From assembly GCA_963575645.1 (NCBI GenBank), contig OY754471.1, positions 36,774,401 to 36,838,400 on the forward strand: a stretch of DNA of 64,000 nucleotides. Reading direction: 5' to 3'. The DNA is from Xanthostigma xanthostigma. Its lineage: Eukaryota; Arthropoda; Insecta; Raphidioptera; Raphidiidae. This document shows, piece after piece, positions 1 to 64,000 of this stretch (its first letter is position 1; every line of letters begins with the position of its first letter). Below the pieces are notes generated by a model. The model searched no databases and was not told the origin of the DNA. It saw nothing but the letters and a program-made list of their open reading frames with translations. A program made the position numbers and the translations under genes.

Positions 1-672
1 CTGTAAAGTCGGTTTACGGACGATAGTTTTACGTGATAACGTATTCCGTAATACATAACCTAAACCTCCCAAAATTTGGTTTCAATCCGCTTATCCTTGG
101 TGTCGGAATGATAAGAAATGTCAAAAGTGACGTTTGCAACTTACAAAGTATTATGTTCTAATAATAATTAGTTATTCCAATACTTAACTTAGAAGGCGTT
201 GCATTTCACAATATACTAATGTCAAAAAATTGAATTAAACATTAGAAATGCAGCCGTTTTCATGTTAAGACAAGACATACGTTTGCTTCTAATTTCCATG
301 TACGGCAAACAAAGACAACCGACCGCGTCGCGCCATGCATTAGACAACATTGCATTTATACAGCTATTTTTCTATATAAATTTGTATAAAATATTTTTCT
401 ATATAAATTTGTATAAAAAAACTGTTTAGGCAAATTCTGTTATACGAAATCTATGTAAAATGTTCTCCTCTTTCGTTTAAGACTGGTTTCAAACCGATCT
501 GATTTAAATTGAGCGAGAAATTAGCAAAAAGCACGCACAGGGTCAGGCGGAACGTTACGCGTTACGCGTTACGAACGTTACGTTACACTTTTTCGTACAT
601 ACAGCCGGTGTTTTATCAATTTATAATATTGGTGATTCATCAATTTATAAGACGTTATCACGTCAAAAGCAA
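1..672 (-). mobile_element. Family E repeat, copy 1 (internally deleted, cut by window edge)
   Basis: This stretch is the reverse complement of 10184-11080 with an internal deletion of about 300 bases near base 66. One end carries CTGTAAAGTCGGTTTACGG and TTTTACGTGATAACG; the other carries GACGTTATCACGTC. The core GTGATAACGT is thus present near both ends in inverted orientation. Just inside the right end is a GC-rich run of repeated 'cgttacg' words. No coding capacity was recognised. It is probably a non-autonomous DNA element. The left boundary is not visible. Confidence 0.6.
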
Positions 673-844
673 AGACCCCTTTGGTGCTTATTTAATACTT
701 GAATGGCCCCTTACGATTATTTTCAATTTTATAGTTAGGGAAGATTATTTAAATTACTCTCTCCATGCTGGCTATCAAAATGAGGTCAAAAAAAAATTTT
801 TTTTTTATAGGTACTAACATTGTGCGATCTTTGTGAGTTTATGT

Positions 845-1001
845 GAACCACCGCATCTATTTGAAAAATGTTTTCACCACTATTTAGAATGAACCTTCAG
901 GATGGACATAGGCCTTTCGTGGAGATCAATTTTGCAATGCAAGTCGACAAAAAAAATTGTGACAATCTATAAGTTCGGGGGAAGCCGAACCGGGTCGTTA
1001 G
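845..1001 (+). mobile_element. 3' part of a non-autonomous Helitron-like element
   Basis: This matches the internal and 3' parts of the elements at 25540, 42051 and 57015: 'CCTTCAGGATGGACATAGGC', then 'AAGTCGACAAAAAA', ending in a GC-rich tract and TTAG|T. The 5' part is missing. The end abuts the next Helitron at 1006 head to tail. Confidence 0.55.
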
Positions 1002-1005
1002 TATA

Positions 1006-1348
1006 TCTACTATTCATTTATAAAGCTGAAAAGTTTGTTTATTTGGTTGAACGCTTTAATCTCACGAACTACTGGTTTGAATTGAATTTTTTTTTGTTGT
1101 ATAACCCATTTATCGAGGAAGGCTATAGCCTATATAATATCACGCTACGATCAATAGGACTGAAGCATCAATGAAAAATGAAAACTCAAAATTTGTCCGT
1201 CCGACAAAAACTTTTGAACGGTAACTCCGATCATCATGAAATTTGGACACAACATTCATCTCGGTAAACTAAGATGAATGTGCGTACTCATGTTTCTCCC
1301 CACCCATTCGTTCACTTGCACCCGGGTGAAACCGGGCGGGACCGCCAG
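1006..1348 (+). mobile_element. Non-autonomous Helitron, same family as 7371-7857
   Basis: It starts with TCTACTATTC after an A and runs through 'ATAAAGCTGAAAAGTTTG'. It ends in the hairpin-forming 'CACCCGGGTGAAACCGGGC' followed by GACCGCCAG and a flanking T. The TC start, the GC hairpin just before CTAG/CCAG, and insertion between A and T fit Helitrons. No protein is encoded. Confidence 0.65.
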
Positions 1349-2378
1349 TATTTAATAAAAATTAAGATTATCAAGAAGTCGACGGACGTTCAAATGTGTT
1401 AATAAACAGCTAAAATACGCACATATTCGTATCTGATTTCCATGCAGTAAGTAAGGGCAGCTGGCGCGGCGCGTATGAAATCATGGGATCGAGTTTAAAG
1501 CAGGCTCTGTTTACGTTGCTCCGTCTTTCTTATGAATTCAAACACCGGGACGGTAAGCCGTTGAGTTAATAATAATATACGCCCTCGTATATGTATGTCT
1601 GTATGTATGTATGGAGGTACAAGTGTGCCGTACAGATATAGAAATATCCACGGGTTCACGAATTTCTATTACAGAAACAATACCCAAACCTCTTTTCGGA
1701 AACTAAAGGTTATACCCTATAAGCTCCTGGTGTGGAACGTTGCGGTTGGCCTTAGAGTATTTCCTACCTCGCCTTGGGAAATTATCGAACCACCCTCTCG
1801 ATTATAACGGGTAGGGAAACTTACATATATAGCTGTATATATATAGTACACCTAAACTACGTACGTACATATCATAACGTACAGGGTGTTTCATTCGGCG
1901 TTAACATAAATTCCCCTACGAGCTATGGTGCAACTCTCCGTGTTGCACTTGAAAACACTCTATAAAGTGACACTCAAGGAACTGTGCACTTTATGGCGTT
2001 ATTTTGTCGTTAAACGCATTCATTAATATTTTTTTTCTATAATATGTATTTACTCATAATATATAAAATTTACAACTGACAAACAAATATTCATACTATC
2101 ACACATTACAACGCTTATTGCGTATAGTCTGTTATCTTTGCCTGACGTTTTTCGTTCCAACAAACAAAAAAACGTTTTTTTTTAGAATCGTCGGTACGCA
2201 TGATGCCGACAACAAAGCGACAAAATAGCAAACAAGTACTGTTTATTGCTTAATGATGACGTATTGTTGACGTTGTCGTTCTTTAGAGTGGGTGTGTTGT
2301 TATCTAGAGTGTATCATTGTATGAACAACTAGAGTTAAGTAATTTCGAGGTCTTAAGGAGTTTGTCGTTATATCGAGT
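1349..2378. other. Unassigned AT-rich DNA
   Basis: No gene was recognised. A short GTATGTCT/GTATGTAT run lies near 1590. At 1882 'ACAGGGTGTTTC' resembles a transposon terminus, but no partner end was found. Short open frames here show no protein-family resemblance. Confidence 0.4.
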
Positions 2379-2729
2379 GACGTTAAATGGAGTTTTCACT
2401 GTAAGTTCATGATCAAACGCAGTAGACCTAAACTCAGGAAAGTGGTTGGGCTTTTAGCCGGTCATGCACCCCTGAGAAAGCATCTACACAAAGTGGGGAT
2501 ACGTCACGAATCGACAAAGTGTAGATTTTGCAAAATGGAAGACGAAACAGCCAACCATTCACTGTGTGAATGCGAGGCCCTAGCCTACAAGAGAGCAACG
2601 ATCATTGGATACATTGATGAGAGCGGAGTAATCCCTCAAGACAATCTAGTCACCAATCTTCCTTCTGGAGTTCATGAGGAGATTCAAACTATTGGAGGAC
2701 TAGATCCAGGACAAGGGGGGCAAAGATGA
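2379..2729 (+). CDS. LINE C-terminal fragment (R1/Jockey-like, zinc-knuckle tail)
   Basis: The frame is open from about 2373; the first ATG is at 2409. The readable part ends with the C-terminal region of a non-LTR retrotransposon polyprotein: 'GLLAGHAPLRKHLHKVGI' followed by a Cys/His cluster, C-R-F-C, then H-S-L-C-E-C. This arrangement (a T/AGH-x2-L..HL..G motif, then CxxC...HxxCxC) is common behind the RNase H or reverse transcriptase part of arthropod LINEs. The reverse transcriptase, endonuclease and ORF1 are absent, so the copy is strongly 5'-truncated, as is usual for target-primed insertion. It is followed by a short 3' UTR and a TTCA-type tail. It cannot make an active enzyme. The clade assignment is by motif only. 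Confidence 0.7.
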   Translation, partial: DVKWSFHCKFMIKRSRPKLRKVVGLLAGHAPLRKHLHKVGIRHESTKCRFCKMEDETANHSLCECEALAYKRATIIGYIDESGVIPQDNLVTNLPSGVHEEIQTIGGLDPGQGGQR

Positions 2730-2786
2730 CGTGCATAACGGGCTATTAAGCCATAGCCCCTAATTTATTCGTTCATTCATTCATGC
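2730..2786 (+). repeat. LINE 3' UTR and TTCA-repeat tail
   Basis: After the stop codon comes 'GGGCTATTAAGCCATAGCCC', a small self-complementary stretch that may be the hairpin used by the reverse transcriptase. A short TTCATTCATTCAT tail ends the LINE. Confidence 0.55.
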
Positions 2787-3715
2787 AAGTTCATTTGTAC
2801 GATGTAATATGAAGATTTATCACGAAAACTGAAAAGCGAATCCGACTCGAACATGGCCATTTTTTTATAATATGACTAGACAACGATTTGTAAGTGTTCA
2901 GGTGGTCTTTCCTACAGCATCCTTTTTATAGGTGTCATTTTTCTATTACAATAGCGAGGAAAATAACTACGGTTATCAGTTTAAAAACATGCTGTCCGAT
3001 GTCACTAGTGTACATGTCAATATTTATTAGGGTTAAGTGGTTTATGAAAGGTCCTAAACGATGCATTTCTAGGTTAGGGTGATATCTAACTCTACAAGTG
3101 GGGAATGGTACTAATTTAAGACAAAATTCACTTTTACAATTATACCAGTTTTACTTCTGCAATTTGTAGTGTAAAATACAGTCTCTTTTTTTAACTGAAG
3201 TTTTTTGTTAATAAATCACTATTTGTCTGCTCATAACGCAATTAGCAAAGAAGTAAATTAAAACGGAGTGTTCAGAATTGTTTCTTATATTTTAATACTA
3301 TAAACAATCACTAACAAAATATATATCTTTTAATCTAAGATACTTTTTCAGATAACCTTACTCCATTGAATTTCGACGAGGTTAATCTATAATATAGGCT
3401 TATAGCAGAGGTTTCTATCGGAAGTTCACTCAAACTAATTTTCTAAGACATCAGCTAATTGGATGTGTAACACAAATACATTTTTTATCGTTTAACGATC
3501 TTTCCATTTCAAATGAATTGCCGTTTCTGAGTTTCCGGTAGTGTTAAATGAACCATCTATTGTCAGGCTAAATATCAGCCTAGGGTATAGGTTTTCTCTC
3601 TACACGCTAAGCTGCATTGTAATGTTTGCATGGCTGTTTGACTGCAGCATAGAATATTACACACTTCTGTTTGTCCCCCAGAATATTTACTATGGAATGT
3701 GACATGGCCTGCTAC
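2787..3715. other. Unassigned AT-rich DNA
   Basis: I see no gene, tandem array or paired terminus. Short open frames here have no recognisable features. Confidence 0.4.
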
Positions 3716-4165
3716 AATAACAATAGGGATGATGACAGATTTTGAAATCCAGTTCTATAGTGTAAGTACAATATTATGTCTACTATTTCCGAAAAAAATT
3801 ATTTCAGCAATATATTTTAACGCAAATTATTGCATTTTTATCTTTCTATTTTGAAGTAATTGCGAAAACGCTTGTGACGTGACGCTTTAGTGACAGCTGA
3901 CACTAGATGGTGCATTTGTGGGTGTGGAGTTGTCGTGCAGAGGTATTTCGTAGAAAGACATGTAAATTTACTTAATTATATGATTTATATTAAGTATTTT
4001 CTTAAATGTAAGTACTTAGTAGTAATAAAAATAGTATGGCTTTCTTTAGTTGCAAGTTAACTAACCTCAATAATAATAGACGTAAGTGTTATAAAATATC
4101 ACAAAAAAACGAATAAACAACAAATAAACTAATTAAATGATCGCAACACAAATTTAAGCGACACT
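3716..4165 (+). repeat. Dispersed repeat, copy 1 of a direct pair
   Basis: Shared with 4995-5310 in the same orientation. Matching blocks include 'GATGACAGATTTTGAAATC', 'TTGCAAGTTAACTAACCTCA' and 'AACTAATTAAATGAT'. Copy 1 contains extra sequence around 3760-3880. No ORF. Probably a non-autonomous element; its ends were not resolved. Confidence 0.5.
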
Positions 4166-4560
4166 TCTAAGAAAATATAGGAAACATCTCCAACAGAGGA
4201 CATGGTTCCTGGAACTGTCCAATTTTAATTTAAGGCATCACACGCGTTCCCTCGGTCTACAGGAGAATACAGGCAATGCATGTTCCAGAAGTAAATGTTC
4301 TAAGGCTTTGCCCTAAGCTTGGAAAGTGTTCACTGATTGCCAACACTTTCCTTAATTATTTAAGCGCGCTGTTACTTCGTCTGATCTCATTTCTGACTGA
4401 CTGAAACATAATAACAATTAGTTCGCTAGCTTTTCAACAGATGTTGTTATTTGAATAACTTATTAGGTTTTGAATAATAAAAAAGCTAGACGCGACTCAA
4501 GTGTTATTTCGGATTTTGAGGAAGAAATATTTTTATTTACAGACTAGCTTTATTTACTAG

Positions 4561-4860
4561 ACTAGCTTTTACCCGCAGATTCGTCCGCATGGAATCAGTG
4601 TGTAATATAATTGATTAAATAATTCATAAACCCTATAGTTTAAGACGGGTCTATGAACAATGTCTTTTGTTTCATCATCTTTAGCAAAAACATAAAGATT
4701 TTGTGGATTAGATACACGTGAGCAAACCGTGGAAAACATGGTTTCTCTAAATTAATGCCAACTACTTTAAGTGTTTGCCCCTGGGCTTTGTTTATAGTTA
4801 TTCCGAAAGGAGTTGTTTTTTTCAATTTCTGAAACATTTTTTGAACCACATTGTTGTTTA
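4561..4860 (-). pseudogene. Helitron helicase C-terminus and 3' end, decayed
   Basis: Read on the minus strand from about 4860, the frame gives 'TPFGITINKAQGQTLKVVG' then 'INLEKPCF'. This is the C-terminal Pif1-type helicase motif block of Helitron Rep/helicase proteins (consensus T-I-N-K-A-Q-G-Q). After 'CFPRF' the frame shifts. A second frame continues with 'QNLYVFAKDDETKDIVHRPV', also typical of the helicase end. The minus strand then reaches GC-rich 'GCGGGTAAAAGCTAG' at 4575-4561, a Helitron-like 3' terminus. The Rep domain and most of the helicase are missing. This is direct evidence that autonomous Helitrons were once active in the lineage. At least one frameshift is present and the copy is dead. 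Confidence 0.75.
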
Positions 4861-4994
4861 TCGTAACGTTCGTGCGACTGCTGGATATCTATAAGTGCAT
4901 GAATTCCCACTATTGGGATGCGTGAAAAGTGAAAACCGAACTACGTAGATCCATATTTATATACAGTGTGTTCACTGAAAATGGTACCTAATAG

Positions 4995-5310
4995 TGAATA
5001 ATAGACATGATGACAGATTTTGAAATCTAATTCTATAATCGAAATCGTGATGTTGTATTTATGGGTGTAGAGCTGTGGCGCAGAGATATTTCGTAGATAG
5101 GTATTTCAATTTATTTAATGATATGATTTACATTAAGTGTTTTCTTAAAAGTAGGTACTTAGTAGTAAAAATATACGGTTTTATTTAGTTGCAAGTTAAC
5201 TAACCTCAAAAATAACCTACGACATGTCATAAAAAAACGAATAAATAACAAATCAACTAATTAAATGATGCAGGAGTGAATGATCGCAACAAAAATTTAA
5301 GTGACACGGT
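4995..5310 (+). repeat. Dispersed repeat, copy 2 of a direct pair
   Basis: The second copy of the 3716-4165 family, about 1.28 kb downstream, starts with 'ATGATGACAGATTTTGAAAT'. It lacks part of the interior of copy 1. The Helitron helicase remnant lies between the two copies. Confidence 0.5.
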
Positions 5311-5719
5311 GATTACTTACTCCAAGTGTATATTCTCTTTGATTTAAGAAGGCGTGACGTCATTCGGTGTTTCAGTCAACATTGTCGATTGCAGTATTTT
5401 ATAATTGAATTTTATTAAAAATCTTATTAATCTCAATGTTTATATTAACACTGGATCATTTTTTAGAATCCTTTCAAAATATTTTTCTCTTAAAACCATT
5501 TATTCTTTGATTCTTTTATACTGTCATCATGCCTATTCGTGTATCCTACTAGATACAATTAAAGTTTAAATAGATTTAGGTATTATTGAAAACTGTTGGG
5601 GTATATTAATTCTTTCTACTTTAAACTTAACTGAAAGTGTACAATGTACGCAGGTATGCATTTTTTTTTTCAAATGGCAACACATATTTATTTTTTACAT
5701 TTTCGAAATCATCATTTTT
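5311..5719. other. Unassigned AT-rich DNA
   Basis: No gene or paired repeat was recognised. Confidence 0.35.
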
Positions 5720-5921
5720 CTTTCTATAAATTCATATAAAATTTTCATAAGATTACATAGGAAAATATTCGAGAAAAACGTTATCAATTTATTAACTAAA
5801 TACACCGTAATAATAATTATTATTAATAATTTGCACATCAGTGGAGTGCTATGAAAAACATGTTTTTATAGAATATTTTCTTATATAACCTTAGGAAAAT
5901 TCTATATGAATTTATAGAGAA
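5720..5921. repeat. Inverted-repeat element, about 50-bp arms
   Basis: The left arm (5720-5770) and right arm (5871-5921) are inverted copies containing 'CTATAAATTCATATA' and 'GAAAATATTC'. The spacer is about 100 bp and AT-rich. It directly abuts the larger palindrome that starts at 5921, so that one may have inserted at its edge. Confidence 0.55.
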
Positions 5922-6380
5922 AAAAACTTTTTAACAAAAAAATTAAACCGCCGAAAAACTGAAAAGCAAAAAATAATAAATCTTTTTATTTAACTAAGTT
6001 CTATCTAAGTAGTTGAACGTATGTGACAGTATAGTATATCTAAGTAATTTTGAGTCGGCGTCAACAATCCTTCGCCGGAAATCTCTGAGCGTTCACGAAG
6101 TTAATGTCAGCGACAGAGCAACCCGAACGGGCACACTGAGGGCACACGTCTTTGCGAGTGGTCGTGTGGAGAGCGCATGTTTGGAATGTTAATGTGATTT
6201 GGTTATTTCTTTTAGTGATCTTTGTTCATTGATGGTTTGACGCCGACTCAAAATTACTTAGATATACTATACTGTCACATACGTTCAACTACTTAGATAG
6301 AACTTAGTTAAATAAAAAGATTTATTATTTTTTGCTTTTCAGTTTTTCGGCGGTTTAATTTTTTTGTTAAAAAGTTTTTA
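5921..6380. mobile_element. Fold-back element, 144-bp arms with GC-richer centre
   Basis: The arms at 5921-6064 and 6237-6380 are near-perfect inverted copies. They run from 'TTTTTAACAAAAAAATTAAA' inward to 'GAGTCGGCGTCAA'. The 172-bp centre (6065-6236) is clearly richer in G and C than the surroundings and unrelated to the arms. The outer 24 bases resemble those of the palindrome at 11317-11508. No ORF of note in the centre. This is a fold-back/MITE-like element of unknown superfamily. Confidence 0.7.
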
Positions 6381-6409
6381 TTTTATAATTTTTTGTGGCC
6401 ATATAATTT

Positions 6410-6868
6410 ATAATTGTAATACACAAAGCATGAAAATCTGTGAGTGAACTATAAATCACCCCTATTTTCCCACCCTTAAGGTAGGAGTTTTTTTTCCAAA
6501 TTTATATGAGACGAGCCTCGAGGTATACCCTATCCAATAAAAAAATAATTATCAAAATTGGACCACTCTGTAAAAAGTTATGTGTGGTCATACATTACAA
6601 TCAGTGAGTGAACAATCAATCATCCCCTGTTTTCCTACCCTTACGGTTGGAATTTTTTTACCAAATTTATATGGGACTAGCTTCGGGGTATACCCTATCC
6701 AATAAAAAAATAATTATCAAAATCGGACTACTCTGTAAAAAGTTATGCGTGGTCATACATAAATAAAAAAAAAATAAATAAAAAACAAAAAAATAAAAAA
6801 AAAATATACGCGTCGAATTGAGAACCTCCTCCGTTTTTGTTTTTCGTCGGTTAAAAAATAGAGATTTT
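6410..6868 (-). mobile_element. CCGACTTC-family repeat, reversed, with internal duplication
   Basis: Its right end reads 'GAATTGAGAACCTCCTCC' followed by CGTCGGTTAAAAA. This is the reverse complement of the 'AACCGAC...GGAGGAGGTTC' start at 10131. The body contains a tandem duplication of about 165 bp (starts near 6441 and 6605), each unit with 'GGTATACCCTATCCAATAAA'. An A-rich run at 6760-6810 separates body and end. Confidence 0.6.
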
Positions 6869-7050
6869 TAAAATGTAAACGGTTGAGTTTGAAGTACAGA
6901 CAAATATACCTAAGCAGTTTCCGAGAGTACCTACATCTCGAGTTGAACAAAAAACTAAACTTTTTTATATCTAGTGGGATACACGAATTATTCACTGTTA
7001 CCACTTTCGGTGAACGCACTGTATATATAGGTATATTTACATTTATACAA
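6869..7050. repeat. Dispersed repeat shared with 12520-12715
   Basis: The two copies share 'CTCGAGTTGAACAAAAAACT', 'GGATACACGA' and 'GGTGAACGCACTGTATATAT' in the same order and orientation. No coding potential was recognised; open frames on both strands over it appear accidental. Confidence 0.55.
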
Positions 7051-7370
7051 AACGGAATGTTCCAATTGACTCACTGACTAACTCTATCAATATCATACAA
7101 CAGTGTTCAAAACCTATTTCAAATAATGGCCTTGCCGCTTGCGTCTGTGTAGTTATCTTCTTGCTCATGAAAACAATATACACTCCTAGTCTAAATCAAC
7201 GAAGCAAAATTTTATACGACAATAGAGATGATCTCACAAAATTGATGTGATGAAAAACCGAATGGATATACATCATAAGTTATGTCATTTTAAGGTCATA
7301 AGTTCATGAACTCAAATACATAGAGAGATTGAAAGAATGTTAGAATCACTGATAATTAATTAATTATTAA

Positions 7371-7857
7371 TCTATACTAATATATAAAGCTGAAGAGTTT
7401 GTTTGTTTGTTTGGTTGAACGCGCTAATCTCAGGAACTACTGGTTCGAATTGAATTTTTTTTTTTTGTTGGATAGCCTATTTATCGAGGAAGGCTATAGG
7501 CTATATAATATCACGCTACTACCAATAGGAGCGGAGCATCAATGAAAAATGTTCCAAAATGTATCTCAAAAATAAGCTTCTATGCAGGTGATATGCCCTA
7601 ACTAAATATACTAATATTAGCGTTTTACATTCACAAGCCCAGCTGGCTCAGTCGGTAGAGCATGCGACTGTTAATATCAAGGTCCCCACGTTGGGCGAAT
7701 GTATTTTTAATTTTTTATCGACAAAAACTTTTGAACGGTGAACATGAAATTTGGACACAACATTCATCTCGGTAAACTAAGATGAATGTGCGTACTCATG
7801 TCCCTCCCTTCCCTATTCGTTCTTTTGCACCCGGGTGAAACCGGGCGGGACCGCTAG
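7371..7857 (+). mobile_element. Non-autonomous Helitron carrying a tRNA-like insert
   Basis: It starts with TCTATACTAATATATAAAGC after an A. It ends with 'CACCCGGGTGAAACCGGGC', GGGACCGCTAG and a flanking T. Body and ends match 1006-1348. Between 7550 and 7710 it holds about 150 bp absent from the other copy, including the tRNA-like segment at 7637. The A/T insertion site, TC start and GC hairpin before CTAG are Helitron hallmarks. Confidence 0.75.
7637..7697 (+). pseudogene. tRNA pseudogene (tRNA-Lys-like body, GTT anticodon position, T arm deleted)
   Basis: The segment begins 'GCCCAGCTGGCTCAGTCGG' and 'TAGAGCATG' and ends 'CCCACGTTGGGCG'. This matches a tRNA-Lys acceptor stem, D arm and A box, with the acceptor strands GCCC/GGGC pairing. 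The anticodon-loop triplet reads GTT rather than the CTT or TTT of lysine. About 11-12 bases of the T arm, including most of the B box, are missing. It cannot fold as a normal tRNA and probably lacks internal promoter function. It lies inside a Helitron, so capture by the element or a SINE insertion are both possible. Confidence 0.6.
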
Positions 7858-7894
7858 TCTAATATGAAAAACTATACTTAAAGTTTTATAATCA

Positions 7895-8100
7895 TTGTTT
7901 GGGTTCCGTTAATCCGATGAAAAATGGAGCTTTTATAGGAATACTCTCGTATCTGTCTGTCTGCCCGGCTGTCACAATTTATTTTCTCCGAATATACTGG
8001 ACGAAAAATGTTGAAATTTGGTACATACATAGAGTTAGATTATACAAAAAAATTCCAATTTATTAAAATTTAGTATTTAAAATAGTTTGCAGTTAATTTG
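7895..8100. repeat. Lepidopteran dispersed repeat fragment
   Basis: It contains 'GGGTTCCGTTAATCCGATG', a 'TCTGTCTGTCTGCC' run and 'TTGAAATTTGGTACATACAT'. These words recur in abundant lepidopteran interspersed repeats, such as the unit at 35527. The ends are not resolved. Confidence 0.4.
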
Positions 8101-8214
8101 TTAAACAGCTATTTATATAATTCAAAAAAATTGAGAGCTGCTGGGAGGCTGAAAAGTTTGGATTATATGTTTTTTATGTGAGAAATTAGAAAAAAATATG
8201 GTCTGAAAATTACA

Positions 8215-8455
8215 AAAAAAATTGGTTGTCTGTAAAGTCGGTTTACGGACGATAGTTTTACGTGATAACGTATTCCGCTCGAATATCATATTTAAGTCAG
8301 GCGGAACGTGACACATTTCGGAACGTGACACATTTCGGAACGTGATACATTTCGGAACGTGACACATTTCGGAACGTGACACATTTCGGAACGTGACACT
8401 TTTTCGTGCATGCAGCCGGTGTTTCATCAATTTATAAGACGTTATCACGTCAAAA
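8215..8455 (-). mobile_element. Family E repeat, copy 2 (miniature form)
   Basis: It carries both family ends, TTGGTTGTCTGTAAAGTCGG at the left and AAGACGTTATCACGTC at the right, but only about 240 bp remain. The interior is replaced by a 17-bp tandem array at 8303-8399. This is an extreme deletion derivative of the 10184-11080 copy. Confidence 0.65.
8303..8399 (+). repeat. 17-bp tandem array, about 5.7 copies
   Basis: The unit is GGAACGTGACACATTTC, repeated almost perfectly with one T/C change in copy 3. The 'GGAACGT' word is also the seed of the GC-rich section in other family E copies ('GGAACGTTACGCGTTACG'), so the array probably expanded from within the element. Confidence 0.85.
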
Positions 8456-9310
8456 ATTCTGGATATCGACAACAGCACCACCTACCGGTTTCAACTAGAG
8501 GTAGGAACCATCCAGTTAACAAAAAAAAAATCATCAAAATCGGTCAAGCCGTTAATGGGGGAGAAGAATTAAGAACATACGCATACCGGAATTGTATATA
8601 AAAAAATGTGCAACAAATATTTTATCTCTATACAAAAGAGTAATGAAAATCGCCCATAATTACCTAGAAAATATTATAAAACAGTGATTTCAAAAGAGCC
8701 GGTAATTTATAAATCGTATTAACTTTTAAATGCTTCACGTGAGAACGAATTGATAATTTTTCAATTATAATTAATATTATTATAGTGAATTGAATTTACG
8801 TACGTGAACCTGCAAACTGTGTCCCTATGTACAAAGTTGGCGACTGTGAAATGTTTAGAAGCAGATTATCACGTAATTACTTTTAAAACTTCATTTTACG
8901 CTTACAGACCAGCATCACACGTATACTGAAGTGAGTTTATCATGGGTAAAGAAATTGATGAAAGGATAGGTTCAATTGAACCTGTGCTATACCTTGTTTG
9001 AATTTAGCTTCAACACCTAAAAAGACAAGTAGGTATGGTAACAAAAAGATCGTTCCGTGGCGACACCAGTACCTGTGCTTTGGCAATGTTTAACTGTAAA
9101 ACCTAATGTTATTGAATTATCATAGTACTGCAAATCATTGCAGCCAGTAGCAAGACCGTAACTAGGCAGGGACCAGGACCTAGACGGAAGGTGACCCAAA
9201 AAAGGCCCCAGAAAGATCGAAAAAATTCGTATTATGGTTAGAGTACTCGACGTGCAAAATATCCACTGGGAATACACAATTATAAATTTAGATAACATAA
9301 TATAGTATGC
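8456..9310. other. Unassigned AT-rich DNA
   Basis: No gene or paired terminus was recognised. At 8515-8580 'ATCATCAAAATCGGTCAAGC' resembles widespread lepidopteran repeat text, but the ends are not visible. Confidence 0.35.
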
Positions 9311-9388
9311 CTGCAGTACACATTCGCCGAGCGCGCTCGCCGAGAAATTAGGGTAAAGCGAGCGTCTACGAATGTGTCTGTGTACACA
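9311..9388. repeat. Short inverted repeat around GC-rich core
   Basis: 'ACACATTCGCCGAGCG' and 'CGAGCGTCTACGAATGTGT' form imperfect inverted arms, followed by another 'TACACATTCGGCG'. It is a likely MITE remnant. No target duplication was identified. Confidence 0.35.
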
Positions 9389-10130
9389 TTCGGCGTGGCT
9401 CGGCTTCACTGTCCATTTAAACGGCACAGTTAAATGGCTCTGGACGTTGTTTGTGTTGCTGCTGTTGCAGCTTATTGTTCATATAGCTATTACAAATATA
9501 TTTATTTATATTAAAAAAAATCAAAAAGTCCTGGAAACCAAAAAGATGGTGGATGGCTTATTTTGGCAATGTTCTAAGAAATCAATTACTGTGTCATTGG
9601 TCCAGTCCGCCATATTTTTTTTATCATTAAAAGTTACACTTTATAGCCAACAAAAATGACAACTTATTTAAATTCGCACGAAATCAGTAGCTTTATATCA
9701 TTCATAAAATTTAGTGAGCCGACATATTTTGCTAACGCTGTAAATTCGTCTATCTGTAGCAGCCAAATTACCATGGGGCATGGAGACCACACGAGTATTA
9801 TTTTATTTTAATATTTTTTAGAAAGTGACATTTTTTTGCGATTTTGCTGTGAATGAAGAAGTGAATTTTTTAAATTTCGAACTGTTCACGATTTCTAAGA
9901 ATATTTAAAGATGCTTAAGCAGTGCTATGTATGTAAGAAATCACGAAATAATTATCTCAGCCTGTCATTTCATCGGGAAGTAAATAGGACATTTTACCAT
10001 AGGTGTAGAATATGTTTTTGACAATGTGTTTATCAGCTAAAGATTAAACATATACCTACACACAATGCAAAATATATTTTTATGAACAATATAAGATTTA
10101 TAAACCTCATTAATTCTCGTTTTTAACCGA
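9389..10130. other. Unassigned AT-rich DNA
   Basis: No gene was recognised. Open frames here have no domain resemblance. Confidence 0.35.
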
Positions 10131-11288
10131 CTTCAACAAAAAGGAGGAGGTTCTGTGTTCGTCTGTATATTTTTTTTTGACGTCATAACGTCTTATAAAT
10201 TGATGAATCACCAATCTTATAAATTGATAAAACACCGGCTGCATGTTCAAAAAAGTGTAACGTTCGTAACGCGTAACGCGTAACGTTCCTAACGCGTAAC
10301 GTTCCGCCTGACCCTGTGCGTGCTTTTTGCTAATTTCTCGCTCAATTTAAATCAGATCGGTTTGAAACCAGTCTTAAACGAAAGAGGAGAACATTTTACA
10401 TAGATTTCGTATAACAGAATTTGCCTAAACAGTTTTTTTATACAAATTTATATAGAAAAATAGCTGTATAAATGCAACATGAAAACGGCTGCATTTCTAA
10501 TGTTTAATTCAATTTTTTGACATTAGTATTTTGTGAAATGCAACGCCTTCTAAGTTAAGTATTGGAATAACTAATTATTATTAGAACATAATACTTTGAC
10601 AGTTGCAAACGTCACTTTTGACATTTCTTATCATTCCGACACCAAGGATAAGCGGATTGAAACCAAATTTTGGGAGGATGTTTGATATGCAAATATGAAG
10701 TGGCCTATTGTTTTTGGGGAACATCGGCGCATGCGTAAAAGAATATATCTCTTATAATGATGTTTTATATAATAATAATATAGTTTTTAAAACGGTTTTT
10801 ACTCTATCTATTTTTACTAGAAATTTTTGTAAATTTTTTGGGGAAAATCGGCGCATGCGCAAAAGAGATACATGCCATAGTTGTTTTTTATATAATAATA
10901 GTATACTTTTTATAGTGTTTTATTATTCTACTTAATAAAATGTACCTAAATTTGAAGCGAAAGATGCAATATCATAGATTCGAATTATTATAATTATTAT
11001 ATAAATTTAGGTTATGTATTACGGAATACGTTATCACGTAAAACTATCGTCCGTAAACCGACTTTACAGACAACCAATTTTTTTTTTATGTATGTTCACC
11101 GATTTCTCCGTCAATTATGGACCGATTTTCAAATTTTTTTTTTATTCGAAAGAGTGCACCTCAGAGGTGGTCCCATCGGAACCAAGTCAGGATCTGATGG
11201 TGGAATCCGGAGAAATCGAGGGAAACTCTCAAATTTCAAAGAAACGCATAATGTTTTTTATGTATGTTCACCGATTTTTAGTGTTATA
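10131..11288 (+). mobile_element. CCGACTTC-family repeat interrupted by family E
   Basis: The unit opens with 'AACCGACTTCAACAAAAAGG' and AGGAGGTTCTGTG and continues to a T-rich stretch at 10170. There a 0.9 kb family E element interrupts it. It resumes at about 11081 with 'TTATGTATGTTCACCGATTT', 'CCGTCAATTATGGACCGATT' and 'CTCAGAGGTGGTCCCAT'. Rejoining the two parts across the poly-T gives a sequence organisation familiar from Lepidoptera. No protein is encoded. Confidence 0.65.
10184..11080 (+). mobile_element. Family E repeat, copy 3 (longest)
   Basis: It runs from GACGTCATAACGTCTTATAA to 'CGTAAACCGACTTTACAGAC'. The inner sequence contains the 'CGTAACGCGTAACG' block, two related segments with 'TCGGCGCATGCG' (10730 and 10850) and a section starting 'ACCTAAATTTGAAGCGAAAG'. 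All other copies in the window are shorter versions. Inserted in the T-run of the CCGACTTC repeat. It has no transposase. Confidence 0.65.
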
Positions 11289-11316
11289 GATTAACACTAA
11301 AAAGAGAAAAATAATA

Positions 11317-11508
11317 TATTTTTAACAAAAAAATTGAACCGACTTCACACTAAAAAGTAAAAAATAATTGCGTATTGAAATGTTTTGGAGTTGGTGTAGT
11401 TCTCGGAATAGATTTCATTTTGGCTGACACCGACTCCAAAACATTTCAATACGCAATTATTTTTTACTTTTTAGTGTGAAGTCGGTTCAATTTTTTTGTT
11501 AAAAATAT
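11317..11508. mobile_element. Fold-back element, 82-bp arms
   Basis: The arms 11317-11398 and 11426-11508 are near-perfect inverted copies with a 27-bp spacer. The outer ends 'TTTTTAACAAAAAAATTGAA' match the outer ends of the palindrome at 5921-6380, but the inner arm sequences differ. It seems to be a related element with different contents. Confidence 0.65.
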
Positions 11509-11519
11509 TTTATTATATC

Positions 11520-12105
11520 TGCACACCTATATGTCATCGGTATTTAGAAAAAGACGAGCGCTTCTCTCTCATATTGGATGTTGTCATCACTACATTCTAT
11601 TAACTAATATACGGAATGCTAGTTCCATTTATATACCCTTTTAAAGTCACCACAAAATGTTATTCCTGTCTAAATAAAAGCTTGTTTATTATTATTATAA
11701 AAGCATTTAATTCGAAACGCTTTTTCTATTGCTGAAAAAAATTGAATTATTAAAAAAACACTTTCGTTTAAAGTGAAAATGAAATTTAAAGAGCAGGGGG
11801 CATGCACTCTCGCGTTAAGAGTAAAGAAATGCAAGCACTCGTTCTTAAAAAAAGCTTCGAATGCCATACCGCTGCATTCCCACCGCTTGGCGTAGTGCGA
11901 ACAGACTTAATGCCTCATACATATTTAACGCTGTCCGAATTTACTTATGAATACAAGGAGACGTAATAATTTAAAGCAGTAGCTTGGGTTGTGAAACATC
12001 AATTATAGGCATTAGCATTGTGATTTAACAATCGAGTTCTAACTCTAATTACCCCAAATACATCTTGCTATGATAATAATAATGTATGAGGACCAACCAA
12101 TAGTC
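11520..12105. other. Unassigned AT-rich DNA
   Basis: No gene, repeat pair or terminus was recognised. Confidence 0.35.
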
Positions 12106-12507
12106 TAAAGACCGCTGCCCACGAGGCTAGAAACATTGCTGGGAGCTCTGCTCGCTGGCAAGCTGGAAATGAGGTCACTGCGGGCTCGCGTGCTAACTCA
12201 CAAGATGGATGTTAAAATTAGAACAGGTACTATTTTTCTTGCATGCAAAAACCAATCAGGAAACACAATCTTGTCACGTGGGCGACATGAACAAACGCCC
12301 ACAAACAAACACTGTGCCATGTGTGTGTTCTATTCAGAGACAATAAACGTCCACTTTTGTTACCGTTCTATAACTGCGTGCGCACCAAACCTACCTACAA
12401 AATCAAGCTTGAAAAGACGTCTCGTGTGAAGCGAGCACATAAAATCAATCAAGAAAACCAGCGCTAGAAAACTAGTAGTCAAATCTAGCAAGGAATCTAG
12501 CAGCAAA
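12106..12507 (+). mobile_element. Inverted-terminus element family M, copy 1 (3'-truncated)
   Basis: It starts with TAAAGACCGCTGCCCACGAG. It shares its body with 45890-46348 (inverted) and 58545-59020, including 'TTGTCACGTGGGCGACATG' and 'CAAATCTAGCAAGGAATCTA'. The matching right terminus is missing: the copy breaks off after CTAGCAGCA, about 26 bases before the expected end. No ORF of known type. Superfamily unknown. Confidence 0.6.
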
Positions 12508-12519
12508 TCCAAATAGAAT

Positions 12520-12715
12520 TTCGAAAATGTAAAAAAAAAATAACACTTCCGGTTGAGTCTGAAATACAACAAAAAATATATCTCAGCAGTTTCCGATAAT
12601 AAATCTCGAGTTGAACAAAAAACTATATATTTTTTTTTTGTATCTAGTAGGATACACGATTTATTCACTATTACCACTTTTGGTGAACGCACTGTATATA
12701 TTTAAGATTCAAGGG
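12520..12715. repeat. Dispersed repeat shared with 6869-7050
   Basis: The second copy of the repeat at 6869, with 'CTCGAGTTGAACAAAAAACT' and 'GGTGAACGCACTGTATATAT'. It directly follows the broken end of family M copy 1, so its insertion or an associated deletion may have removed that end. Confidence 0.5.
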
Positions 12716-12757
12716 TCGGAAAAAATATTTTCAATTTTTTTGCCTGTCACACTAGAC

Positions 12758-13105
12758 CAGGGGTCGGCAACTTTTTGAGACGGAAGAGTCAAAAGTTACA
12801 ATTTACAAAATTTCCCAGTTTTTAAAGAGCCACTAAATTTTTTCGTTTCAGTATTATAGTATTTATTTATGTGGATATAATACCTATATATATCCGAGGA
12901 CGACAAGTCGCGACGAGAGCGGAGCGGGTGAGACGCGAGTGGAAATGTTTGAGAGATAGACATGGTACTTAATCATGGATCGATTGGACGACTTTTAAGG
13001 GTTTATATAATAAAATAATTATTTTTTGCGTATAGAACGGGAGAGCCGCAACTTTACATCAAAAGAGTCGCATGCGGCTCGCAATCCGCAAATTGCCGAC
13101 TCCTG
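12758..13105. mobile_element. hAT non-autonomous element with perfect 8-bp target duplication
   Basis: The element begins CAGGGGTCGGCAACTTTTTG and ends GCAAATTGCCGACTCCTG, giving inverted termini of the CAGGGGTCGGCAA type known from hAT elements. It is flanked on both sides by CACTAGAC (12750-12757 and 13106-13113), a perfect 8-bp duplication as expected for hAT transposases. At 348 bp it has no transposase and must have been moved in trans. Confidence 0.9.
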
Positions 13106-13131
13106 CACTAGACGACCGTTTAATGTGAGAT

Positions 13132-13328
13132 ATTTCGATGCTAAACTAAAATCTATTCGAGTGAAACCTGGCCACAAAGCTAGTTTTTTATAAAACTTTA
13201 TTTAAACCATTATACATTTTTAATAAGCCATTTCGATGGAAAATTAAAATCTATTCGAGTAAAACCTGGCCACAAAGCTAGTTTTTCATAAAACTTTATT
13301 TAAACCATTATACATTTTTAAATAAGCC
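13132..13328 (+). repeat. Tandem duplication, 98/99-bp unit
   Basis: Two units start with ATTTCGATG at 13132 and 13230 and share 'AACCTGGCCACAAAGCTAGT'. A third start appears at 13329 but then diverges. Confidence 0.8.
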
Positions 13329-13552
13329 ATTTCGATGGGAAATTCAGTATTCTACAAAAAGTTTCAATAAAGTATATCGATATTTTGCTTCGTTTGCGAG
13401 ATATATTTTCACCCGTATCTTCAATTTCCACTCTGTAGTTTAATAACACTCCGCGGTTTTTTCTTCTTAAATGACCCATTGATCGATTCCCGCAATAAAA
13501 ACCCATGAACGCCTTAGTTCCTTATTGCCCTGTTTTTAGGACATAATATCAA
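13329..13552 (-). repeat. Dispersed repeat, inverted relative to 31688-31885
   Basis: Shared text includes 'TCGTTTGCGAGATATATT', 'ATCTTCAATTTCCA' and 'TTATTGCCCTGTTTTTAGGA'; these appear as the reverse complement at 31690-31880. No coding content. Confidence 0.55.
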
Positions 13553-14221
13553 TACCTAACGAATGCAAAAATCCCTAATTATTAAAGCCCAATACAGCAT
13601 ATTTATCTAAGGCCGGCCACAAGCAACAACGATGGCATTTATATCACAATCGCACCGAACAGTCAGCAGTACAACTGTTGTCTGCTCCTGAGCATAATTA
13701 TCTAGCTTCTAAGTTCTAGGCAACGAGATACAGAACAAATGATGAGATTGCTCATATTGTTCTCCTCATTTTAAAATTGGATGAATTCAGAATTTTCTCT
13801 ACGTCGTCTCTGCCTGAGCAAAAGTAGCAACAGCAGTGCTTCTTCCTCAAAATCCATATTGCAACCGAATTTGAACGAACAACTCGAGCGGTTGACAGTG
13901 ACTGTTTGAGCGGTTCGTTGGATGTTTAACAACTCTAGCTGCCTGTGTACGGGCAGCATAACATATTTTGAATTGTGTGATGGAAACATCATCACACCGT
14001 TACCACAGCGAAAACAACAATGTTTGAATTTTATAAACCTAATTGATCTGCAGACCGCACGATGTGTTCATATAAAAACATGTTCATTGATGTTGTGCAG
14101 TTAAATTGACGTCATAAACAAAAGTTAAAGCAAACGTGAACGAGGTATCATCTTTGAATTCAGGTCAGTAGTCACATCGTCTTGCACGTATACACTCTAG
14201 TATTAAATTCAGCTGAGAGAC
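13553..14221. other. Unassigned DNA
   Basis: No gene was recognised. The local base composition is slightly more balanced than the flanks (13600-13960), but open frames on both strands lack recognisable features. Confidence 0.35.
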
Positions 14222-14313
14222 GCAGCGATGGCACTAACAAGAAAACGAAAGTCTTGAAATCTAACCGTGTTAAATAACCTCCTCGGAGTCTTGCAGATTC
14301 GATCCCCGTTCGT
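14222..14313 (+). pseudogene. Degenerate tRNA-Ser-like sequence
   Basis: 'GCAGCGATGGC' matches a tRNA-Ser 5' end. 'GTCTTGAAATCT' matches its anticodon arm with a TGA triplet. 'GCAGATTCGATCCCCG' resembles the T arm/B box. The D arm is lost and the acceptor strands no longer pair well. It could be a decayed tRNA gene or the head of an old SINE. Confidence 0.4.
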
Positions 14314-14667
14314 ACATACATAATAAGTTAGAATATTACATTCACCTAGTGCTCTAACTTTATCGGTTAAGATATTCTACCGAACAATAAAGTTGATCTC
14401 ATATTTTATAAAACAGCTTGAAAATGAAACTGTCCAGAAAAAATAAATAACACTTCTTGAGTGCATTCTTTGTTTCATTATATAAGAGGCAGAACTGATC
14501 TGCTTCATTATTACTACAGATTATTATTACATTTTGATATTATAGTTGTTAATTTATTAATTCTCTAGAGACAATACAAACATTGTATGGATTTGTCAAA
14601 TACAAAAATTCAAATATAAAAATACATCAAATTTATAACATAAGTATTTAAAAGTTACAACAAAAAA
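14314..14667. other. Unassigned AT-rich DNA
   Basis: No feature was recognised; it may include the 3' UTR of the reversed LINE remnant that follows. Confidence 0.3.
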
Positions 14668-14787
14668 TTACTTTGAAAATTCAAGTATATTGTGAAAACA
14701 TACATCTATTAAAAACTTTATTAAGTGTTTCTTAAAAATTTCAAAACTGTCAATACTTTTTAAGGAAAGCGGAAGATTATTGTATAA
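14668..14787 (-). pseudogene. LINE C-terminal tail remnant (Jockey/CR1-type)
   Basis: The minus-strand frame reads 'LYNNLPLSLKSIDSFEIFKK' and then 'HLIKFLIDVCFHNILEF' before a stop. It resembles the conserved end of Jockey/CR1-like LINE ORF2 proteins: W/YN-x-LP, then I-x-S/F-x-x-FK, then a short Cys-Phe tail. Only 39 codons are open. Upstream on the minus strand there are stops in all frames, so this is an old, dead fragment. Confidence 0.5.
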
Positions 14788-17629
14788 TTATAATGTAATA
14801 AAGAAAAATTGATTTTATTGACATTCAATTTCTTGGCACAGTTATTTTTTAATAAAAAAATAAATCAGTTTTCTTAGGATTCTTTTGAAACTTTGAATAC
14901 ACATACTTTATAAGTGTCCTTTGTACGTAGAAATTGTTTTCAATAGTTCTTGCGGCAGTAAATTTCTAAATATTGACTATTCATGGAAACCATATCCCCG
15001 ACCGATGTTGGAGCGAATGTTTTATTAAATAACAATAGTAATTTTCTTACGATTGTTTTGAAAAACTAAGAACCATTAATTAAAAATATAACAAATATAT
15101 TTCTGTAAAAATAACTATATGACAAGCGGTATTAGTTTTATTATAAAAGTGTTAAAAGCTAATTTTCGATTATTTGTAGTTCTGTGAGCGCAGGCGAAGG
15201 AGTGTACTGTATCTCATCTATTTTTTATTGTAGTCAACGACTATAATACAGTGTACACACTACGCACAGGCGGTACAGTTATTACAGTATTTTACTTAAG
15301 TCACAACTATTTAAGGTATTGTATTGCATATTGCAATATGCTTTCTGTAACATAGCAAGTAGCAACCTGTAAAACCCCGCCTTATAATATTAGTCAGTCA
15401 CTGGCATAATATTAGGTGATATGATTGACTTGACTCAACTAACTCAGTGGATCAGTTGACTCGAATAACATATTCAGAACTCGGCTCTTTTTGAACCGGT
15501 TCAGGGAGCCGGCTCACATACGGGATCCAGATGCAAAGGTGCAGATCACTAAAAAGACCCGTTTGTCCCATCTCTATTAGAACTAAATCTAAAATTTTAA
15601 GTGGCAACGATGCAAACAAGTTTCACTGAAAAACAATCTGATTGTAAAATAAACTGGTGAATAAAGATTTCAGAACCGTAACGAAGCAATCAAAACGTAA
15701 CGTCAACAAGTCAGTGATACAGAATAATACTCTCGGACGACGTTCGACAATCTATTGTTTCTACCTTTGATTGGTGGAAAGGGAGAATGTGGCGACACTG
15801 TGCACAGATTCCGACATACATAGTGAGAATGCCGTGCAGTTTTTGGATTCTCCCTTTGATTATGATCTACACAGACGACAGCCTGTCAATAGCATTGTTT
15901 CTACCTCAGCAATGCTCTTTGTGTTGTGGGATTTTCACTTAACGATTAAAAGACCTTGTATCAGCCAATTTCTAAAAGCTCGTTTATTGCATTACAAATA
16001 ATTATACAGTGCGCAAGTTTAGTTTGGAAAAATCCATATAAAAATTACTTATCACCAGTGCAATTTTTAACTTCAGGCTATTGTAGATTTTAAAATTAAT
16101 TATTAAAAAAAAACAATATACCCGACTGCACAAAAATGAAACTAGTTATGCTGCCACAGTCTGTACATATACGCCTTATTATAATTAATTATAAAAAGCT
16201 CTTCACTAAAAATTGTCATGCTTATATGATGTGAATACCAGACTAAAAATGCAGTTAAAATGCCACTGAATATTGCACAGGTATATTTTTGATAAAAGAG
16301 CATGTAATGAAATTATTCGTTTACACAACATTGTCCTAAGATAACAATTTGAAAATTTTATAAAATTCACAGATTCTACAAAAAAAAAAAAAAAACAATG
16401 GTATTGTGTTCCTCTATATACAAGACATTTTAACAACTCAATATTTTTTAATCATGCAGGATACCTGCAGTTGGTATAACCAAGTGTAAAAAATTGATTT
16501 TCTCTTTAAACTAATTATTATTTGTGATATTTCTGGAACAACTTTTTTTCTAAATAAATGTTCGAAAATATGGTCACACAAAACACTGATTGAAAGTTTT
16601 ATGCCATGAACTTTAAACACTTAAAGTTTAGAATGTTTAGATATAAAGGTTGACCATAATTTTATAAAATACTAGTGAATCAAGTCAACATAACCAACAA
16701 AAGATGGACAAGTGCGAAAAGAAGTCGCACCATGAGACACTTGGGAACTCTGTTGAGGTTGAAAATTGACAAACTTGGTTAAAATTATGTTTGTCACACA
16801 ATGATTCCACATAGAGTCGAAAACTAACGGTTTTTGGGTATTTTTTCCCATACTTGTACTATGAGACCTTTCTTCGTACCAAATTTCAAGATTCTAGGTT
16901 AAACGCGAAGTAGGTACTCTCTGATTCTTGAATTAATATCAAAATATGTGGTTTTTGAAGGGGCGTATTTTTATATTGCATTGAATTAGACGCTTGGATT
17001 TCACACCCTTATTATTTGAGATTAATTTCAACCTGATACCTCGAACTATTCCCGAAAGAAAGAGTCAGATGTGACAGATGAGCAACAAATGAGGAGTCCC
17101 TTTTTTAATTTTGAGATTTAGGACCCAAAAAATGAAAATATTTTATATTGTTATATTATAATTATTAGTAAAGTAATTTTAAATTGTAGTTTGAGTTATG
17201 AATTTATAGCTGTCTAATTTCTACATTAAAGGAATAGTTACGTCAGCAACCTTTGATCAAACAGAGAACAAGTCTATTTAAAATAACGTAGGGGCATCAT
17301 AAAATGTAATTATGTAACCGCAAGTTTTTAGAAGCCACGATATAATGACTTTACATGCGGAAATTTAGATAATTAAAGCGCTAAAGACCAAAGCTATCAT
17401 TACGAGCAGAGAATATTTGAAAATTAAACGTTCCATTTTAAATTTAGTAATATGTAAACACAAAAGAATCTCTCAAAACTCGTTTGGGAGTCCTCAGATG
17501 TGTAAACTTTCAGATTCAAGTACGGTGATAGGCACATCTGATGTCGCTATATGATACGAAAACAGTTTTTTCTTGACAAAACATTTTGTACAAAATATTT
17601 ACAAATTATATACAAAAACCTGCCTCGTT
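14788..17629. other. Unassigned DNA, mostly AT-rich
   Basis: No gene could be supported. A 17-base A run lies near 16380. From about 16690 to 17120 the text ('CGTACCAAATTTCAAGATTC') resembles the body of lepidopteran interspersed repeats, without clear ends. A possible coding-like frame around 15771-16001 has no family resemblance. Confidence 0.35.
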
Positions 17630-17730
17630 TATCGCTCTTTCTATTAGTGAAAACCGTATGTAAATCCGTTTGGTAGTTTTTGAGTTTATCGCGTTCAGAC
17701 AGACAGACGCGGCTGGGGGACATTGTTTTA
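17630..17730 (+). repeat. Lepidopteran repeat end, shared with 47880-47995
   Basis: Both stretches contain 'GTGAAAACCGTATG', 'AAATCCGTT', 'GTAGTTTTTGAGTTTATCGC' and 'TTCAGACAGACA'. Only this end segment is shared. Confidence 0.5.
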
Positions 17731-17736
17731 TATATA

Positions 17737-18244
17737 CAGAATGATTTTTGAGTTTTCTTCTTTTTTTACCAGCGTGTAGAAATCAAGTAGACGAACAAAT
17801 ATTTTAAGTAAGTATTTTATCAAAACTCAATAATCAGAGAGAAAAAGCCGTTCAATGTTTAATTAATTTTTAATTCAAAATCCCGGTTCACACACGCGAA
17901 GCAATGATAGCACAAATCGAAAATGGATCCCAAATTATTCGCGAAAGGCCTTTATCGCTACTACAAGCATGTACAGAAGCATGGCTACGACACACGCATC
18001 TTTGTGTCCAACAAAACGGGGACAACTTCGAACAATTTCTGTGAATAATGACATAACATATTTCCATAGTGACATAACATAACGCCAGGACCGACCTCAA
18101 AATTTGATAAAATTTAATACAACTTTGAAAACCCGTTTCTCTTTCAATTTTTAAGTTTTGATAAAAAAAATTATTCGAAATATTTGTTTGTATATTTGAT
18201 TTCCACACGCTGTTAAATAAAAGATTGAACTCAAAAATCATTCG
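17737..18244 (+). mobile_element. Tc1/mariner-type element, copy 1 (TA-flanked, about 100-bp inverted ends)
   Basis: It is bounded by TA on both sides (17735-17736 and 18245-18246). The ends CAGAATGATTTTTGAGTT and CGAATGATTTTTGAGTT are inverted and extend about 100 bp inward with 'GTGTAGAAATCAAGTAGACG'. The centre holds a transposase C-terminal remnant. The same element lies inverted at 60909-61404. Confidence 0.75.
17892..18044 (+). pseudogene. Transposase C-terminal fragment (Tc1/mariner-like)
   Basis: Fifty codons and a stop are open: 'TREAMIAQIENGSQIIRERP' continuing to 'CVQQNGDNFEQFL' stop. The ending R-x-x-x-C-x-x-x-x-G-x-x-F-E-x-x-L followed by the stop is the typical last segment of a group of insect DDE transposases that have a C-terminal NGGHFEHLL-like tail. 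The catalytic DDE core and the DNA-binding domain are gone. It sits centrally between the inverted ends and in the orientation expected for the gene's 3' end. Not functional. The exact family (Tc1, mariner or a relative) is inferred from the TA duplication. Confidence 0.6.
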
Positions 18245-19106
18245 TAAAAGTTTTTTGGCACTCCTGTAAAATTTAAAAAAAAGTCGCTTATTCTTTTTTT
18301 TTATTTTGAATAATTTTGCTTCGGCAGAAGCCATTAGCATAACAAAAAAAAATTGAAAAGAAGTTTGACCCTGCAGGCCATCCCTGTAACTTACCGCTAT
18401 TTTCGAGTTCAAAACGCTCTAAAATATATAAAATATAGCAAAAAGTTTATTTTTTAGCTCTTCGAGCACAAAAAAAAAAACACTTTGTTACGAAATTTTC
18501 GTTCACGGTATCTCATGAACAAATGAACCGATTTTGATGCGATTTGCGGCAGTCGGCGCAATTTTTTAACCTAAAAAAGTAATTTATTACAGAAAAATCA
18601 ATCTCATAAGAATTTTACGAGTAATTTAAAAAAAAAAGTTTTTTACAAATTTTTCGTTCACGATATCTCATGAACAAATGAACCAATTTTGATTTTGTTT
18701 GCGGCGATCGACGCAGTTTTCTTAGCCTAAGAAAGTAATTTATTACAAAAAAATCGATCTGATAACAATTTTAAGAGTCATTTTAAAAAAACACTTTTTT
18801 ACGATTTTTTCGTTCACGGTATCTCGTGAACAAACGAACCGATTTTGATGCGGTTTGCGGAAATCGACGCAGTTTGTTAAGAAGAAGAGCTGATTAGATT
18901 TTGGAATTAATCGGATGAGTAGTTTAGAAAATATTTTACAAAAACAAATTTTTAAAAATTTTTGAAACTTGTTTTTTTAAGTTTTCTCAAATTTTTTTGG
19001 GCCGAATCATTTCAAAATTTCAGGAAGTCTAAGTTCACCAAGATCACGTCAGATGCCGCAAACCGCGTTTCAGTCGGACACTCCGTTCAAAAGATATAAA
19101 AGGTTT

Positions 19107-19380
19107 AATAAATAAAATTATCGACCAATTTTTCAGACAATATATTAACAAAAATGATTAATAATACATTAACGTTTCGATCCGGATTTGGATCTTCTTC
19201 AGAACGGATCTAAAAATATAAAAAAATAATTAATAATTTTTAAATCCGTTCTGAAGAAGTTCCAAATCCGGATCGAAACGTTAATGTATTATTAATAATT
19301 TTTGTTAATATATTGTCTGAAAAATTGGTCGATAATTTTATTTATTGAAGAGTTCTAATCAGACGTTAATCAAAGATTTG
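19107..19380. mobile_element. Fold-back insertion with 12-bp target duplication
   Basis: The insert is bracketed by TATAAAAGGTTT on both sides (19095-19106 and 19381-19392). The uninterrupted site exists in family K copy 2 near 53107-53125. Inverted arms run from 'ATAAAATTATCGACCAATTT' to 'GATCCGGATTTGGA' and meet at the centre near 19225. The right side has about 33 extra bases ending 'CAGACGTTAATCAAAGATTT', which also occur at 44557. The duplication is longer than typical for most cut-and-paste elements. Confidence 0.75.
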
Positions 19381-19388
19381 TATAAAAG

Positions 19389-19432
19389 GTTTACATACAT
19401 ACATACATACATACACACACACACATACATAC
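19389..19432 (+). repeat. Microsatellite (CATA/CA)n
   Basis: A run of ACAT and CA units. The equivalent position in the inverted copy (53070-53110) has the complementary TGTA/TG run. Confidence 0.9.
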
Positions 19433-19696
19433 AGCCCTACGGACATCATCGCCAAAATAGTTTCAATAGCTTCCTAGGACCTCAAAACGTCGAGATCTGG
19501 TGAAAACTCGATTTTCGAAAATCGGGGTGAAACCAATAACTTCCCGATTTTTGAAATAAATTTTTTTTTTTTATAGCGGGAAGTTAAAAAAATAATATGC
19601 ATGTGTATGTAGTTAATGTAGTTACATAATAATAAAATTAATATATAAGCGAAGTAAAGGTAAGTATTGGTATAGGAGGTAAGTATTAAAGTCTAT

Positions 19697-19933
19697 TTAA
19701 AATTTCGGTTTCTGATATAAAATTGATAGTTTTTTTACGTTTATTTCTGAGTTTTCTAGTAATTCTTTTAATTTTTCAGGTAAGCTGTTCTGATATCTGG
19801 AATCGAAGAAGTTTATGCATTCAAGGAGAATATGTTCTGTTGTCAGTTTCACGTGGCAGATGTCGCAGATCGGTGAGTTTTCTTTATTGAATATGTAGCT
19901 ATGGGTACTTAAGTCTTTTTGACCATTAACCAT
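19697..19933 (-). CDS. LINE C-terminal fragment (Jockey-like)
   Basis: The minus-strand frame reads 'MVNGQKDLSTHSYIFNKENS', then the cluster C-D-I-C-H...H-I-L-L-E-C. This is the C-terminal zinc-binding segment of Jockey-clade LINE polyproteins, in which 'G-H-T-x-L-T-H-x-Y' precedes CxxC...H-x-L-x-EC. The first Met is not a real start: the protein would continue upstream, but upstream sequence is not coding-like. A stop falls 31 codons after the motif, near the usual protein end. Not functional. No 3' UTR or tail was delineated. Confidence 0.65.
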   Translation of the reverse strand: MVNGQKDLSTHSYIFNKENSPICDICHVKLTTEHILLECINFFDSRYQNSLPEKLKELLENSEINVKKLSILYQKPKF

Positions 19934-20439
19934 ATTTATAATATAATATTAAGTTCTAGATTCTACTACAATTTCAGGCGCGGATGAGATATTTTTGTGG
20001 TGTCATTTGCAGGCATGAAACGGCGTATTTTCCATGCATGAGATACAAAAAAACAAAATTGTTTTAGAAAAGATCACGAAACCGTAAGTGTGTTTTTTTT
20101 TTAAGTTAGTGCGCGGCTGGTGGTTTAATAAATAACGATGCAGTATTCTTGTCCTAATTCACAGTGAATAGTGTCGGTAATAGTTTGAGATTAATGTTCA
20201 CAGGAAGAACTGCCTCATTGAGCAATATTACTTTAGATAAGTTTCTACCAACTTCTGCTGCTATGCTGTTAGATTTTCGCGCCGCCTAAATTCAGAAATT
20301 ACTATCCAACTTATCTGAATTATGAATAAACAGAAAATTATTGTTAGGTTATAATCGCGAACCCTAGCTCCCGCCACACCAGTAAATTAATTTATCAATG
20401 GCCGAATTTCCAATTTCGGAAAATCGTTGTTTGTCAGTG
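19934..20439. other. Unassigned DNA
   Basis: Nothing recognised apart from poly-T stretches. It may contain more decayed LINE sequence upstream of the zinc-finger fragment. Confidence 0.3.
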
Positions 20440-20700
20440 TATTTACCATATGGTACCTATATACAATATTGGCGTCGGTGGCATGGGTGAACCTAGGGGT
20501 CGTACCATAATTTCTGTATATATAAACTTTGGTCCGACCCGTAGGTCCCGTACGAGGAGGGAAGAGAGCTAATTGATTTTAATGAAATTTGGGTCACATA
20601 TCATCGCACGAAGCTTATTTAAAATGAGCCAATTTAAGGGGAGATTTTAGAGGTTGGGCCCAAAAATACCGAAAAAATTTCAGAATCGTTTCAAAATTAA
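20440..20700 (+). repeat. Dispersed repeat, inverted relative to 60120-60430
   Basis: Shared blocks, one as reverse complement, include 'TTTGGTCCGACCCGTAG', 'TGGGCCCAAAAAT' and 'CATATGGTA/CATATGGCA'. The order is consistent with a single family with diverged sequence. No ORF. Confidence 0.45.
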
Positions 20701-20996
20701 AGAAAAAGAAAAAAAAAATTAAAGATAGATATGTCCTGTCAATATTTTAATAAAATCGGTTCGTCAGGACTGGATTTATAAATTCATAGGGTGTAAGGAA
20801 AAAATTGTCTTTAGTGTGCAATGCTATATTAACGCGCTGACGCTAGTTTACTATGATGTCGAAAATATACTTTATTACCCTTTAGATAGCTAGTCAATCT
20901 ACTATTATTAATAACCAAAAATTTAGAAACCCTGTAAACTTTATAGTATTTGTTAGTGTGTTTTTTTATATTTATTTATTTTGGCGGCATTGGCAT

Positions 20997-21550
20997 ATGT
21001 TTTAATATTGAACCTAAAAAAAATACTCTCGAAATTTCAGCTTCCTAGATCAAACCTGTGAACGGCGCAAACCGAGTATGTTTCCCATTCAAATAACATG
21101 GTAAAAACGACGTCTTTACTCAAACATGTATAGCTGGTAGAAAAAAATTGTTTTTTATGTTTTGGTAGCAGCATTTTGCGGAGAATTAAATTTCCCACAA
21201 AAAAGGTCCTTAGTACTAAATTCGTGAATTCATTATTTTCAGAGATATGTTCGTTTAAACATTAATTACTTAAATGAAATCCGATTTTTATGAGAATGTT
21301 TAAACGAACATATCTTTGAAAATAATGAATTCACGGATTTAGTACTAAGGAAGTTGTTTGTACAAAATTTAATTCTTTATAAAATACTGCTATCAAAAAA
21401 TAAAAAAAAATCTACCAGCTATCCATGTTTGAGTAAAAACGCCGTTTTTCTCATGTTAATTAAATGGAAAACAAACTCGGTTTGCGCCGTTGACAGGTTT
21501 GATCTAGTTTAAATTTTAGGAGACTATTTTTAGGTTCATTGCTAAAACAT
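20997..21550. repeat. Large palindrome, 255-267-bp arms
   Basis: The left arm 20997-21263 and right arm 21296-21550 are inverted copies at moderate divergence, with a 32-bp centre. Matching pairs include 'GATATGTTCGTTTAAACATT' near the centre and 'AACGGCGCAAACCGAGT' near the outside. It is too long for a usual MITE. It may be two copies of one repeat inserted head to head, or one fold-back element. Confidence 0.7.
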
Positions 21551-22149
21551 TAACCAATGGGGTCGAAAAAAAAATAAAAAACCCCTTAGTATTTATATTT
21601 TCATTTTTATGGGCAAAAATTAAAACTACAAACTTTGCTGTGACATCTTTTTTATAGAATTAATGTTGACGACATAATAATTAGACCAAAATCGCCAAGT
21701 ATACACGAGTACTAAATGTAATTGTTTCACAAGTTTTTTAAAAGCGGAACTAGAGCAGGACATTAACAAAATTGCAGGGCAGCAAAACTTGTTGTGAACA
21801 GGGGCTTAAAGTTTAATTACGCAATATACTGGTAACTTTTTGTTCTAAATACACATCATCGCCGTAACAATAATGGGGTCAAAATTAAACGACACAGCGT
21901 CCTGTATAGCACTAGTTGTGTAGTGTAGCGTAGTGCAGAATAGTGTAGTGTTATATAGTGTATAGTATACGTGCAATAATGTGCGAGCGTTTGTTGTTTG
22001 TTTTGCAGCGTCTGCAGTTTAGTTGTTTTGTTTGTTGATATAATACCGAACTATGTGTTTGCCGGTATCTTCTGGTGTAGAATGCAGTAGAATAAGGAGC
22101 ACAATGTCTGGTCACAAGGAAAAATCACTTATGAAGCAAGTTATAAAGG
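21551..22149. other. Unassigned DNA with TAGTG-rich stretch
   Basis: At 21910-21965 the words GTAGTGTAG and ATAGTGTA recur as a degenerate simple repeat. No gene was seen. Confidence 0.4.
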
Positions 22150-22700
22150 TAGGGTTGCCAGGTCGCCAAACCAAATAGCCGGACAGACCAGCCAGTTTGG
22201 CCGGACATTTGGGTAAAAAGTCCGGACAGCCTACATTATTGAGGATTGAGTATTAATAGTTACGACAAAAAAATTGTATGTAAAATCAAGCTTCTTTGAT
22301 TATTACCATGAATCTTGTTAAATTCTAATGAAATATAAATAACATCGAATGCCAAATCAGTTCAAGTACTATATTACTAATCAGCCAAAGTCATCAGTCA
22401 AAATTAAATTCTAGATAAACATTTATCAACATTTTAAATTCTTCTTAAATTCTAATGAAAGGCAATTGCACAAATAAGTCTTATGTACTTGCTATTACTT
22501 CCCAAAACAAAATAAAAAACAATCTAAACAAAACAAAACTTCTTTTCTTTAAGTTAATAAAAATCATTATTCATATTCGCCTGCGCTCGGCTACGCTCGA
22601 AACTCGCTCGTTTGCGAAATATAAAAAGCCTAACAAAAGCCGGACACCCAATGAAAAAGGCTAACTATGTCCGGCTTTATCCGGACGCCTGGCAACACTA
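22150..22700. mobile_element. hAT non-autonomous element (TAGGGTTGCC ends)
   Basis: The ends are TAGGGTTGCCAGGTCGCC and, inverted, TAGTGTTGCCAGGCGTCC. The flanks TATAAAGG (22142-22149) and TATGAAGG (22701-22708) match at 7 of 8 positions, consistent with an aged 8-bp duplication. Subterminal 'GCCGGACA' / 'TGTCCGGC' words repeat on both sides. The 551-bp interior is AT-rich and non-coding. Confidence 0.75.
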
Positions 22701-22719
22701 TATGAAGGTATATGCTTCC

Positions 22720-22870
22720 TTGGGGGCGTCCATTAATTACGTGAGGTTTTTAGGGGGGGAGGGGGTCGAGCCGAACCTCACCCAAACTCACGTGGGGATT
22801 ATTGTTTTTTGTTGGAAGGGGAAAATTCAAAAGGGTATCACATCCAGAGCTGATGAAAATACTCGTTTTG
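22720..22870. repeat. Possible transposon end fragment with G-rich run
   Basis: 'GGGGGCGTCCATTAATTACG' followed by a G-rich run resembles the start of known insect DNA elements ('ccatccataaattacgt'). No opposite terminus was found nearby. Confidence 0.3.
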
Positions 22871-23385
22871 TTTACATGTAGCCTCGAGTGAATTTTATTT
22901 AATTACACCTTATTAATTTAATGGCTTAGAAAATTTTCTGGAACTTTTCTAGTCTCGGATAATTTGAAACTCGCAGGTCACTCGTTTTAACATGTCACTT
23001 CACAATAAAACCTTCATTTACGAACGGTATAAATAAATTAATACTATTATCGAAAATCTTACATAAGTCACTTCGTCTTTTGTCGTTACAGAGTATAAAA
23101 TACAGGTGATGAGTTCTTGTAAAACACAGAAGCAGGAAGTGGACAAACCCAAACTCAGAAGAACCGGTGGTTGGTTTGAACTTCATAAACTTAACTAAAC
23201 TAAGCTGAACTAAGTATGACAAGTGCGACTTGAATCAATGCCAGCTCCAGCAAACAAATTATGCGTTGTAAACAGAGAAGCCGATTTTGGTAGAAAACTT
23301 ATACGAAACTTCGTACGACTTTTATGGTGAATAAAAATAAGAATAATATTAAAGATTACAGAAACTGGACTTCATATTCTTATAA
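22871..23385. other. Unassigned AT-rich DNA
   Basis: No gene, terminus or repeat pair was recognised. Confidence 0.35.
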
Positions 23386-23814
23386 ACTACTAGTGATCCG
23401 ATCCGGCTTCGCCCGAATTTGTAGGCTACCACCGTGTTTTAGTGGACTTACGTTTCATTTTAATCCGATAATATATACAAATCTTTGATTCCAAATAAAT
23501 AAAATTATCGACCAATTTTTTTCAGACTATATACTAATTAATTTTTTAGATTTTTTCTGAGGAAGATCCAAATCCGGATCAAAACGTCATCTAGTGAAAT
23601 ATTGATTTATATTTTTATTATTTTTTTGTCAATGTAAGTATAGTTTGAAAAAAATTGGTCAATAATTTTATTTATCCGTTAATATATAGCCTATATGTCC
23701 AACCTGAAGGTCCATTCTAGGCATTGGTGAAAAAGTGTTTGAAATTGGATAAGTAGTTTCGAAGATTATCTCCTACATCCAAACTTACAAACTTTGCATT
23801 TTTATAATATTACT
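23386..23814 (-). mobile_element. Reversed Helitron-like element interrupted by a fold-back
   Basis: It begins with ACTAGTGATCCGATCC followed by 'GGCTTCGCCCGAATTTGTAG' (a reversed GC-rich 3' end). It ends with the reversed 5' part 'CTACATCCAAACTTACAAAC'. The text corresponds to the family seen at 25540, 42051 and 57015. A fold-back insertion at 23478-23675 splits it. Confidence 0.55.
23478..23675. mobile_element. Fold-back element related to 19107-19380
   Basis: It opens with 'AATAAAATTATCGACCAATT' and closes with the inverted 'AAATTGGTCAATAATTTTAT'. The middle carries 'GAAGATCCAAATCCGGATC', also in the 19.1 kb element. Only one of the two inner arms is kept, so it is not fully palindromic. 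The adjacent 'CAAATCTTTGATT' equals the reverse complement of the extra segment at the 19.38 kb copy. Confidence 0.6.
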
Positions 23815-24258
23815 AGCCGTTACTCGCGGCTTCGCACGCGATTCAGACGAAACACGGATGCTTTCCCATTATTTGGCATAGTTACTCCTTTCTCGACATA
23901 GACCCCCCTAATACATTTCGAAATTGATGACGTTCACGCGATCAATGTTCTGACAAACCTTGAAAATGATACCCATGTTGATTTTCACACTATTTACCTC
24001 TTTTCACTCTCTGAAGGGGTTGTTTTCGAAAAAGCATGAAACATAAAAATGTATTTGTTGACAGAAGTAATCCTGCGCATTTCCGAATTGATATTTCTAT
24101 CTTATATGATTTCTCCTTGCAAATTTTGAACTCCCGTTACACCCTTTTAAGGGTTGAATTTTCAAAAATCTTTTCTTAGCGGATGCCTACGTCATATAAT
24201 AATTATCTGCCCAATTTCAGCCCAATCCGTCCAGTGGTTTAAATAGTATAGATTGTGT
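23815..24258 (-). mobile_element. Non-autonomous Helitron, reversed
   Basis: It starts with ACTAGCCGTTACTCGCGG and 'CTTCGCACGCG' (reversed GC-rich 3' end) and ends '...GTTTAAATAGTATAGA', the reverse of a TCTATAC start. The body includes 'AACCCTTCAG' and 'GTTACACCC' text also found in reversed order at 41301-41610. No protein. Confidence 0.65.
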
Positions 24259-24460
24259 ATATAGGCTGTATTACAGTATATTTTTGACGAATTGTTACAT
24301 TATGTCAAACGGTCACACTGAATTCAAGTCACACGTGTCAAAATAGCATTGCGTGTTAGCTTTGTCATACACCCTATGAAATAGTGATGTTTGGGTTAAT
24401 TTCCTGTATTTTCAATATATTTGATATTTTACTTGTGTAGCAAACTTTATACTTTTAATA

Positions 24461-25381
24461 GTACATCAGGTAATAGTACACATCTATACGGATGATACAC
24501 AGATATACATGCCGTTTTGTCTTTCAGATAGCGACAACGCCATACAGCTGCTAAATCATGATTTGCAATCTATTAGTACATATAGTAGAGACCATGCCTT
24601 GCGATTGAATTCTTCCAAATCATCAGTATGCTATATTGGCAGCTCTCAAACAGTAAAAAGTATTTCACATCTTACGCTATCAGTTTATATAAACAGGGAA
24701 CTAGTTCCTAATCTTTCCTCAGCAAAAAATCTGGGCGTGGTATTTGACTGTCATCTGAATTTTGCAGACCATATAGCCTTAAAATTTAAACAGGCATTTT
24801 ATAGATTAAGAGTAATCCGAAGTTTCGGAAATGTTATGACGACTGAAATTAAATCTAGATTGGTTAACACACTAATACTTCCGATAGTTGAGTACGGTGA
24901 CGTTGTTTACTGGAGCTCATTAGATTTTACCACCAGAAATAGACTGCAGAATGCATGTTTGAGGTTTATATTATATAATATATCATATAGAAATCATAAT
25001 TTAACGCCATTAATTATTAAACATAATCTTCTCAACATGTATCATAGGGGTTTGTTGCATTTCTGCTATTTTTTAGTAAAAATAGTAAAATCTAATGAGC
25101 CCCAGTATCTACTTAGAAAACTGTCTGCCAGTCAAAATCCTTATAGTCCCCGTTATGATTTATTTACATTACCTTTACCTCACTCCTCTCAATTTCAAAA
25201 ATCCTTTTCATATGTAGCCCCAAAACTTTTAAATGACATGTCCCAATCACCTGACTTGGCAGATATAACAAACAAAATTTTGAATCTGAAACCAGCCAAA
25301 CTAAAAATACTAATAAAACAATTTGTTTATAAAAGGCAACTTAATACCAACAATTTTCGTGCCTGTGTGTTAACCAACTAG
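24461..25381 (+). CDS. 5'-truncated LINE reverse transcriptase (Jockey/CR1-like), C-terminal part
   Basis: The frame is open through 'VHIYTDDTQIYM'. The Y-T-D-D is the catalytic YxDD motif (palm, motif C) of reverse transcriptases and lies just upstream of the first ATG at 24509. Then come 'LRLNSSKSSVCYIGSS' and 'SAKNLGVVFDCHLNF' (the LGV-x-F/D-x-x-L-x-W/F thumb motif). Next are 'LILPIVEYGDVVYWSS' and 'RLQNACLRFIL', a typical tail region. The frame stays open for about 300 codons to a normal stop at 25379-25381. Palm motifs A and B, the endonuclease and ORF1 are missing, so the copy is 5'-truncated and inactive. It is the best-preserved retrotransposon here, with no frameshift, indicating a comparatively recent insertion. 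Confidence 0.85.
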   Translation, partial: VHQVIVHIYTDDTQIYMPFCLSDSDNAIQLLNHDLQSISTYSRDHALRLNSSKSSVCYIGSSQTVKSISHLTLSVYINRELVPNLSSAKNLGVVFDCHLNFADHIALKFKQAFYRLRVIRSFGNVMTTEIKSRLVNTLILPIVEYGDVVYWSSLDFTTRNRLQNACLRFILYNISYRNHNLTPLIIKHNLLNMYHRGLLHFCYFLVKIVKSNEPQYLLRKLSASQNPYSPRYDLFTLPLPHSSQFQKSFSYVAPKLLNDMSQSPDLADITNKILNLKPAKLKILIKQFVYKRQLNTNNFRACVLTN

Positions 25382-25537
25382 ATTTAATTTTTCTTCTTTT
25401 TGTAAATATGATTTTATAAAGTTTTATGTACAGGGGCAGGAGGAAGATCAAACTCTAGTTTGATCCTGTCCCTATTGCCTAAATTTGTACATTTAGAGCA
25501 ATAAACATTTATTATTATTATTATTATTATTATTATA
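25382..25537 (+). repeat. LINE 3' UTR with stem-loop and (TTA)n tail
   Basis: It contains a 9-bp stem GATCAAACT / AGTTTGATC with a 2-base loop at 25446-25465, flanked by further complementary 'GGGGCAGG' and 'CCTGTCCC'. It ends with AATAAACATTT and about nine TTA units (25511-25537). The stem-loop followed by a microsatellite tail is the usual recognition arrangement for LINE reverse transcriptases. Confidence 0.75.
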
Positions 25538-25539
25538 CT

Positions 25540-25780
25540 AATATTATAAAGAGGTAAAATTCGTAAGTTTGGATGTAGGAGGTAATCTTCGAGACTATTC
25601 GTTCAATTTCAAATTTTTTTCACCAATATTTAGAATGGACCTTCAGGATGGACATAGGCTATACATTATCGTGTTAAAATAAAGGCGCTTTTCGTGAAGA
25701 CCAATTTGGCACCGTAAGTCGACGAAAAAACGGTGACAATCTTCAAATTCTGGTGAAGTCGGGGATCGGACCGCTATAGT
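25540..25780 (+). mobile_element. Non-autonomous Helitron-like element
   Basis: It starts at 'ACTAATATTATAAAGAGG' and carries 'CCTTCAGGATGGACATAGGC' and 'AAGTCGACGAAAAAACGG'. It ends in GGACCGCTATAG, a slightly altered CTAG end. It follows immediately after the LINE tail. Relatives are at 845, 42051 and 57015. Confidence 0.55.
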
Positions 25781-26204
25781 TTTAAATAAACTCCCACATA
25801 CACAATGTGGCTGTAGCCGCGTGGGTACAGATACCGGTCTGGTATCTGTATTATGTGCAATTTCCCAATTTTGCGCCCCCCCTGGAGTAATAATAAATTG
25901 ATTTTTTTTTTTATTATTATTGGATTTCTTTAGTGTCCGGCGGGCAGTACAGTTATTTCGTCGAAAACATAAATTATAATGTATTTTAATATAGTATGTA
26001 CTTGATTTTGCCATGCAAAAAATGTCATTGTACAAATAACAGAACAACTGTGTTTTTATATTTCAGGCATATATTTTATAAAAATAAATACTGAAGAAAC
26101 TGAAGAATGGAATAAAACAAGTAAATTGAAAAGATCACAAAGCGATGTAAAGAAACAAAATATGTTCAGCGTTGAAGTACACACTTAACTTTTAAAGATA
26201 CTAT
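25781..26204. other. Unassigned AT-rich DNA
   Basis: No gene or paired repeat was seen; a C-run ('GCCCCCCCTGG') lies near 25876. Confidence 0.35.
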
Positions 26205-26250
26205 AGTCGAACCTCGATTATCCTGTATCCGTTCTCTTATTATTCAATTA
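26205..26250. repeat. Single end of a Tigger-type MITE
   Basis: 'AGTCGAACCTCGATTATCC' is the typical outer end of mariner/Tigger miniature elements and similar to the right end at 55460-55480. No partner end was found; the pogo element at 26251 begins just downstream. Confidence 0.45.
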
Positions 26251-26868
26251 CAGTGTAAACTCTTTATAACGAAACTCAAGGGACCGAGCATTTTTTATCG
26301 TTATAGAGAGTTACCGTTATATGGAGTGAAGAAAGAAAAACAACCAAATTAACAATAATCTTCAATGTACTGTATAATCTCTTTATAACGAATTTTAAGG
26401 GACCGAACATTTTTTTCGTTATAAAGAATTTTCGTTATATGGAGGGAAGAAAGAAAAATAATCAATTTTCACAAAATTAATTTATTTCAAACACATATAC
26501 CTATAGATTGTTAAATTTGCCTGACGCTTTTCGCTATGCCAATATTTGTTTTGTATTTTAAGTATCTTATGCATGCCTTGGGATGTGGTGGAATAATCTT
26601 CATTAAATAATAGGAATTTTTCGATAAGTTTGGCGTCATCAAGTGCTTGTTGAATAGATGGTGATGGTTCAGAATGGTCCTCTTTATGTCTGTAAACATT
26701 TGCTGACGCCTAAATATGAACATATTTCTTCGTAATAGAGAATGGCTGTTGCATTATAAAGAGGGTATTAATGTATAGGTTTTAAGGTAAACCAACCAAA
26801 TCGTAAAAATTTCGACGTTATAGGGAGTTTTTCGTTATAACGAAGGACGTTATAAAGAGTTTACACTG
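26251..26868 (-). mobile_element. pogo/Tigger-like element with TA target duplication
   Basis: The inverted ends are CAGTGTAAACTCTTTATAAC. They are flanked by TA at 26249-26250 and 26869-26870. Subterminal 'TTTATAACGAA' / 'TTCGTTATA' words repeat on both sides, including a second partial copy of the left end near 26380-26450. The 618-bp element encloses a transposase C-terminal remnant on the minus strand. Short ends, TA duplication and a CENP-B/Tigger-like protein tail together support the pogo group. Confidence 0.85.
26482..26709 (-). pseudogene. Tigger/pogo transposase C-terminus remnant
   Basis: The minus-strand frame from 26709 to a stop at 26482 reads 'EPSPSIQQALDDAKLIEKFL', 'LFNEDYSTTSQGMHKILKIQ' and 'NKYWHSEKRQANL'. 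This resembles the C-terminal tail of Tigger-type (CENP-B-like) transposases: A-L-D-x-x-K-x-L/I-x-x-F-x-x-x-x-E, then I-Q-N-K, then K-x-Q. An in-frame stop lies directly upstream (TAG at 26712-26710) and the DDE core is missing. The usual closing 'ITDFF' motif is altered: the frame instead runs 12 more codons after 'QANL'. No ATG is available, so it is non-functional. Confidence 0.65.
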
Positions 26869-27003
26869 TATTTGTGTTTTAAAAATTACTCATTTGTTTA
26901 CTATTTAAAGTAAATTATTATTTCATTTGTGTTATTATAATAATTTCATATTAAAATTATCTTTATTATTTTTTTACACCGGTGTTCAGAAGTTTAAAGC
27001 AAA
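26869..27003. other. AT-rich leader of the 27004 ORF
   Basis: It ends with a T-rich tract and 'ACACCGGTGTTCAG' followed by AAGTTTAAAGCAAAATG. A splice acceptor (CAG at 26991) in front of the ATG is possible but unproven. Confidence 0.3.
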
Positions 27004-27192
27004 ATGATGAAACTTGGAATTATATACTCTTTAGTTAAATTGTTTTTGCTTTGTTTCGTCAACGTTGTAATCGTAGAAAGTTCTGTTAAAAATGTTTTAT
27101 GCGACAGCAGATTTAAAAAAAATCACTTTTTCAAAGAATTCTCGGAAACGCAATATAAACAACATCATTTTATTACCTACTGTCCAAAATAA
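27004..27192 (+). CDS. Candidate small secreted peptide, 62 aa
   Basis: Sixty-two codons begin with ATGATG in a good insect context (GCAAAATG). Residues about 3-26 ('KLGIIYSLVKLFLLCFVNVV') form a hydrophobic stretch that could act as a signal peptide, with a possible cleavage after VESS. The remaining ~35 residues are polar and basic with two cysteines and end 'HHFITYCPK'. The ORF is followed by 'ATTAAAATAAAATGAAATTA', which may hold polyadenylation signals. No known family is recognised. A chance ORF in AT-rich DNA can also give hydrophobic leaders, so this is a candidate only. It is the one open frame in the window that looks more like a gene than a transposon piece. Confidence 0.3.
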   Translation: MMKLGIIYSLVKLFLLCFVNVVIVESSVKNVLCDSRFKKNHFFKEFSETQYKQHHFITYCPK

Positions 27193-27481
27193 ATTTTGTA
27201 TATTATAGGTACACGTAAGTATCACGCAAAATTAAAATAAAATGAAATTATGAAAAAAAAAAATTCTGCGACCCACAAACAGCCCCCATAAGTACGTCTT
27301 ACGAACACTACGAAACTTTATCAGGTGTATGTCCAACACGCGTTTTTTTAAAACAATATGACTGTATGGTATGTACATAAAACGTCAATACATGGGCATT
27401 TTTTGTTATTTGTTCGATTAAATTACCTGTCTTTAAAAACGAGAACATTCAGAATAATTAATTTTATGTAAGAGTAGTTAC
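27193..27481. other. Unassigned AT-rich DNA
   Basis: No feature was recognised apart from possible polyadenylation signals at 27236 for the preceding frame. Confidence 0.3.
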
Positions 27482-28076
27482 TAGTGGTGTGTCGCTCCTG
27501 AGCGAGCGTTCATAACGGAGCGGAGCGAAACGCTCTTTTTTTTGTGAATGACTCACTCTGAGCGCCATTGCTCTGTGCTGAGCTATTCTGTACTGTTGCA
27601 TTCGCACATTTATAGAGCGCACACAGCACAGGCCACAGAGGCACTAATGAATTTTGCACGTACGGAGTTATCTTTGCTGAGTCATTTAATGTTGAATGAC
27701 ACACTGTAAGTGTAATAGTACTAAGCTTACAATGACTTAAACCATTCACATTGACGTCATTGACAAAGATATAATATTGTGACAATAAACATTATTATTG
27801 TTCAGGTTTTATTATACTTTATAGTTTATCCGAAATGCGAATAATATATCAGAATCATATTAAAATGAGCTCAGAGCTGAGTGTATATTGTGCTGTGCAA
27901 TGCTTCGTGACTCCTGAGCATGCAAGATGACAGTTCACACCTCTGCAGTCTGCACTCTTATGTAGTGCGTACTGTCTAGTGTCGCTCCTTTGAACGACTA
28001 CCTCTGAGCGACTCTTTTTAGTGAGCGGAGCGCACAGAGCCAGCTCCCAATAAAGAGTCATATGAACACATCACCA
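27482..28076 (-). mobile_element. hAT-like non-autonomous element, copy 1 (inverted partner at 34868)
   Basis: The ends read TAGTGGTGTGTCG and, inverted, TGGTGATGTGTTC. Just inside each is a purine-rich block with repeated GAGCGGAGCG words. Body and order match 34868-35397 as reverse complement over about 530 bp. The (T/C)AGTG-type ends suggest hAT. The 8-bp duplications are no longer clear. No coding capacity. Confidence 0.65.
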
Positions 28077-28374
28077 AAGAGTACAATTAATAACCTCTTA
28101 TTATTTAGTATCCGTCTCTAGTCGCGCGCAGCTTGTATAATCGGGGGAAAACTATTGCAGAATGTATATAAAACTGCTTTGAGTTATTTAAATCATCTCA
28201 ATAGTGATAGTGTATAATATAATGGATATCAAATATCATTTTAAGATATATTTTTAACAGAATAGTATACGATATGGATAATATGAATATAACATGAAGA
28301 AAAACTGTAAACTGCAGTTTTTCAACTAACTGATACACTTTTAGTAGAATCGAACAGTAGATACAATTCTTTGC

Positions 28375-28620
28375 CAGTGGCGGATTTGCCCTAAGGCCCC
28401 GTAGGCCCGGGCCTTTTTGGGAAAAATATTTTACTATTAAATAGTAAAACGGCGTGCCATAATTGTGCGTAAATATTTTTTTTATATTTAGGAATAAAGC
28501 TGGTTTCCATGGGTTTGTAAGTTTTGACTGAACCAGATTTTAAAAAATCAAACACGAGATGGCGCAAAAGTCGCGTGTAAGATACTTTCCTAGCGTATGC
28601 CTCTGACATTATCATTTATA
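28375..28620. repeat. Left half of a CAGTGGCGG-type hAT miniature element
   Basis: It starts with CAGTGGCGGATTTGCCCTAA, the same outer end as the complete 184-bp element at 35630. The matching right end is not found, so it is truncated. Confidence 0.45.
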
Positions 28621-29227
28621 TCAAGATTAATACTTACTTTAAATATTTGTTAATTTTATTCATAACAAAGCACTAAAAAAACTTAAATATTACCGTCATC
28701 TAAAAACAAAAATACTAATTAATTGATGATGAATTTAATCAAAATCAATTTAGTAATTAATAGGTGTATAATTAGTAATTAGACGTGCAGTAGGTATTGT
28801 TTATCACAGTCTCATGCTTCAGTTGAAATGCACTTTGAATTAAGCTTTTAATTGCTAGCTAAACAATAACATCTTTTCAGTACAATGCTTGCTCATTGTG
28901 CCAGTGACTTTACTTAGTACGAACGGTCCATTGTGTCCTAGCGCTGACAATGGTTTGCTGGATGGAAGTATGTGTGTGATATTTTATTAGTTTGATGAGG
29001 AACGTGCCTTTGTCCAACTATAATCTAAATTAGATATCTTAAAGACAATCATTTTAATTAATTTCTATTTACGTTCGAAATATATCCGGCTTGATTGCAG
29101 TTATTAATATAAAAGGTTTTGATAATTGAATTAATCCAATATTAGCTCCACTTGTAATAATCCGTAAAACCAGTTCAAATAGAATTAATATTTCTCTGAT
29201 GAATACTATTTATTCGCAATTATCAGC
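28621..29227. other. Unassigned AT-rich DNA
   Basis: No gene, repeat pair or terminus was recognised. Confidence 0.35.
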
Positions 29228-29943
29228 CTGGTCCGGCTTCGCCCGGATTTGTATTTTGCCTATTAAAGATAGATACATTGTACGATGTTGCAACGTTTTT
29301 CTTGAATATACCTATTCGTATTTACCCGCCATAGCCCAACAATTACCTGTTATAGCAGCATAATAAGACCATCCCAAATATTTTATTTCGGTATTCGTAA
29401 AAATCAAAAAAAGTTTCCGGCTAGGAGCTGTGAAAAAACGCTGAAATATATAATTCCTTATTTCTTACCAAACGCCTAAATATGAATTTTCATGTCCCTA
29501 ACTTTAGAAATGATAGGTTCCCTATACAAACTTTCATCCTCTATTTTACCCCCTTGAGTGATGACTTCAAAAACGCTGAAACATGTAACTATTTATTTCT
29601 TACCAAAAGCTTAAATATGGATTTTCCTATCTCTAACTTGAGAAATGATAGGTTTTCCAGACAAATTTTCATCCTCTATTTTACCCACTTGAGGGATGAC
29701 TGCATAAACGCTGAAACACGTAATTCTTTATTTCTTACCAAAAGCCTAAATATGAATTTTCATACCCCTAACTTGAGAAATGATGGGTTCCTCTTACAAA
29801 CTTTCATCCCCTTTTTTGAGACAAAAGGTAGGCAATGTCCTTCTATCCCCTTGCCAAATTTTATCGAAATCTGTTCAACGGTTTAGACGTGAAAAGGTAA
29901 CAGACAGACAGAGTTATTTTTGCATTTATAATAGTATGTATGG
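29228..29943 (-). mobile_element. Helitron-like repeat, reversed, with a 135-bp array
   Basis: The left edge has 'GTCCGGCTTCGCCCGGATTT' (reversed GC-rich 3' end). The right edge has 'TTTATAATAGTATGTATGG', the reverse of a CCATACATACTATTATAAA start, preceded by 'ACAGACAGACAGAGTTA' as in many lepidopteran copies. Between them lies a tandem array (29430-29830). Confidence 0.55.
29430..29830 (+). repeat. 135-bp tandem array, about 3 copies
   Basis: TTTCTTACCAAA recurs at 29461, 29596 and 29731, exactly 135 bases apart. Each unit includes 'AATGATAGGTT' and 'TTTCATCC'. Because 135 is divisible by three, an open frame (29482-29886) repeats a 45-residue block 'LRNDRFSRQIFILYF...NAET'. Its position inside a repeat argues against a real protein. 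Confidence 0.85.
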
Positions 29944-29998
29944 ATTCTACACTATTTTAAGATCGTATATTGTGTATCTAGGTCGTAATAACAGTATA

Positions 29999-30073
29999 TT
30001 ACACCACAAGGGCCGAAAGTGTGATATCTTGGCGCGAGGGGCAAGGTATCACACTTTCGACCAGTGTGGTGTA
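29999..30073. repeat. Hairpin, 32-bp arms, 12-bp loop
   Basis: The arms contain 'CGAAAGTGTGATATCTT' and 'AAGGTATCACACTTTCG', extended outward by 'ACACCAC' / 'GTGGTGT'. Just downstream of the reversed Helitron-like unit. It may be a minimal MITE; no target duplication was found. Confidence 0.7.
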
Positions 30074-31687
30074 TACTATTTTTCTTCATACCTGTGTCGT
30101 AAGCACGCTTATTAAATTAATTAATTAAGTACATAAAAACACAGATGAATTCCAAGCAAGAAGCTTTGATGTTATACGTAAAAACAAGAATGACAGCTGT
30201 TTGCGGCTATTAGCTAAAATGTAATAGGGTTGCTATGGAAACGACATCTAAACAACAGTTGATTGGTTGTTTTTGCTTTACTATCGCCCGAACGTACGAA
30301 CTTTGGAGTCAAGGAGTAAATGTTAGACTTGCCTTACAATTGATGCCGAAAGTATGCATTTTCGATCGAGGTTTGAAGAAAAGTGTATTGTTGACGAGTT
30401 ATGACAATGCTAAACGAGTATCTTTGATACACATCACATTTTTTGTCCCACGAGTAATATTTATGGCCTAAAATTTAGTTATTATTTGCTTTACGCAATA
30501 TTCATATTATTTTCCACGGTTTAAATGTATATTTTGCGTATTTATACCAGCATGTTAAAAATGGCATTATATTTTGGGGTTGTGGCCTATCGGGACTTCG
30601 TAGTTTTCCTACTTTAAAAGAAGTCAATTCGTATTATTTACGGTCTCGGCTAACGTAACAGAAGCAAGGAATGAGAAGTTGGCATATTGATTAAATTCCG
30701 ACGCCATTAGTTGGATTAGAAAAACACATCAGTTAATTTCCATTTTAGAGAGTAAATGTGAGTTCAAGACGCGGCTTTTGTGCGAAATGTCGACTATATT
30801 ATTTAAATATGGCCGAGTGTCGGATGTAGACTTGTTCTGCATCGAAGCATTGGACATCGCAGGAGGATAGTATATTAGTTCTCGGTTGCACGAAAACGGA
30901 AATGTGATTTAGATATATGTCCCGGGAGGTTAAAACTCGTGTCGGGTTATATTCAGTATCCTTAAGTAATTATATATCTAGTGTATAATGTCATAGCAAT
31001 GGAGGAATACAATACCTATGTACTGTGAATCACGTAATTTTCTAATATGTGTATAATAGGCTACTACATCGTTTTTTGAAAATTGTATTAAATTAATTCT
31101 AAAGTGATAAGGAAGCACTACAATTTTTATAATAATATTTTATTACCGAATAGTGCCATAAAACGACTTTTAATTTATCATTATAAATTTTCGCACAAAA
31201 ACTACTCGTGACGCCACTGTTATCGTAAATAATAACGATAGTGCACAATAACACTTTACAATTAAAAATAATGTCCGAAACGATCGTTGGGAAAGAAAAT
31301 ATTTTGTAGAATTTTCACGTGTTTTTTGTTATTTATTTTGTTCTGCGTTAAGCGTGCCGCCGTAGGAAAAAGTATTGTGTATTTTTACCGATTTGCGTAT
31401 CCCAAAAGTTGGCAACACTGGGCAGGGACGAAAAATAAATATTTTATATAAAATAATGTAATTTTGACACTGACAGGTGAAAAATCGTAAATTATTAAAT
31501 CTACGTAAAGACAAACGATCGTTAAATTGCAATTTTAGATATGCTAGAAAAGTATATGCACCTGTGCAGTGCAAGTTTTATTTATTTTATTTTAAAAAAA
31601 TCAGAAACCAATAAATTACTCTGTAAATACAGACGATCAGATCAAAAAATTTGTGTGAGCTGAAAACTTGTGCATATAGGCTATTGA
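30074..31687. other. Unassigned DNA
   Basis: No gene could be supported over 1.6 kb. An open frame at 30235-30471 has no family resemblance. 'AAGTTGGCAACACTGGGCAG' near 31400 looks like a hAT end, but no partner was found. Confidence 0.35.
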
Positions 31688-32055
31688 TTATGTCCTAAAA
31701 ACAGGGCAATAAGGAACTAAGACGTTCACGAGTTTTTATTGCAGGAATCGATCAGTGGGTTATTTAAGAAGAATAATTCGCGGAGTGCTATTAAATTAGA
31801 GGGTGGAAATTGAAGATAGGGGTCAAAATGCACCCTTTTCAGTTTTTTCAATATATCTCGCAAACGAAGCAACATTTTGATATACTTTATATGAATCTTT
31901 TTTAAAGGAAATTGTTTCAACATTTTTGGAATAAAAAATGTTTTAAAATTTTTTAAATAAATTATTTCGAGAGGAAATTCCATTCTCTAAAAAAATTTCA
32001 TATAAAGCATATCGAAACTTTGCTTCCTTTGCGAGATATATCGAAAAAACTTATA
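31688..32055 (+). repeat. Dispersed repeat with internal palindrome
   Basis: 31688-31885 is the reverse complement of 13329-13552. It also contains an inverted pair of about 60 bp: 'AATATATCTCGCAAACGAAG' (31849) against 'TTCCTTTGCGAGATATAT' (32022), with 'CATATAAAGCATATCGAAA' beside it. So this copy retains both arms of an element of which 13.3 kb has one. Confidence 0.55.
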
Positions 32056-32696
32056 CTGTATAAGAGGGATAAAAATCGAAAAAAGAAAGCTATGTTCGAG
32101 TGGCCATATTTCGGTCCATTTTTAACCTAAAACATTTTTCGACGCAGAATTTTAAAGAAAATTTTGTCTACTTTTTTTCTACAACGCAATACCTATCCTC
32201 ATCTCTGACCCAAAAAAAGTTATACGCAAAAAAGAAAAAAATATTTTCTTGTTTCATTTTTGGCATTAAAAAAAATGTTAACAATCATAACCGGAAGTGA
32301 CATCATATTTTATCATGCGGGCAAAATTTGATAATTCTAAAGGAGGCTCCCTTTAGATCTGTGATAATACTACTTACTCACGCAAAGTCGTTTATGTATC
32401 TTGTCCATACCCCTGGCTCTCGGCCTATCAGAATCGTTTCAAAACGCAAAAAATATCCAGGGAAAAAATTGTTTTACGACTGAATTTTCATCACCCGCCC
32501 TTGTCGCACCCACTGTATTCGGACAGTTATATGAAGATTAAATATTTCAAACATTTAATTAGTATCTTTTCATAATATAATTATTATTTAATTTTTTTAT
32601 TTGAATTAACTTTTACTTTATATAAAAGAAGCTAACTTTCGAATAATTAGTTTTTCCAAGTTTTATCTGGAGCCAGTTTTATTTAATTTTAATTTT
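32056..32696. other. Unassigned AT-rich DNA
   Basis: No gene, repeat pair or terminus was recognised. Confidence 0.35.
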
Positions 32697-33273
32697 GACG
32701 TGATAACGTCTTATAAATTGATGAATCACCAATCTTATAAATTGATAAAACACCGGCTGCATGCACGAAAAAGTGTAACGTTCCTAACGTTCGTAACGTT
32801 CCGCCTGACCCTGTGCGTGCTTTTCTCGAAAACGGCCCTAACGATTTGGATGAAATTTACTGAAAAGGGATTTTGGGGGGCAAAAAATCGTTTTAGCTAG
32901 GTCTCATCTCTCGAAAAAATCGTTTTCATACAAATTTTATCATTATAAAAATCATTTTTTTGACGTATGAAAATACTTAAATATTGTAAGTAGGTTTTGG
33001 AATTTTATATAAACAGTGAAACAATTGTTTTCAAAATATTATGACAGCTAATCTTTGAGACTGAAAATAAATACGAAAGAAAGAAAGTTAAAAAAAACAA
33101 TTATATTATAGGTGGTGAGTACTTAATTTAAATAAATAAAATTAACCTAAATTTGAAGCGAAAGATGCAAGATCATAGATTCGAATTATTATACTTATTA
33201 TATAAATTTAGGTTACGGAATACGTTATCACGTAAAACTATCGTCCGTAAACCGACTTTACAGACAACCAATT
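32697..33273 (+). mobile_element. Family E repeat, copy 4
   Basis: It starts with GACGTGATAACGTCTTATAA and ends with 'GTAAACCGACTTTACAGAC', as does 10184-11080, and includes 'AACCTAAATTTGAAGCGAAA'. The 'GTAACG' block is shortened and the middle (32820-33120) is unrelated to the long copy. Confidence 0.65.
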
Positions 33274-33864
33274 TTTTATGTGCATTTCCGGCGAGTATCT
33301 CATTTATCATCGTGTTAAAAATCACATTTTTAATAATTGGTTGGAAACTAAAGGTGCAATATTTAAAAAAAATTAGTTGTCTGTCTGAATAATCCATAAA
33401 TACAAAATTAACATTTCAGAACTTGCTCTATTCATCGAATAACCCTAAACGAGACTATTCTCATCTTGACTGAAAAAGTTCCATTTAAAAATGGGGAATT
33501 ATAAAACGGTCGAATAAAAAAAAACTTGGTGACTGATGATGAGATACTGTTTTAATAACTTGAGCGGTATGAAATAGAGTAAGCGAAAAAATAACAAAAC
33601 TAGCGACAAATATTCGTTAATAATAAAATCCAGAACGGGCTTACAAACATTGGGTTGTAAATAATCCATTTGAGATATTAAAATAATAGTTGGGTGACTA
33701 AATTACTAAGTGAGCGACTAGAATGCCTTCGGTAATTTTGAAGCAGATATCAATTCTTTTGTTTTTACTTTTTATTTTTTTTTCACTTTGAGACTACAAC
33801 TTAAAACTCACATTTTCATGAAGATTGAAAACCACCGCTTTTTTTGATAAAGGCCGGGTACGCG
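33274..33864. other. Unassigned AT-rich DNA
   Basis: Nothing recognised. Confidence 0.35.
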
Positions 33865-33990
33865 AATTGTCTCGCAGTGAAACGCGATGGGGCAAAGGTG
33901 GAGTTTTTTAAAAAAATAATTCCGGGGTGAACGATAAACGGGTATGCGAATTGTAATTCCGGGGTGAACGATAACGGGGTATGCGAATTA
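33865..33990 (-). repeat. Single-copy relative of the 120-bp satellite
   Basis: The reverse complement carries the satellite words in satellite order: 'ATTCGCATACCC', 'TTATCGTTCACCCCGGAATT', 'TTTTTTAAAAAACTCCAC' and 'CACTGCGAGACAATTCGC'. About one 120-bp unit is present, diverged from the 49.1-49.9 kb array. It is followed directly by a hairpin. Confidence 0.75.
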
Positions 33991-33991
33991 A

Positions 33992-34106
33992 ATAGTTAAT
34001 TGTTTGAATAGAACTGCGTTTTCTAAAAAATGTATATTATTTAATTGACAGTCAATTAAATATATATTTTTTAGAAAACGCAGTTCTATTCAGACAATTA
34101 ACTATT
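33992..34106. repeat. Near-perfect snap-back palindrome, 57-bp arms
   Basis: The arms contain 'GAATAGAACTGCGTTTTCTA' and 'TAGAAAACGCAGTTCTATTC' and meet at the centre 'TTAATTGACAGTCAATTAA' with practically no loop. It joins the satellite relative directly on the left. Confidence 0.8.
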
Positions 34107-34867
34107 AAAAAAATGCCGCTCAGAATAAATAAATCATTTGCCAAATTGTGAAAAAATGCAGGACGTAACGTTGACACTCAAACAAAATAATATTAGGTCG
34201 CTCAAATATTATGAAGCTTCCCATTTTGTATTTTAAGTAACTCAAATGGATGTTTGTAAGTTGCTGTTCTGTTGATTTTTCGTCACGCGCAGTCAGTCGC
34301 TCACTTAGTAATACAGTAACCCAAATTGATTATTTTTGTAATTTACAGTCATTCGTTTAAATACTACCCTTTAAAAAATAATTGAATGTTCAATAGCAGT
34401 TTAAAAAAAATATTAGACAGTTGTGAAAAATAAATAGCAATGAAAGTCTGCAAATGAAATATAACAACTATTATACAGTTCGCTTGTTATTAGTAGAATG
34501 AAAAATTAATTCATTTACATTTAAATAAAATGTTAAGACTGTAGTTAAGGCAGCACTTTATACTCGCTGTTCTCTCGTGAACAATGCAGAATAATGCAGG
34601 ACCAAGTTTTATTATACGAATTTCTTAAGTGTGTACTTTGCATGTAAGATTTCCCCTTTCTCGTTTTTATGTAAAACCAGAAATAATATGCACTTTTCCA
34701 TGCAAAATGAAGCTACATTCGAAAGTTCATTTGCACAAAACCTTTCGTATATACCACCACCAAACCAAAATATACATTAACGTGGACAAAAGGCCAAGCC
34801 GCCTATGTCGATTTTTTCTACCTTGAGATATTTTCGAAATTAATCTTAGACTTTAGAGTAATGTGAG
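34107..34867. other. Unassigned AT-rich DNA
   Basis: No gene, repeat pair or terminus was recognised. Confidence 0.35.
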
Positions 34868-35397
34868 TAGTGATGTGTTCGCATGACTCTTTATTAGGAG
34901 CTAGCTCCGTGCGCTCCGCTCACTAAAAAGAGTCGCTCAGAGTGCAGACTGCAGAGGTGTGAACTGTCATCATGCATGCTCAGGAGTCACTTAGCATTGT
35001 ACAGCATAATACACACTCAGTTCTGAGCTCATTTTAATATGATTCTGATCTTATATTATTCGCATTTCGAATAAACTATAAAGTATAATAAAAGCTTAAC
35101 AGTAATAATGTTTATTGTTACAATATTATATCTTTGTCAACGACGTCAATGAGAATGGTTTAAGTCACTGTAAGCTTAGTACTATTACACTTACAGTGTG
35201 TCATTCAACATTAAATGATAACTCCGTACGTGCAAAATTCACTAGTGGCCTGTGCTGTGTGCGCTCTGTAAATGTGCGAATACAACAGTACAGAATAGCT
35301 CAGCACAGAGCAATGACACTCCGAGTGAGTCATTCACAAAAAAAGAGCGACTCGCTCCGCTCCGTGAAAGGAGTCGTTCATTATGAACACATCACTA
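34868..35397 (+). mobile_element. hAT-like non-autonomous element, copy 2
   Basis: The ends are TAGTGATGTGTTCGCATGA and, inverted, TAGTGATGTGTTCATAATGA. Inside lie 'GCGCTCCGCTCACTAAAAAG' and 'GACTCGCTCCGCTCCG', purine/pyrimidine-rich subterminal blocks. The whole element is the inverted copy of 27482-28076. The flanks AATGTGAG/TTCGTGAA share only a few positions, so the duplication is decayed or absent. Confidence 0.65.
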
Positions 35398-35526
35398 TTC
35401 GTGAAGCGATAAATAGATTGAAAATAATAGTTTGGTTGGCAGAGCCATCTTTCATTTGGTAGGCAAAGTAGTCAAGCAGTTTCACTTCTACTACGTGGTG
35501 CTAACCACTTACTAGACTTTTTATAT

Positions 35527-36293
35527 GGTTCCGTACCTCAAAAGAAAACAACCCTTAAAAGATCACTTTGTTGTCCGTCTGTCTGTCTGTCAAGACTCTT
35601 GGGAATCAAAACCTATAGGGTACTTCCCAGTGGCGGATCCAGGATTACGGCAAGGGGGGGTCTTGAAAATTTTTTACTCCTTTTGCGGAGAATTCATGAA
35701 AAACATGAAAAGCTTTTTTTTTTATTGCGCAGTAAGATTTTAATTTGGGATTTTTGATTCTCTGGAAGGGGGGGGGGTTTGAACCCGACCCCCCCCCCGT
35801 GGATCCGCCACTGGTACTTCCCGTTGACCGAGACTCACGAAATTTGGCAAAAAGCAATGTCTTATAGCGCAAATACAGAGAAAAATCCGAAAACCGTAAA
35901 TTTGTAGGCACATCACAAAAAAATGTTTTTAAACCGCAACAATATGCTACGCACGTACACAGTAACAGTTCTAATACAAAACAAACGTCCGCTACCAATG
36001 TGTTTATATACAGCACAATATGAGAACTCTCGCATACAACGCGGTACGACAACTAGGCTATCAGATATACCCAAGAGGTACAATATAGTTCAGTAGTTCA
36101 TCTGAACTCATGGCAATAACAAGCTTAGTTGGCAAACTGACCGCGACGTTTGTCGATGTATGGTGGCAACAGTTGTCCAACGGCAAAGCGGGAAAAATCT
36201 TCGAGACTCGACTCCCCTGATGGACGAACTATTTACATACCTACAAGTTTGTACGGAACCCTCAGTGCGCTAGTCCGACTCGCACTTGGCCGG
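35527..36293 (+). mobile_element. Lepidopteran interspersed repeat with hAT insertion
   Basis: It begins GGTTCCGTACCTCAAAAG and ends 'GTACGGAACCCTCAGTGCG' followed by 'CTAGTCCGACTCGCACTTGG' and CCGG. This 3' text is familiar from lepidopteran genomic repeats. The unit also includes a 'GTCTGTCTGTCTGTC' run. It is interrupted by a 184-bp hAT miniature element at 35630-35813 with its duplication. No protein. Confidence 0.7.
35630..35813. mobile_element. hAT miniature element with perfect 8-bp duplication
   Basis: The ends are CAGTGGCGGATCCAGG and, inverted, CAGTGGCGGATCCACGG. GTACTTCC flanks both sides (35622-35629 and 35814-35821). The interior has a G-run near the left end and long G and C runs near the right end. 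The perfect duplication and intact host sequence on both sides make this a clear, rather young insertion. Confidence 0.9.
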
Positions 36294-36572
36294 TTTCTTT
36301 ACAAGCTTTACAATAATTTCACTTGCTAGTTAGTTCATTTTGAAAACAAATCTTGTACGTAAGTACATTTCTTTTTGACTACAATACAATATGAGCAAAT
36401 TGTTACTTACACACTTGCGGCTCGAGATGTGCAACGTCTTACCTGGAAAAAAGAGAAGAAACTATTATTATTACTTTACAGGTTATAGTTATCAATGAAA
36501 AAATCTATTTATGAGAGCAAACAAACAGTGCGCCCCACGTTTTCCGTTTTAAATCCTGCAAGTTAAAAAAAA
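36294..36572. other. Unassigned DNA
   Basis: No feature was recognised. Confidence 0.3.
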
Positions 36573-37065
36573 TATTTTATGCAACTCATGCGCGTTATTC
36601 ATTTTTTATCATGCCTAAAAACCGAACCCTAAATAGCCATTTACCGACTGGTGACAATTACTTGTCATAACTCAATGAAGATTCCTACTAGCTCGGCCAT
36701 TGTGGAGTAATGAAAATAAACGTAACTATTTTCTGAGTCGTAACGAAATAGTAGGTAACAACAACTCCGTTGTTAGCCATTGAGACTAAAATTGAGAGGT
36801 CGAATGTTTTCGACATGGAGTTTATTCATAACCGGCTAACCTCAAACCAAAACATTGAATCGTGCTGTTTGGTGCTGTTAGTATTGACAGTTTTTTTTTA
36901 TAAAGAAATAAATAGATATTTACAACATCTCATTATAATTAAAACATGAATACCGCGCAATTGTTGAATAAAATTATGGGCGCAACTTGTAGGCTAAGTC
37001 ATGACCTGTCAGCGCGATGACACGCCATGAATGACTTAGACTACTAGTTACGCCAATAACTATTA
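36573..37065 (+). mobile_element. Two-part inverted-terminus element, copy 1 (inverted copy at 59153)
   Basis: Outer unit 36573-36970: the inverted ends 'TGCAACTCATGCGCGTTATT' and 'CGCGCAATTGTTGAATAAAA' face each other. It is joined to a smaller palindrome (36975-37055) whose arms carry 'GCGCAACTTGTAGGC' / 'TAGTTACGCC'. The combined unit is present as reverse complement at 59153-59642, so both parts moved or were duplicated together. No coding content. Confidence 0.55.
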
Positions 37066-37945
37066 TACTATTTTGTTCGGTTGAAAACGTGGTATATTAA
37101 AAAAATATTTATTTTATTTTAACACTAATTTTGAAAAGCAGTATGTGTGTGTGTGTGTGTGACCCTGGTCAAGTAAGGCATGGAACCCTGTCGCAAACTA
37201 TTATCTTCATTTTTTTTATAGATAAAATCGCAAATAAATTAACAAATATTATAACAAATTATTCGATAATTTAAGGGAGCTTTGTACTTTTTCTTTCATA
37301 ATATTTTTCGTTCACATGGTGCACGTAGCCAGTATATATAAACGTTATTTACTGTAGATTTCACGTAGTTTATGGTTGGATAGAAAAAGGACATTAAAAA
37401 ACATTTTTATGTGTTTGACATCATAGCTGGCCTTCAGATCCACGTATAAAGATAATGCGCCATTTTTTATCCGGGATAATATGGCGGAAATTGTAAAAGG
37501 TCGTACGTGCGGCCGCCTCCTGCAGTTCAGAGTCCGTTGGCAATGAATTGTAAGAGGTTTTATATTTTGTGGAAATAGTGAATTGAAATTATTATTATTA
37601 CTGCTCTCATTTTTGGTTTGTTAAATCTTTCCTATATTATTATCTCTACCTTACATTATATATAACGTGAATAGGTACTTGGGCTATGTTATTATAACGT
37701 CCATTAAATTCACTCATTTGCTCTCCTCTTCGCAGAAAACCTACTGTTTAACGTAAAAGCTTTACGAATTGAAAAATATTTCAACGTTATGAATCGTGTT
37801 TTTGTTTCATAATTAAATAAATATTAGGTACAGCTATTTAAAAGTAAAACAATGATTTACAGTAATATGAATTCACAACAGCCATTTTGCCTTAACGTTT
37901 CAATACCACATAAAAAAAACTCGGGTCGCCGTTCCAGAACCTTAC
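37066..37945. other. Unassigned DNA with (TG)n run at 37143-37162
   Basis: A short (TG)n microsatellite is visible. At 37480-37560 the sequence is locally GC-richer ('GTACGTGCGGCCGCCTCC'). No gene was supported. Confidence 0.35.
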
Positions 37946-38214
37946 TAGGGTTTCTCGAAGTTTTTTATTTCTCGAGGCACGGGAATTCATGAGAAATTTT
38001 GAAATTTTTAATAAAACACGATGTTATTTTCAAATTTTTGCTTTATTACAAATGGTAAATTTTTAGTTACCATAAATTGCACGTTTTAATTAACAAATCA
38101 ACAACAAACAATAAATTAAACAATCTATACTCGGCAGGTCTGCATAAAAAGTAAAGAGTACGGTAGTTCTTAACTTTTTTATAGATAGATATTTATTTGG
38201 CCAGTTGAGACATA

Positions 38215-39098
38215 GGTAGGGGAGAGAGGGGGAATGGCGCTCACCTCTGTAACTCTGTCAAAAAGAAACGTAGCGACACGTCACGTCGCGTGAAGCGCGA
38301 GGGGAGGGGGCCTCTAATAGACTGCGTTGCAAACGGACAGTCAGCTCGCGTCATGTGGCCGTGAAGAGCGTTTCTTCGTTTGCGGCCGCACTGATCTAAT
38401 TTTTAATTAGGTGTTTTTTGTCGGTAAGTCCAAAACTTTAATGCTTATTTAATTACTAATTTTACTTTTCTGCCAATAAACTATTCTATTTTGTGATATT
38501 GCAGTCAATTTTCAACAATCGTGTATGATTTTTTTGAAATTTCAAATTAATTACAAAACGACCGGTTGGGGTTATACCGCTCATCTGAGCGCCATTACCC
38601 CTTAGTGACTTATTTTTTTATTGTTGTATATAGATATGCTAAGAAATCGTCAAAGGACCACCGCTAAAGCGGCTTGGACCGAAGAAGCCCGTTTTCCACC
38701 CAACAGCAAGAAACTGAAATTGCTGAACAAGTTAAGTTGCTGGGCTCGCTATATTATGGACTCAATGTTGCAGATTTGCGTAAACTTGTTTATAAATTTG
38801 CTGAGCGCAACAATATCAAAAACAATTTTGATCAAAGCAGCAAAACAGCCAGATTGGATTGGGTACACTTCTTTATGAGACCCTGAGCGGCATTACCCAA
38901 AGTCAGGGGCAATGCCGCTCAAACATGTTTTTTTAATAATGTTTTCCTAGTAGGTGAAAGATATATGCTTTTGTTGTTAAATTGTTGATTACTCGATAAT
39001 TAAAGACTTTGTTACTCTCGTTAATTTTGATTCATAATAAATAATTTAAAAAATACACCATGTTTTCCTTAAGTGAACGCCATTCCCCCGTCCTACCC
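38215..39098 (+). mobile_element. pogo-like element with TA duplication
   Basis: The ends are GGTAGGGGAGAGAGGGGGAA then TGGCGCTCAC, and inverted GGGTAGGACGGGGGAATGGC then GTTCAC. TA flanks both (38213-38214 and 39099-39100). 'GCGCCATTACCCC' and 'GGCATTACCC' words recur inside, apparently subterminal repeats. It encloses a transposase N-terminal remnant at 38636-38886. The TA site and protein type agree on a pogo/Tigger-like origin. Confidence 0.8.
38636..38886 (+). pseudogene. pogo/Tigger-type transposase N-terminal fragment, frame-broken
   Basis: Frame 1 begins 'MLRNRQRTTAKAAWTEEA' (38636), like the start of CENP-B-type proteins (Y/R-x-R..T-x-x-x-W-T-E-E). It then runs into unrelated residues. 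In the next frame 'FSTQQQETEIAEQVKLLGSL', 'YYGLNVADLRKLVYKFAERN' and 'NFDQSSKTARLDWVHFFMRP' follow. This is the helix-turn-helix DNA-binding segment (L-T-x-x-D-L-R-x-L-A-Y-x-x-A-x-x-N, then F....K-A-G/R-x-D-W-x-x-x-F-M-x-R) seen in pogo-like transposases. A stop follows after RP, so the DDE catalytic domain is absent. A deletion or frameshift between the two parts makes it non-functional. Confidence 0.7.
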
Positions 39099-39428
39099 TA
39101 CATCTATTTGACACGTCAACGAAATACAAGATAAAATTATAAAGCTATCAGCAACATAAAAATTCATTAATACTATAAAAGACCCGTTCTACTAAAAAAA
39201 TGTTTAATATTTTTCTTAAAAAGTGAAAAGGTATTGTTTTTTTTAATTAAATAAAAAAATAATTAGTAAAATTAAATCAACAAAATAGGTACTCTAGATT
39301 CGTCACGTGATATATGCATGTTGTTTTTAGTTGCCTAGCAGCGTACGAGATTGATTTCTCGGGGCGTTGAGTTTTTTTCCCGTCTCGACTAAAGACAAGT
39401 TCTCGAGAATTCTCGAGCAGAAACCCTA

Positions 39429-40671
39429 TCGAGACAATATAATGTATTTGCTAACACAGACATTATAGTGAAGTTTGTTTTTGAGCAAAATAAATAATTT
39501 GATCCCTTAGTAGTTGCAATATTCTAATCAATCGAACGTCACCAAATTTGTAGATTTGGTTTTTATTATAAGACTCTACAAGTGAGACCCTTAGGGTTCA
39601 TGCGACCAACTTCTCAGAATATCTAAATATATACCTAAAAGGAAACCGTGACTGATTGATCTATCAACGCACAGTTCAAACCACTGGACGAATTGGGCTG
39701 AAATTTGGCACACAGATAGTTATTATGACGTACGCTTCAAGCGTGCATAAAGAAATTTTACTTCAAAAAAATTATAGAAGTTATATTTAATAAAAAACGT
39801 GGTTTTGGGCACAAGCGCATTGAAAATCCCCTCCACCGCGACTACTAATAACGAGTGTGCTAGCAATATAACGAATTCGCTATTATAACGAAAAAAAGCT
39901 GAGAATACGTTCCCTGAACTGTTACGCTGAATTTTTAAAATTTTATAAAATCACGATTTTTCTTCTATACTATTCATAATATGACTTATAAAAGATATTT
40001 ACAATGCAAGACGGGAATATATCGAACGAAACAACAAATCGGGTCATTGAATAATCTTCCAAGGCAAAAAATAAAACCCGCGAGTTGAAAAGTTCACATT
40101 TATCATTGACAAATGTACAAATGCTCATACATATATTGTGTACAAGTTACATATAAGAACATACAGAAAAGAAAAATAACCTTCAATATCCTCTACATAT
40201 TACAACGTCGTGATCGTTTTCATTTCAAACGATGTCTGTCTTTGGTGAAAAAAGTAATACCGAAACGTCAATCTGATCAACAACGGCCGTCAATCACATA
40301 ACTGTACACTATATATAAATTTGCACTGACACCGCGAACTATACTAGTGCCGTTGCGCGACACAAAGTGCGCTGTGTGGGAGTCCCCGCGTTTGACGACT
40401 TGATTGTAGTTAAATCAATGTCAGATATCCACCACACATTTTTGCCGTATAAAAATATGATTTAGGTGAATTTCAAACATAAACTCGTGCCCAGTTCCAA
40501 GGTTATAATCACAATATTAATCGACAAAGTCAGACGAGGTGTTCTGCGGAAGTCCCCGCGTTAGATGACTTGATTATAGGTAAATCATTAATTTTTGACC
40601 TGTTAAAATTGGATTCTGTATAATCAATAATTATTAATGATATAAACAGAAACGGTTATCTAGGTTATTAA
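39429..40671. other. Unassigned DNA with repeat fragments
   Basis: 39640-39800 matches Helitron-like text also at 41330-41420 ('TCTATCAACGCAC'). 'ATAACGAATTCGCTATTATA' at 39868 resembles pogo-like subterminal words. 40375-40425 and 40545-40595 are a direct repeat with 'AGTCCCCGCGTT' and 'GACTTGATT'. An open frame at 40113-40301 is not convincing. Confidence 0.4.
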
Positions 40672-40870
40672 TCTATATCTTTATATATAAAAATTACATG
40701 TCACATGTTTGTCCGCGATGAACTTCTAAACTACTGAACCGATTTTAAATTTGATTTGCACACCGTGTGCAATTCGACCCAACTTGAAAGATAGGATAGC
40801 TTACATTTCAATTTATAGTCGCAATATTATTTTATTGCAAATTATTTGTCTATTCCTTGACAGTCATAAT

Positions 40871-41012
40871 ACAACCATATAAGATGGCGATACCTGTTGA
40901 CTGGATTGAGTGAATATTCAATTGATGGCGCAACGAACTTAACAACCATATAAGATGGCGATACCTGTTGACTGGATTGAGTGAATATTCAATAGATGGC
41001 GCAACGAACTTA
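40871..41012 (+). repeat. 71-bp tandem duplication
   Basis: Two nearly identical units, each with 'AGATGGCGATACCTGTTGAC' and 'GGCGCAACGAACTT'. They differ at one position (AATTGATGG / AATAGATGG). Confidence 0.85.
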
Positions 41013-41079
41013 ACAACCATATATCTAGATCGAGGATGTAAAAAAACTGAATAACATTTAAAACAAATGCTTTTTTTTT

Positions 41080-41261
41080 CGAGCACGACGCCGCAGCCGG
41101 AGTGAACCCTCGAAATAGAGCAAGTGTTTTAAAGACCAGTTATCCACGAACACTTTACGCTATTCTTTTTCGAGCACGACGGCGCAGCCGGAGTGCTCGA
41201 AATAGAGCAAGTGTTTTAAAGACCAGTTATCCACGAATACTTTACGCTATTGTTTTATTAT
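41080..41261 (+). repeat. 91-bp tandem duplication
   Basis: The units begin CGAGCACGAC, share 'ATAGAGCAAGTGTTTTAAAG' and 'CAGTTATCCACGAA', and are close to identical. The open frame across both (41102-41311) therefore repeats itself and is not taken as a gene. Confidence 0.8.
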
Positions 41262-41300
41262 TTCACTTTATACGTAGCGAAGCACGTACAGGGCCGCTAG

Positions 41301-41620
41301 TACATATATAAAATGAGACCGTGACTGACTGAGTGATCTATCAACGCACTGCTCAAACCACCGGACGGATTGGACTGAAATTTGGAACATTTATTACGAA
41401 CAGTTATTATGACATAGGTATCCGCTAATAATAGATTTTTGGAAATTCAACTTCTAAAAGGGTGTAACGGATTCAAAATTTGCATGGAGAAATCATGTAA
41501 GATGATATATTATGTTCGAAAATGTGCAGAATTAGTCTTGTCAACAAAGAAATAAACATGTATTTCGTGCTTTTTCAAAAACAACCCTTTCAGAGGATGA
41601 AAAGAGGTAAATAGTCAGAA
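41301..41620 (+). repeat. Helitron-like repeat body, related to reversed 23815-24258
   Basis: 'CGGACGGATTGGACTGAAAT', 'AAGGGTGTAACGG' and 'AACAACCCTTTCAGAGGATG' appear in the reverse order and strand at 24000-24250. It starts directly after the Helitron at 41300. Its own 3' terminus is not visible. Confidence 0.55.
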
Positions 41621-42050
41621 CAGATAATTTTTTTTATTTTTACAATATTTACGAAACTATAAATTTTAGAAAAAAATTGTTTACAAAATTTACTTGCAAA
41701 AATGAATAGAATAATAAACCGCTGTGTTATGAAAAGTATATTATTCTAATAGAAAAAATAAAGTTATAGCACATATGTCTTCTGCACATGCGCCGATTTT
41801 AGCCAAAAAACAACAGGGCTTTCCATATTTACATGTCAAGCATCTTACCAAAATTTGGTTTCGATCCGCTCAGCCGTTTGACCTGTATCGTGCTTTTTCC
41901 AACAATATGTTTTGTGAACTTGGGGATCTCAAAATAAGAAAAAATCTTAATTTTGAAAAGTGAATTTTGACCTACATTCGTATGATTCTTTACTTGTGGT
42001 GTTGTAGTGGAGAAAAATGATTCAAATAATTTTTTTTATTCTGAAACGAA
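41621..42050. other. AT-rich DNA with family E-like fragment
   Basis: 41770-41880 shares 'ATGCGCCGATTTT' and 'AAAATTTGGTTTCGATCCGC' with inverted parts of family E (61-110 and 10640-10870). No gene was seen. Confidence 0.4.
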
Positions 42051-42285
42051 TCTAATATTATAAAGAGGATAAAATGGTAAAGTTTGAAAGTTTGGATGTA
42101 GAAGGTAATCTCCGGAAAAAAATGTTTTTTCACCAATATTTAGAATGGACCTTCATGGTGGACATAGGCTAAATATTATCGCGTTAAAATTAAAGCGTTT
42201 TTCGTGGAGGCCAATTTTGCAACGTAAGTCGACGAAAAAATGGTGGCAATCTACAAATTCGGACATAACCGAACCGGGCCACCAG
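42051..42285 (+). mobile_element. Complete small non-autonomous Helitron
   Basis: It starts with TCTAATATTATAAAGAGG after an A, continues with 'ACCTTCATGGTGGACATAGG' and 'GTAAGTCGACGAAAAAATGG', and ends 'CGAACCGGGCCACCAG' before a T. At 235 bp it is the best-bounded copy of the family with 845, 25540 and 57015. Confidence 0.7.
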
Positions 42286-42824
42286 TATTTCATATAGGTA
42301 TTTCAGAAAATAAAACATATTTCGGATATAATAATTTCTGGATTATGTAACGACTGGACTTCCTCAATCCCTCATTTTCCACGGACAGCGTTTACCTCAC
42401 ACCTAAATGAAACCCCCTGCAAACAGAGCTGGTTGGGGGATATTTGGGGCATTGACATAAACGTCAATTTGACCAACAATGGTCGTCAATCACACAACTA
42501 CAAACTATATAATCTGTGTTCACACAACTAAAACAAATATGTCCTTGCAATATATACAAGGGGTGGCCATTACTATAGGGGATTTATGCAGCATTTTTAA
42601 TGTGACTCTTATTATCATGATGTGACGCTCATCATTTGTTTTAGAGTCAAATGGAAACTTCCTAATTAATTCCTTGAACTGGAGGATAGCCCAGAGTGAC
42701 GTTGTTTAAATAGTGTTTCCATGGCTCCTCTATTACAAGCCCTCAGTTCCCAGGTTTTAATATTAAAAACTAATAAATTGAAAGTATTAATTGTTGCAAG
42801 ACATAGATAACCCTGGTCATTAGT
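42286..42824. other. Unassigned DNA
   Basis: 42450-42500 shares 'CGTCAATCACA' text with 40285-40300. No gene was seen. Confidence 0.35.
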
Positions 42825-43175
42825 AGAATTTTTCATGGAAATGAGTATATTTTTAGGAATTTTGAAATTTTCTTATGTTGTCATGGTATGCTCACAATAT
42901 GAAGCAAATATTATGAGTCAACAATATTCATCACAGAAATAAGCAAATTTGAAGTAATATTTAATCTTTTTAACACCATCATAGAATGTTCGTAATATGA
43001 AGCAAATATGAGTCAACGATATTCATCATTAAAATAAGCAAATTTGAAGTAATTTTCAATCTTTCTAACACCGTCATAGAATGTACATAATATGAAGCAA
43101 ATATGAGTCAACGATATTCATCATAGGAATAAGTATATTTTGTAGGAGTGTTGAATCTTTCAAATATTATCATGA
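42825..43175 (+). repeat. 95-98-bp minisatellite, about 3 copies
   Basis: ATATGAAGCAAATAT recurs at 42897, 42995 and 43090. Each unit includes 'GAGTCAACGATATTCATCA' or a near match. Moderately diverged, so old. Confidence 0.8.
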
Positions 43176-43511
43176 TCAACTGTTAATATGAAGACAATTT
43201 TTAGTTGAAGATTATTAGTATCCATTTGATTCAATATTTCTACAATATATACTCAACGAATTCTGTCATGATTTTCATTCACTATGATCTCACACAGGCA
43301 CTCATAATAGGTCCATGGTGAGTTCATTTCATGTATCAAAAATGATCTAAATTTCCAGTAAATTTGCTGTAAACCTGTCTATCTGGGAGCCTTAAGAAAA
43401 ATAAAATATTGTCTTTATAAAGTACCTGAAAAATGTAAGCAAAAAATTTTGTCAACAACCGTTCGTTTGTAATTCAATTTCCTTGCGTTATTTTCATAGA
43501 AATATTATACT

Positions 43512-43705
43512 GGAGTACGCGAGTGAGCCGTGAAAGTGTCTGTAATTCAGAGAGAGAAAAGTTACTTATCTCCGTGGTAACTAATGATACAAAACAATGC
43601 TGATTTGAGTAAATATATATCTGGTTTTCCGGACCCGCTGCAGCGTTCTCTCTCTCAACTGAGGACACTTTCACTTATGGCAAGCATACCCGCTAGCGTA
43701 CTCTA
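43512..43705. mobile_element. Inverted-terminus miniature element
   Basis: Left: GGAGTACGCGAGTGAGCC, 'GTGAAAGTGTC', 'CAGAGAGAGA'. Right, inverted: 'AGAGTACGCTAGCGGG', 'AGTGAAAGTGTCC', 'TTGAGAGAGA'. About 190 bp. No transposase or clear duplication. Confidence 0.55.
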
Positions 43706-44335
43706 GTTACGTATATCTCTATGGTTATTTTAGTCCCAAAAATGAAAGCCATCTTGTTTACATGAATTTAATATCAATGCATATACTAGATTTTTTTTAA
43801 ATATCAAAGAACAAGTTTGAGTGACTACAAAACAAACATATCAAAAAACTGTCGTCAGAACATTCTCTAAAGAGATACTAAACAAGAGTTCTTGTTGGCC
43901 AGTAATGCACAAAAATAAACAACATCATAGCTCACTGAGTGTGCCGGCCAAGGTCTCGCAAAGCACTTCGCTATATTTTCACGAACCATTTTGACCCTCC
44001 CCCATCTATTTCCGATACTAGTTACATTATACAACTGATTTTTTCCAGAGGGCTAGCATTATCATTAAGAAGCTCTATTCCGAATTTCATACGTTTAGGT
44101 GGAAAAGTTTTCAAGATACGAGTGTCCAAAAATCACGATTCTTGGCATTCACCAAGTGAATGATTCAGCTGTGACCAACCTATAACCCGCGGATCACCAA
44201 GTAGCTCATTTTATACTTTCAAGTGATTCACTTCTTGAGTTCCACAAATAAAGTATAATTATATCCCTCCAAAAACAAAAATGTGAAAAAGGGACCAAGT
44301 TCTCCTCAAAACTGTGTTTTGTTATCGTTACGTAT
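43706..44335. other. Unassigned DNA
   Basis: No gene, repeat pair or terminus was recognised. Confidence 0.35.
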
Positions 44336-44516
44336 CTTAACTGAAATGTAGAAAATATTTTTTGCCTACACGTTTTTAGCAGTATTTTGATGTTCACTTC
44401 TCTAAAGAAAACTTGCCAAGTTTGGACTGTAAATTTAAATATTTTTGTGCTTATCAAAACACTGCTAAAACGTGTAGGCAAAAAACTTGGCATATTTTCT
44501 ACATTTCAGTTATTTT
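44336..44516. repeat. Inverted repeat, about 60-bp arms
   Basis: 'AACTGAAATGTAGAAAATAT' and 'TTTTGCCTACACGTTTT' on the left face 'AAAACGTGTAGGCAAAAAAC' and 'ATATTTTCTACATTTCAGTT' on the right. The right arm has a short insert ('TTGGC'). Confidence 0.7.
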
Positions 44517-45378
44517 TTCTGAAAATAAGTCGAAAATTCTATTTAGTGAAAAATATAATCAGACGTTAATCAAAGATTTGAGTAAATTATTTTCTCTATT
44601 CAATAATTTTTTTGAAGGTGGCTCTATTTTTTTGTAAAAAGTTTATTGTTTGTGTATTAATAGAGCGAAATAATACCTAAATTATTTGATTTTTATTTCA
44701 AATAGTGTCAAAAATAAATATTAAAACTCTGATTTAATGTCTCTAAAAGTTAATTTAGAATAAGTTGAGATTCTTAGTAACTGCAATGCGAGTTGAGAAG
44801 AAAGACTGTTTGAGATTCTAGGGTTAAAGAGTCATTTTGTGCTGCACTATCTGACGTTTGCGAATTGCAGATGAAGCCATCGTAACATTTTTATTTATTT
44901 ATTCCATCGACTACAAATGTAACAGTACACAATACGTCAATAATTTATAATAATTCTTTATTTGTGCTATTATTATCACATTATGTTTTGCAGTACCGTA
45001 GGGTCTCGAATATCCGAGTACCATATTATTATACTGGAAAGACTAATTGAATCGCTAAGTGAGAAAACACTAGAAATCTATGAAGAAACAAGCCGTAAAG
45101 TGGGTCACATTTTAGGACTCTACAAGAGAAATCCTTGATCAACTTCCCAGTATGATTTGCACAATTTAGACTCGAGAAATCCTTTTCAAAAAAATATTTA
45201 GATACATGTTTGCATTGTTTATGTTTAAACAAACAAATGGTTGGACAGATTTGTGGTAAGTTTTTTTGGAACATATCTATTGACGGTAATACGTTTCGAT
45301 CGGCACACTACCGAATATAGAAGGTAATATCATTATTATTTTCAAAATTTCGTCGTTTTGAGACTAAAAGTTATGAAA
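44517..45378. other. Unassigned DNA
   Basis: 44557-44580 carries the 'CAGACGTTAATCAAAGATTT' segment also at 19360. 45040-45160 contains 'CTAAGTGAGAAAACAC', similar to the inner text of the Tigger-type MITE at 55083, suggesting a decayed relative. Confidence 0.4.
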
Positions 45379-45851
45379 ACAAATTATAGTTTAAAAAAAC
45401 TAAAAAAACACGGTTTAATAGCAAACCGAACTAAAAAGTTGAAAATAGTTTTTAAGGTATGAAGAGTTTGTGTTAATGCAATAGAAAGTCCAACAATCAA
45501 TTATACTAATTAATTTGGAATAAGATTAAAATAAAAATTAAATTATTAACAAAATAATTGAATTATAGTAAAAAAGCGTGGGTGCTTGATATTAAATGTT
45601 AGAATTATTTCATTGGTAGCTATTTATACAATTAGAGTTAAAATGAAAAAATAGTAGGTAATTGCTACCCCACGCTTTTTTCTATAATTGAATTATTTTG
45701 TTAATAACTTAATTTTTATTTGTTCTTATTCCAAATTAATAAGTCATAATTAATTGTTGGACATTCAATTGCCGTAACACAAACTCTTCATACTTAAACA
45801 TTATTTTCTTCTTTTTGGTTCGTTTTTTAGTTTTCTTAAAATATAATTTTT
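45379..45851. mobile_element. Fold-back element, arms up to about 200 bp
   Basis: Left arm 45379-45592, right arm 45667-45851. Paired words include 'AAAAAAGCGTGGG' / 'CCCCACGCTTTTTT', 'AACAAAATAATTGAATTATA' / 'TATAATTGAATTATTTTGTT' and 'GAAGAGTTTGTGTTA' / 'AACACAAACTCTTC'. The spacer is about 74 bp. Scattered small differences between the arms show age. Confidence 0.75.
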
Positions 45852-45889
45852 GTTACGTCCTTCATCGTCATATTACGTTATCGTTATCT

Positions 45890-46348
45890 TAAGGACGCTG
45901 CACACGAGGCAAGAAACGCTGCTAGATTCCTTGCTAGATTTGCCTACTAGTTTTCTAGCGCTGGTTTTCTTGATTGCTGTTAAGTGCTCGCTTCACACGA
46001 GACTATTTTTCAAGCGTGTTTTGTGGATAGATCTGGTGCGCGCGCAGTGACAGTTCGAATATAAACACAGAGCAAAACGTGTCTGTCGTCTGACTCTGAG
46101 CAGAATAACGCCATTTTTGTTTGTGAGCGTTTGTTCAAGTCGTCCACGTGATAAGATACTGCTCCCTGATTGGTTCTTGCTCATACCTAGCAGCGGACCT
46201 ACCAAGGAAAAGCTCCTGTTCTAATTTTAAAACCTATCTTGTGAGCTAGCCGGCCAGCTCGCAGTGACGTCATTTCCAGTTTTGTACCCAGCCTACAGGC
46301 CAGCAGAACTCCTAGCAATGTTTCTAGCATCGTGTGCAGCGGTCTTTA
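45890..46348 (-). mobile_element. Family M inverted-terminus element, copy 2 (both ends)
   Basis: The left end is TAAGGACGCTGCACACGAGG; the inverted right end is TAAAGACCGCTGCACACG. The body is inverted relative to the copies at 12106 and 58545. It contains 'GCTAGATTCCTTGCTAG' and 'CGTCCACGTG'. No transposase. The flanks show no clear duplication, so the superfamily remains open. Confidence 0.65.
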
Positions 46349-47879
46349 GGAAACTAAGGCTTTAGTCCGAGTTGTGTCGAAGTTCGGACAGGTTATTTAA
46401 TAAATGTTCGTAAGTGTAATGACGATTTGTAATGTCGTAATTGAACTATAAGTTTGGTACACAGTGAAAGCTCGGTACAAATCAGAACGCCTTGTAAGCG
46501 CGAATTTCGTGTTATTTCGACGATGAGAAAAGACAAAAACAGCGGACTGTAGCCGTCACGCGCTATAGCCCTCTCAAAAGATATAAGCGTACGCTATTCA
46601 GTACCGAAATAGACGAAAAAGAATTGAGAAAGAAAAACAGTACTCAGGCGTCGACCCGGTCTTCAACGACCGGGTCGACATAAAGCAGACTTATGTCTCA
46701 ACAAATGAGTGGGAGAGAGACTGCCATATCGCTTGCAACACATACAATCGGGGGTCTTACTGTTGAACGCTATAACTGACCATCTACCAGTTAGAAAACG
46801 TTTAGCGTCATTTCACCAGCTTAACGTGTCGACGTACTTCTCTAATGGTATCAAACGGTGCGTATGGCCAGCGGACCGGCTGAGACACGTCCGATCTTTC
46901 TATTCTCATCGGATGTACACGCGGACAATAGGTCATATGCATGAGACTCCAAATTGGTTTAAATTTTTATTTTGAAATATATTTTAGTTCCTGATCATAT
47001 CGTAATGGTTATTTTATTAATCTAATCACTGAAAAAAATGCAAATAATAAAATAGAAACGTAGAAAATACGCGCTATTTTCGAATTTTCAAAACGCAGCG
47101 TGACGTCAGAGTATATATCAATAACAGTTTCCATGGCGACTGGGTCGTCTCACAGTAAGATTACGTCAGTATTTAGAGAAAACAACAAATAAACTTCATT
47201 TAGAACATTGACAATTTGACATCAAAGTTGACATGCATCATATATCGTGACGTCACATAAGCCCGCCAACATGGCCGATTGTTTAAACTGTCTATTTTTG
47301 AATGTGAAATTTCATATTTTTTTTCTTGTGATAATATTACATTTTTAAATGATTATCAATTTTTTTCCGTATTATGGTTGACTAAATAATCTATTAAAAA
47401 TATAAAAAAAATACATGCATATGACCTATTGGTGAGGCGAAATATTGACACTATCGTCGACAAGTGAAGTTATGAAAAGAGCCTGGAATTGTCTGGTGTC
47501 TACAATTTTTAAAAAAGTTCAGGAATATTTTGTTTTTGCAGATATCGGTCACGTGTCATTATTGTTTTATGAGTCTGGTTGAAGAATTCAAATTTTATGA
47601 TTGCAACGATTTTAAAGAACTTCACCTGTCACGCTATTTATTGAAGCTGTGCTTCTTAACGCAGGTCTCGGGACAGGGACTTAAATGAGGAAAAAAAGCG
47701 AAGACCTATCAAAGAGAAACAATTCCACTATATATTATTTTGTTATATCTCAAAGGGATTGGGCAGCGTTATCGATGAAAACTCACAGTCGGCTTGATTT
47801 TTTCCAACATCTTCAACAATCATCGTCATATTTCAACCAATTTACACAAAACATGAATGAGTTATACACATAAACCTTT
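46349..47879. other. Unassigned DNA with a perfect hairpin
   Basis: At 46650-46679 GTCGACCCGGTC and GACCGGGTCGAC form a perfect 12-bp GC-rich stem with a six-base loop, unusual for this AT-rich setting. Several open frames (46709-46975, 47685-47873) lack recognisable domains. Confidence 0.4.
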
Positions 47880-48145
47880 CTCTTGAATCACTTCGTTCAT
47901 TGGTGAAAACCGTATGAAAATCCGTTCGGTAGTTTTTGAGTTTATCGCGTTCAGACAGACATACAGACGGGGCGAGTGGACTTTGTTATATTTTAACGAG
48001 ATTTGGTCCACGTGTTGGAATCCATTACCGCGCAATACGCCTAATTTTTGAAACCAATTTTAATTTTTGAAATCGGATAAGTAGTTTCAGAAATTACCTC
48101 CTACATCTAAACTTAAAAATTTACCTCATTATAATATTAGCATAG
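47880..48145. repeat. Fragments of two dispersed repeats
   Basis: 47900-47990 matches the end segment at 17630. 48065-48145 is a reversed 5' end of the Helitron-like family ('CTACATCTAAACTTAAAAAT' then 'ATAATATTAGCATAGA'). Confidence 0.5.
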
Positions 48146-48705
48146 ATTAACGGTTAATTTAAAAATTAGAAGCAAAATGTAGGTACGTTTGATTTTAAAT
48201 CTTGAGTAATTTCCAAAACAAGGAACAACACGTACTACAATGGGCCTCCTGTTCTGTTGAATTGTACAGAGAAGAGAAAATTGTATACGTATGGATAGTA
48301 CGGGCGTTGTCCGTTGACGATGCTGCGGCAGCACTGCAGCCAGGCAGAACATGACGCGACGCGTTTTCAGGACTCCCGCCCGATCAATATGGCGCCCGAC
48401 AAGCAGCTCGACATGCTAAGCGGGGCGGAAGAATAAAAACAATATGCTATCACTGACATATCTTTAACTATAGGTACGTTCACGACGACTATACGCTTCA
48501 CAAGAAGGGTATTATCTGGCTACGTTTTACATTAACTCATTGATTGACAGTTCAATTGAAATGCAAGTAAATGCAAAAATAATAATTCACTTGTTTCAAA
48601 TATCAGTTATAACTTTGGTGGAATTTTTTTACTGATATATTTGACAGGTTTTTTCCCCTATAATATTACATCACTACTAAATAACTACTTAATAAAACTC
48701 TAATA
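48146..48705. other. Unassigned DNA with a short GC-rich patch
   Basis: 48300-48430 is GC-rich for this window ('GATGCTGCGGCAGCACTGCA', 'ATGGCGCCCGACAAGCAGC'). The frames are short. An exon or promoter is possible but unsupported. Confidence 0.3.
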
Positions 48706-48892
48706 GGCCCCACTGGTTCTATGACTCTATATCCTCGGACAAAATATCCTGGACAAAATATCCCGGACAAAATATCCTCAGACAAAATATCCTCAAGACA
48801 AAAAATCCTTCGGACATAATATCCACGGTATGATAAAATTATACGGGATACAAGGCTAAAATAAAAAAACAATTTTTATTCACTAGAACATT

Positions 48893-49012
48893 ATTTATTG
48901 ATCAACGTTTCGGCAATTTTCTTGACTTCTTCAGGACCTTAAAAATCTTTAGTGAAAAGTCACAAAATTAAGAAGGCAAGAAATATTGCCGAAACGTTGA
49001 CCAATAAATAAT
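48893..49012. repeat. Small inverted repeat inside the Foldback-like element
   Basis: 'ATTATTTATTGATCAACGTT' TCGG faces CCGAAACGTTGACCAATAAA TAAT. The inner sequence 'CTTGACTTCTTCAGGACC' recalls the 'GAAGAAG...AACGTTTCG' combination of the fold-backs at 19107 and 23478. Confidence 0.65.
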
Positions 49013-49136
49013 GGGTAATTATACACTTTCACGGTCACCTGGTTTTTTGGCTCTAAAAAATCGAAAAATAGATGGATTTCAATGATCTCGGTCTCAAAAA
49101 GTTCCATTTTACGGCGGATTTATGAAAAAAATTAGT

Positions 49137-49906
49137 TCACCCCGGAATTACAATTCGCATACCCGTTTATCGTTCACCCCGGAATTGTTTTTTTAAAAAC
49201 TCCACATTTGCCCCTTCCCGTTTCACTGCGAGACAATTCGCATACCCCTTTATCGTTCACCCCGGAATTACAATTCGCATACCCGTTTATCGTTCACCCC
49301 GGAATTGTTTTTTTAAAAACTCCACATTTGCCCCTTCCCGTTTCACTGCGAGACAATTCGCATACCCCTTTATCGTTCACCCCGGAATTACAATTCGCAT
49401 ACCCGTTTATCGTTCACCCCGGAATTGTTTTTTTAAAAACTCCACATTTGCCCCTTCCCGTTTCACTGCGAGACAATTCGCATACCCCTTTATCGTTCAC
49501 CCCGGAATTACAATTCGCATACCCGTTTATCGTTCACCCCGGAATTGTTTTTTTAAAAACTCCACATTTGCCCCTTCCCGTTTCACTGCGAGACAATTCG
49601 CATACCCCTTTATCGTTCACCCCGGAATTACAATTCGCATACCCGTTTATCGTTCACCCCGGAATTGTTTTTTTAAAAACTCCACATTTGCCCCTTCCCG
49701 TTTCACTGCGAGACAATTCGCATACCCCTTTATCGTTCACCCCGGAATTACAATTCGCATACCCGTTTATCGTTCACCCCGGAATTGTTTTTTTAAAAAC
49801 TCCACATTTGCCCCTTCCCGTTTCACTGCGAGACAATTCGCATACCTCTTTATCGTTCACTCCGGAATTACAATTCGCATACCCGTTTATCGTTCACCCC
49901 GGAATT
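49137..49906 (+). repeat. 120-bp satellite array, about 6.4 near-identical copies
   Basis: The period is exactly 120 bases. Units are identical or nearly so until the last one, which has CTCTTT for CCCTTT and TCCGG for CCCGG. Each unit contains two diverged half-copies of 'AATTCGCATACCC...TTTATCGTTCACCCCGG'. Since 120 is divisible by three, a 313-codon frame (49208-50149) stays open as a repeated 40-residue block; it is not regarded as a gene. A single diverged relative is at 33865. Confidence 0.95.
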
Positions 49907-50883
49907 GACGTCAGAAACAGTTATAAAGAATTATATGTAGAAAGTCAATTTTTTTTTGCATTTTTTGTCCACGGATATTCTGACAAAGGACATTTTGTCT
50001 CATGGATATTTTGTCTCAAGGATATTTTGTCCAAGGATATTTTAACAAGGATATTTTGTCGGGGATATTTTGTCCGCGGATATGGAGTCCGGTTACCGGC
50101 CCCACTCACGATCACACTTCATGCAACAGTTCAGTGTTCAAACTTATAGTTCAGTGAAGCATGATAGTGTGTGGGACAAATAAACACTGAAACCAACACT
50201 GAAGTCAAGCATGAACTCATCAAATGCATCTTGATTTTTGAACGACTTCAGTGTTCAGTGTTCAAGTAAACTGTTGTGTGTGTGGGTGTTTTTCAGTTCA
50301 GTTTTTGGAGTTCTGTGTTTTGTACAACCAGAAGCCAAAAATCTCAATGTTGCTGCCTTTCTTGTGCAGAAATAGATTTTCACATATTTGTGTCCTGGTT
50401 CTTAATAAATAGGGTAACTAATTCCAGTAAATAATTGTAAGTTAATTCATTCATTCGTAAATAATTATTGCAATCAAGCGGCTCAAGATGTAATTCATTA
50501 ATCAAATAAACATGACTTCTTGAATCACGCATTTCTAACCAATTTTTCACCCATATATTCTTCTTTTTTTTTCTTATTTCTCTGTTTTAAATACAATCCC
50601 ATAGCTCTGAACAGCCAATCCTCACCATTTAAATTACTCATTTAATTCTTATTAATGAACTATACTCTATAGTATAATATTATAGTGTGTATATAATATA
50701 ATATATCTTATGTATCTATACTCGACGAGTGTATGCCAACAACTGAACCAAACTGAACACAAAAAATTTAAAAAACTGAGCAGTTTGCATGAACTGTGTG
50801 TGGTGCCAGTCAGTCTTTCGATTAATCTGTCCAACTTCACTGAACACTGAACTGTGGCATGAAGTTTGATCGTGAGTGGGGCC

Positions 50884-51612
50884 TATAACACTAGCTGACT
50901 GACAGATAACGCACAGCCTAAACAGGTGGGTCTAGAAGCATGAAATTTTGCACAGGAGTTCCTCATGTACCATAGGTGAGCAGTAAGACAGGATTTTTCA
51001 AAATTCATCCCCTAAGGTCGTTAAGGGGTTACGCCACCTTGAGATTTTCCCAAAATGCGATTTTGTTGGGAGTTTAGATGAATATTTTGAGCGTTTAACT
51101 TTTCCAAAATTCAAACTATTATCGAAGTTATAGCAATAACTAGTTCCTATTAGTCACAGAGCAATCAATCAGTTATTTTTTTCTTTTACGTTTTTCTCGA
51201 AACTACATTTTTCAAAACGGTGTACACGATATTTCAAAATATACTCAACCGGTTTGGTTAAAATTTACAACACTTATTTTTTTTATTCTAAACTACAATG
51301 TGACTTAGGATTTTTTTGATTGGGTAGCATGTTATAAATGTTATAAATTTTTCAATTTCGATGCAAATTCCAGTTTTTTTTTTCAAACAGTTGTCTTTTC
51401 TACAAAAAAAAACTGAAAAATGTTAGTCTACGTCATATTGTAGCTATTTTCCTTTTAAATTTGGAAAAAAATTGTTTATGTTTCTGACAATGTATAAGAG
51501 AGAAATCATGTACACTATCAGCAGGGATTTTCAAAAGAGGGTCCTACTTATCGGCTCATATCTCCAACATTTTTTATTTTTTTTAATCGTCAATATTGCA
51601 AACTGTTAATAA
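50884..51612. other. Unassigned DNA, possibly an old repeat
   Basis: 50930-51100 ('GAAATTTTGCACAGGAG', 'GGGGTTACGCCACC') has the look of a dispersed repeat body, but no second copy lies in this window. No gene. Confidence 0.35.
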
Positions 51613-52245
51613 AACTACTATATACCATTAATTAATACCACGTGTAAAACTCAAAAGATAAAGCAAGTAAATCAAATTAATTATTTGGGTAAACTATTCA
51701 CTTCTAACAACGATCAGCTACTCGAGATTAAGAAACGAATCGCAATTGCTAAAGCTAATTTTGAAAAACTCAAAACATATTTGACAAATAGGAAGCTGTG
51801 TTTTCAAAATAGATTTAAAATGCTAAAAACATATGTGTGGTCTGCACTGTTATATTCTTGCGAAACATGGGTGCTAAAGAGAGTCAGTGAATCTAGATTA
51901 AATGCTTTTGAAACTTGGTGTATAAGAAAAATGCTAAAAATAAAATGGACTGAAAAATTAAAAAATGAAGTAGTTTTCCAAAAAGTTAATTATAAACGGT
52001 GCTTAGTGAACACAATAAAAAAAAGAATTACGGGATATTTTGGTCATATGTGTAGAGGGCCTAGCTATGAATTGCAAAGACTTATTTTATGTGGAAAATT
52101 AAAAGGTTGTGTTTCAAGAGGCAGAAAAAGATTTACCTGGATCTCTAATATTAAAAACTGGCTAAATATTAGCACATTTAATGACTTAAAATCACTGGCT
52201 ATGGACAGAATAAAATGGAAACAAGTGGTCTCCAACATCCTGTAA
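51613..52245 (+). CDS. RTE-type LINE C-terminal fragment
   Basis: The frame is open from 51613 (after a TAA at 51610); a bare ATG is lacking at the start. It reads 'KQVNQINYLGKLFTSNN', where Y-L-G-x-x-F/I-T/S marks the thumb after the reverse transcriptase palm in RTE-clade LINEs. Then come 'EIKKRIAIAKANFEKL', 'LKTYVWSALLYSCETWVL' (the L-Y-G/S-x-E-T-W motif), 'ETWCIRKMLKIKWTEKL' and 'RRITGYFGHM'-like 'KKRITGYFGHMCRG'. The C-terminus 'DRIKWKQVVSNIL' is also typical (R-x-x-W). The palm motifs are missing, so it is 5'-truncated and inactive. It is free of frameshifts for 210 codons. Confidence 0.8.
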   Translation, partial: NYYIPLINTTCKTQKIKQVNQINYLGKLFTSNNDQLLEIKKRIAIAKANFEKLKTYLTNRKLCFQNRFKMLKTYVWSALLYSCETWVLKRVSESRLNAFETWCIRKMLKIKWTEKLKNEVVFQKVNYKRCLVNTIKKRITGYFGHMCRGPSYELQRLILCGKLKGCVSRGRKRFTWISNIKNWLNISTFNDLKSLAMDRIKWKQVVSNIL

Positions 52246-52916
52246 AGGATATGGAACTTCATGATGATATATAGGTAGGTATATATATGTGTAAAATGAA
52301 TATCGCTTTATATACTTAACGGCTGCGCCAAAAAAAGCTTCTTTTTGTACCTAGTTTTTCGAGCGTCAATATGGCCTAACCGCTTAATCTAATAAGAAAA
52401 CAAGAAACATGTCGTTCTTCAAGTACCTACTACTACAATTTAAAATCACTGTTGAGGCATCTCTCTGTGGCTAGAATACCGACAGAAAGGTTTGTATACT
52501 AACAGCGACTTCAAATTGTTTTTTAATAAACCCTTCTCGTAAGTATATATTATGTATTAGACAACGTGCCAATCGTGATAATAATAATAAGAAGAAAAAT
52601 CGCAGGATTGAGGACAAAAATATTACATTTATTTAGTGTATTGTTTTGAATTTTCTGTATATACTTGAAATATATAATAATAATAATAATTTTTTATTTC
52701 TTCATTTATATATACAATGCATTTTACATTTAATGAATTATTGAGGATTTCCTGTCCAACTTGGAGGACCAGTGCTAGGACTGGATCTCAAAACTTGTTA
52801 TGTGCGGACATAAATACATACCTGTTATATAATATGTGAATACTTGATTAAACAAAGAAGTGATAAGAAGTCTGTATTAACTAGTATACCCAGTATTCAG
52901 TAATAAATACATTTTT
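52246..52916. other. LINE 3' region and unassigned AT-rich DNA
   Basis: Contains an (ATA)n run near 52670-52690. 52700-52800 ('TCCAACTTGGAGGACCAGTG') may be the 3' part of another reversed repeat. No gene. Confidence 0.35.
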
Positions 52917-53875
52917 AACTTCCCGCTTAAAAAAAAAAAATTTTTTTTCAAAAATCGGGAAGTTATTGGTTTCACCAGCGATTTTCGAAAATCGAGTTTT
53001 CGCCAGATCTCGACGTTTTGAGGTCCTAGGAAGCTATTGAAACTATTTTGGCGATGATGTCCGTAGGGCTGTATGTATGTGTGTGTGTGTGTGTGTATGC
53101 ATGTATGTAAACCTTTTATATCTTTTGAACGGAGTGTCTGACTGAAACGCGGTTTGCGACATCTGACGTGATCTTGGTGAACTTAGACTTCCTGAAAATT
53201 TGAAACGATTCGGCCCAAAAAATTTTGTGAACTCTTAAAAAACAAGTTTCAAAAATTTTTAAAAATTTGTTTTTGTAAAAAATTTTCTAAACTACTAAAC
53301 CGATTAATTCCAAAAACTAATCAGCTCTTCTCCTTAACAAACTGCGTCGATTTCCGCAAACCGCATCAAAATCGGTTCATTTGTTCACGAGATACCGTGA
53401 ACGAAAAAATCGTAAAAAAGTGTTTTTTTTAAATTACTCTTAAAATTGTTATCAGATTGATTTTTTTGTAATAAATTACTTTTTTAGGCTAATAAAACTG
53501 CGTCGATCGCCGCAAACCATATCAAAATTGGTTCATTAATTGTTCATGAGATAACGTGAACTAAAAATTAGGAAAAAAGTAATTTTTTAAAATTACTCGT
53601 AAAATTCTTATCAAATCGATTTTTTTGTAATAATTTACTTTCTTAGGTTAAAAAAACTGCGTCGATTGCAGCAAACCGCATCAAAATCGGCTCATTTGTT
53701 CATGAGATATCGTAAACGAAAATTTCGTAACAAAGTGTTTTTTTTTGAGCTCGAAGAGCTAAAAAATAAACTTCTTGCTATATTTTATATATTTTTGAGC
53801 GTTTTGAACTCGAAAATAGCGGGAAGTTACAGGGATGGCCTGTAGGGTCAAACTTCTTTTCAATTTTTTTTTTAA
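52917..53875 (+). mobile_element. Family K dispersed repeat, copy 2 (uninterrupted)
   Basis: It begins AACTTCCCGCT, carries 'TTTCGAAAATCGAGTTTTCG', a TGTA/TG microsatellite (53070-53110), the triple 155-bp unit, and 'AGCGGGAAGTT' at 53818-53828, then 'GGATGGCCTGTAGGGTCAAA'. It is the inverted partner of 18345-19600 and preserves the empty site of the 274-bp fold-back insertion. Confidence 0.65.
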
Positions 53876-55082
53876 TTTGTAAACGCGCAGCAGCGTGGCT
53901 ATATGCGTTATATTATTGAGTTAATTTGTATAAAACTCTGTTGGATGGTGGTGTTTTCCGGTGGAGTTCTGATTATTTAATATTTCATAGAGGAGATTTA
54001 AATTATGGGTGTGTGATGTATGCTGTTTGTATGTGTTCTGCATTTTGGTGTGTTATTAGCCACTTGATATTTGTTTTTTGTATGTGTGTGCATTTGTGAT
54101 GTTTTTAATTTCCAGAGGTAGCATGTTGAATAGTCTAAATCTATAGCCGAAAACGTCGTACACTAAATAAATCTAAAATTTGTGTCCACAATCCTGCGAT
54201 TTTTCTTATTATTATCTTTCTCGAAGCATTTTTTCACATGCATACGTGTCTGTGATTTTTTTTAAAATTCAAGCAACAGATAAAAAAGAAAACGATTCCA
54301 TTTAACTGAATCTTCTTTTGATAAAGATGGAAGAATATAATTTCTCTAATTCTAAAATAAAATAAGAACAGTTAAAGTCGAAGTTAAATTTTAACATTTC
54401 AAGGAAAATACACATAGAATGTAATACTTTAAGACTGTTTGAATGTACAATGTAATATTGCGCTGCTCTCTAATGCGACTTTTTATTTTAATGTAGAACT
54501 ACATAAAAAATAAAAAAAATAATCTACTGTCTTAATTTCTTCTATATACCTACATAATTACGTGGTCTTCTTTCCTACAGTAAATAAGTAAGCATGAAAA
54601 ACGTGATACAATACGAAACTTTTAAATACAAAAAAAGTAGTGAAATAATATAAACACTGGAGAAAAATGCAAGTGCAATCATTTGTTAAAGTTTTAACAG
54701 TTTTTAGATGTCTTTAAAGTCGAACCATCCATCATCACTTCGGAACTTAGCAATTTCATTCTTTGGAAACATTCCAAGAAAAATCTAATAGGGCTGAAAT
54801 ATTTCCATGTAGGTATATATTTACATAATCTTTTAAATCGTCATTGTTTTTCAAATATAAATTAAAATTTGAATATAAAACTCTATTTTAGAAAATGTTT
54901 TAAAGAAAAAGCACCATAAGCTTTATTTACACATTTTATTTTTGTTTTAATTTCATCTCTCAAATAATTTTTATGCAACTGGCTATAGTATTAGAATAAT
55001 TTAGAAAGTTTTGCCTATTGGGATTTGACATATGGCCGAAGTTTAGGTAAAATGTAATGTCGAATCCGCCATTTTTCACATA
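53876..55082. other. Unassigned AT-rich DNA
   Basis: No gene, repeat pair or terminus was recognised over 1.2 kb. Confidence 0.35.
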
Positions 55083-55480
55083 TAGTCAAACCTGAGTGAC
55101 TGAGAACTGGGTAAGCGAGAAAACTCTCTAAGTGAGAGTAATTGCCGGGTACCGTCTTTATAACCCTCTATAAGTGAGAAACAGAAACCTCTATAAGAAA
55201 AAGACGTTTTTCATAATATATGAACCTCTATAACTGAGACTACTACTTGCCTGTTCCTTCATAGGCGATAGTCGAACGTATTAATAGTTCCACGAAATTT
55301 AAGAATGAGACATCAATAGCTGAAGTAACACATTATTTTTGTATAGTTTTTATAAACCTCTATAAATGATAAAGGTCACTCCTGTATCTTCATAAGCTAG
55401 AAACTTGGGTTAGTGAAAAAACTCCATAAGCGAAAGAGAGATTGCGGTCTCTTGAACTCTTGGTTATCCAGGTTCGACTG
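55083..55480. mobile_element. Tigger/mariner-type miniature element
   Basis: The left end is TAGTCAAACCTGAGTGAC; the inverted right end is CAGTCGAACCTGGATAACC. TA flanks both (55081-55082, 55481-55482). Internal words 'CTCTATAAGTGAGA' recur. CAGTCGAACCT-type ends with TA duplication are typical of insect Tigger-related miniature elements. No coding. Confidence 0.65.
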
Positions 55481-56026
55481 TATATAGTAATACTAACAGA
55501 ATGTAAAATATAATGTTTAAATTTCTATCACCAGATGTCGTGTCGTTTTATGTCGAATTCCAATTATAAATGCTCTGGTTACCAGTTGTTTTGCTCCGTA
55601 AGAAAACGGAAGGAAATTGACAGGAACGAAAACTCAGGTCTTGGGATAAGACCAGATAAAAAGATTCAAAAAGTAATTAAATGTTATAAAAATTCGGCAC
55701 AATATTCATGTCGAATAATTTAAATTATAAAAATATTCGCAAAAATTAGGACAATAAAGGAACAACGGTCAAACTATCATTGAAAGATGCGACGTTTCGT
55801 TTTTTTTTATTTAAACTTTTGCAAGCAACTGAAAAACAATTACAAACAGAAAAAATATTTTATGAAAGTATTAATTATTCTTCATATAATAGGTATATAC
55901 CTATACAAATATTTAGGTTATAAAAATTGATATTGAGTTTTGACATAAACCGATACGGCAGAAATTTAAACTATAAACACATTACATTTTCCATGCTGTT
56001 AGTATTAGTATTACTATACCTATATA
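55481..56026. other. Unassigned AT-rich DNA
   Basis: Nothing supported; a weak open frame at 55535-55723 has no features. Confidence 0.35.
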
Positions 56027-56596
56027 CAGTATGTAAACACGTAAGGTGCACATATCGAAATTAATATTGGGAAAAAATGACTGGATCAGAGTGAGCCTTG
56101 AAATCTTGTTTTTCAATTTGACAGATAATATTCTTTTGCAAAATGAATGTGTATACTACCGAAGAAAATATTCAAATGATTACAACAAAATCGGACTTTT
56201 TTTTATTAATGGGACATTAAATTCCCAAAAATACTTAAATATCGTGCGAGATCAAATATCTCCACCTATTCGTGTTGAACCTAGACATTTGGGTCACTGA
56301 TTTATCAACGCGCATACGTCATACCAGTCAGACATTTTTTGAATGAAATGTTTCCAAACAGATGGAGTTGTTTTTTTGTTTTATTTTTGTACAAAAAAAA
56401 TAAAATAATGATTTATAAGAGCTTTTTATTAAAAAAGCCAAGTAAAATAAAAATAAATCAAAATAAAATAGAAATCCTCAAGATTACCACGATAATTCAA
56501 TAGAAATAAAAATTAATGCAGTCATGGCTAACTCTGATCCAAGTATTTTTTCCCAATGCTAAATTCCCTATGTGCACCTTACGTGTTTACATACTG
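56027..56596 (+). mobile_element. Tc1/mariner-type element with TA duplication and transposase remnant
   Basis: The inverted ends CAGTATGTAAACACGTAAGG then TGCACATA extend with 'TTGGGAAAAAA' and 'CTGGATCAGAGT' to about 75 bp. TA flanks both sides (56025-56026 and 56597-56598). The 570-bp element holds a piece of the transposase at 56160-56265. Confidence 0.8.
56046..56300 (+). pseudogene. Tc1/mariner-type transposase core fragment
   Basis: Residues around 38-65 of the frame read 'KYSNDYNKIGLFFINGTLNS' followed by 'QKYLNIVRDQISPPIR'. This is the segment after the second catalytic Asp in mariner/Tc1-like transposases (I-G-x-F-F-I-x-G-x-L-N-x-x-x-Y-L-x-x-L-x-x-x-I-x-P-x-I). The preceding residues 'LGKNDWIRVSLEILFF' come from the inverted end and are not protein-like. 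Both flanking catalytic parts are gone. The frame ends in the stop at 56298-56300. Inactive remnant. Confidence 0.65.
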
Positions 56597-57014
56597 TATA
56601 TGAAAAATAGCGATTCGACATTGCATTAAACTCAATCCATAATATGTCAAATCTTAATTGAATTTCATTTTTATCAATATTGATTATTTAAAGTTTAAAA
56701 TCCCAATATCAAAAAATTATAAACTTGAATAATTTCCCATAAAATGCATTTAAACAAAAAAGTGCACAAAAACGCTGGATAATTTAATTCAGAGCACAAA
56801 ATTAAAAAAAAAAAAACGTTTAAAATAATATTATTTACACAAGGTATGATAGCAATTATAAACGAATGTTATGAATACGCGTTTATTTATTCCTACTTTT
56901 AAATACAAACAAATGTACCTGCTGTTTATTATAGCGTTAATTAAATCAAAATACCAAACTTTTACTTGTTGATAGAGCATTTAATTATCGGTATATTTAA
57001 ATAAAACCGTTTTT
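56597..57014. other. Unassigned AT-rich DNA
   Basis: No feature was recognised. Confidence 0.35.
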
Positions 57015-57247
57015 TCTATACTAATGTTATAAATAGATAAAGTTTGTAAGTTTGAATGCAAGAGGTATTCTCCGAAACTACTTATCGAATTTCAAAATTT
57101 TTTTCACCAATATGGACCTTCAGGATGGACATATGCGTATAATATATAATCGCTTTAAAATAAAAGAGCTTTTCGTGGAGACAATTTTGCAACGAAAGTC
57201 GACGAAGAAACGGTGCACATTCGGGTGAAGCCAGATCACGCCGCGAG
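57015..57247 (+). mobile_element. Small non-autonomous Helitron
   Basis: It starts TCTATACTAATGTTATAAA, has 'GACCTTCAGGATGGACATAT' and 'AAGTCGACGAAGAAACGGTG', and ends 'GTGAAGCCAGATCACGCCG' then CGAG before a T. Relatives are at 25540 and 42051. Confidence 0.65.
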
Positions 57248-57529
57248 TAAACAATAAATGGGCCAGCTGCGAGTCGGACACCGAGTGTTTTGTCCCGTAC
57301 GAAAGGAAATCTTTGCACTACGGTACTACCTTCTATAAAATAGCTGCTTTACATGCGTGTATACTAGGGTTCAAAAACTCTATAAAAAAACTTTCAAAAA
57401 AATCATGTACATTCAAAAATTATTGTATACAATTCCTCCGTAGTCAGAAATTCAATAATTTTCAGATAGCTGTAATTGGTCTTCTAATTATGATAATCAT
57501 ACGTTATTAAAGAGTTTTTGAAAGCTTAA
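57248..57529. other. Unassigned DNA
   Basis: 57265-57300 ('GTGTTTTGTCCCGTACGAAA') may be a short repeat remnant. No gene. Confidence 0.3.
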
Positions 57530-58184
57530 GGAGGTTAATGCGTTACAATCCCAATCAAAAGTAAGTCGAATTCTAAATCGAAACTTTTTCTGAATACATT
57601 TTTTACAAAAAGTAAGTCGATGATACCAATAAATTCTTGTCATAAGGGTATAAATAAATAATTTTTTTTATTGTTAATTGATTATTTTAGTATTTTACTA
57701 AATTTATGTAAATATCTGTATTTTACATATGGTTTGCAGTAAATAATTAAAAAAAGAAATTAGAACTGTAATGAAAATTAAAACTAAATCATTAAAAAGT
57801 TGAAAATTCAGTTAAAATTGTCAAGAATAAAAGTCCATAATCAAAAATTGATAAGGTTTAATCATTTTTTTATTGATTAAAAGTCTCCTAATTAAATTGG
57901 AAAAAAATTTGAAATATTTGTAAGACATCGATGCTTTATCCAGTTAGTTTTCGGAACTGCTGACATATTATTTGGTTATTTGCAAAAAATTAAAATGTAC
58001 AGTTTGCATGCTAGGTTGATATATTTTCCATAAGACTACATGTTAAAGTTTTTTTTTAATTTTTAACTTTATAAATCTCCTAATGATTTTGGATTTTTTT
58101 CAGAAAATTCTGTCATAAAAAAATCTATTAAAAAAACTTTAATTCAGATTTGTTTCATTATCTTCGTTTAACGCCTCAACCTCC
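57530..58184. mobile_element. TTAA-flanked inverted-terminus element
   Basis: The ends GGAGGTTAATGCGTTA and, inverted, GGAGGTTGAGGCGTTA are flanked by TTAA on both sides (57526-57529 and 58185-58188). A TTAA duplication is the signature of piggyBac-type transposition, although classical piggyBac ends start with CCC. The 655-bp interior is AT-rich and non-coding. Confidence 0.7.
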
Positions 58185-58544
58185 TTAAAGAATCAGTTTC
58201 AAGAATATATAAGTAATGGTTATTTGTAAAAAACTGAGTTAATTACCATAACTTCAGTATGAAAAAACATTTTTTCTATGTTAATTAAATGGGAAACTAA
58301 AATTAAAATAACTACCTCTTAGATTTGAGCTAGAGCGCCCATCTTTAATGAGTATTTTTTTTACATTAACTAGAAACATTTGAAAGGGTAAGAGCAAAAA
58401 AAAGACATGTAAAGTGACCAATTACGCACTATTGCTGTAACCAGTTTTATGTTGGGTTGCAGAAAGTATTGTCAAAAAAACTTATTTGACATTGACGTTA
58501 GAGTATCATCGTATAAACGCTTTTTTATACATGCAGGAGCAGCC
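58185..58544. other. Unassigned DNA
   Basis: 58255-58300 shares 'TTCTATGTTAATTAAATGG' with the palindrome arm at 21450-21475. No gene. Confidence 0.35.
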
Positions 58545-59020
58545 TAAAGGCCGCTGCACACGATTCTGGTTTAGTCGCTGGAATAGTTGCTGGGACTTGC
58601 GCTGGCTATTCTGTGGCTGGCTACGAGGCTGAAAATGACATCGCTGCGTGCTCGCGTGCATGGTCACAAGATGGATTTTAAAATTAGAACCGGGGCTATT
58701 TTTTCTGCTTGTTTGTGAGCAAGAACCAATCAGGAAACGGTATCTTGTCACGTGGGCGACATGGGCAAACGCCCACAAATAAACATGGCGCCATAGTGTG
58801 TGTTCTGTTTGGAGACAATAAACGTTCACTTTTGTTGACATTCGAACTGTCACTGCGCATGCACAAAATCTATCTACGAAGAAAACTTTAATACGCGCAT
58901 TGTGTGAAGCGAACACATAATAGCGATCACGAAATCTAGCGCCACAGCACACTTGAAATCTAACAAGAAAATCTAGCAAGGAATCTAGCGGATGAACCAG
59001 CCTTGTGTGCAGCAACCTTA
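58545..59020 (+). mobile_element. Family M inverted-terminus element, copy 3 (both ends)
   Basis: It starts TAAAGGCCGCTGCACACGAT and ends, inverted, TAAGGTTGCTGCACACAAGG. It shares 'TCTTGTCACGTGGGCGACAT' and 'CAATAAACGTTCACTTTTGT' with the copies at 12106 and 45890. Open frames on both strands over the element (58506-59015, 58709-58891) are taken as accidental. Confidence 0.65.
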
Positions 59021-59152
59021 ATGTCGTGACACTCTCTGTCTGTACTTACAGAAAAACAAATGACTGATTTACATAGAAATATATCGCTTTTGACGCTAAA
59101 TTTTTATCAAAATGCGTAGAAAAACGTTGTTTTCGAAGTGAAAATTATACAA

Positions 59153-59642
59153 TAGTTATTGGCGTAACTAGTAGTCTAAGTCATTCATCGCGCTGACAGG
59201 TCATGACTTAACCTACAAGTTACGCCCATAATTTTATTCAACAATTGCGCGTTATTCATGTTTTATTTATTGTTATTAATGAGATGTTGTAAATATCTAT
59301 TTATTTCTTTATAAAAAAACTGTCAATACTAACATCACCAAACAGCACGATTCAATGTTTTGGTTTGAGGTTAGCCGGTTATGAATAAACTCCATGTCGA
59401 AAACATTCGGCCTCTCAATTTTAGCCTCAATGGGTAACAACGGAGTTGTTGTTACCGACTATTTCGTTACGACTCAGAAAATAGTTACGTTTATTTTCAT
59501 TACTCCACAATGGCCGAGCTAGTAGGAAACTTCATTGAGTTATGACAAGTAATAATTGTCACCAGTCGGTAAATGGCTATTTAGGGTTCGGTTTTTAGGC
59601 ATGATAAAACATGAATAACGCGCATGAGTTGAATAAAAAATC
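59153..59642 (-). mobile_element. Two-part inverted-terminus element, copy 2
   Basis: The reverse complement of 36573-37065. The 'ATTGCGCGTTATTCATGTTT' and 'AAACATGAATAACGCGCATG' ends (59243 and 59610) form the inverted termini. The attached smaller palindrome (59156-59228) lies on the left. Confidence 0.55.
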
Positions 59643-60119
59643 TTATAAAACATTAAAGACACCTTTAAAAAATGTCGTTTGAATGGCTTTAAGTTTTCGA
59701 GTAGGATCGACTTAAAATTCTACTTTTCATATGAAGAAAAATGTGTGGCGAAAAAAGGCAGTATCAGAAAAACTGAAATAATTTGGTTTAAAAGAATATT
59801 AGCGAAGCTTTTTTTTGTATTTTTAACTGACACGAATATTATATATAAATAATGTGAAAATAATCCGATCTTCTGAATTTTGTACGCTTTGTATAACAAT
59901 GAATGTTTGGGTTATTAATATAGGTTATATTATATTTTGTTATATTATTTAAAGGCTTAGAAGCATGCATATATTCAGCTACAGTACAATAATTCTCTGT
60001 AGTTGTCGCCCATCCATTTAACGGTTTGCCCAGTCGATAATTAATAAGCTTACATTTATTTTTATTGCAGATACAGTGTCGCGCCGATAATTATTAAAAT
60101 TTTGGCAGCATATTTAAAT
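59643..60119. other. Unassigned AT-rich DNA
   Basis: No feature was recognised. Confidence 0.35.
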
Positions 60120-60430
60120 TTTTACTAAAAAGTTAAATATTAATTTTGAAACGATTCTGACATTTTTTTTTATATTTTTGGGCCCAAAAACTTTTTTTAA
60201 CCTCTAAAGATCAACCCTAACAACGGTTCGATTCGGCCCATTTCAAACAGGTTCCATGTGGTGGACAAAATTTCGTTTAAATCAATTAAGTCTACATTTC
60301 TAAAAATAGTAGGTACTCAGCTGTTCAGTAAAGTTGAGAAATTTTGGTCCGACCCGTAGATCCCGCCATCCGACCGATTCCAATAGTATAATATGTGCCA
60401 TATGGCAAATACACTAAAACTAACCCAAGG
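60120..60430 (-). repeat. Dispersed repeat, inverted relative to 20440-20700
   Basis: Contains 'TTTTGGGCCCAAAAA', 'TTTGGTCCGACCCGTAGATC' and 'GCCATATGGCAAATACACTA'. Diverged from its partner. Confidence 0.45.
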
Positions 60431-60908
60431 CGATCTGTACAGACCAACCGACAACTGTATGTAATTTTTAGTTAAAATGTTGGGACTTATTATGAACTCG
60501 AAAACCTAAAAATGACTCCAATTTACAGAACAGAATTTCTCATTTTCAAAAAGCTACAGTTTGCATAAATGTCTTGCGAGACGACCTAGATAAAACTATT
60601 TGTATATGAACAAAACTCAGCTTTGGTGCTGAAGGCGTTAATAATTAATAATGATAACTACCGGTCGCCCAGTGGGCGAAATTCAATCGTAATTCATTTT
60701 TTTAAGATTGAACGTTATTGAGGTTCTTTTGTATTTGTATTTCCCCTGAACCAATTTTACCTGTGTTAATTCGTAGCCATCGTTATGAAACATATACTGT
60801 GCACTTCCTCTCATTAAAACGAAGAGAACGATGTATGTGGCATCACAATGTGTGCAAATTAGCAAATTCAAATCGGTACCACACTCTTTTTTCCTTCTCG
60901 TATTTATA
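60431..60908. other. Unassigned DNA
   Basis: No feature was recognised. Confidence 0.35.
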
Positions 60909-61404
60909 CAGAATGGTTTTTAAGTTGATTCTTTTTTTAACAGCATGTAGAAATCAAATAGACGAACAATAATTTCAAGTAACTTTTTTATCAAAACTCA
61001 AAAATGAAAGAGGAACGGGCTTTCAAATTTTAAGGCCGGTCCTGGCGTTATCTTATGTCACTTTGGAAATATGTTATGTCATTATCAAGTATTAACAGAA
61101 ATTGTTCGAAGTTATCTCAGTTTTGTTGGACACAAAGACGCTTATGTAGATGCTTGTAGTAGCGATAAGGGCTTTCCGCGAATTATTTGGGATGCATTTT
61201 CGATTCGTGCTATCATTTCTTCGCGTGTGTTACCCGGGCTTTTGAATTAATTAAATAAAATTTAAAAAAAATAATTAAACTTAGAACGACTGTTTCTCTC
61301 TTATTTTTGAGTTTTGATAAAAAGTTAGGTACATAAAATATTTGTTCGTCTGTATGATTTCTACACGCTGTTAAAAAAGAAGAATCAATTCAAAAATCAT
61401 TCAG
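60909..61404 (-). mobile_element. Tc1/mariner-type element, copy 2 (TA-flanked)
   Basis: The ends CAGAATGGTTTTTAAG and, inverted, CTGAATGATTTTTGAA lie between TA at 60907-60908 and 61405-61406. Body and ends match 17737-18244 with the transposase piece on the minus strand. Confidence 0.75.
61062..61228 (-). pseudogene. Transposase C-terminal fragment, broken
   Basis: The minus-strand frame reads 'TREEMIARIENASQIIRGKP' and 'LSLLQAST', then a stop. Compared with 17892-18044, about 13 bases are missing after this point. The downstream sequence in another frame still encodes a C-V-Q-Q-N-like end and 'DNFEQFL'. Both copies in the window descend from the same truncated progenitor; this one has in addition a stop and a deletion. 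Confidence 0.55.
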
Positions 61405-62185
61405 TAGGTGTATACTGTATAGATTTTAATTTGCAATTCTTGTAATAACACAAGTAAAATAATCATTTACTTTATACTTTAATTAAATAAATGAATTATT
61501 TATTAATATCCAATGTTACACATTTGTCGGTAAATAGTGTCAACAAAAACTGTTGTGGACTGTCGGTAAATATATTTACAGAAAAGTGTAATAGAGCTGC
61601 ACGTAAGATAAATACAAACGCGGGTTTATTTATTCAATTTACAACGGAATAAAAGTTGCGTGTGAAAATAATCTGAACGGAACAGCAAAACAAAACTTGA
61701 TATTTATTCTGTTAATCTCACGCCGAGCGAACCACTCCTGGAATTACAATCAATTCTTAATTTTAATTTAATCCTAATGGGAAATTTCCAACTGTACACA
61801 CAAATAAATTTAATTCTTCTTAATTCTGCGCAGCTGAACATATACATGTTGTCAGTACATTCAGTTTCAAAAGTGGTTTCAATTTTAGCCCTAACCAAAA
61901 GTTTTTAGGTGCAAACAGAGTTCAATTTTTGATAAATAAGTTATTTGAGTACATAAAATATGTACCCGCTGCAATCAGGCCTACAAGGTGCCGTTCAACT
62001 TCCATGGTAACTAGCTAGGTCCCGTATGGGCTATGTGCAGGAAGGCGGAGTTACAAATTTTTCGATGCGAGCGTTTATGGTGAGCACTAGGGGAAACTTC
62101 AAGCTCAAATTTTCCGTATGTCAGTGAGGAATGTTTACTAAAAGTAAAAATAGTTATAATTTTATAAGGTTTTTTAATTACAAAG
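61405..62185. other. Unassigned AT-rich DNA
   Basis: No gene, repeat pair or terminus was recognised. Confidence 0.35.
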
Positions 62186-62290
62186 AAAACATAGGAAAAC
62201 TAAGCGATCTGGAAATGCTTGTTGTGTTCCGGGCTGTTGCGCTGATGGCAATTTAAGTAAAATAAAGACCATTGGCGCCCTAATTTGACG
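62186..62290 (+). other. Short THAP-like coding snippet (tentative)
   Basis: One plus-strand frame reads 'KRSGNACCVPGCCADGNLSK'. The C-C-V-P-G-C is the usual opening of THAP zinc-finger domains (MxxCCVPGC). A possible acceptor 'TTTTTTAATTACAAAG' precedes it and a possible donor (AA|GTAAAA) follows. No start codon and no later domain parts (W, F-P, second Cys/His pair) were seen. It could be an exon, a THAP-type transposon remnant, or chance. Confidence 0.25.
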
Positions 62291-64000
62291 TTCCGCTGTC
62301 AGTGTAAAAAAATTAACATCAGTTTTTCTTATTACATTTTTTTTATACATCATGGCCAACTAAAGTTTTTGACTTATCACCTTAGAAACATGTCGCGATT
62401 TCCATAAAAAGTGAGTTCAATAATTCTCTATTACCCAATAGCGGCGCTAGTAGCCTTCGTGCACACAGCCTATAGGGTCATCTCGCCTTTTAAAATTTGA
62501 TAATTTTGAACAGTGCACAATATTCCTAATCGCTTTATAACCGGCGAAACGTTTTGTTTTTTATTTTTGATTATTTAGGGAGCAAAGTACCTACCTAGAA
62601 AAATTAATAAAAACATTGAGGATGAAAAAACAATTTTCTCAAAAAAAAAAACATGAAAAAGTCGTGTAGGACGTTTATTGAAGTTTTTAAAACTGCCCGT
62701 CAATTTACTGTGCGGTCATTGGTTGCTGAGATATCGATGATCAAAAACAAAAGAATATTTTTCATTCAGTCGGATATCTCAGCACAAAATCAACGTAGAG
62801 AGGATAATAAAAGACAAAAGTAAAGCTGAATAAACAAGCTAACTGACCAATGCATTGGTTTCACTGAAAAAAGTTTTTCAAACCCGTGAAAACAAAATTA
62901 AAAAAATTTGGAAAATTTTTGTCTCACGCTATTTATTATGATTGCATGATAACCGTAGCCTATAAAAATTTTCTGCTAAAAGATCTCGAAACAAAGATGC
63001 AGCTCTATAATAAATACCCAAAAAATTATAAAAAATTTCTGTTCCTTTAATTGTTTGGATGAGTATACTAAAAATTGGACAGCAGAGATAAAAAATCTCA
63101 GTAATAGCTTTCTTCCACTGGATTTTTGAATGATACGATATAGAGCATTTAGTGGGGATTAAATGGCTATTAAAATACAACTTTTTAAGAGGCAAAGAAT
63201 AATTCAACCTCAAAAGAAATTAACAAAATATGTTGTTATAATATTTTATTAATGAAATTTAAAAGAAAGTTAGGGACTGTATTCAGATTGAAAGACATTT
63301 TTATCTGAAATACCACATGAGCTAACCCCACGTTCTATAAAAATTCATAGATACAGCATTTCAAACCATATGCGTAATTCTTATATGTACCCTTTGTATA
63401 TGGACAGACGAGATTGATTCACGTTTTCCAAGTACTGGACATTCTGATTTTGTAACAATTATTATTATTTTATTCAACATATATTTTATTAACGTAAATT
63501 TGTAACACGAATATTATTTAATTCAACACATTTATTAATTTAAGTTCTTTAACATGAACACTACTTCCTAGTTCATACGCTCCGCTGCCATCTTGCCTCT
63601 GTTTCTCTACATGACCACCAGAGTACACCAATGGCGGCGTGACTTTTTAAGACGTATCACGTAGTGTAACAATTTGAAATTATTGTGAAAATCCACTGCT
63701 GAGCGCCGATACAATTTCTAAGCTTAAAAATTAAAATTATGTTAAATCGTATTTTATAACAACTAAAAGTGCAAGGGTACATAAACAATATAAGATGTAT
63801 AATAATAAAATATTTTACCGTTCATAAAGAATGTTTTATGGTAACTTTTGAAAGTAAATGTATGCCGTCTCGGTCTTCAAGGACAATTTCTATTTTATTC
63901 CACAGCTTTACTTTATTCCGAGTGACTATGAAATGTACAAAGAACGCCTTTTCTTTATATAATATACCGGGTGGTGACTGAGTATTTCGACAACATCTAG
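62291..64000. other. Unassigned DNA to the window end
   Basis: No gene or paired repeat could be supported. 62640-62680 has a long A run. 63580-63640 ('CGCTCCGCTGCCATCTTGCC') is slightly GC-richer. Short open frames at 62929-63213 (minus) and 63769-63981 (plus) have no recognisable features. Confidence 0.35.

Follow-up and report, generated by a model that had tools for sequence, protein, structure and literature searches.

Drosophila Foldback elements (FB/NOF) encode a NOF-type protein in their full copies, Galileo and the P superfamily produce 7-bp target duplications, and Merlin elements produce duplications of 8-9 bp. Rehavkus elements carry a minisatellite before their 3' TIR. The family studied here, which we met in a window of Xanthostigma xanthostigma DNA (the whole stretch of 64,000 nucleotides analysed), likewise has a satellite, and its ends are of foldback type.

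Foldback-type anatomy has also been described among MULEs. Muta1, a MULE of Aedes aegypti, is called a type-2 foldback element and generates duplications of 8 or 9 bp in yeast (PMC5225508). As far as its accessible description goes, Muta1 shares with the present family duplications of 8 or 9 bp, many non-autonomous derivatives, a short terminal motif followed by 12-bp subterminal tandem repeats (spacers of 3-4 bp in Muta1) and a two-exon transposase with zinc and DDE domains (504 aa in Muta1, 475 aa here); it differs in that the same text gives one end type, mentions no satellite and has most derivatives matching their source in the ends only (PMC5225508). Tm1, a Mutator/Foldback family of root-knot nematodes, similarly has differing outer 7-bp motifs, inner tandem repeats of 13-15 bp, duplications of 8-10 bp, transposase-less MITE-like members and a FLYWCH plus MULE protein (496 aa). 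In contrast to the present family, its unit is CGATTCAGTATCCGC, it is described as senescent rather than young, and the accessible part of the report describes no doubled end (PMC3169594).

Phantom MULEs, some of which bear a FLYWCH finger, have duplications of 8-10 bp and, in aphids, a minisatellite after the transposase gene, as here; two dialects of ends are not described in the available portion of that study (PMC6446971). In plants, MULEs with tandem external and internal TIRs can bear an extra end beside one end (type 3), as found here; one of the origins discussed for it is a nested insertion followed by loss. According to the excerpts available, the plant elements are mostly non-autonomous, whereas here the extra end belongs to transposase-coding elements and is written in a different unit dialect (PMC3310237). 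Finally, Tetris of Drosophila virilis is of foldback type, with variable tandem repeats feeding satellite DNA and duplications of 8-10 bp. As far as the available text states, no transposase was found for it and its satellite repeats belong to the TIR (PMC4079207); the present satellite is internal, and the same genome contains a transposase-coding relative. In the present genome, a foldback-type element, a satellite and transposase-coding relatives are linked, a link that the Tetris authors, by the same partial account, could not make for theirs (PMC4079207).

Compared by these partial descriptions, the anatomy of the present family is nearly that of Muta1 and Tm1. A literature search by titles and abstract openings, mostly outside subscription papers, returned no description of the family or of ends in two dialects. 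The family clearly belongs to a known kind of mobile element, of which it is a new case, and parts of its anatomy are unusual.

The window element and its insertion site

Direct reading confirmed the Foldback-like structure with tandem-unit inverted ends that an earlier note on this DNA had reported. Positions 48715-50097 hold an element of 1,383 bp with inverted ends built from 12-bp units (Table 1), which carries no transposase gene and has recently moved. Its left tip, GGTTCTATGACTCTATATCC, starts at 48715 and its right tip, GGTAACCGGACTCCATATCC on the reverse strand, ends at 50097. Units begin at positions 9, 24, 38, 52, 67, 83 and 99 of the left end; the right end has eight unit starts. 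The inverted arms (48723-48824 and 49988-50089; 102 nt) are 82% complementary and, in a predicted fold that serves as an illustration only (no shuffles were made at that length), the ends of the folded strand pair with each other. The element has, in structure, the inverted tandem-repeat ends able to fold back that characterize Foldback elements. The left core contains an inner hairpin (arms 48889-48920 and 48982-49013, 94% complementary) and is partly or wholly absent from several other copies. The centre of the element is occupied by a satellite, as the note had stated.

Table 1. Features of the window: position, strand and basis
Feature	Position	Strand	Basis or remark
Target duplication, left copy, 9 bp, GGCCCCACT	48706-48714	.	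Read directly; equals the first nine bases of element A
Left end: 8-bp tip and seven 12-bp units (GACAAAATATCC type)	48715-48828	+	Read directly
Left-end unit starts	48723, 48738, 48752, 48766, 48781, 48797, 48813	+	Up to 3 substitutions allowed
Left core, about 294 bp	48841-49134	+	BLAST comparison of copies
Satellite array, 120-bp unit (83 + 37), 6.4 copies, 99% matches	49135-49907	+	Tandem-repeat analysis
Right core, 51 bp	49908-49958	+	BLAST match in 38/40 copies (not L028, L035)
Right end: tip GGTAACCG (reverse strand) and eight 12-bp units	49959-50097	-	Up to 3 substitutions allowed
Target duplication, right copy, GGCCCCACT	50098-50106	.	Read directly; doubles as the start of resumed element A
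Element A (host of the insertion), inverted ends GGCCCCACTCACGATC	50098-50883	+	40 other genome places scored
Decayed relative	33846-34369	-	Satellite (33846-33989) and left-core-like part (34202-34369), in mutually inverted order

The element is inserted 9 bp inside element A, and the 9-bp duplication match was also computed for this copy (L006 among those described below). With 50098-50889 as query, the best of 972 candidates were scored, giving 40 other places with 94-100% identity, each matching from query base 1. Since every match begins there, the window element inserted after element A, and the nested order proposed earlier, with the Foldback-like element as the younger of the two, is borne out by 40 places of 40. 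That element A is TA-flanked, as had also been proposed, is plausible; its exact boundary is uncertain because 39 of the 40 places match 2-6 bases past the supposed tip GGCC.

Elsewhere in the window, a 765-bp repeat that is unrelated to the foldback-type element occurs twice in opposite orientation, at 18344-19107 and 53108-53872 (93% identity).

Copies across the genome

The genome searched comprises 623 Mb in 28 contigs, thirteen of which (about 17-84 Mb) represent nearly all of it; this does not resemble the karyotype usual in Lepidoptera, the order to which the earlier note had assigned the element. The 40 best left-end matches, the window copy included, were fetched; 29 of them were identical over 126 bp in the left-end search, both ends were present in all 40, and their lengths ranged from 807 to 3,212 bp. 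Exact target duplications flanked all 39 testable copies, 8 bp long in 23 and 9 bp long in 16 (L002, whose flank ends after 3 bp, lies outside the count). For two copies with two right ends, L015 and L011, the outer one was taken and gave exact duplications of 9 and 8 bp, respectively. In a random control, 167 of 200,000 position pairs matched as duplications, pairs less than 300 bp apart being scored as misses and satellite DNA being included. As the 8-bp and 9-bp classes lie in different registers, they form a true mixture and not a set of 8-mers lengthened by chance. The check for duplications in other copies that had been suggested was therefore positive throughout; the length of 9 bp holds for the window copy and in 16 of the 39, but 23 have 8 bp.

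Over the combined ends (232 bp), 31 of the 40 copies have the commonest form. The right ends are identical over 122 bp in 34 of these 40 copies, which had been selected by their left end, and this near-identity indicates that the family is young; the left-end figure (37/40 identical over 110 bp) is biased because the copies were chosen by left-end score. The family is recent, genome-wide and mobile.

Searches with the 20-bp tips (at most 2 mismatches) found 109 left and 78 right tips in the genome, 76 of the latter exact, against 0 for a control pattern. Among the 100 left tips listed of these 109, 72 pair with a right tip, with spans of 802-3,049 bp, and the ends do co-occur as pairs elsewhere in the genome, as the earlier note had required of a real family. 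The remaining 28 have another tip 113-191 bp upstream, hereafter called outer, and represent a second element type, leaving none over (the left tip at C10:15159187, which was also 'paired' with the right tip of a neighbour, is counted among the 28). Outer left tips occur 38 times in the genome at the same threshold (control 0). Six right tips received no pairing from the script: two on C12 have known left partners, two belong to L011 and L015 as their far right ends, and two, at C4:16561592 and C6:13092999, have no such explanation.

Some copies of the window type, hereafter inner type, are clustered. At C5:14213273-14218431 (L042, L054, L055, L056), three of them lie head to tail, with spacers (ATGCG and ATGCGT) that look like a shortened outer duplication ATGCGTTAC; their lengths (1876, 1756 and 1516) are separated by steps of 120 and 240 bp, which are whole satellite units. 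Two pairs of equal-length copies, each about 17.7-17.8 kb apart (C2:31880960 and C2:31898629, 1673 bp; C9:27590755 and C9:27608556, 1423 bp), look like segmental duplications.

Transposase-coding relatives and the two dialects of ends

The MULE profile PF10551 has 53 matches in the genome, and six of the 38 outer tips have such a match 1.8-3.0 kb inside. In five of these six copies an inner left tip lies 130-161 bp inside the outer one; in the sixth, on C3, the inner end is absent and the outer end runs directly into the satellite, the two being fused at a shared CTCCCCGG. The C1 copy (L043) was read through: its outer left end, made of GACAAAATCTCC-type units, is followed directly by a window-type left end, 98.2% identical to that of the window over 114 bp, and farther in by an 83-bp satellite array, a 422-aa MULE frame with a FLYWCH exon (minus strand) and an outer right end. 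The first 100 bp of the inner left end are the same in both transposase-coding copies on C4. Spliced across a 149-bp GT..AG intron with an in-frame join, the two exons of L043 give a frame of 475 aa, with FLYWCH (PF04500, E 3.6e-14) in the first exon at the N terminus and MULE (PF10551, E 1.6e-12). DGTF, VDFE and CEGWH stand at 193, 254 and 389 of this frame and presumably represent the usual DDE neighbourhood. Five full 421-aa frames are without stops and about 100% identical, and one more copy is matched as two separate pieces. In the four transposase-coding copies checked, target duplications were recognized by eye, three exact and of 8 bp (GAAAAATT, AAAATAAC, CTCGATAT) and one of 9 bp with one mismatch (CTTTCATAC/CTTCCATAC).

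MULE-domain matches are concentrated on C10, with 34 of the 53 on that contig and 31 in a block at 8.8-16.3 Mb, perhaps a heterochromatic or sex-linked region.

The linked FLYWCH/MULE transposase places the family among FLYWCH-bearing Phantom/Muta MULEs. The MULE domain occurs in transposase-coding copies with the same left end, the window element itself being without a transposase; the N-terminal FLYWCH, duplications within 8-10 bp and extended ends that carry short tandem repeats subterminally (seven or eight units of 12 bp in each end examined) are likewise those of Phantom/Muta MULEs. On the linked transposase and this anatomy, we are confident that 48715-50097 is a non-autonomous cut-and-paste MULE of the Phantom/Muta kind, presumably served in trans by a FLYWCH plus MULE transposase. 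The earlier assignment to a Foldback-type group thus stands for the foldback-type ends and for the mobile family, and gives way on affiliation. Descent from a relative of Drosophila-type Foldback or of Galileo, to which the inverted ends of tandem units, their predicted pairing in the folded strand and the 9-bp duplications in 16 of 39 copies would also be suited, is very improbable given the FLYWCH/MULE transposase and the 8-bp duplications in 23 of 39; nor do duplications of 8 or 9 bp agree with Galileo or the P superfamily, for which 7 bp and a THAP-type transposase are expected. The PHD finger of Rehavkus was not found in a Pfam scan of two L043 frames (E up to 0.1). We also considered a Merlin-type element with an IS1595-type transposase (PF12762) between the ends, and rejected it: the duplication length fits and the genome has six PF12762 matches, but none of the six lies within 6 kb of any listed inner or outer tip, whereas MULE genes do adjoin the tips, so that this origin is hardly credible.

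The inner and outer ends share a register. In all four (inner left and right, outer left and right) units begin at 9, 24, 38 and 52, and later units (about 67, 83, 99 and 115, the inner left end having the first seven) agree between ends within 2 bp. Local alignments between the ends scored 42-92; the highest scores in sets of 300 shuffles were 16-30. Judged from the letters and their spacing, the inner and outer ends are homologous. They differ in wording (GACAAAATCTCC in outer against GACAAAATATCC in inner units): ATATCC ends 13 of 15 inner units and ATCTCC 14 of 16 outer units. This consistent difference could mean a different transposase specificity. Two end dialects within one element are unusual, and the register that they conserve provides a natural means of testing what in a MULE end is recognized by the enzyme.

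No MULE domain lies between paired inner ends (GGTTCTATGACTC / GGTAACCGGACTCC) in any of the 72 pairs from the 100 listed left tips, and we therefore infer the mover of the family from its relatives; the full copy with a transposase between the same ends that had been anticipated was absent from the pairs examined. One apparent exception, a MULE gene at C10:15155098, proved by its coordinates to be a neighbour outside the pair. A MULE relic at C10:9531979 (48% identical) was also discarded as an inner-type source: the flanks covered (1.9 kb to one side, and 1.4 kb lying farther out to the other, about 0.95 kb beside the gene being left out) contain no GACAAAATxTCC array and one lone weak site.

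In the mechanism that we favour, a transposase of the FLYWCH plus MULE type, provided in trans, would bind the arrays of 12-bp units at both ends, excise the element and reinsert it with an 8- or 9-bp stagger, the insertion at the window being later than element A. The satellite would be passenger DNA, lengthened or shortened from copy to copy in steps of whole 37- and 83-bp units. The likeliest present source would be the intact outer-type transposase, acting in trans, ahead of a separate enzyme that is lost or unsampled.

Several copies bear on that second source. On C10, an inner-type copy lies inside a transposase-coding copy with an exact 9-bp duplication, CATGTAAAC; the same site is uninterrupted in three other copies (one on C1 and two on C4) and therefore represents an empty site, so that inner-type copies do land in outer-type elements. 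Such an insertion is a plausible origin of the double left end. L011, a composite of 3,212 bp flanked by its exact 8-bp duplication, is apparently two copies fused and moved as one; it contains a 35-aa transposase remnant that is 54-56% identical to the intact protein and that matches itself at 100% and 11 other places at 56% in the genome. From the divergence of this remnant, a separate inner-type transposase probably once existed. In L015, at about 2430-4150, an older inner-dialect element adjoins the young copy, and one of its sides matches the stretch directly inward of the inner left end in the transposase-coding copy.

The inner family might thus be moved by a FLYWCH/MULE transposase of its own, the gene being lost or missing from the assembly, and the outer element would have swallowed an inner copy by nested insertion and deletion. 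The divergent remnant within the duplicated composite, the consistent difference between end units, the copy caught inserted on C10 and the presence of both the satellite and the sequence just inside the inner left end in the older element of L015 argue for this history, which we regard as a real possibility, if the less probable one: no such gene occurs in the 72 inner pairs (53 MULE matches), yet the family is very young, and L043 has no second copy of the expected flank TCTGTGAC. Neither a second exact TCTGTGAC nor CTGTGAC, the mark of a complete nested insertion, was found within L043, and we accordingly keep nested capture among the things we infer.

More tentatively still, and rather unlikely as a whole, the binding ends of a single lineage may have split into the ATATCC and ATCTCC dialects, with nearly the same irregular spacing and a single-letter change in almost every unit of both ends. 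Coding elements would bear both in tandem at their left end, and the gene-less inner family would have outlived its own transposase, of which the 35-aa remnant is left, and spread by the sister enzyme.

The satellite

All 40 copies contain the satellite. Spacings between occurrences of the word CCGGAATT are 37 or 83 bp in 694 of 699 cases (82 bp in two more), and the 37-bp unit is the 83-bp unit minus 46 internal bp. All spacings are of 83 bp (20/20) in the outer-type copies L041, L043 and L051, as are 12 of 14 in the older inner-dialect element of L015 (the others being 82 and 77); the 120-bp unit of the window is, on these spacings, probably derived.

A 23-bp satellite word occurs exactly 9,874 times in the genome (control 0). 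The 100 matches listed fall into 28 places, all within the first 5.6 Mb of C1, and 27 of these are at no listed tip. In the 40 loci, the elements contain 688 of the 701 occurrences. From the total and from the mostly tipless places among those listed, the satellite is much more widespread than the young family and probably older; such a spread is unusual. It could be an independent dispersed repeat picked up by several elements rather than a part of the transposon, a reading that we find possible without preferring it. The 9,874 occurrences and the single listed place of 28 at a listed tip are consistent with it, and so are two satellites (window 33846-33989 and L017 6226-6448) that stand beside another common flank, CACCGCTTTTTTTGATAAAGG, which suggests a third kind of carrier. 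On the other hand, the satellite is present in all 40 copies and in the three outer-type copies read, and the older inner-dialect copy of L015 holds an array of mostly 83-bp spacing. The left-core-like part of the decayed relative in the window is 87.5% and 97% identical to parts of L043 209-310. The abundance of the 37/83-bp satellite suggests that a mobile family may seed short satellite arrays across chromosomes.

Pure runs of the 37-bp unit were also observed, in L019 (14 spacings) and, longer, at C1:5025902-5026960; they are perhaps the early stage of a new satellite.
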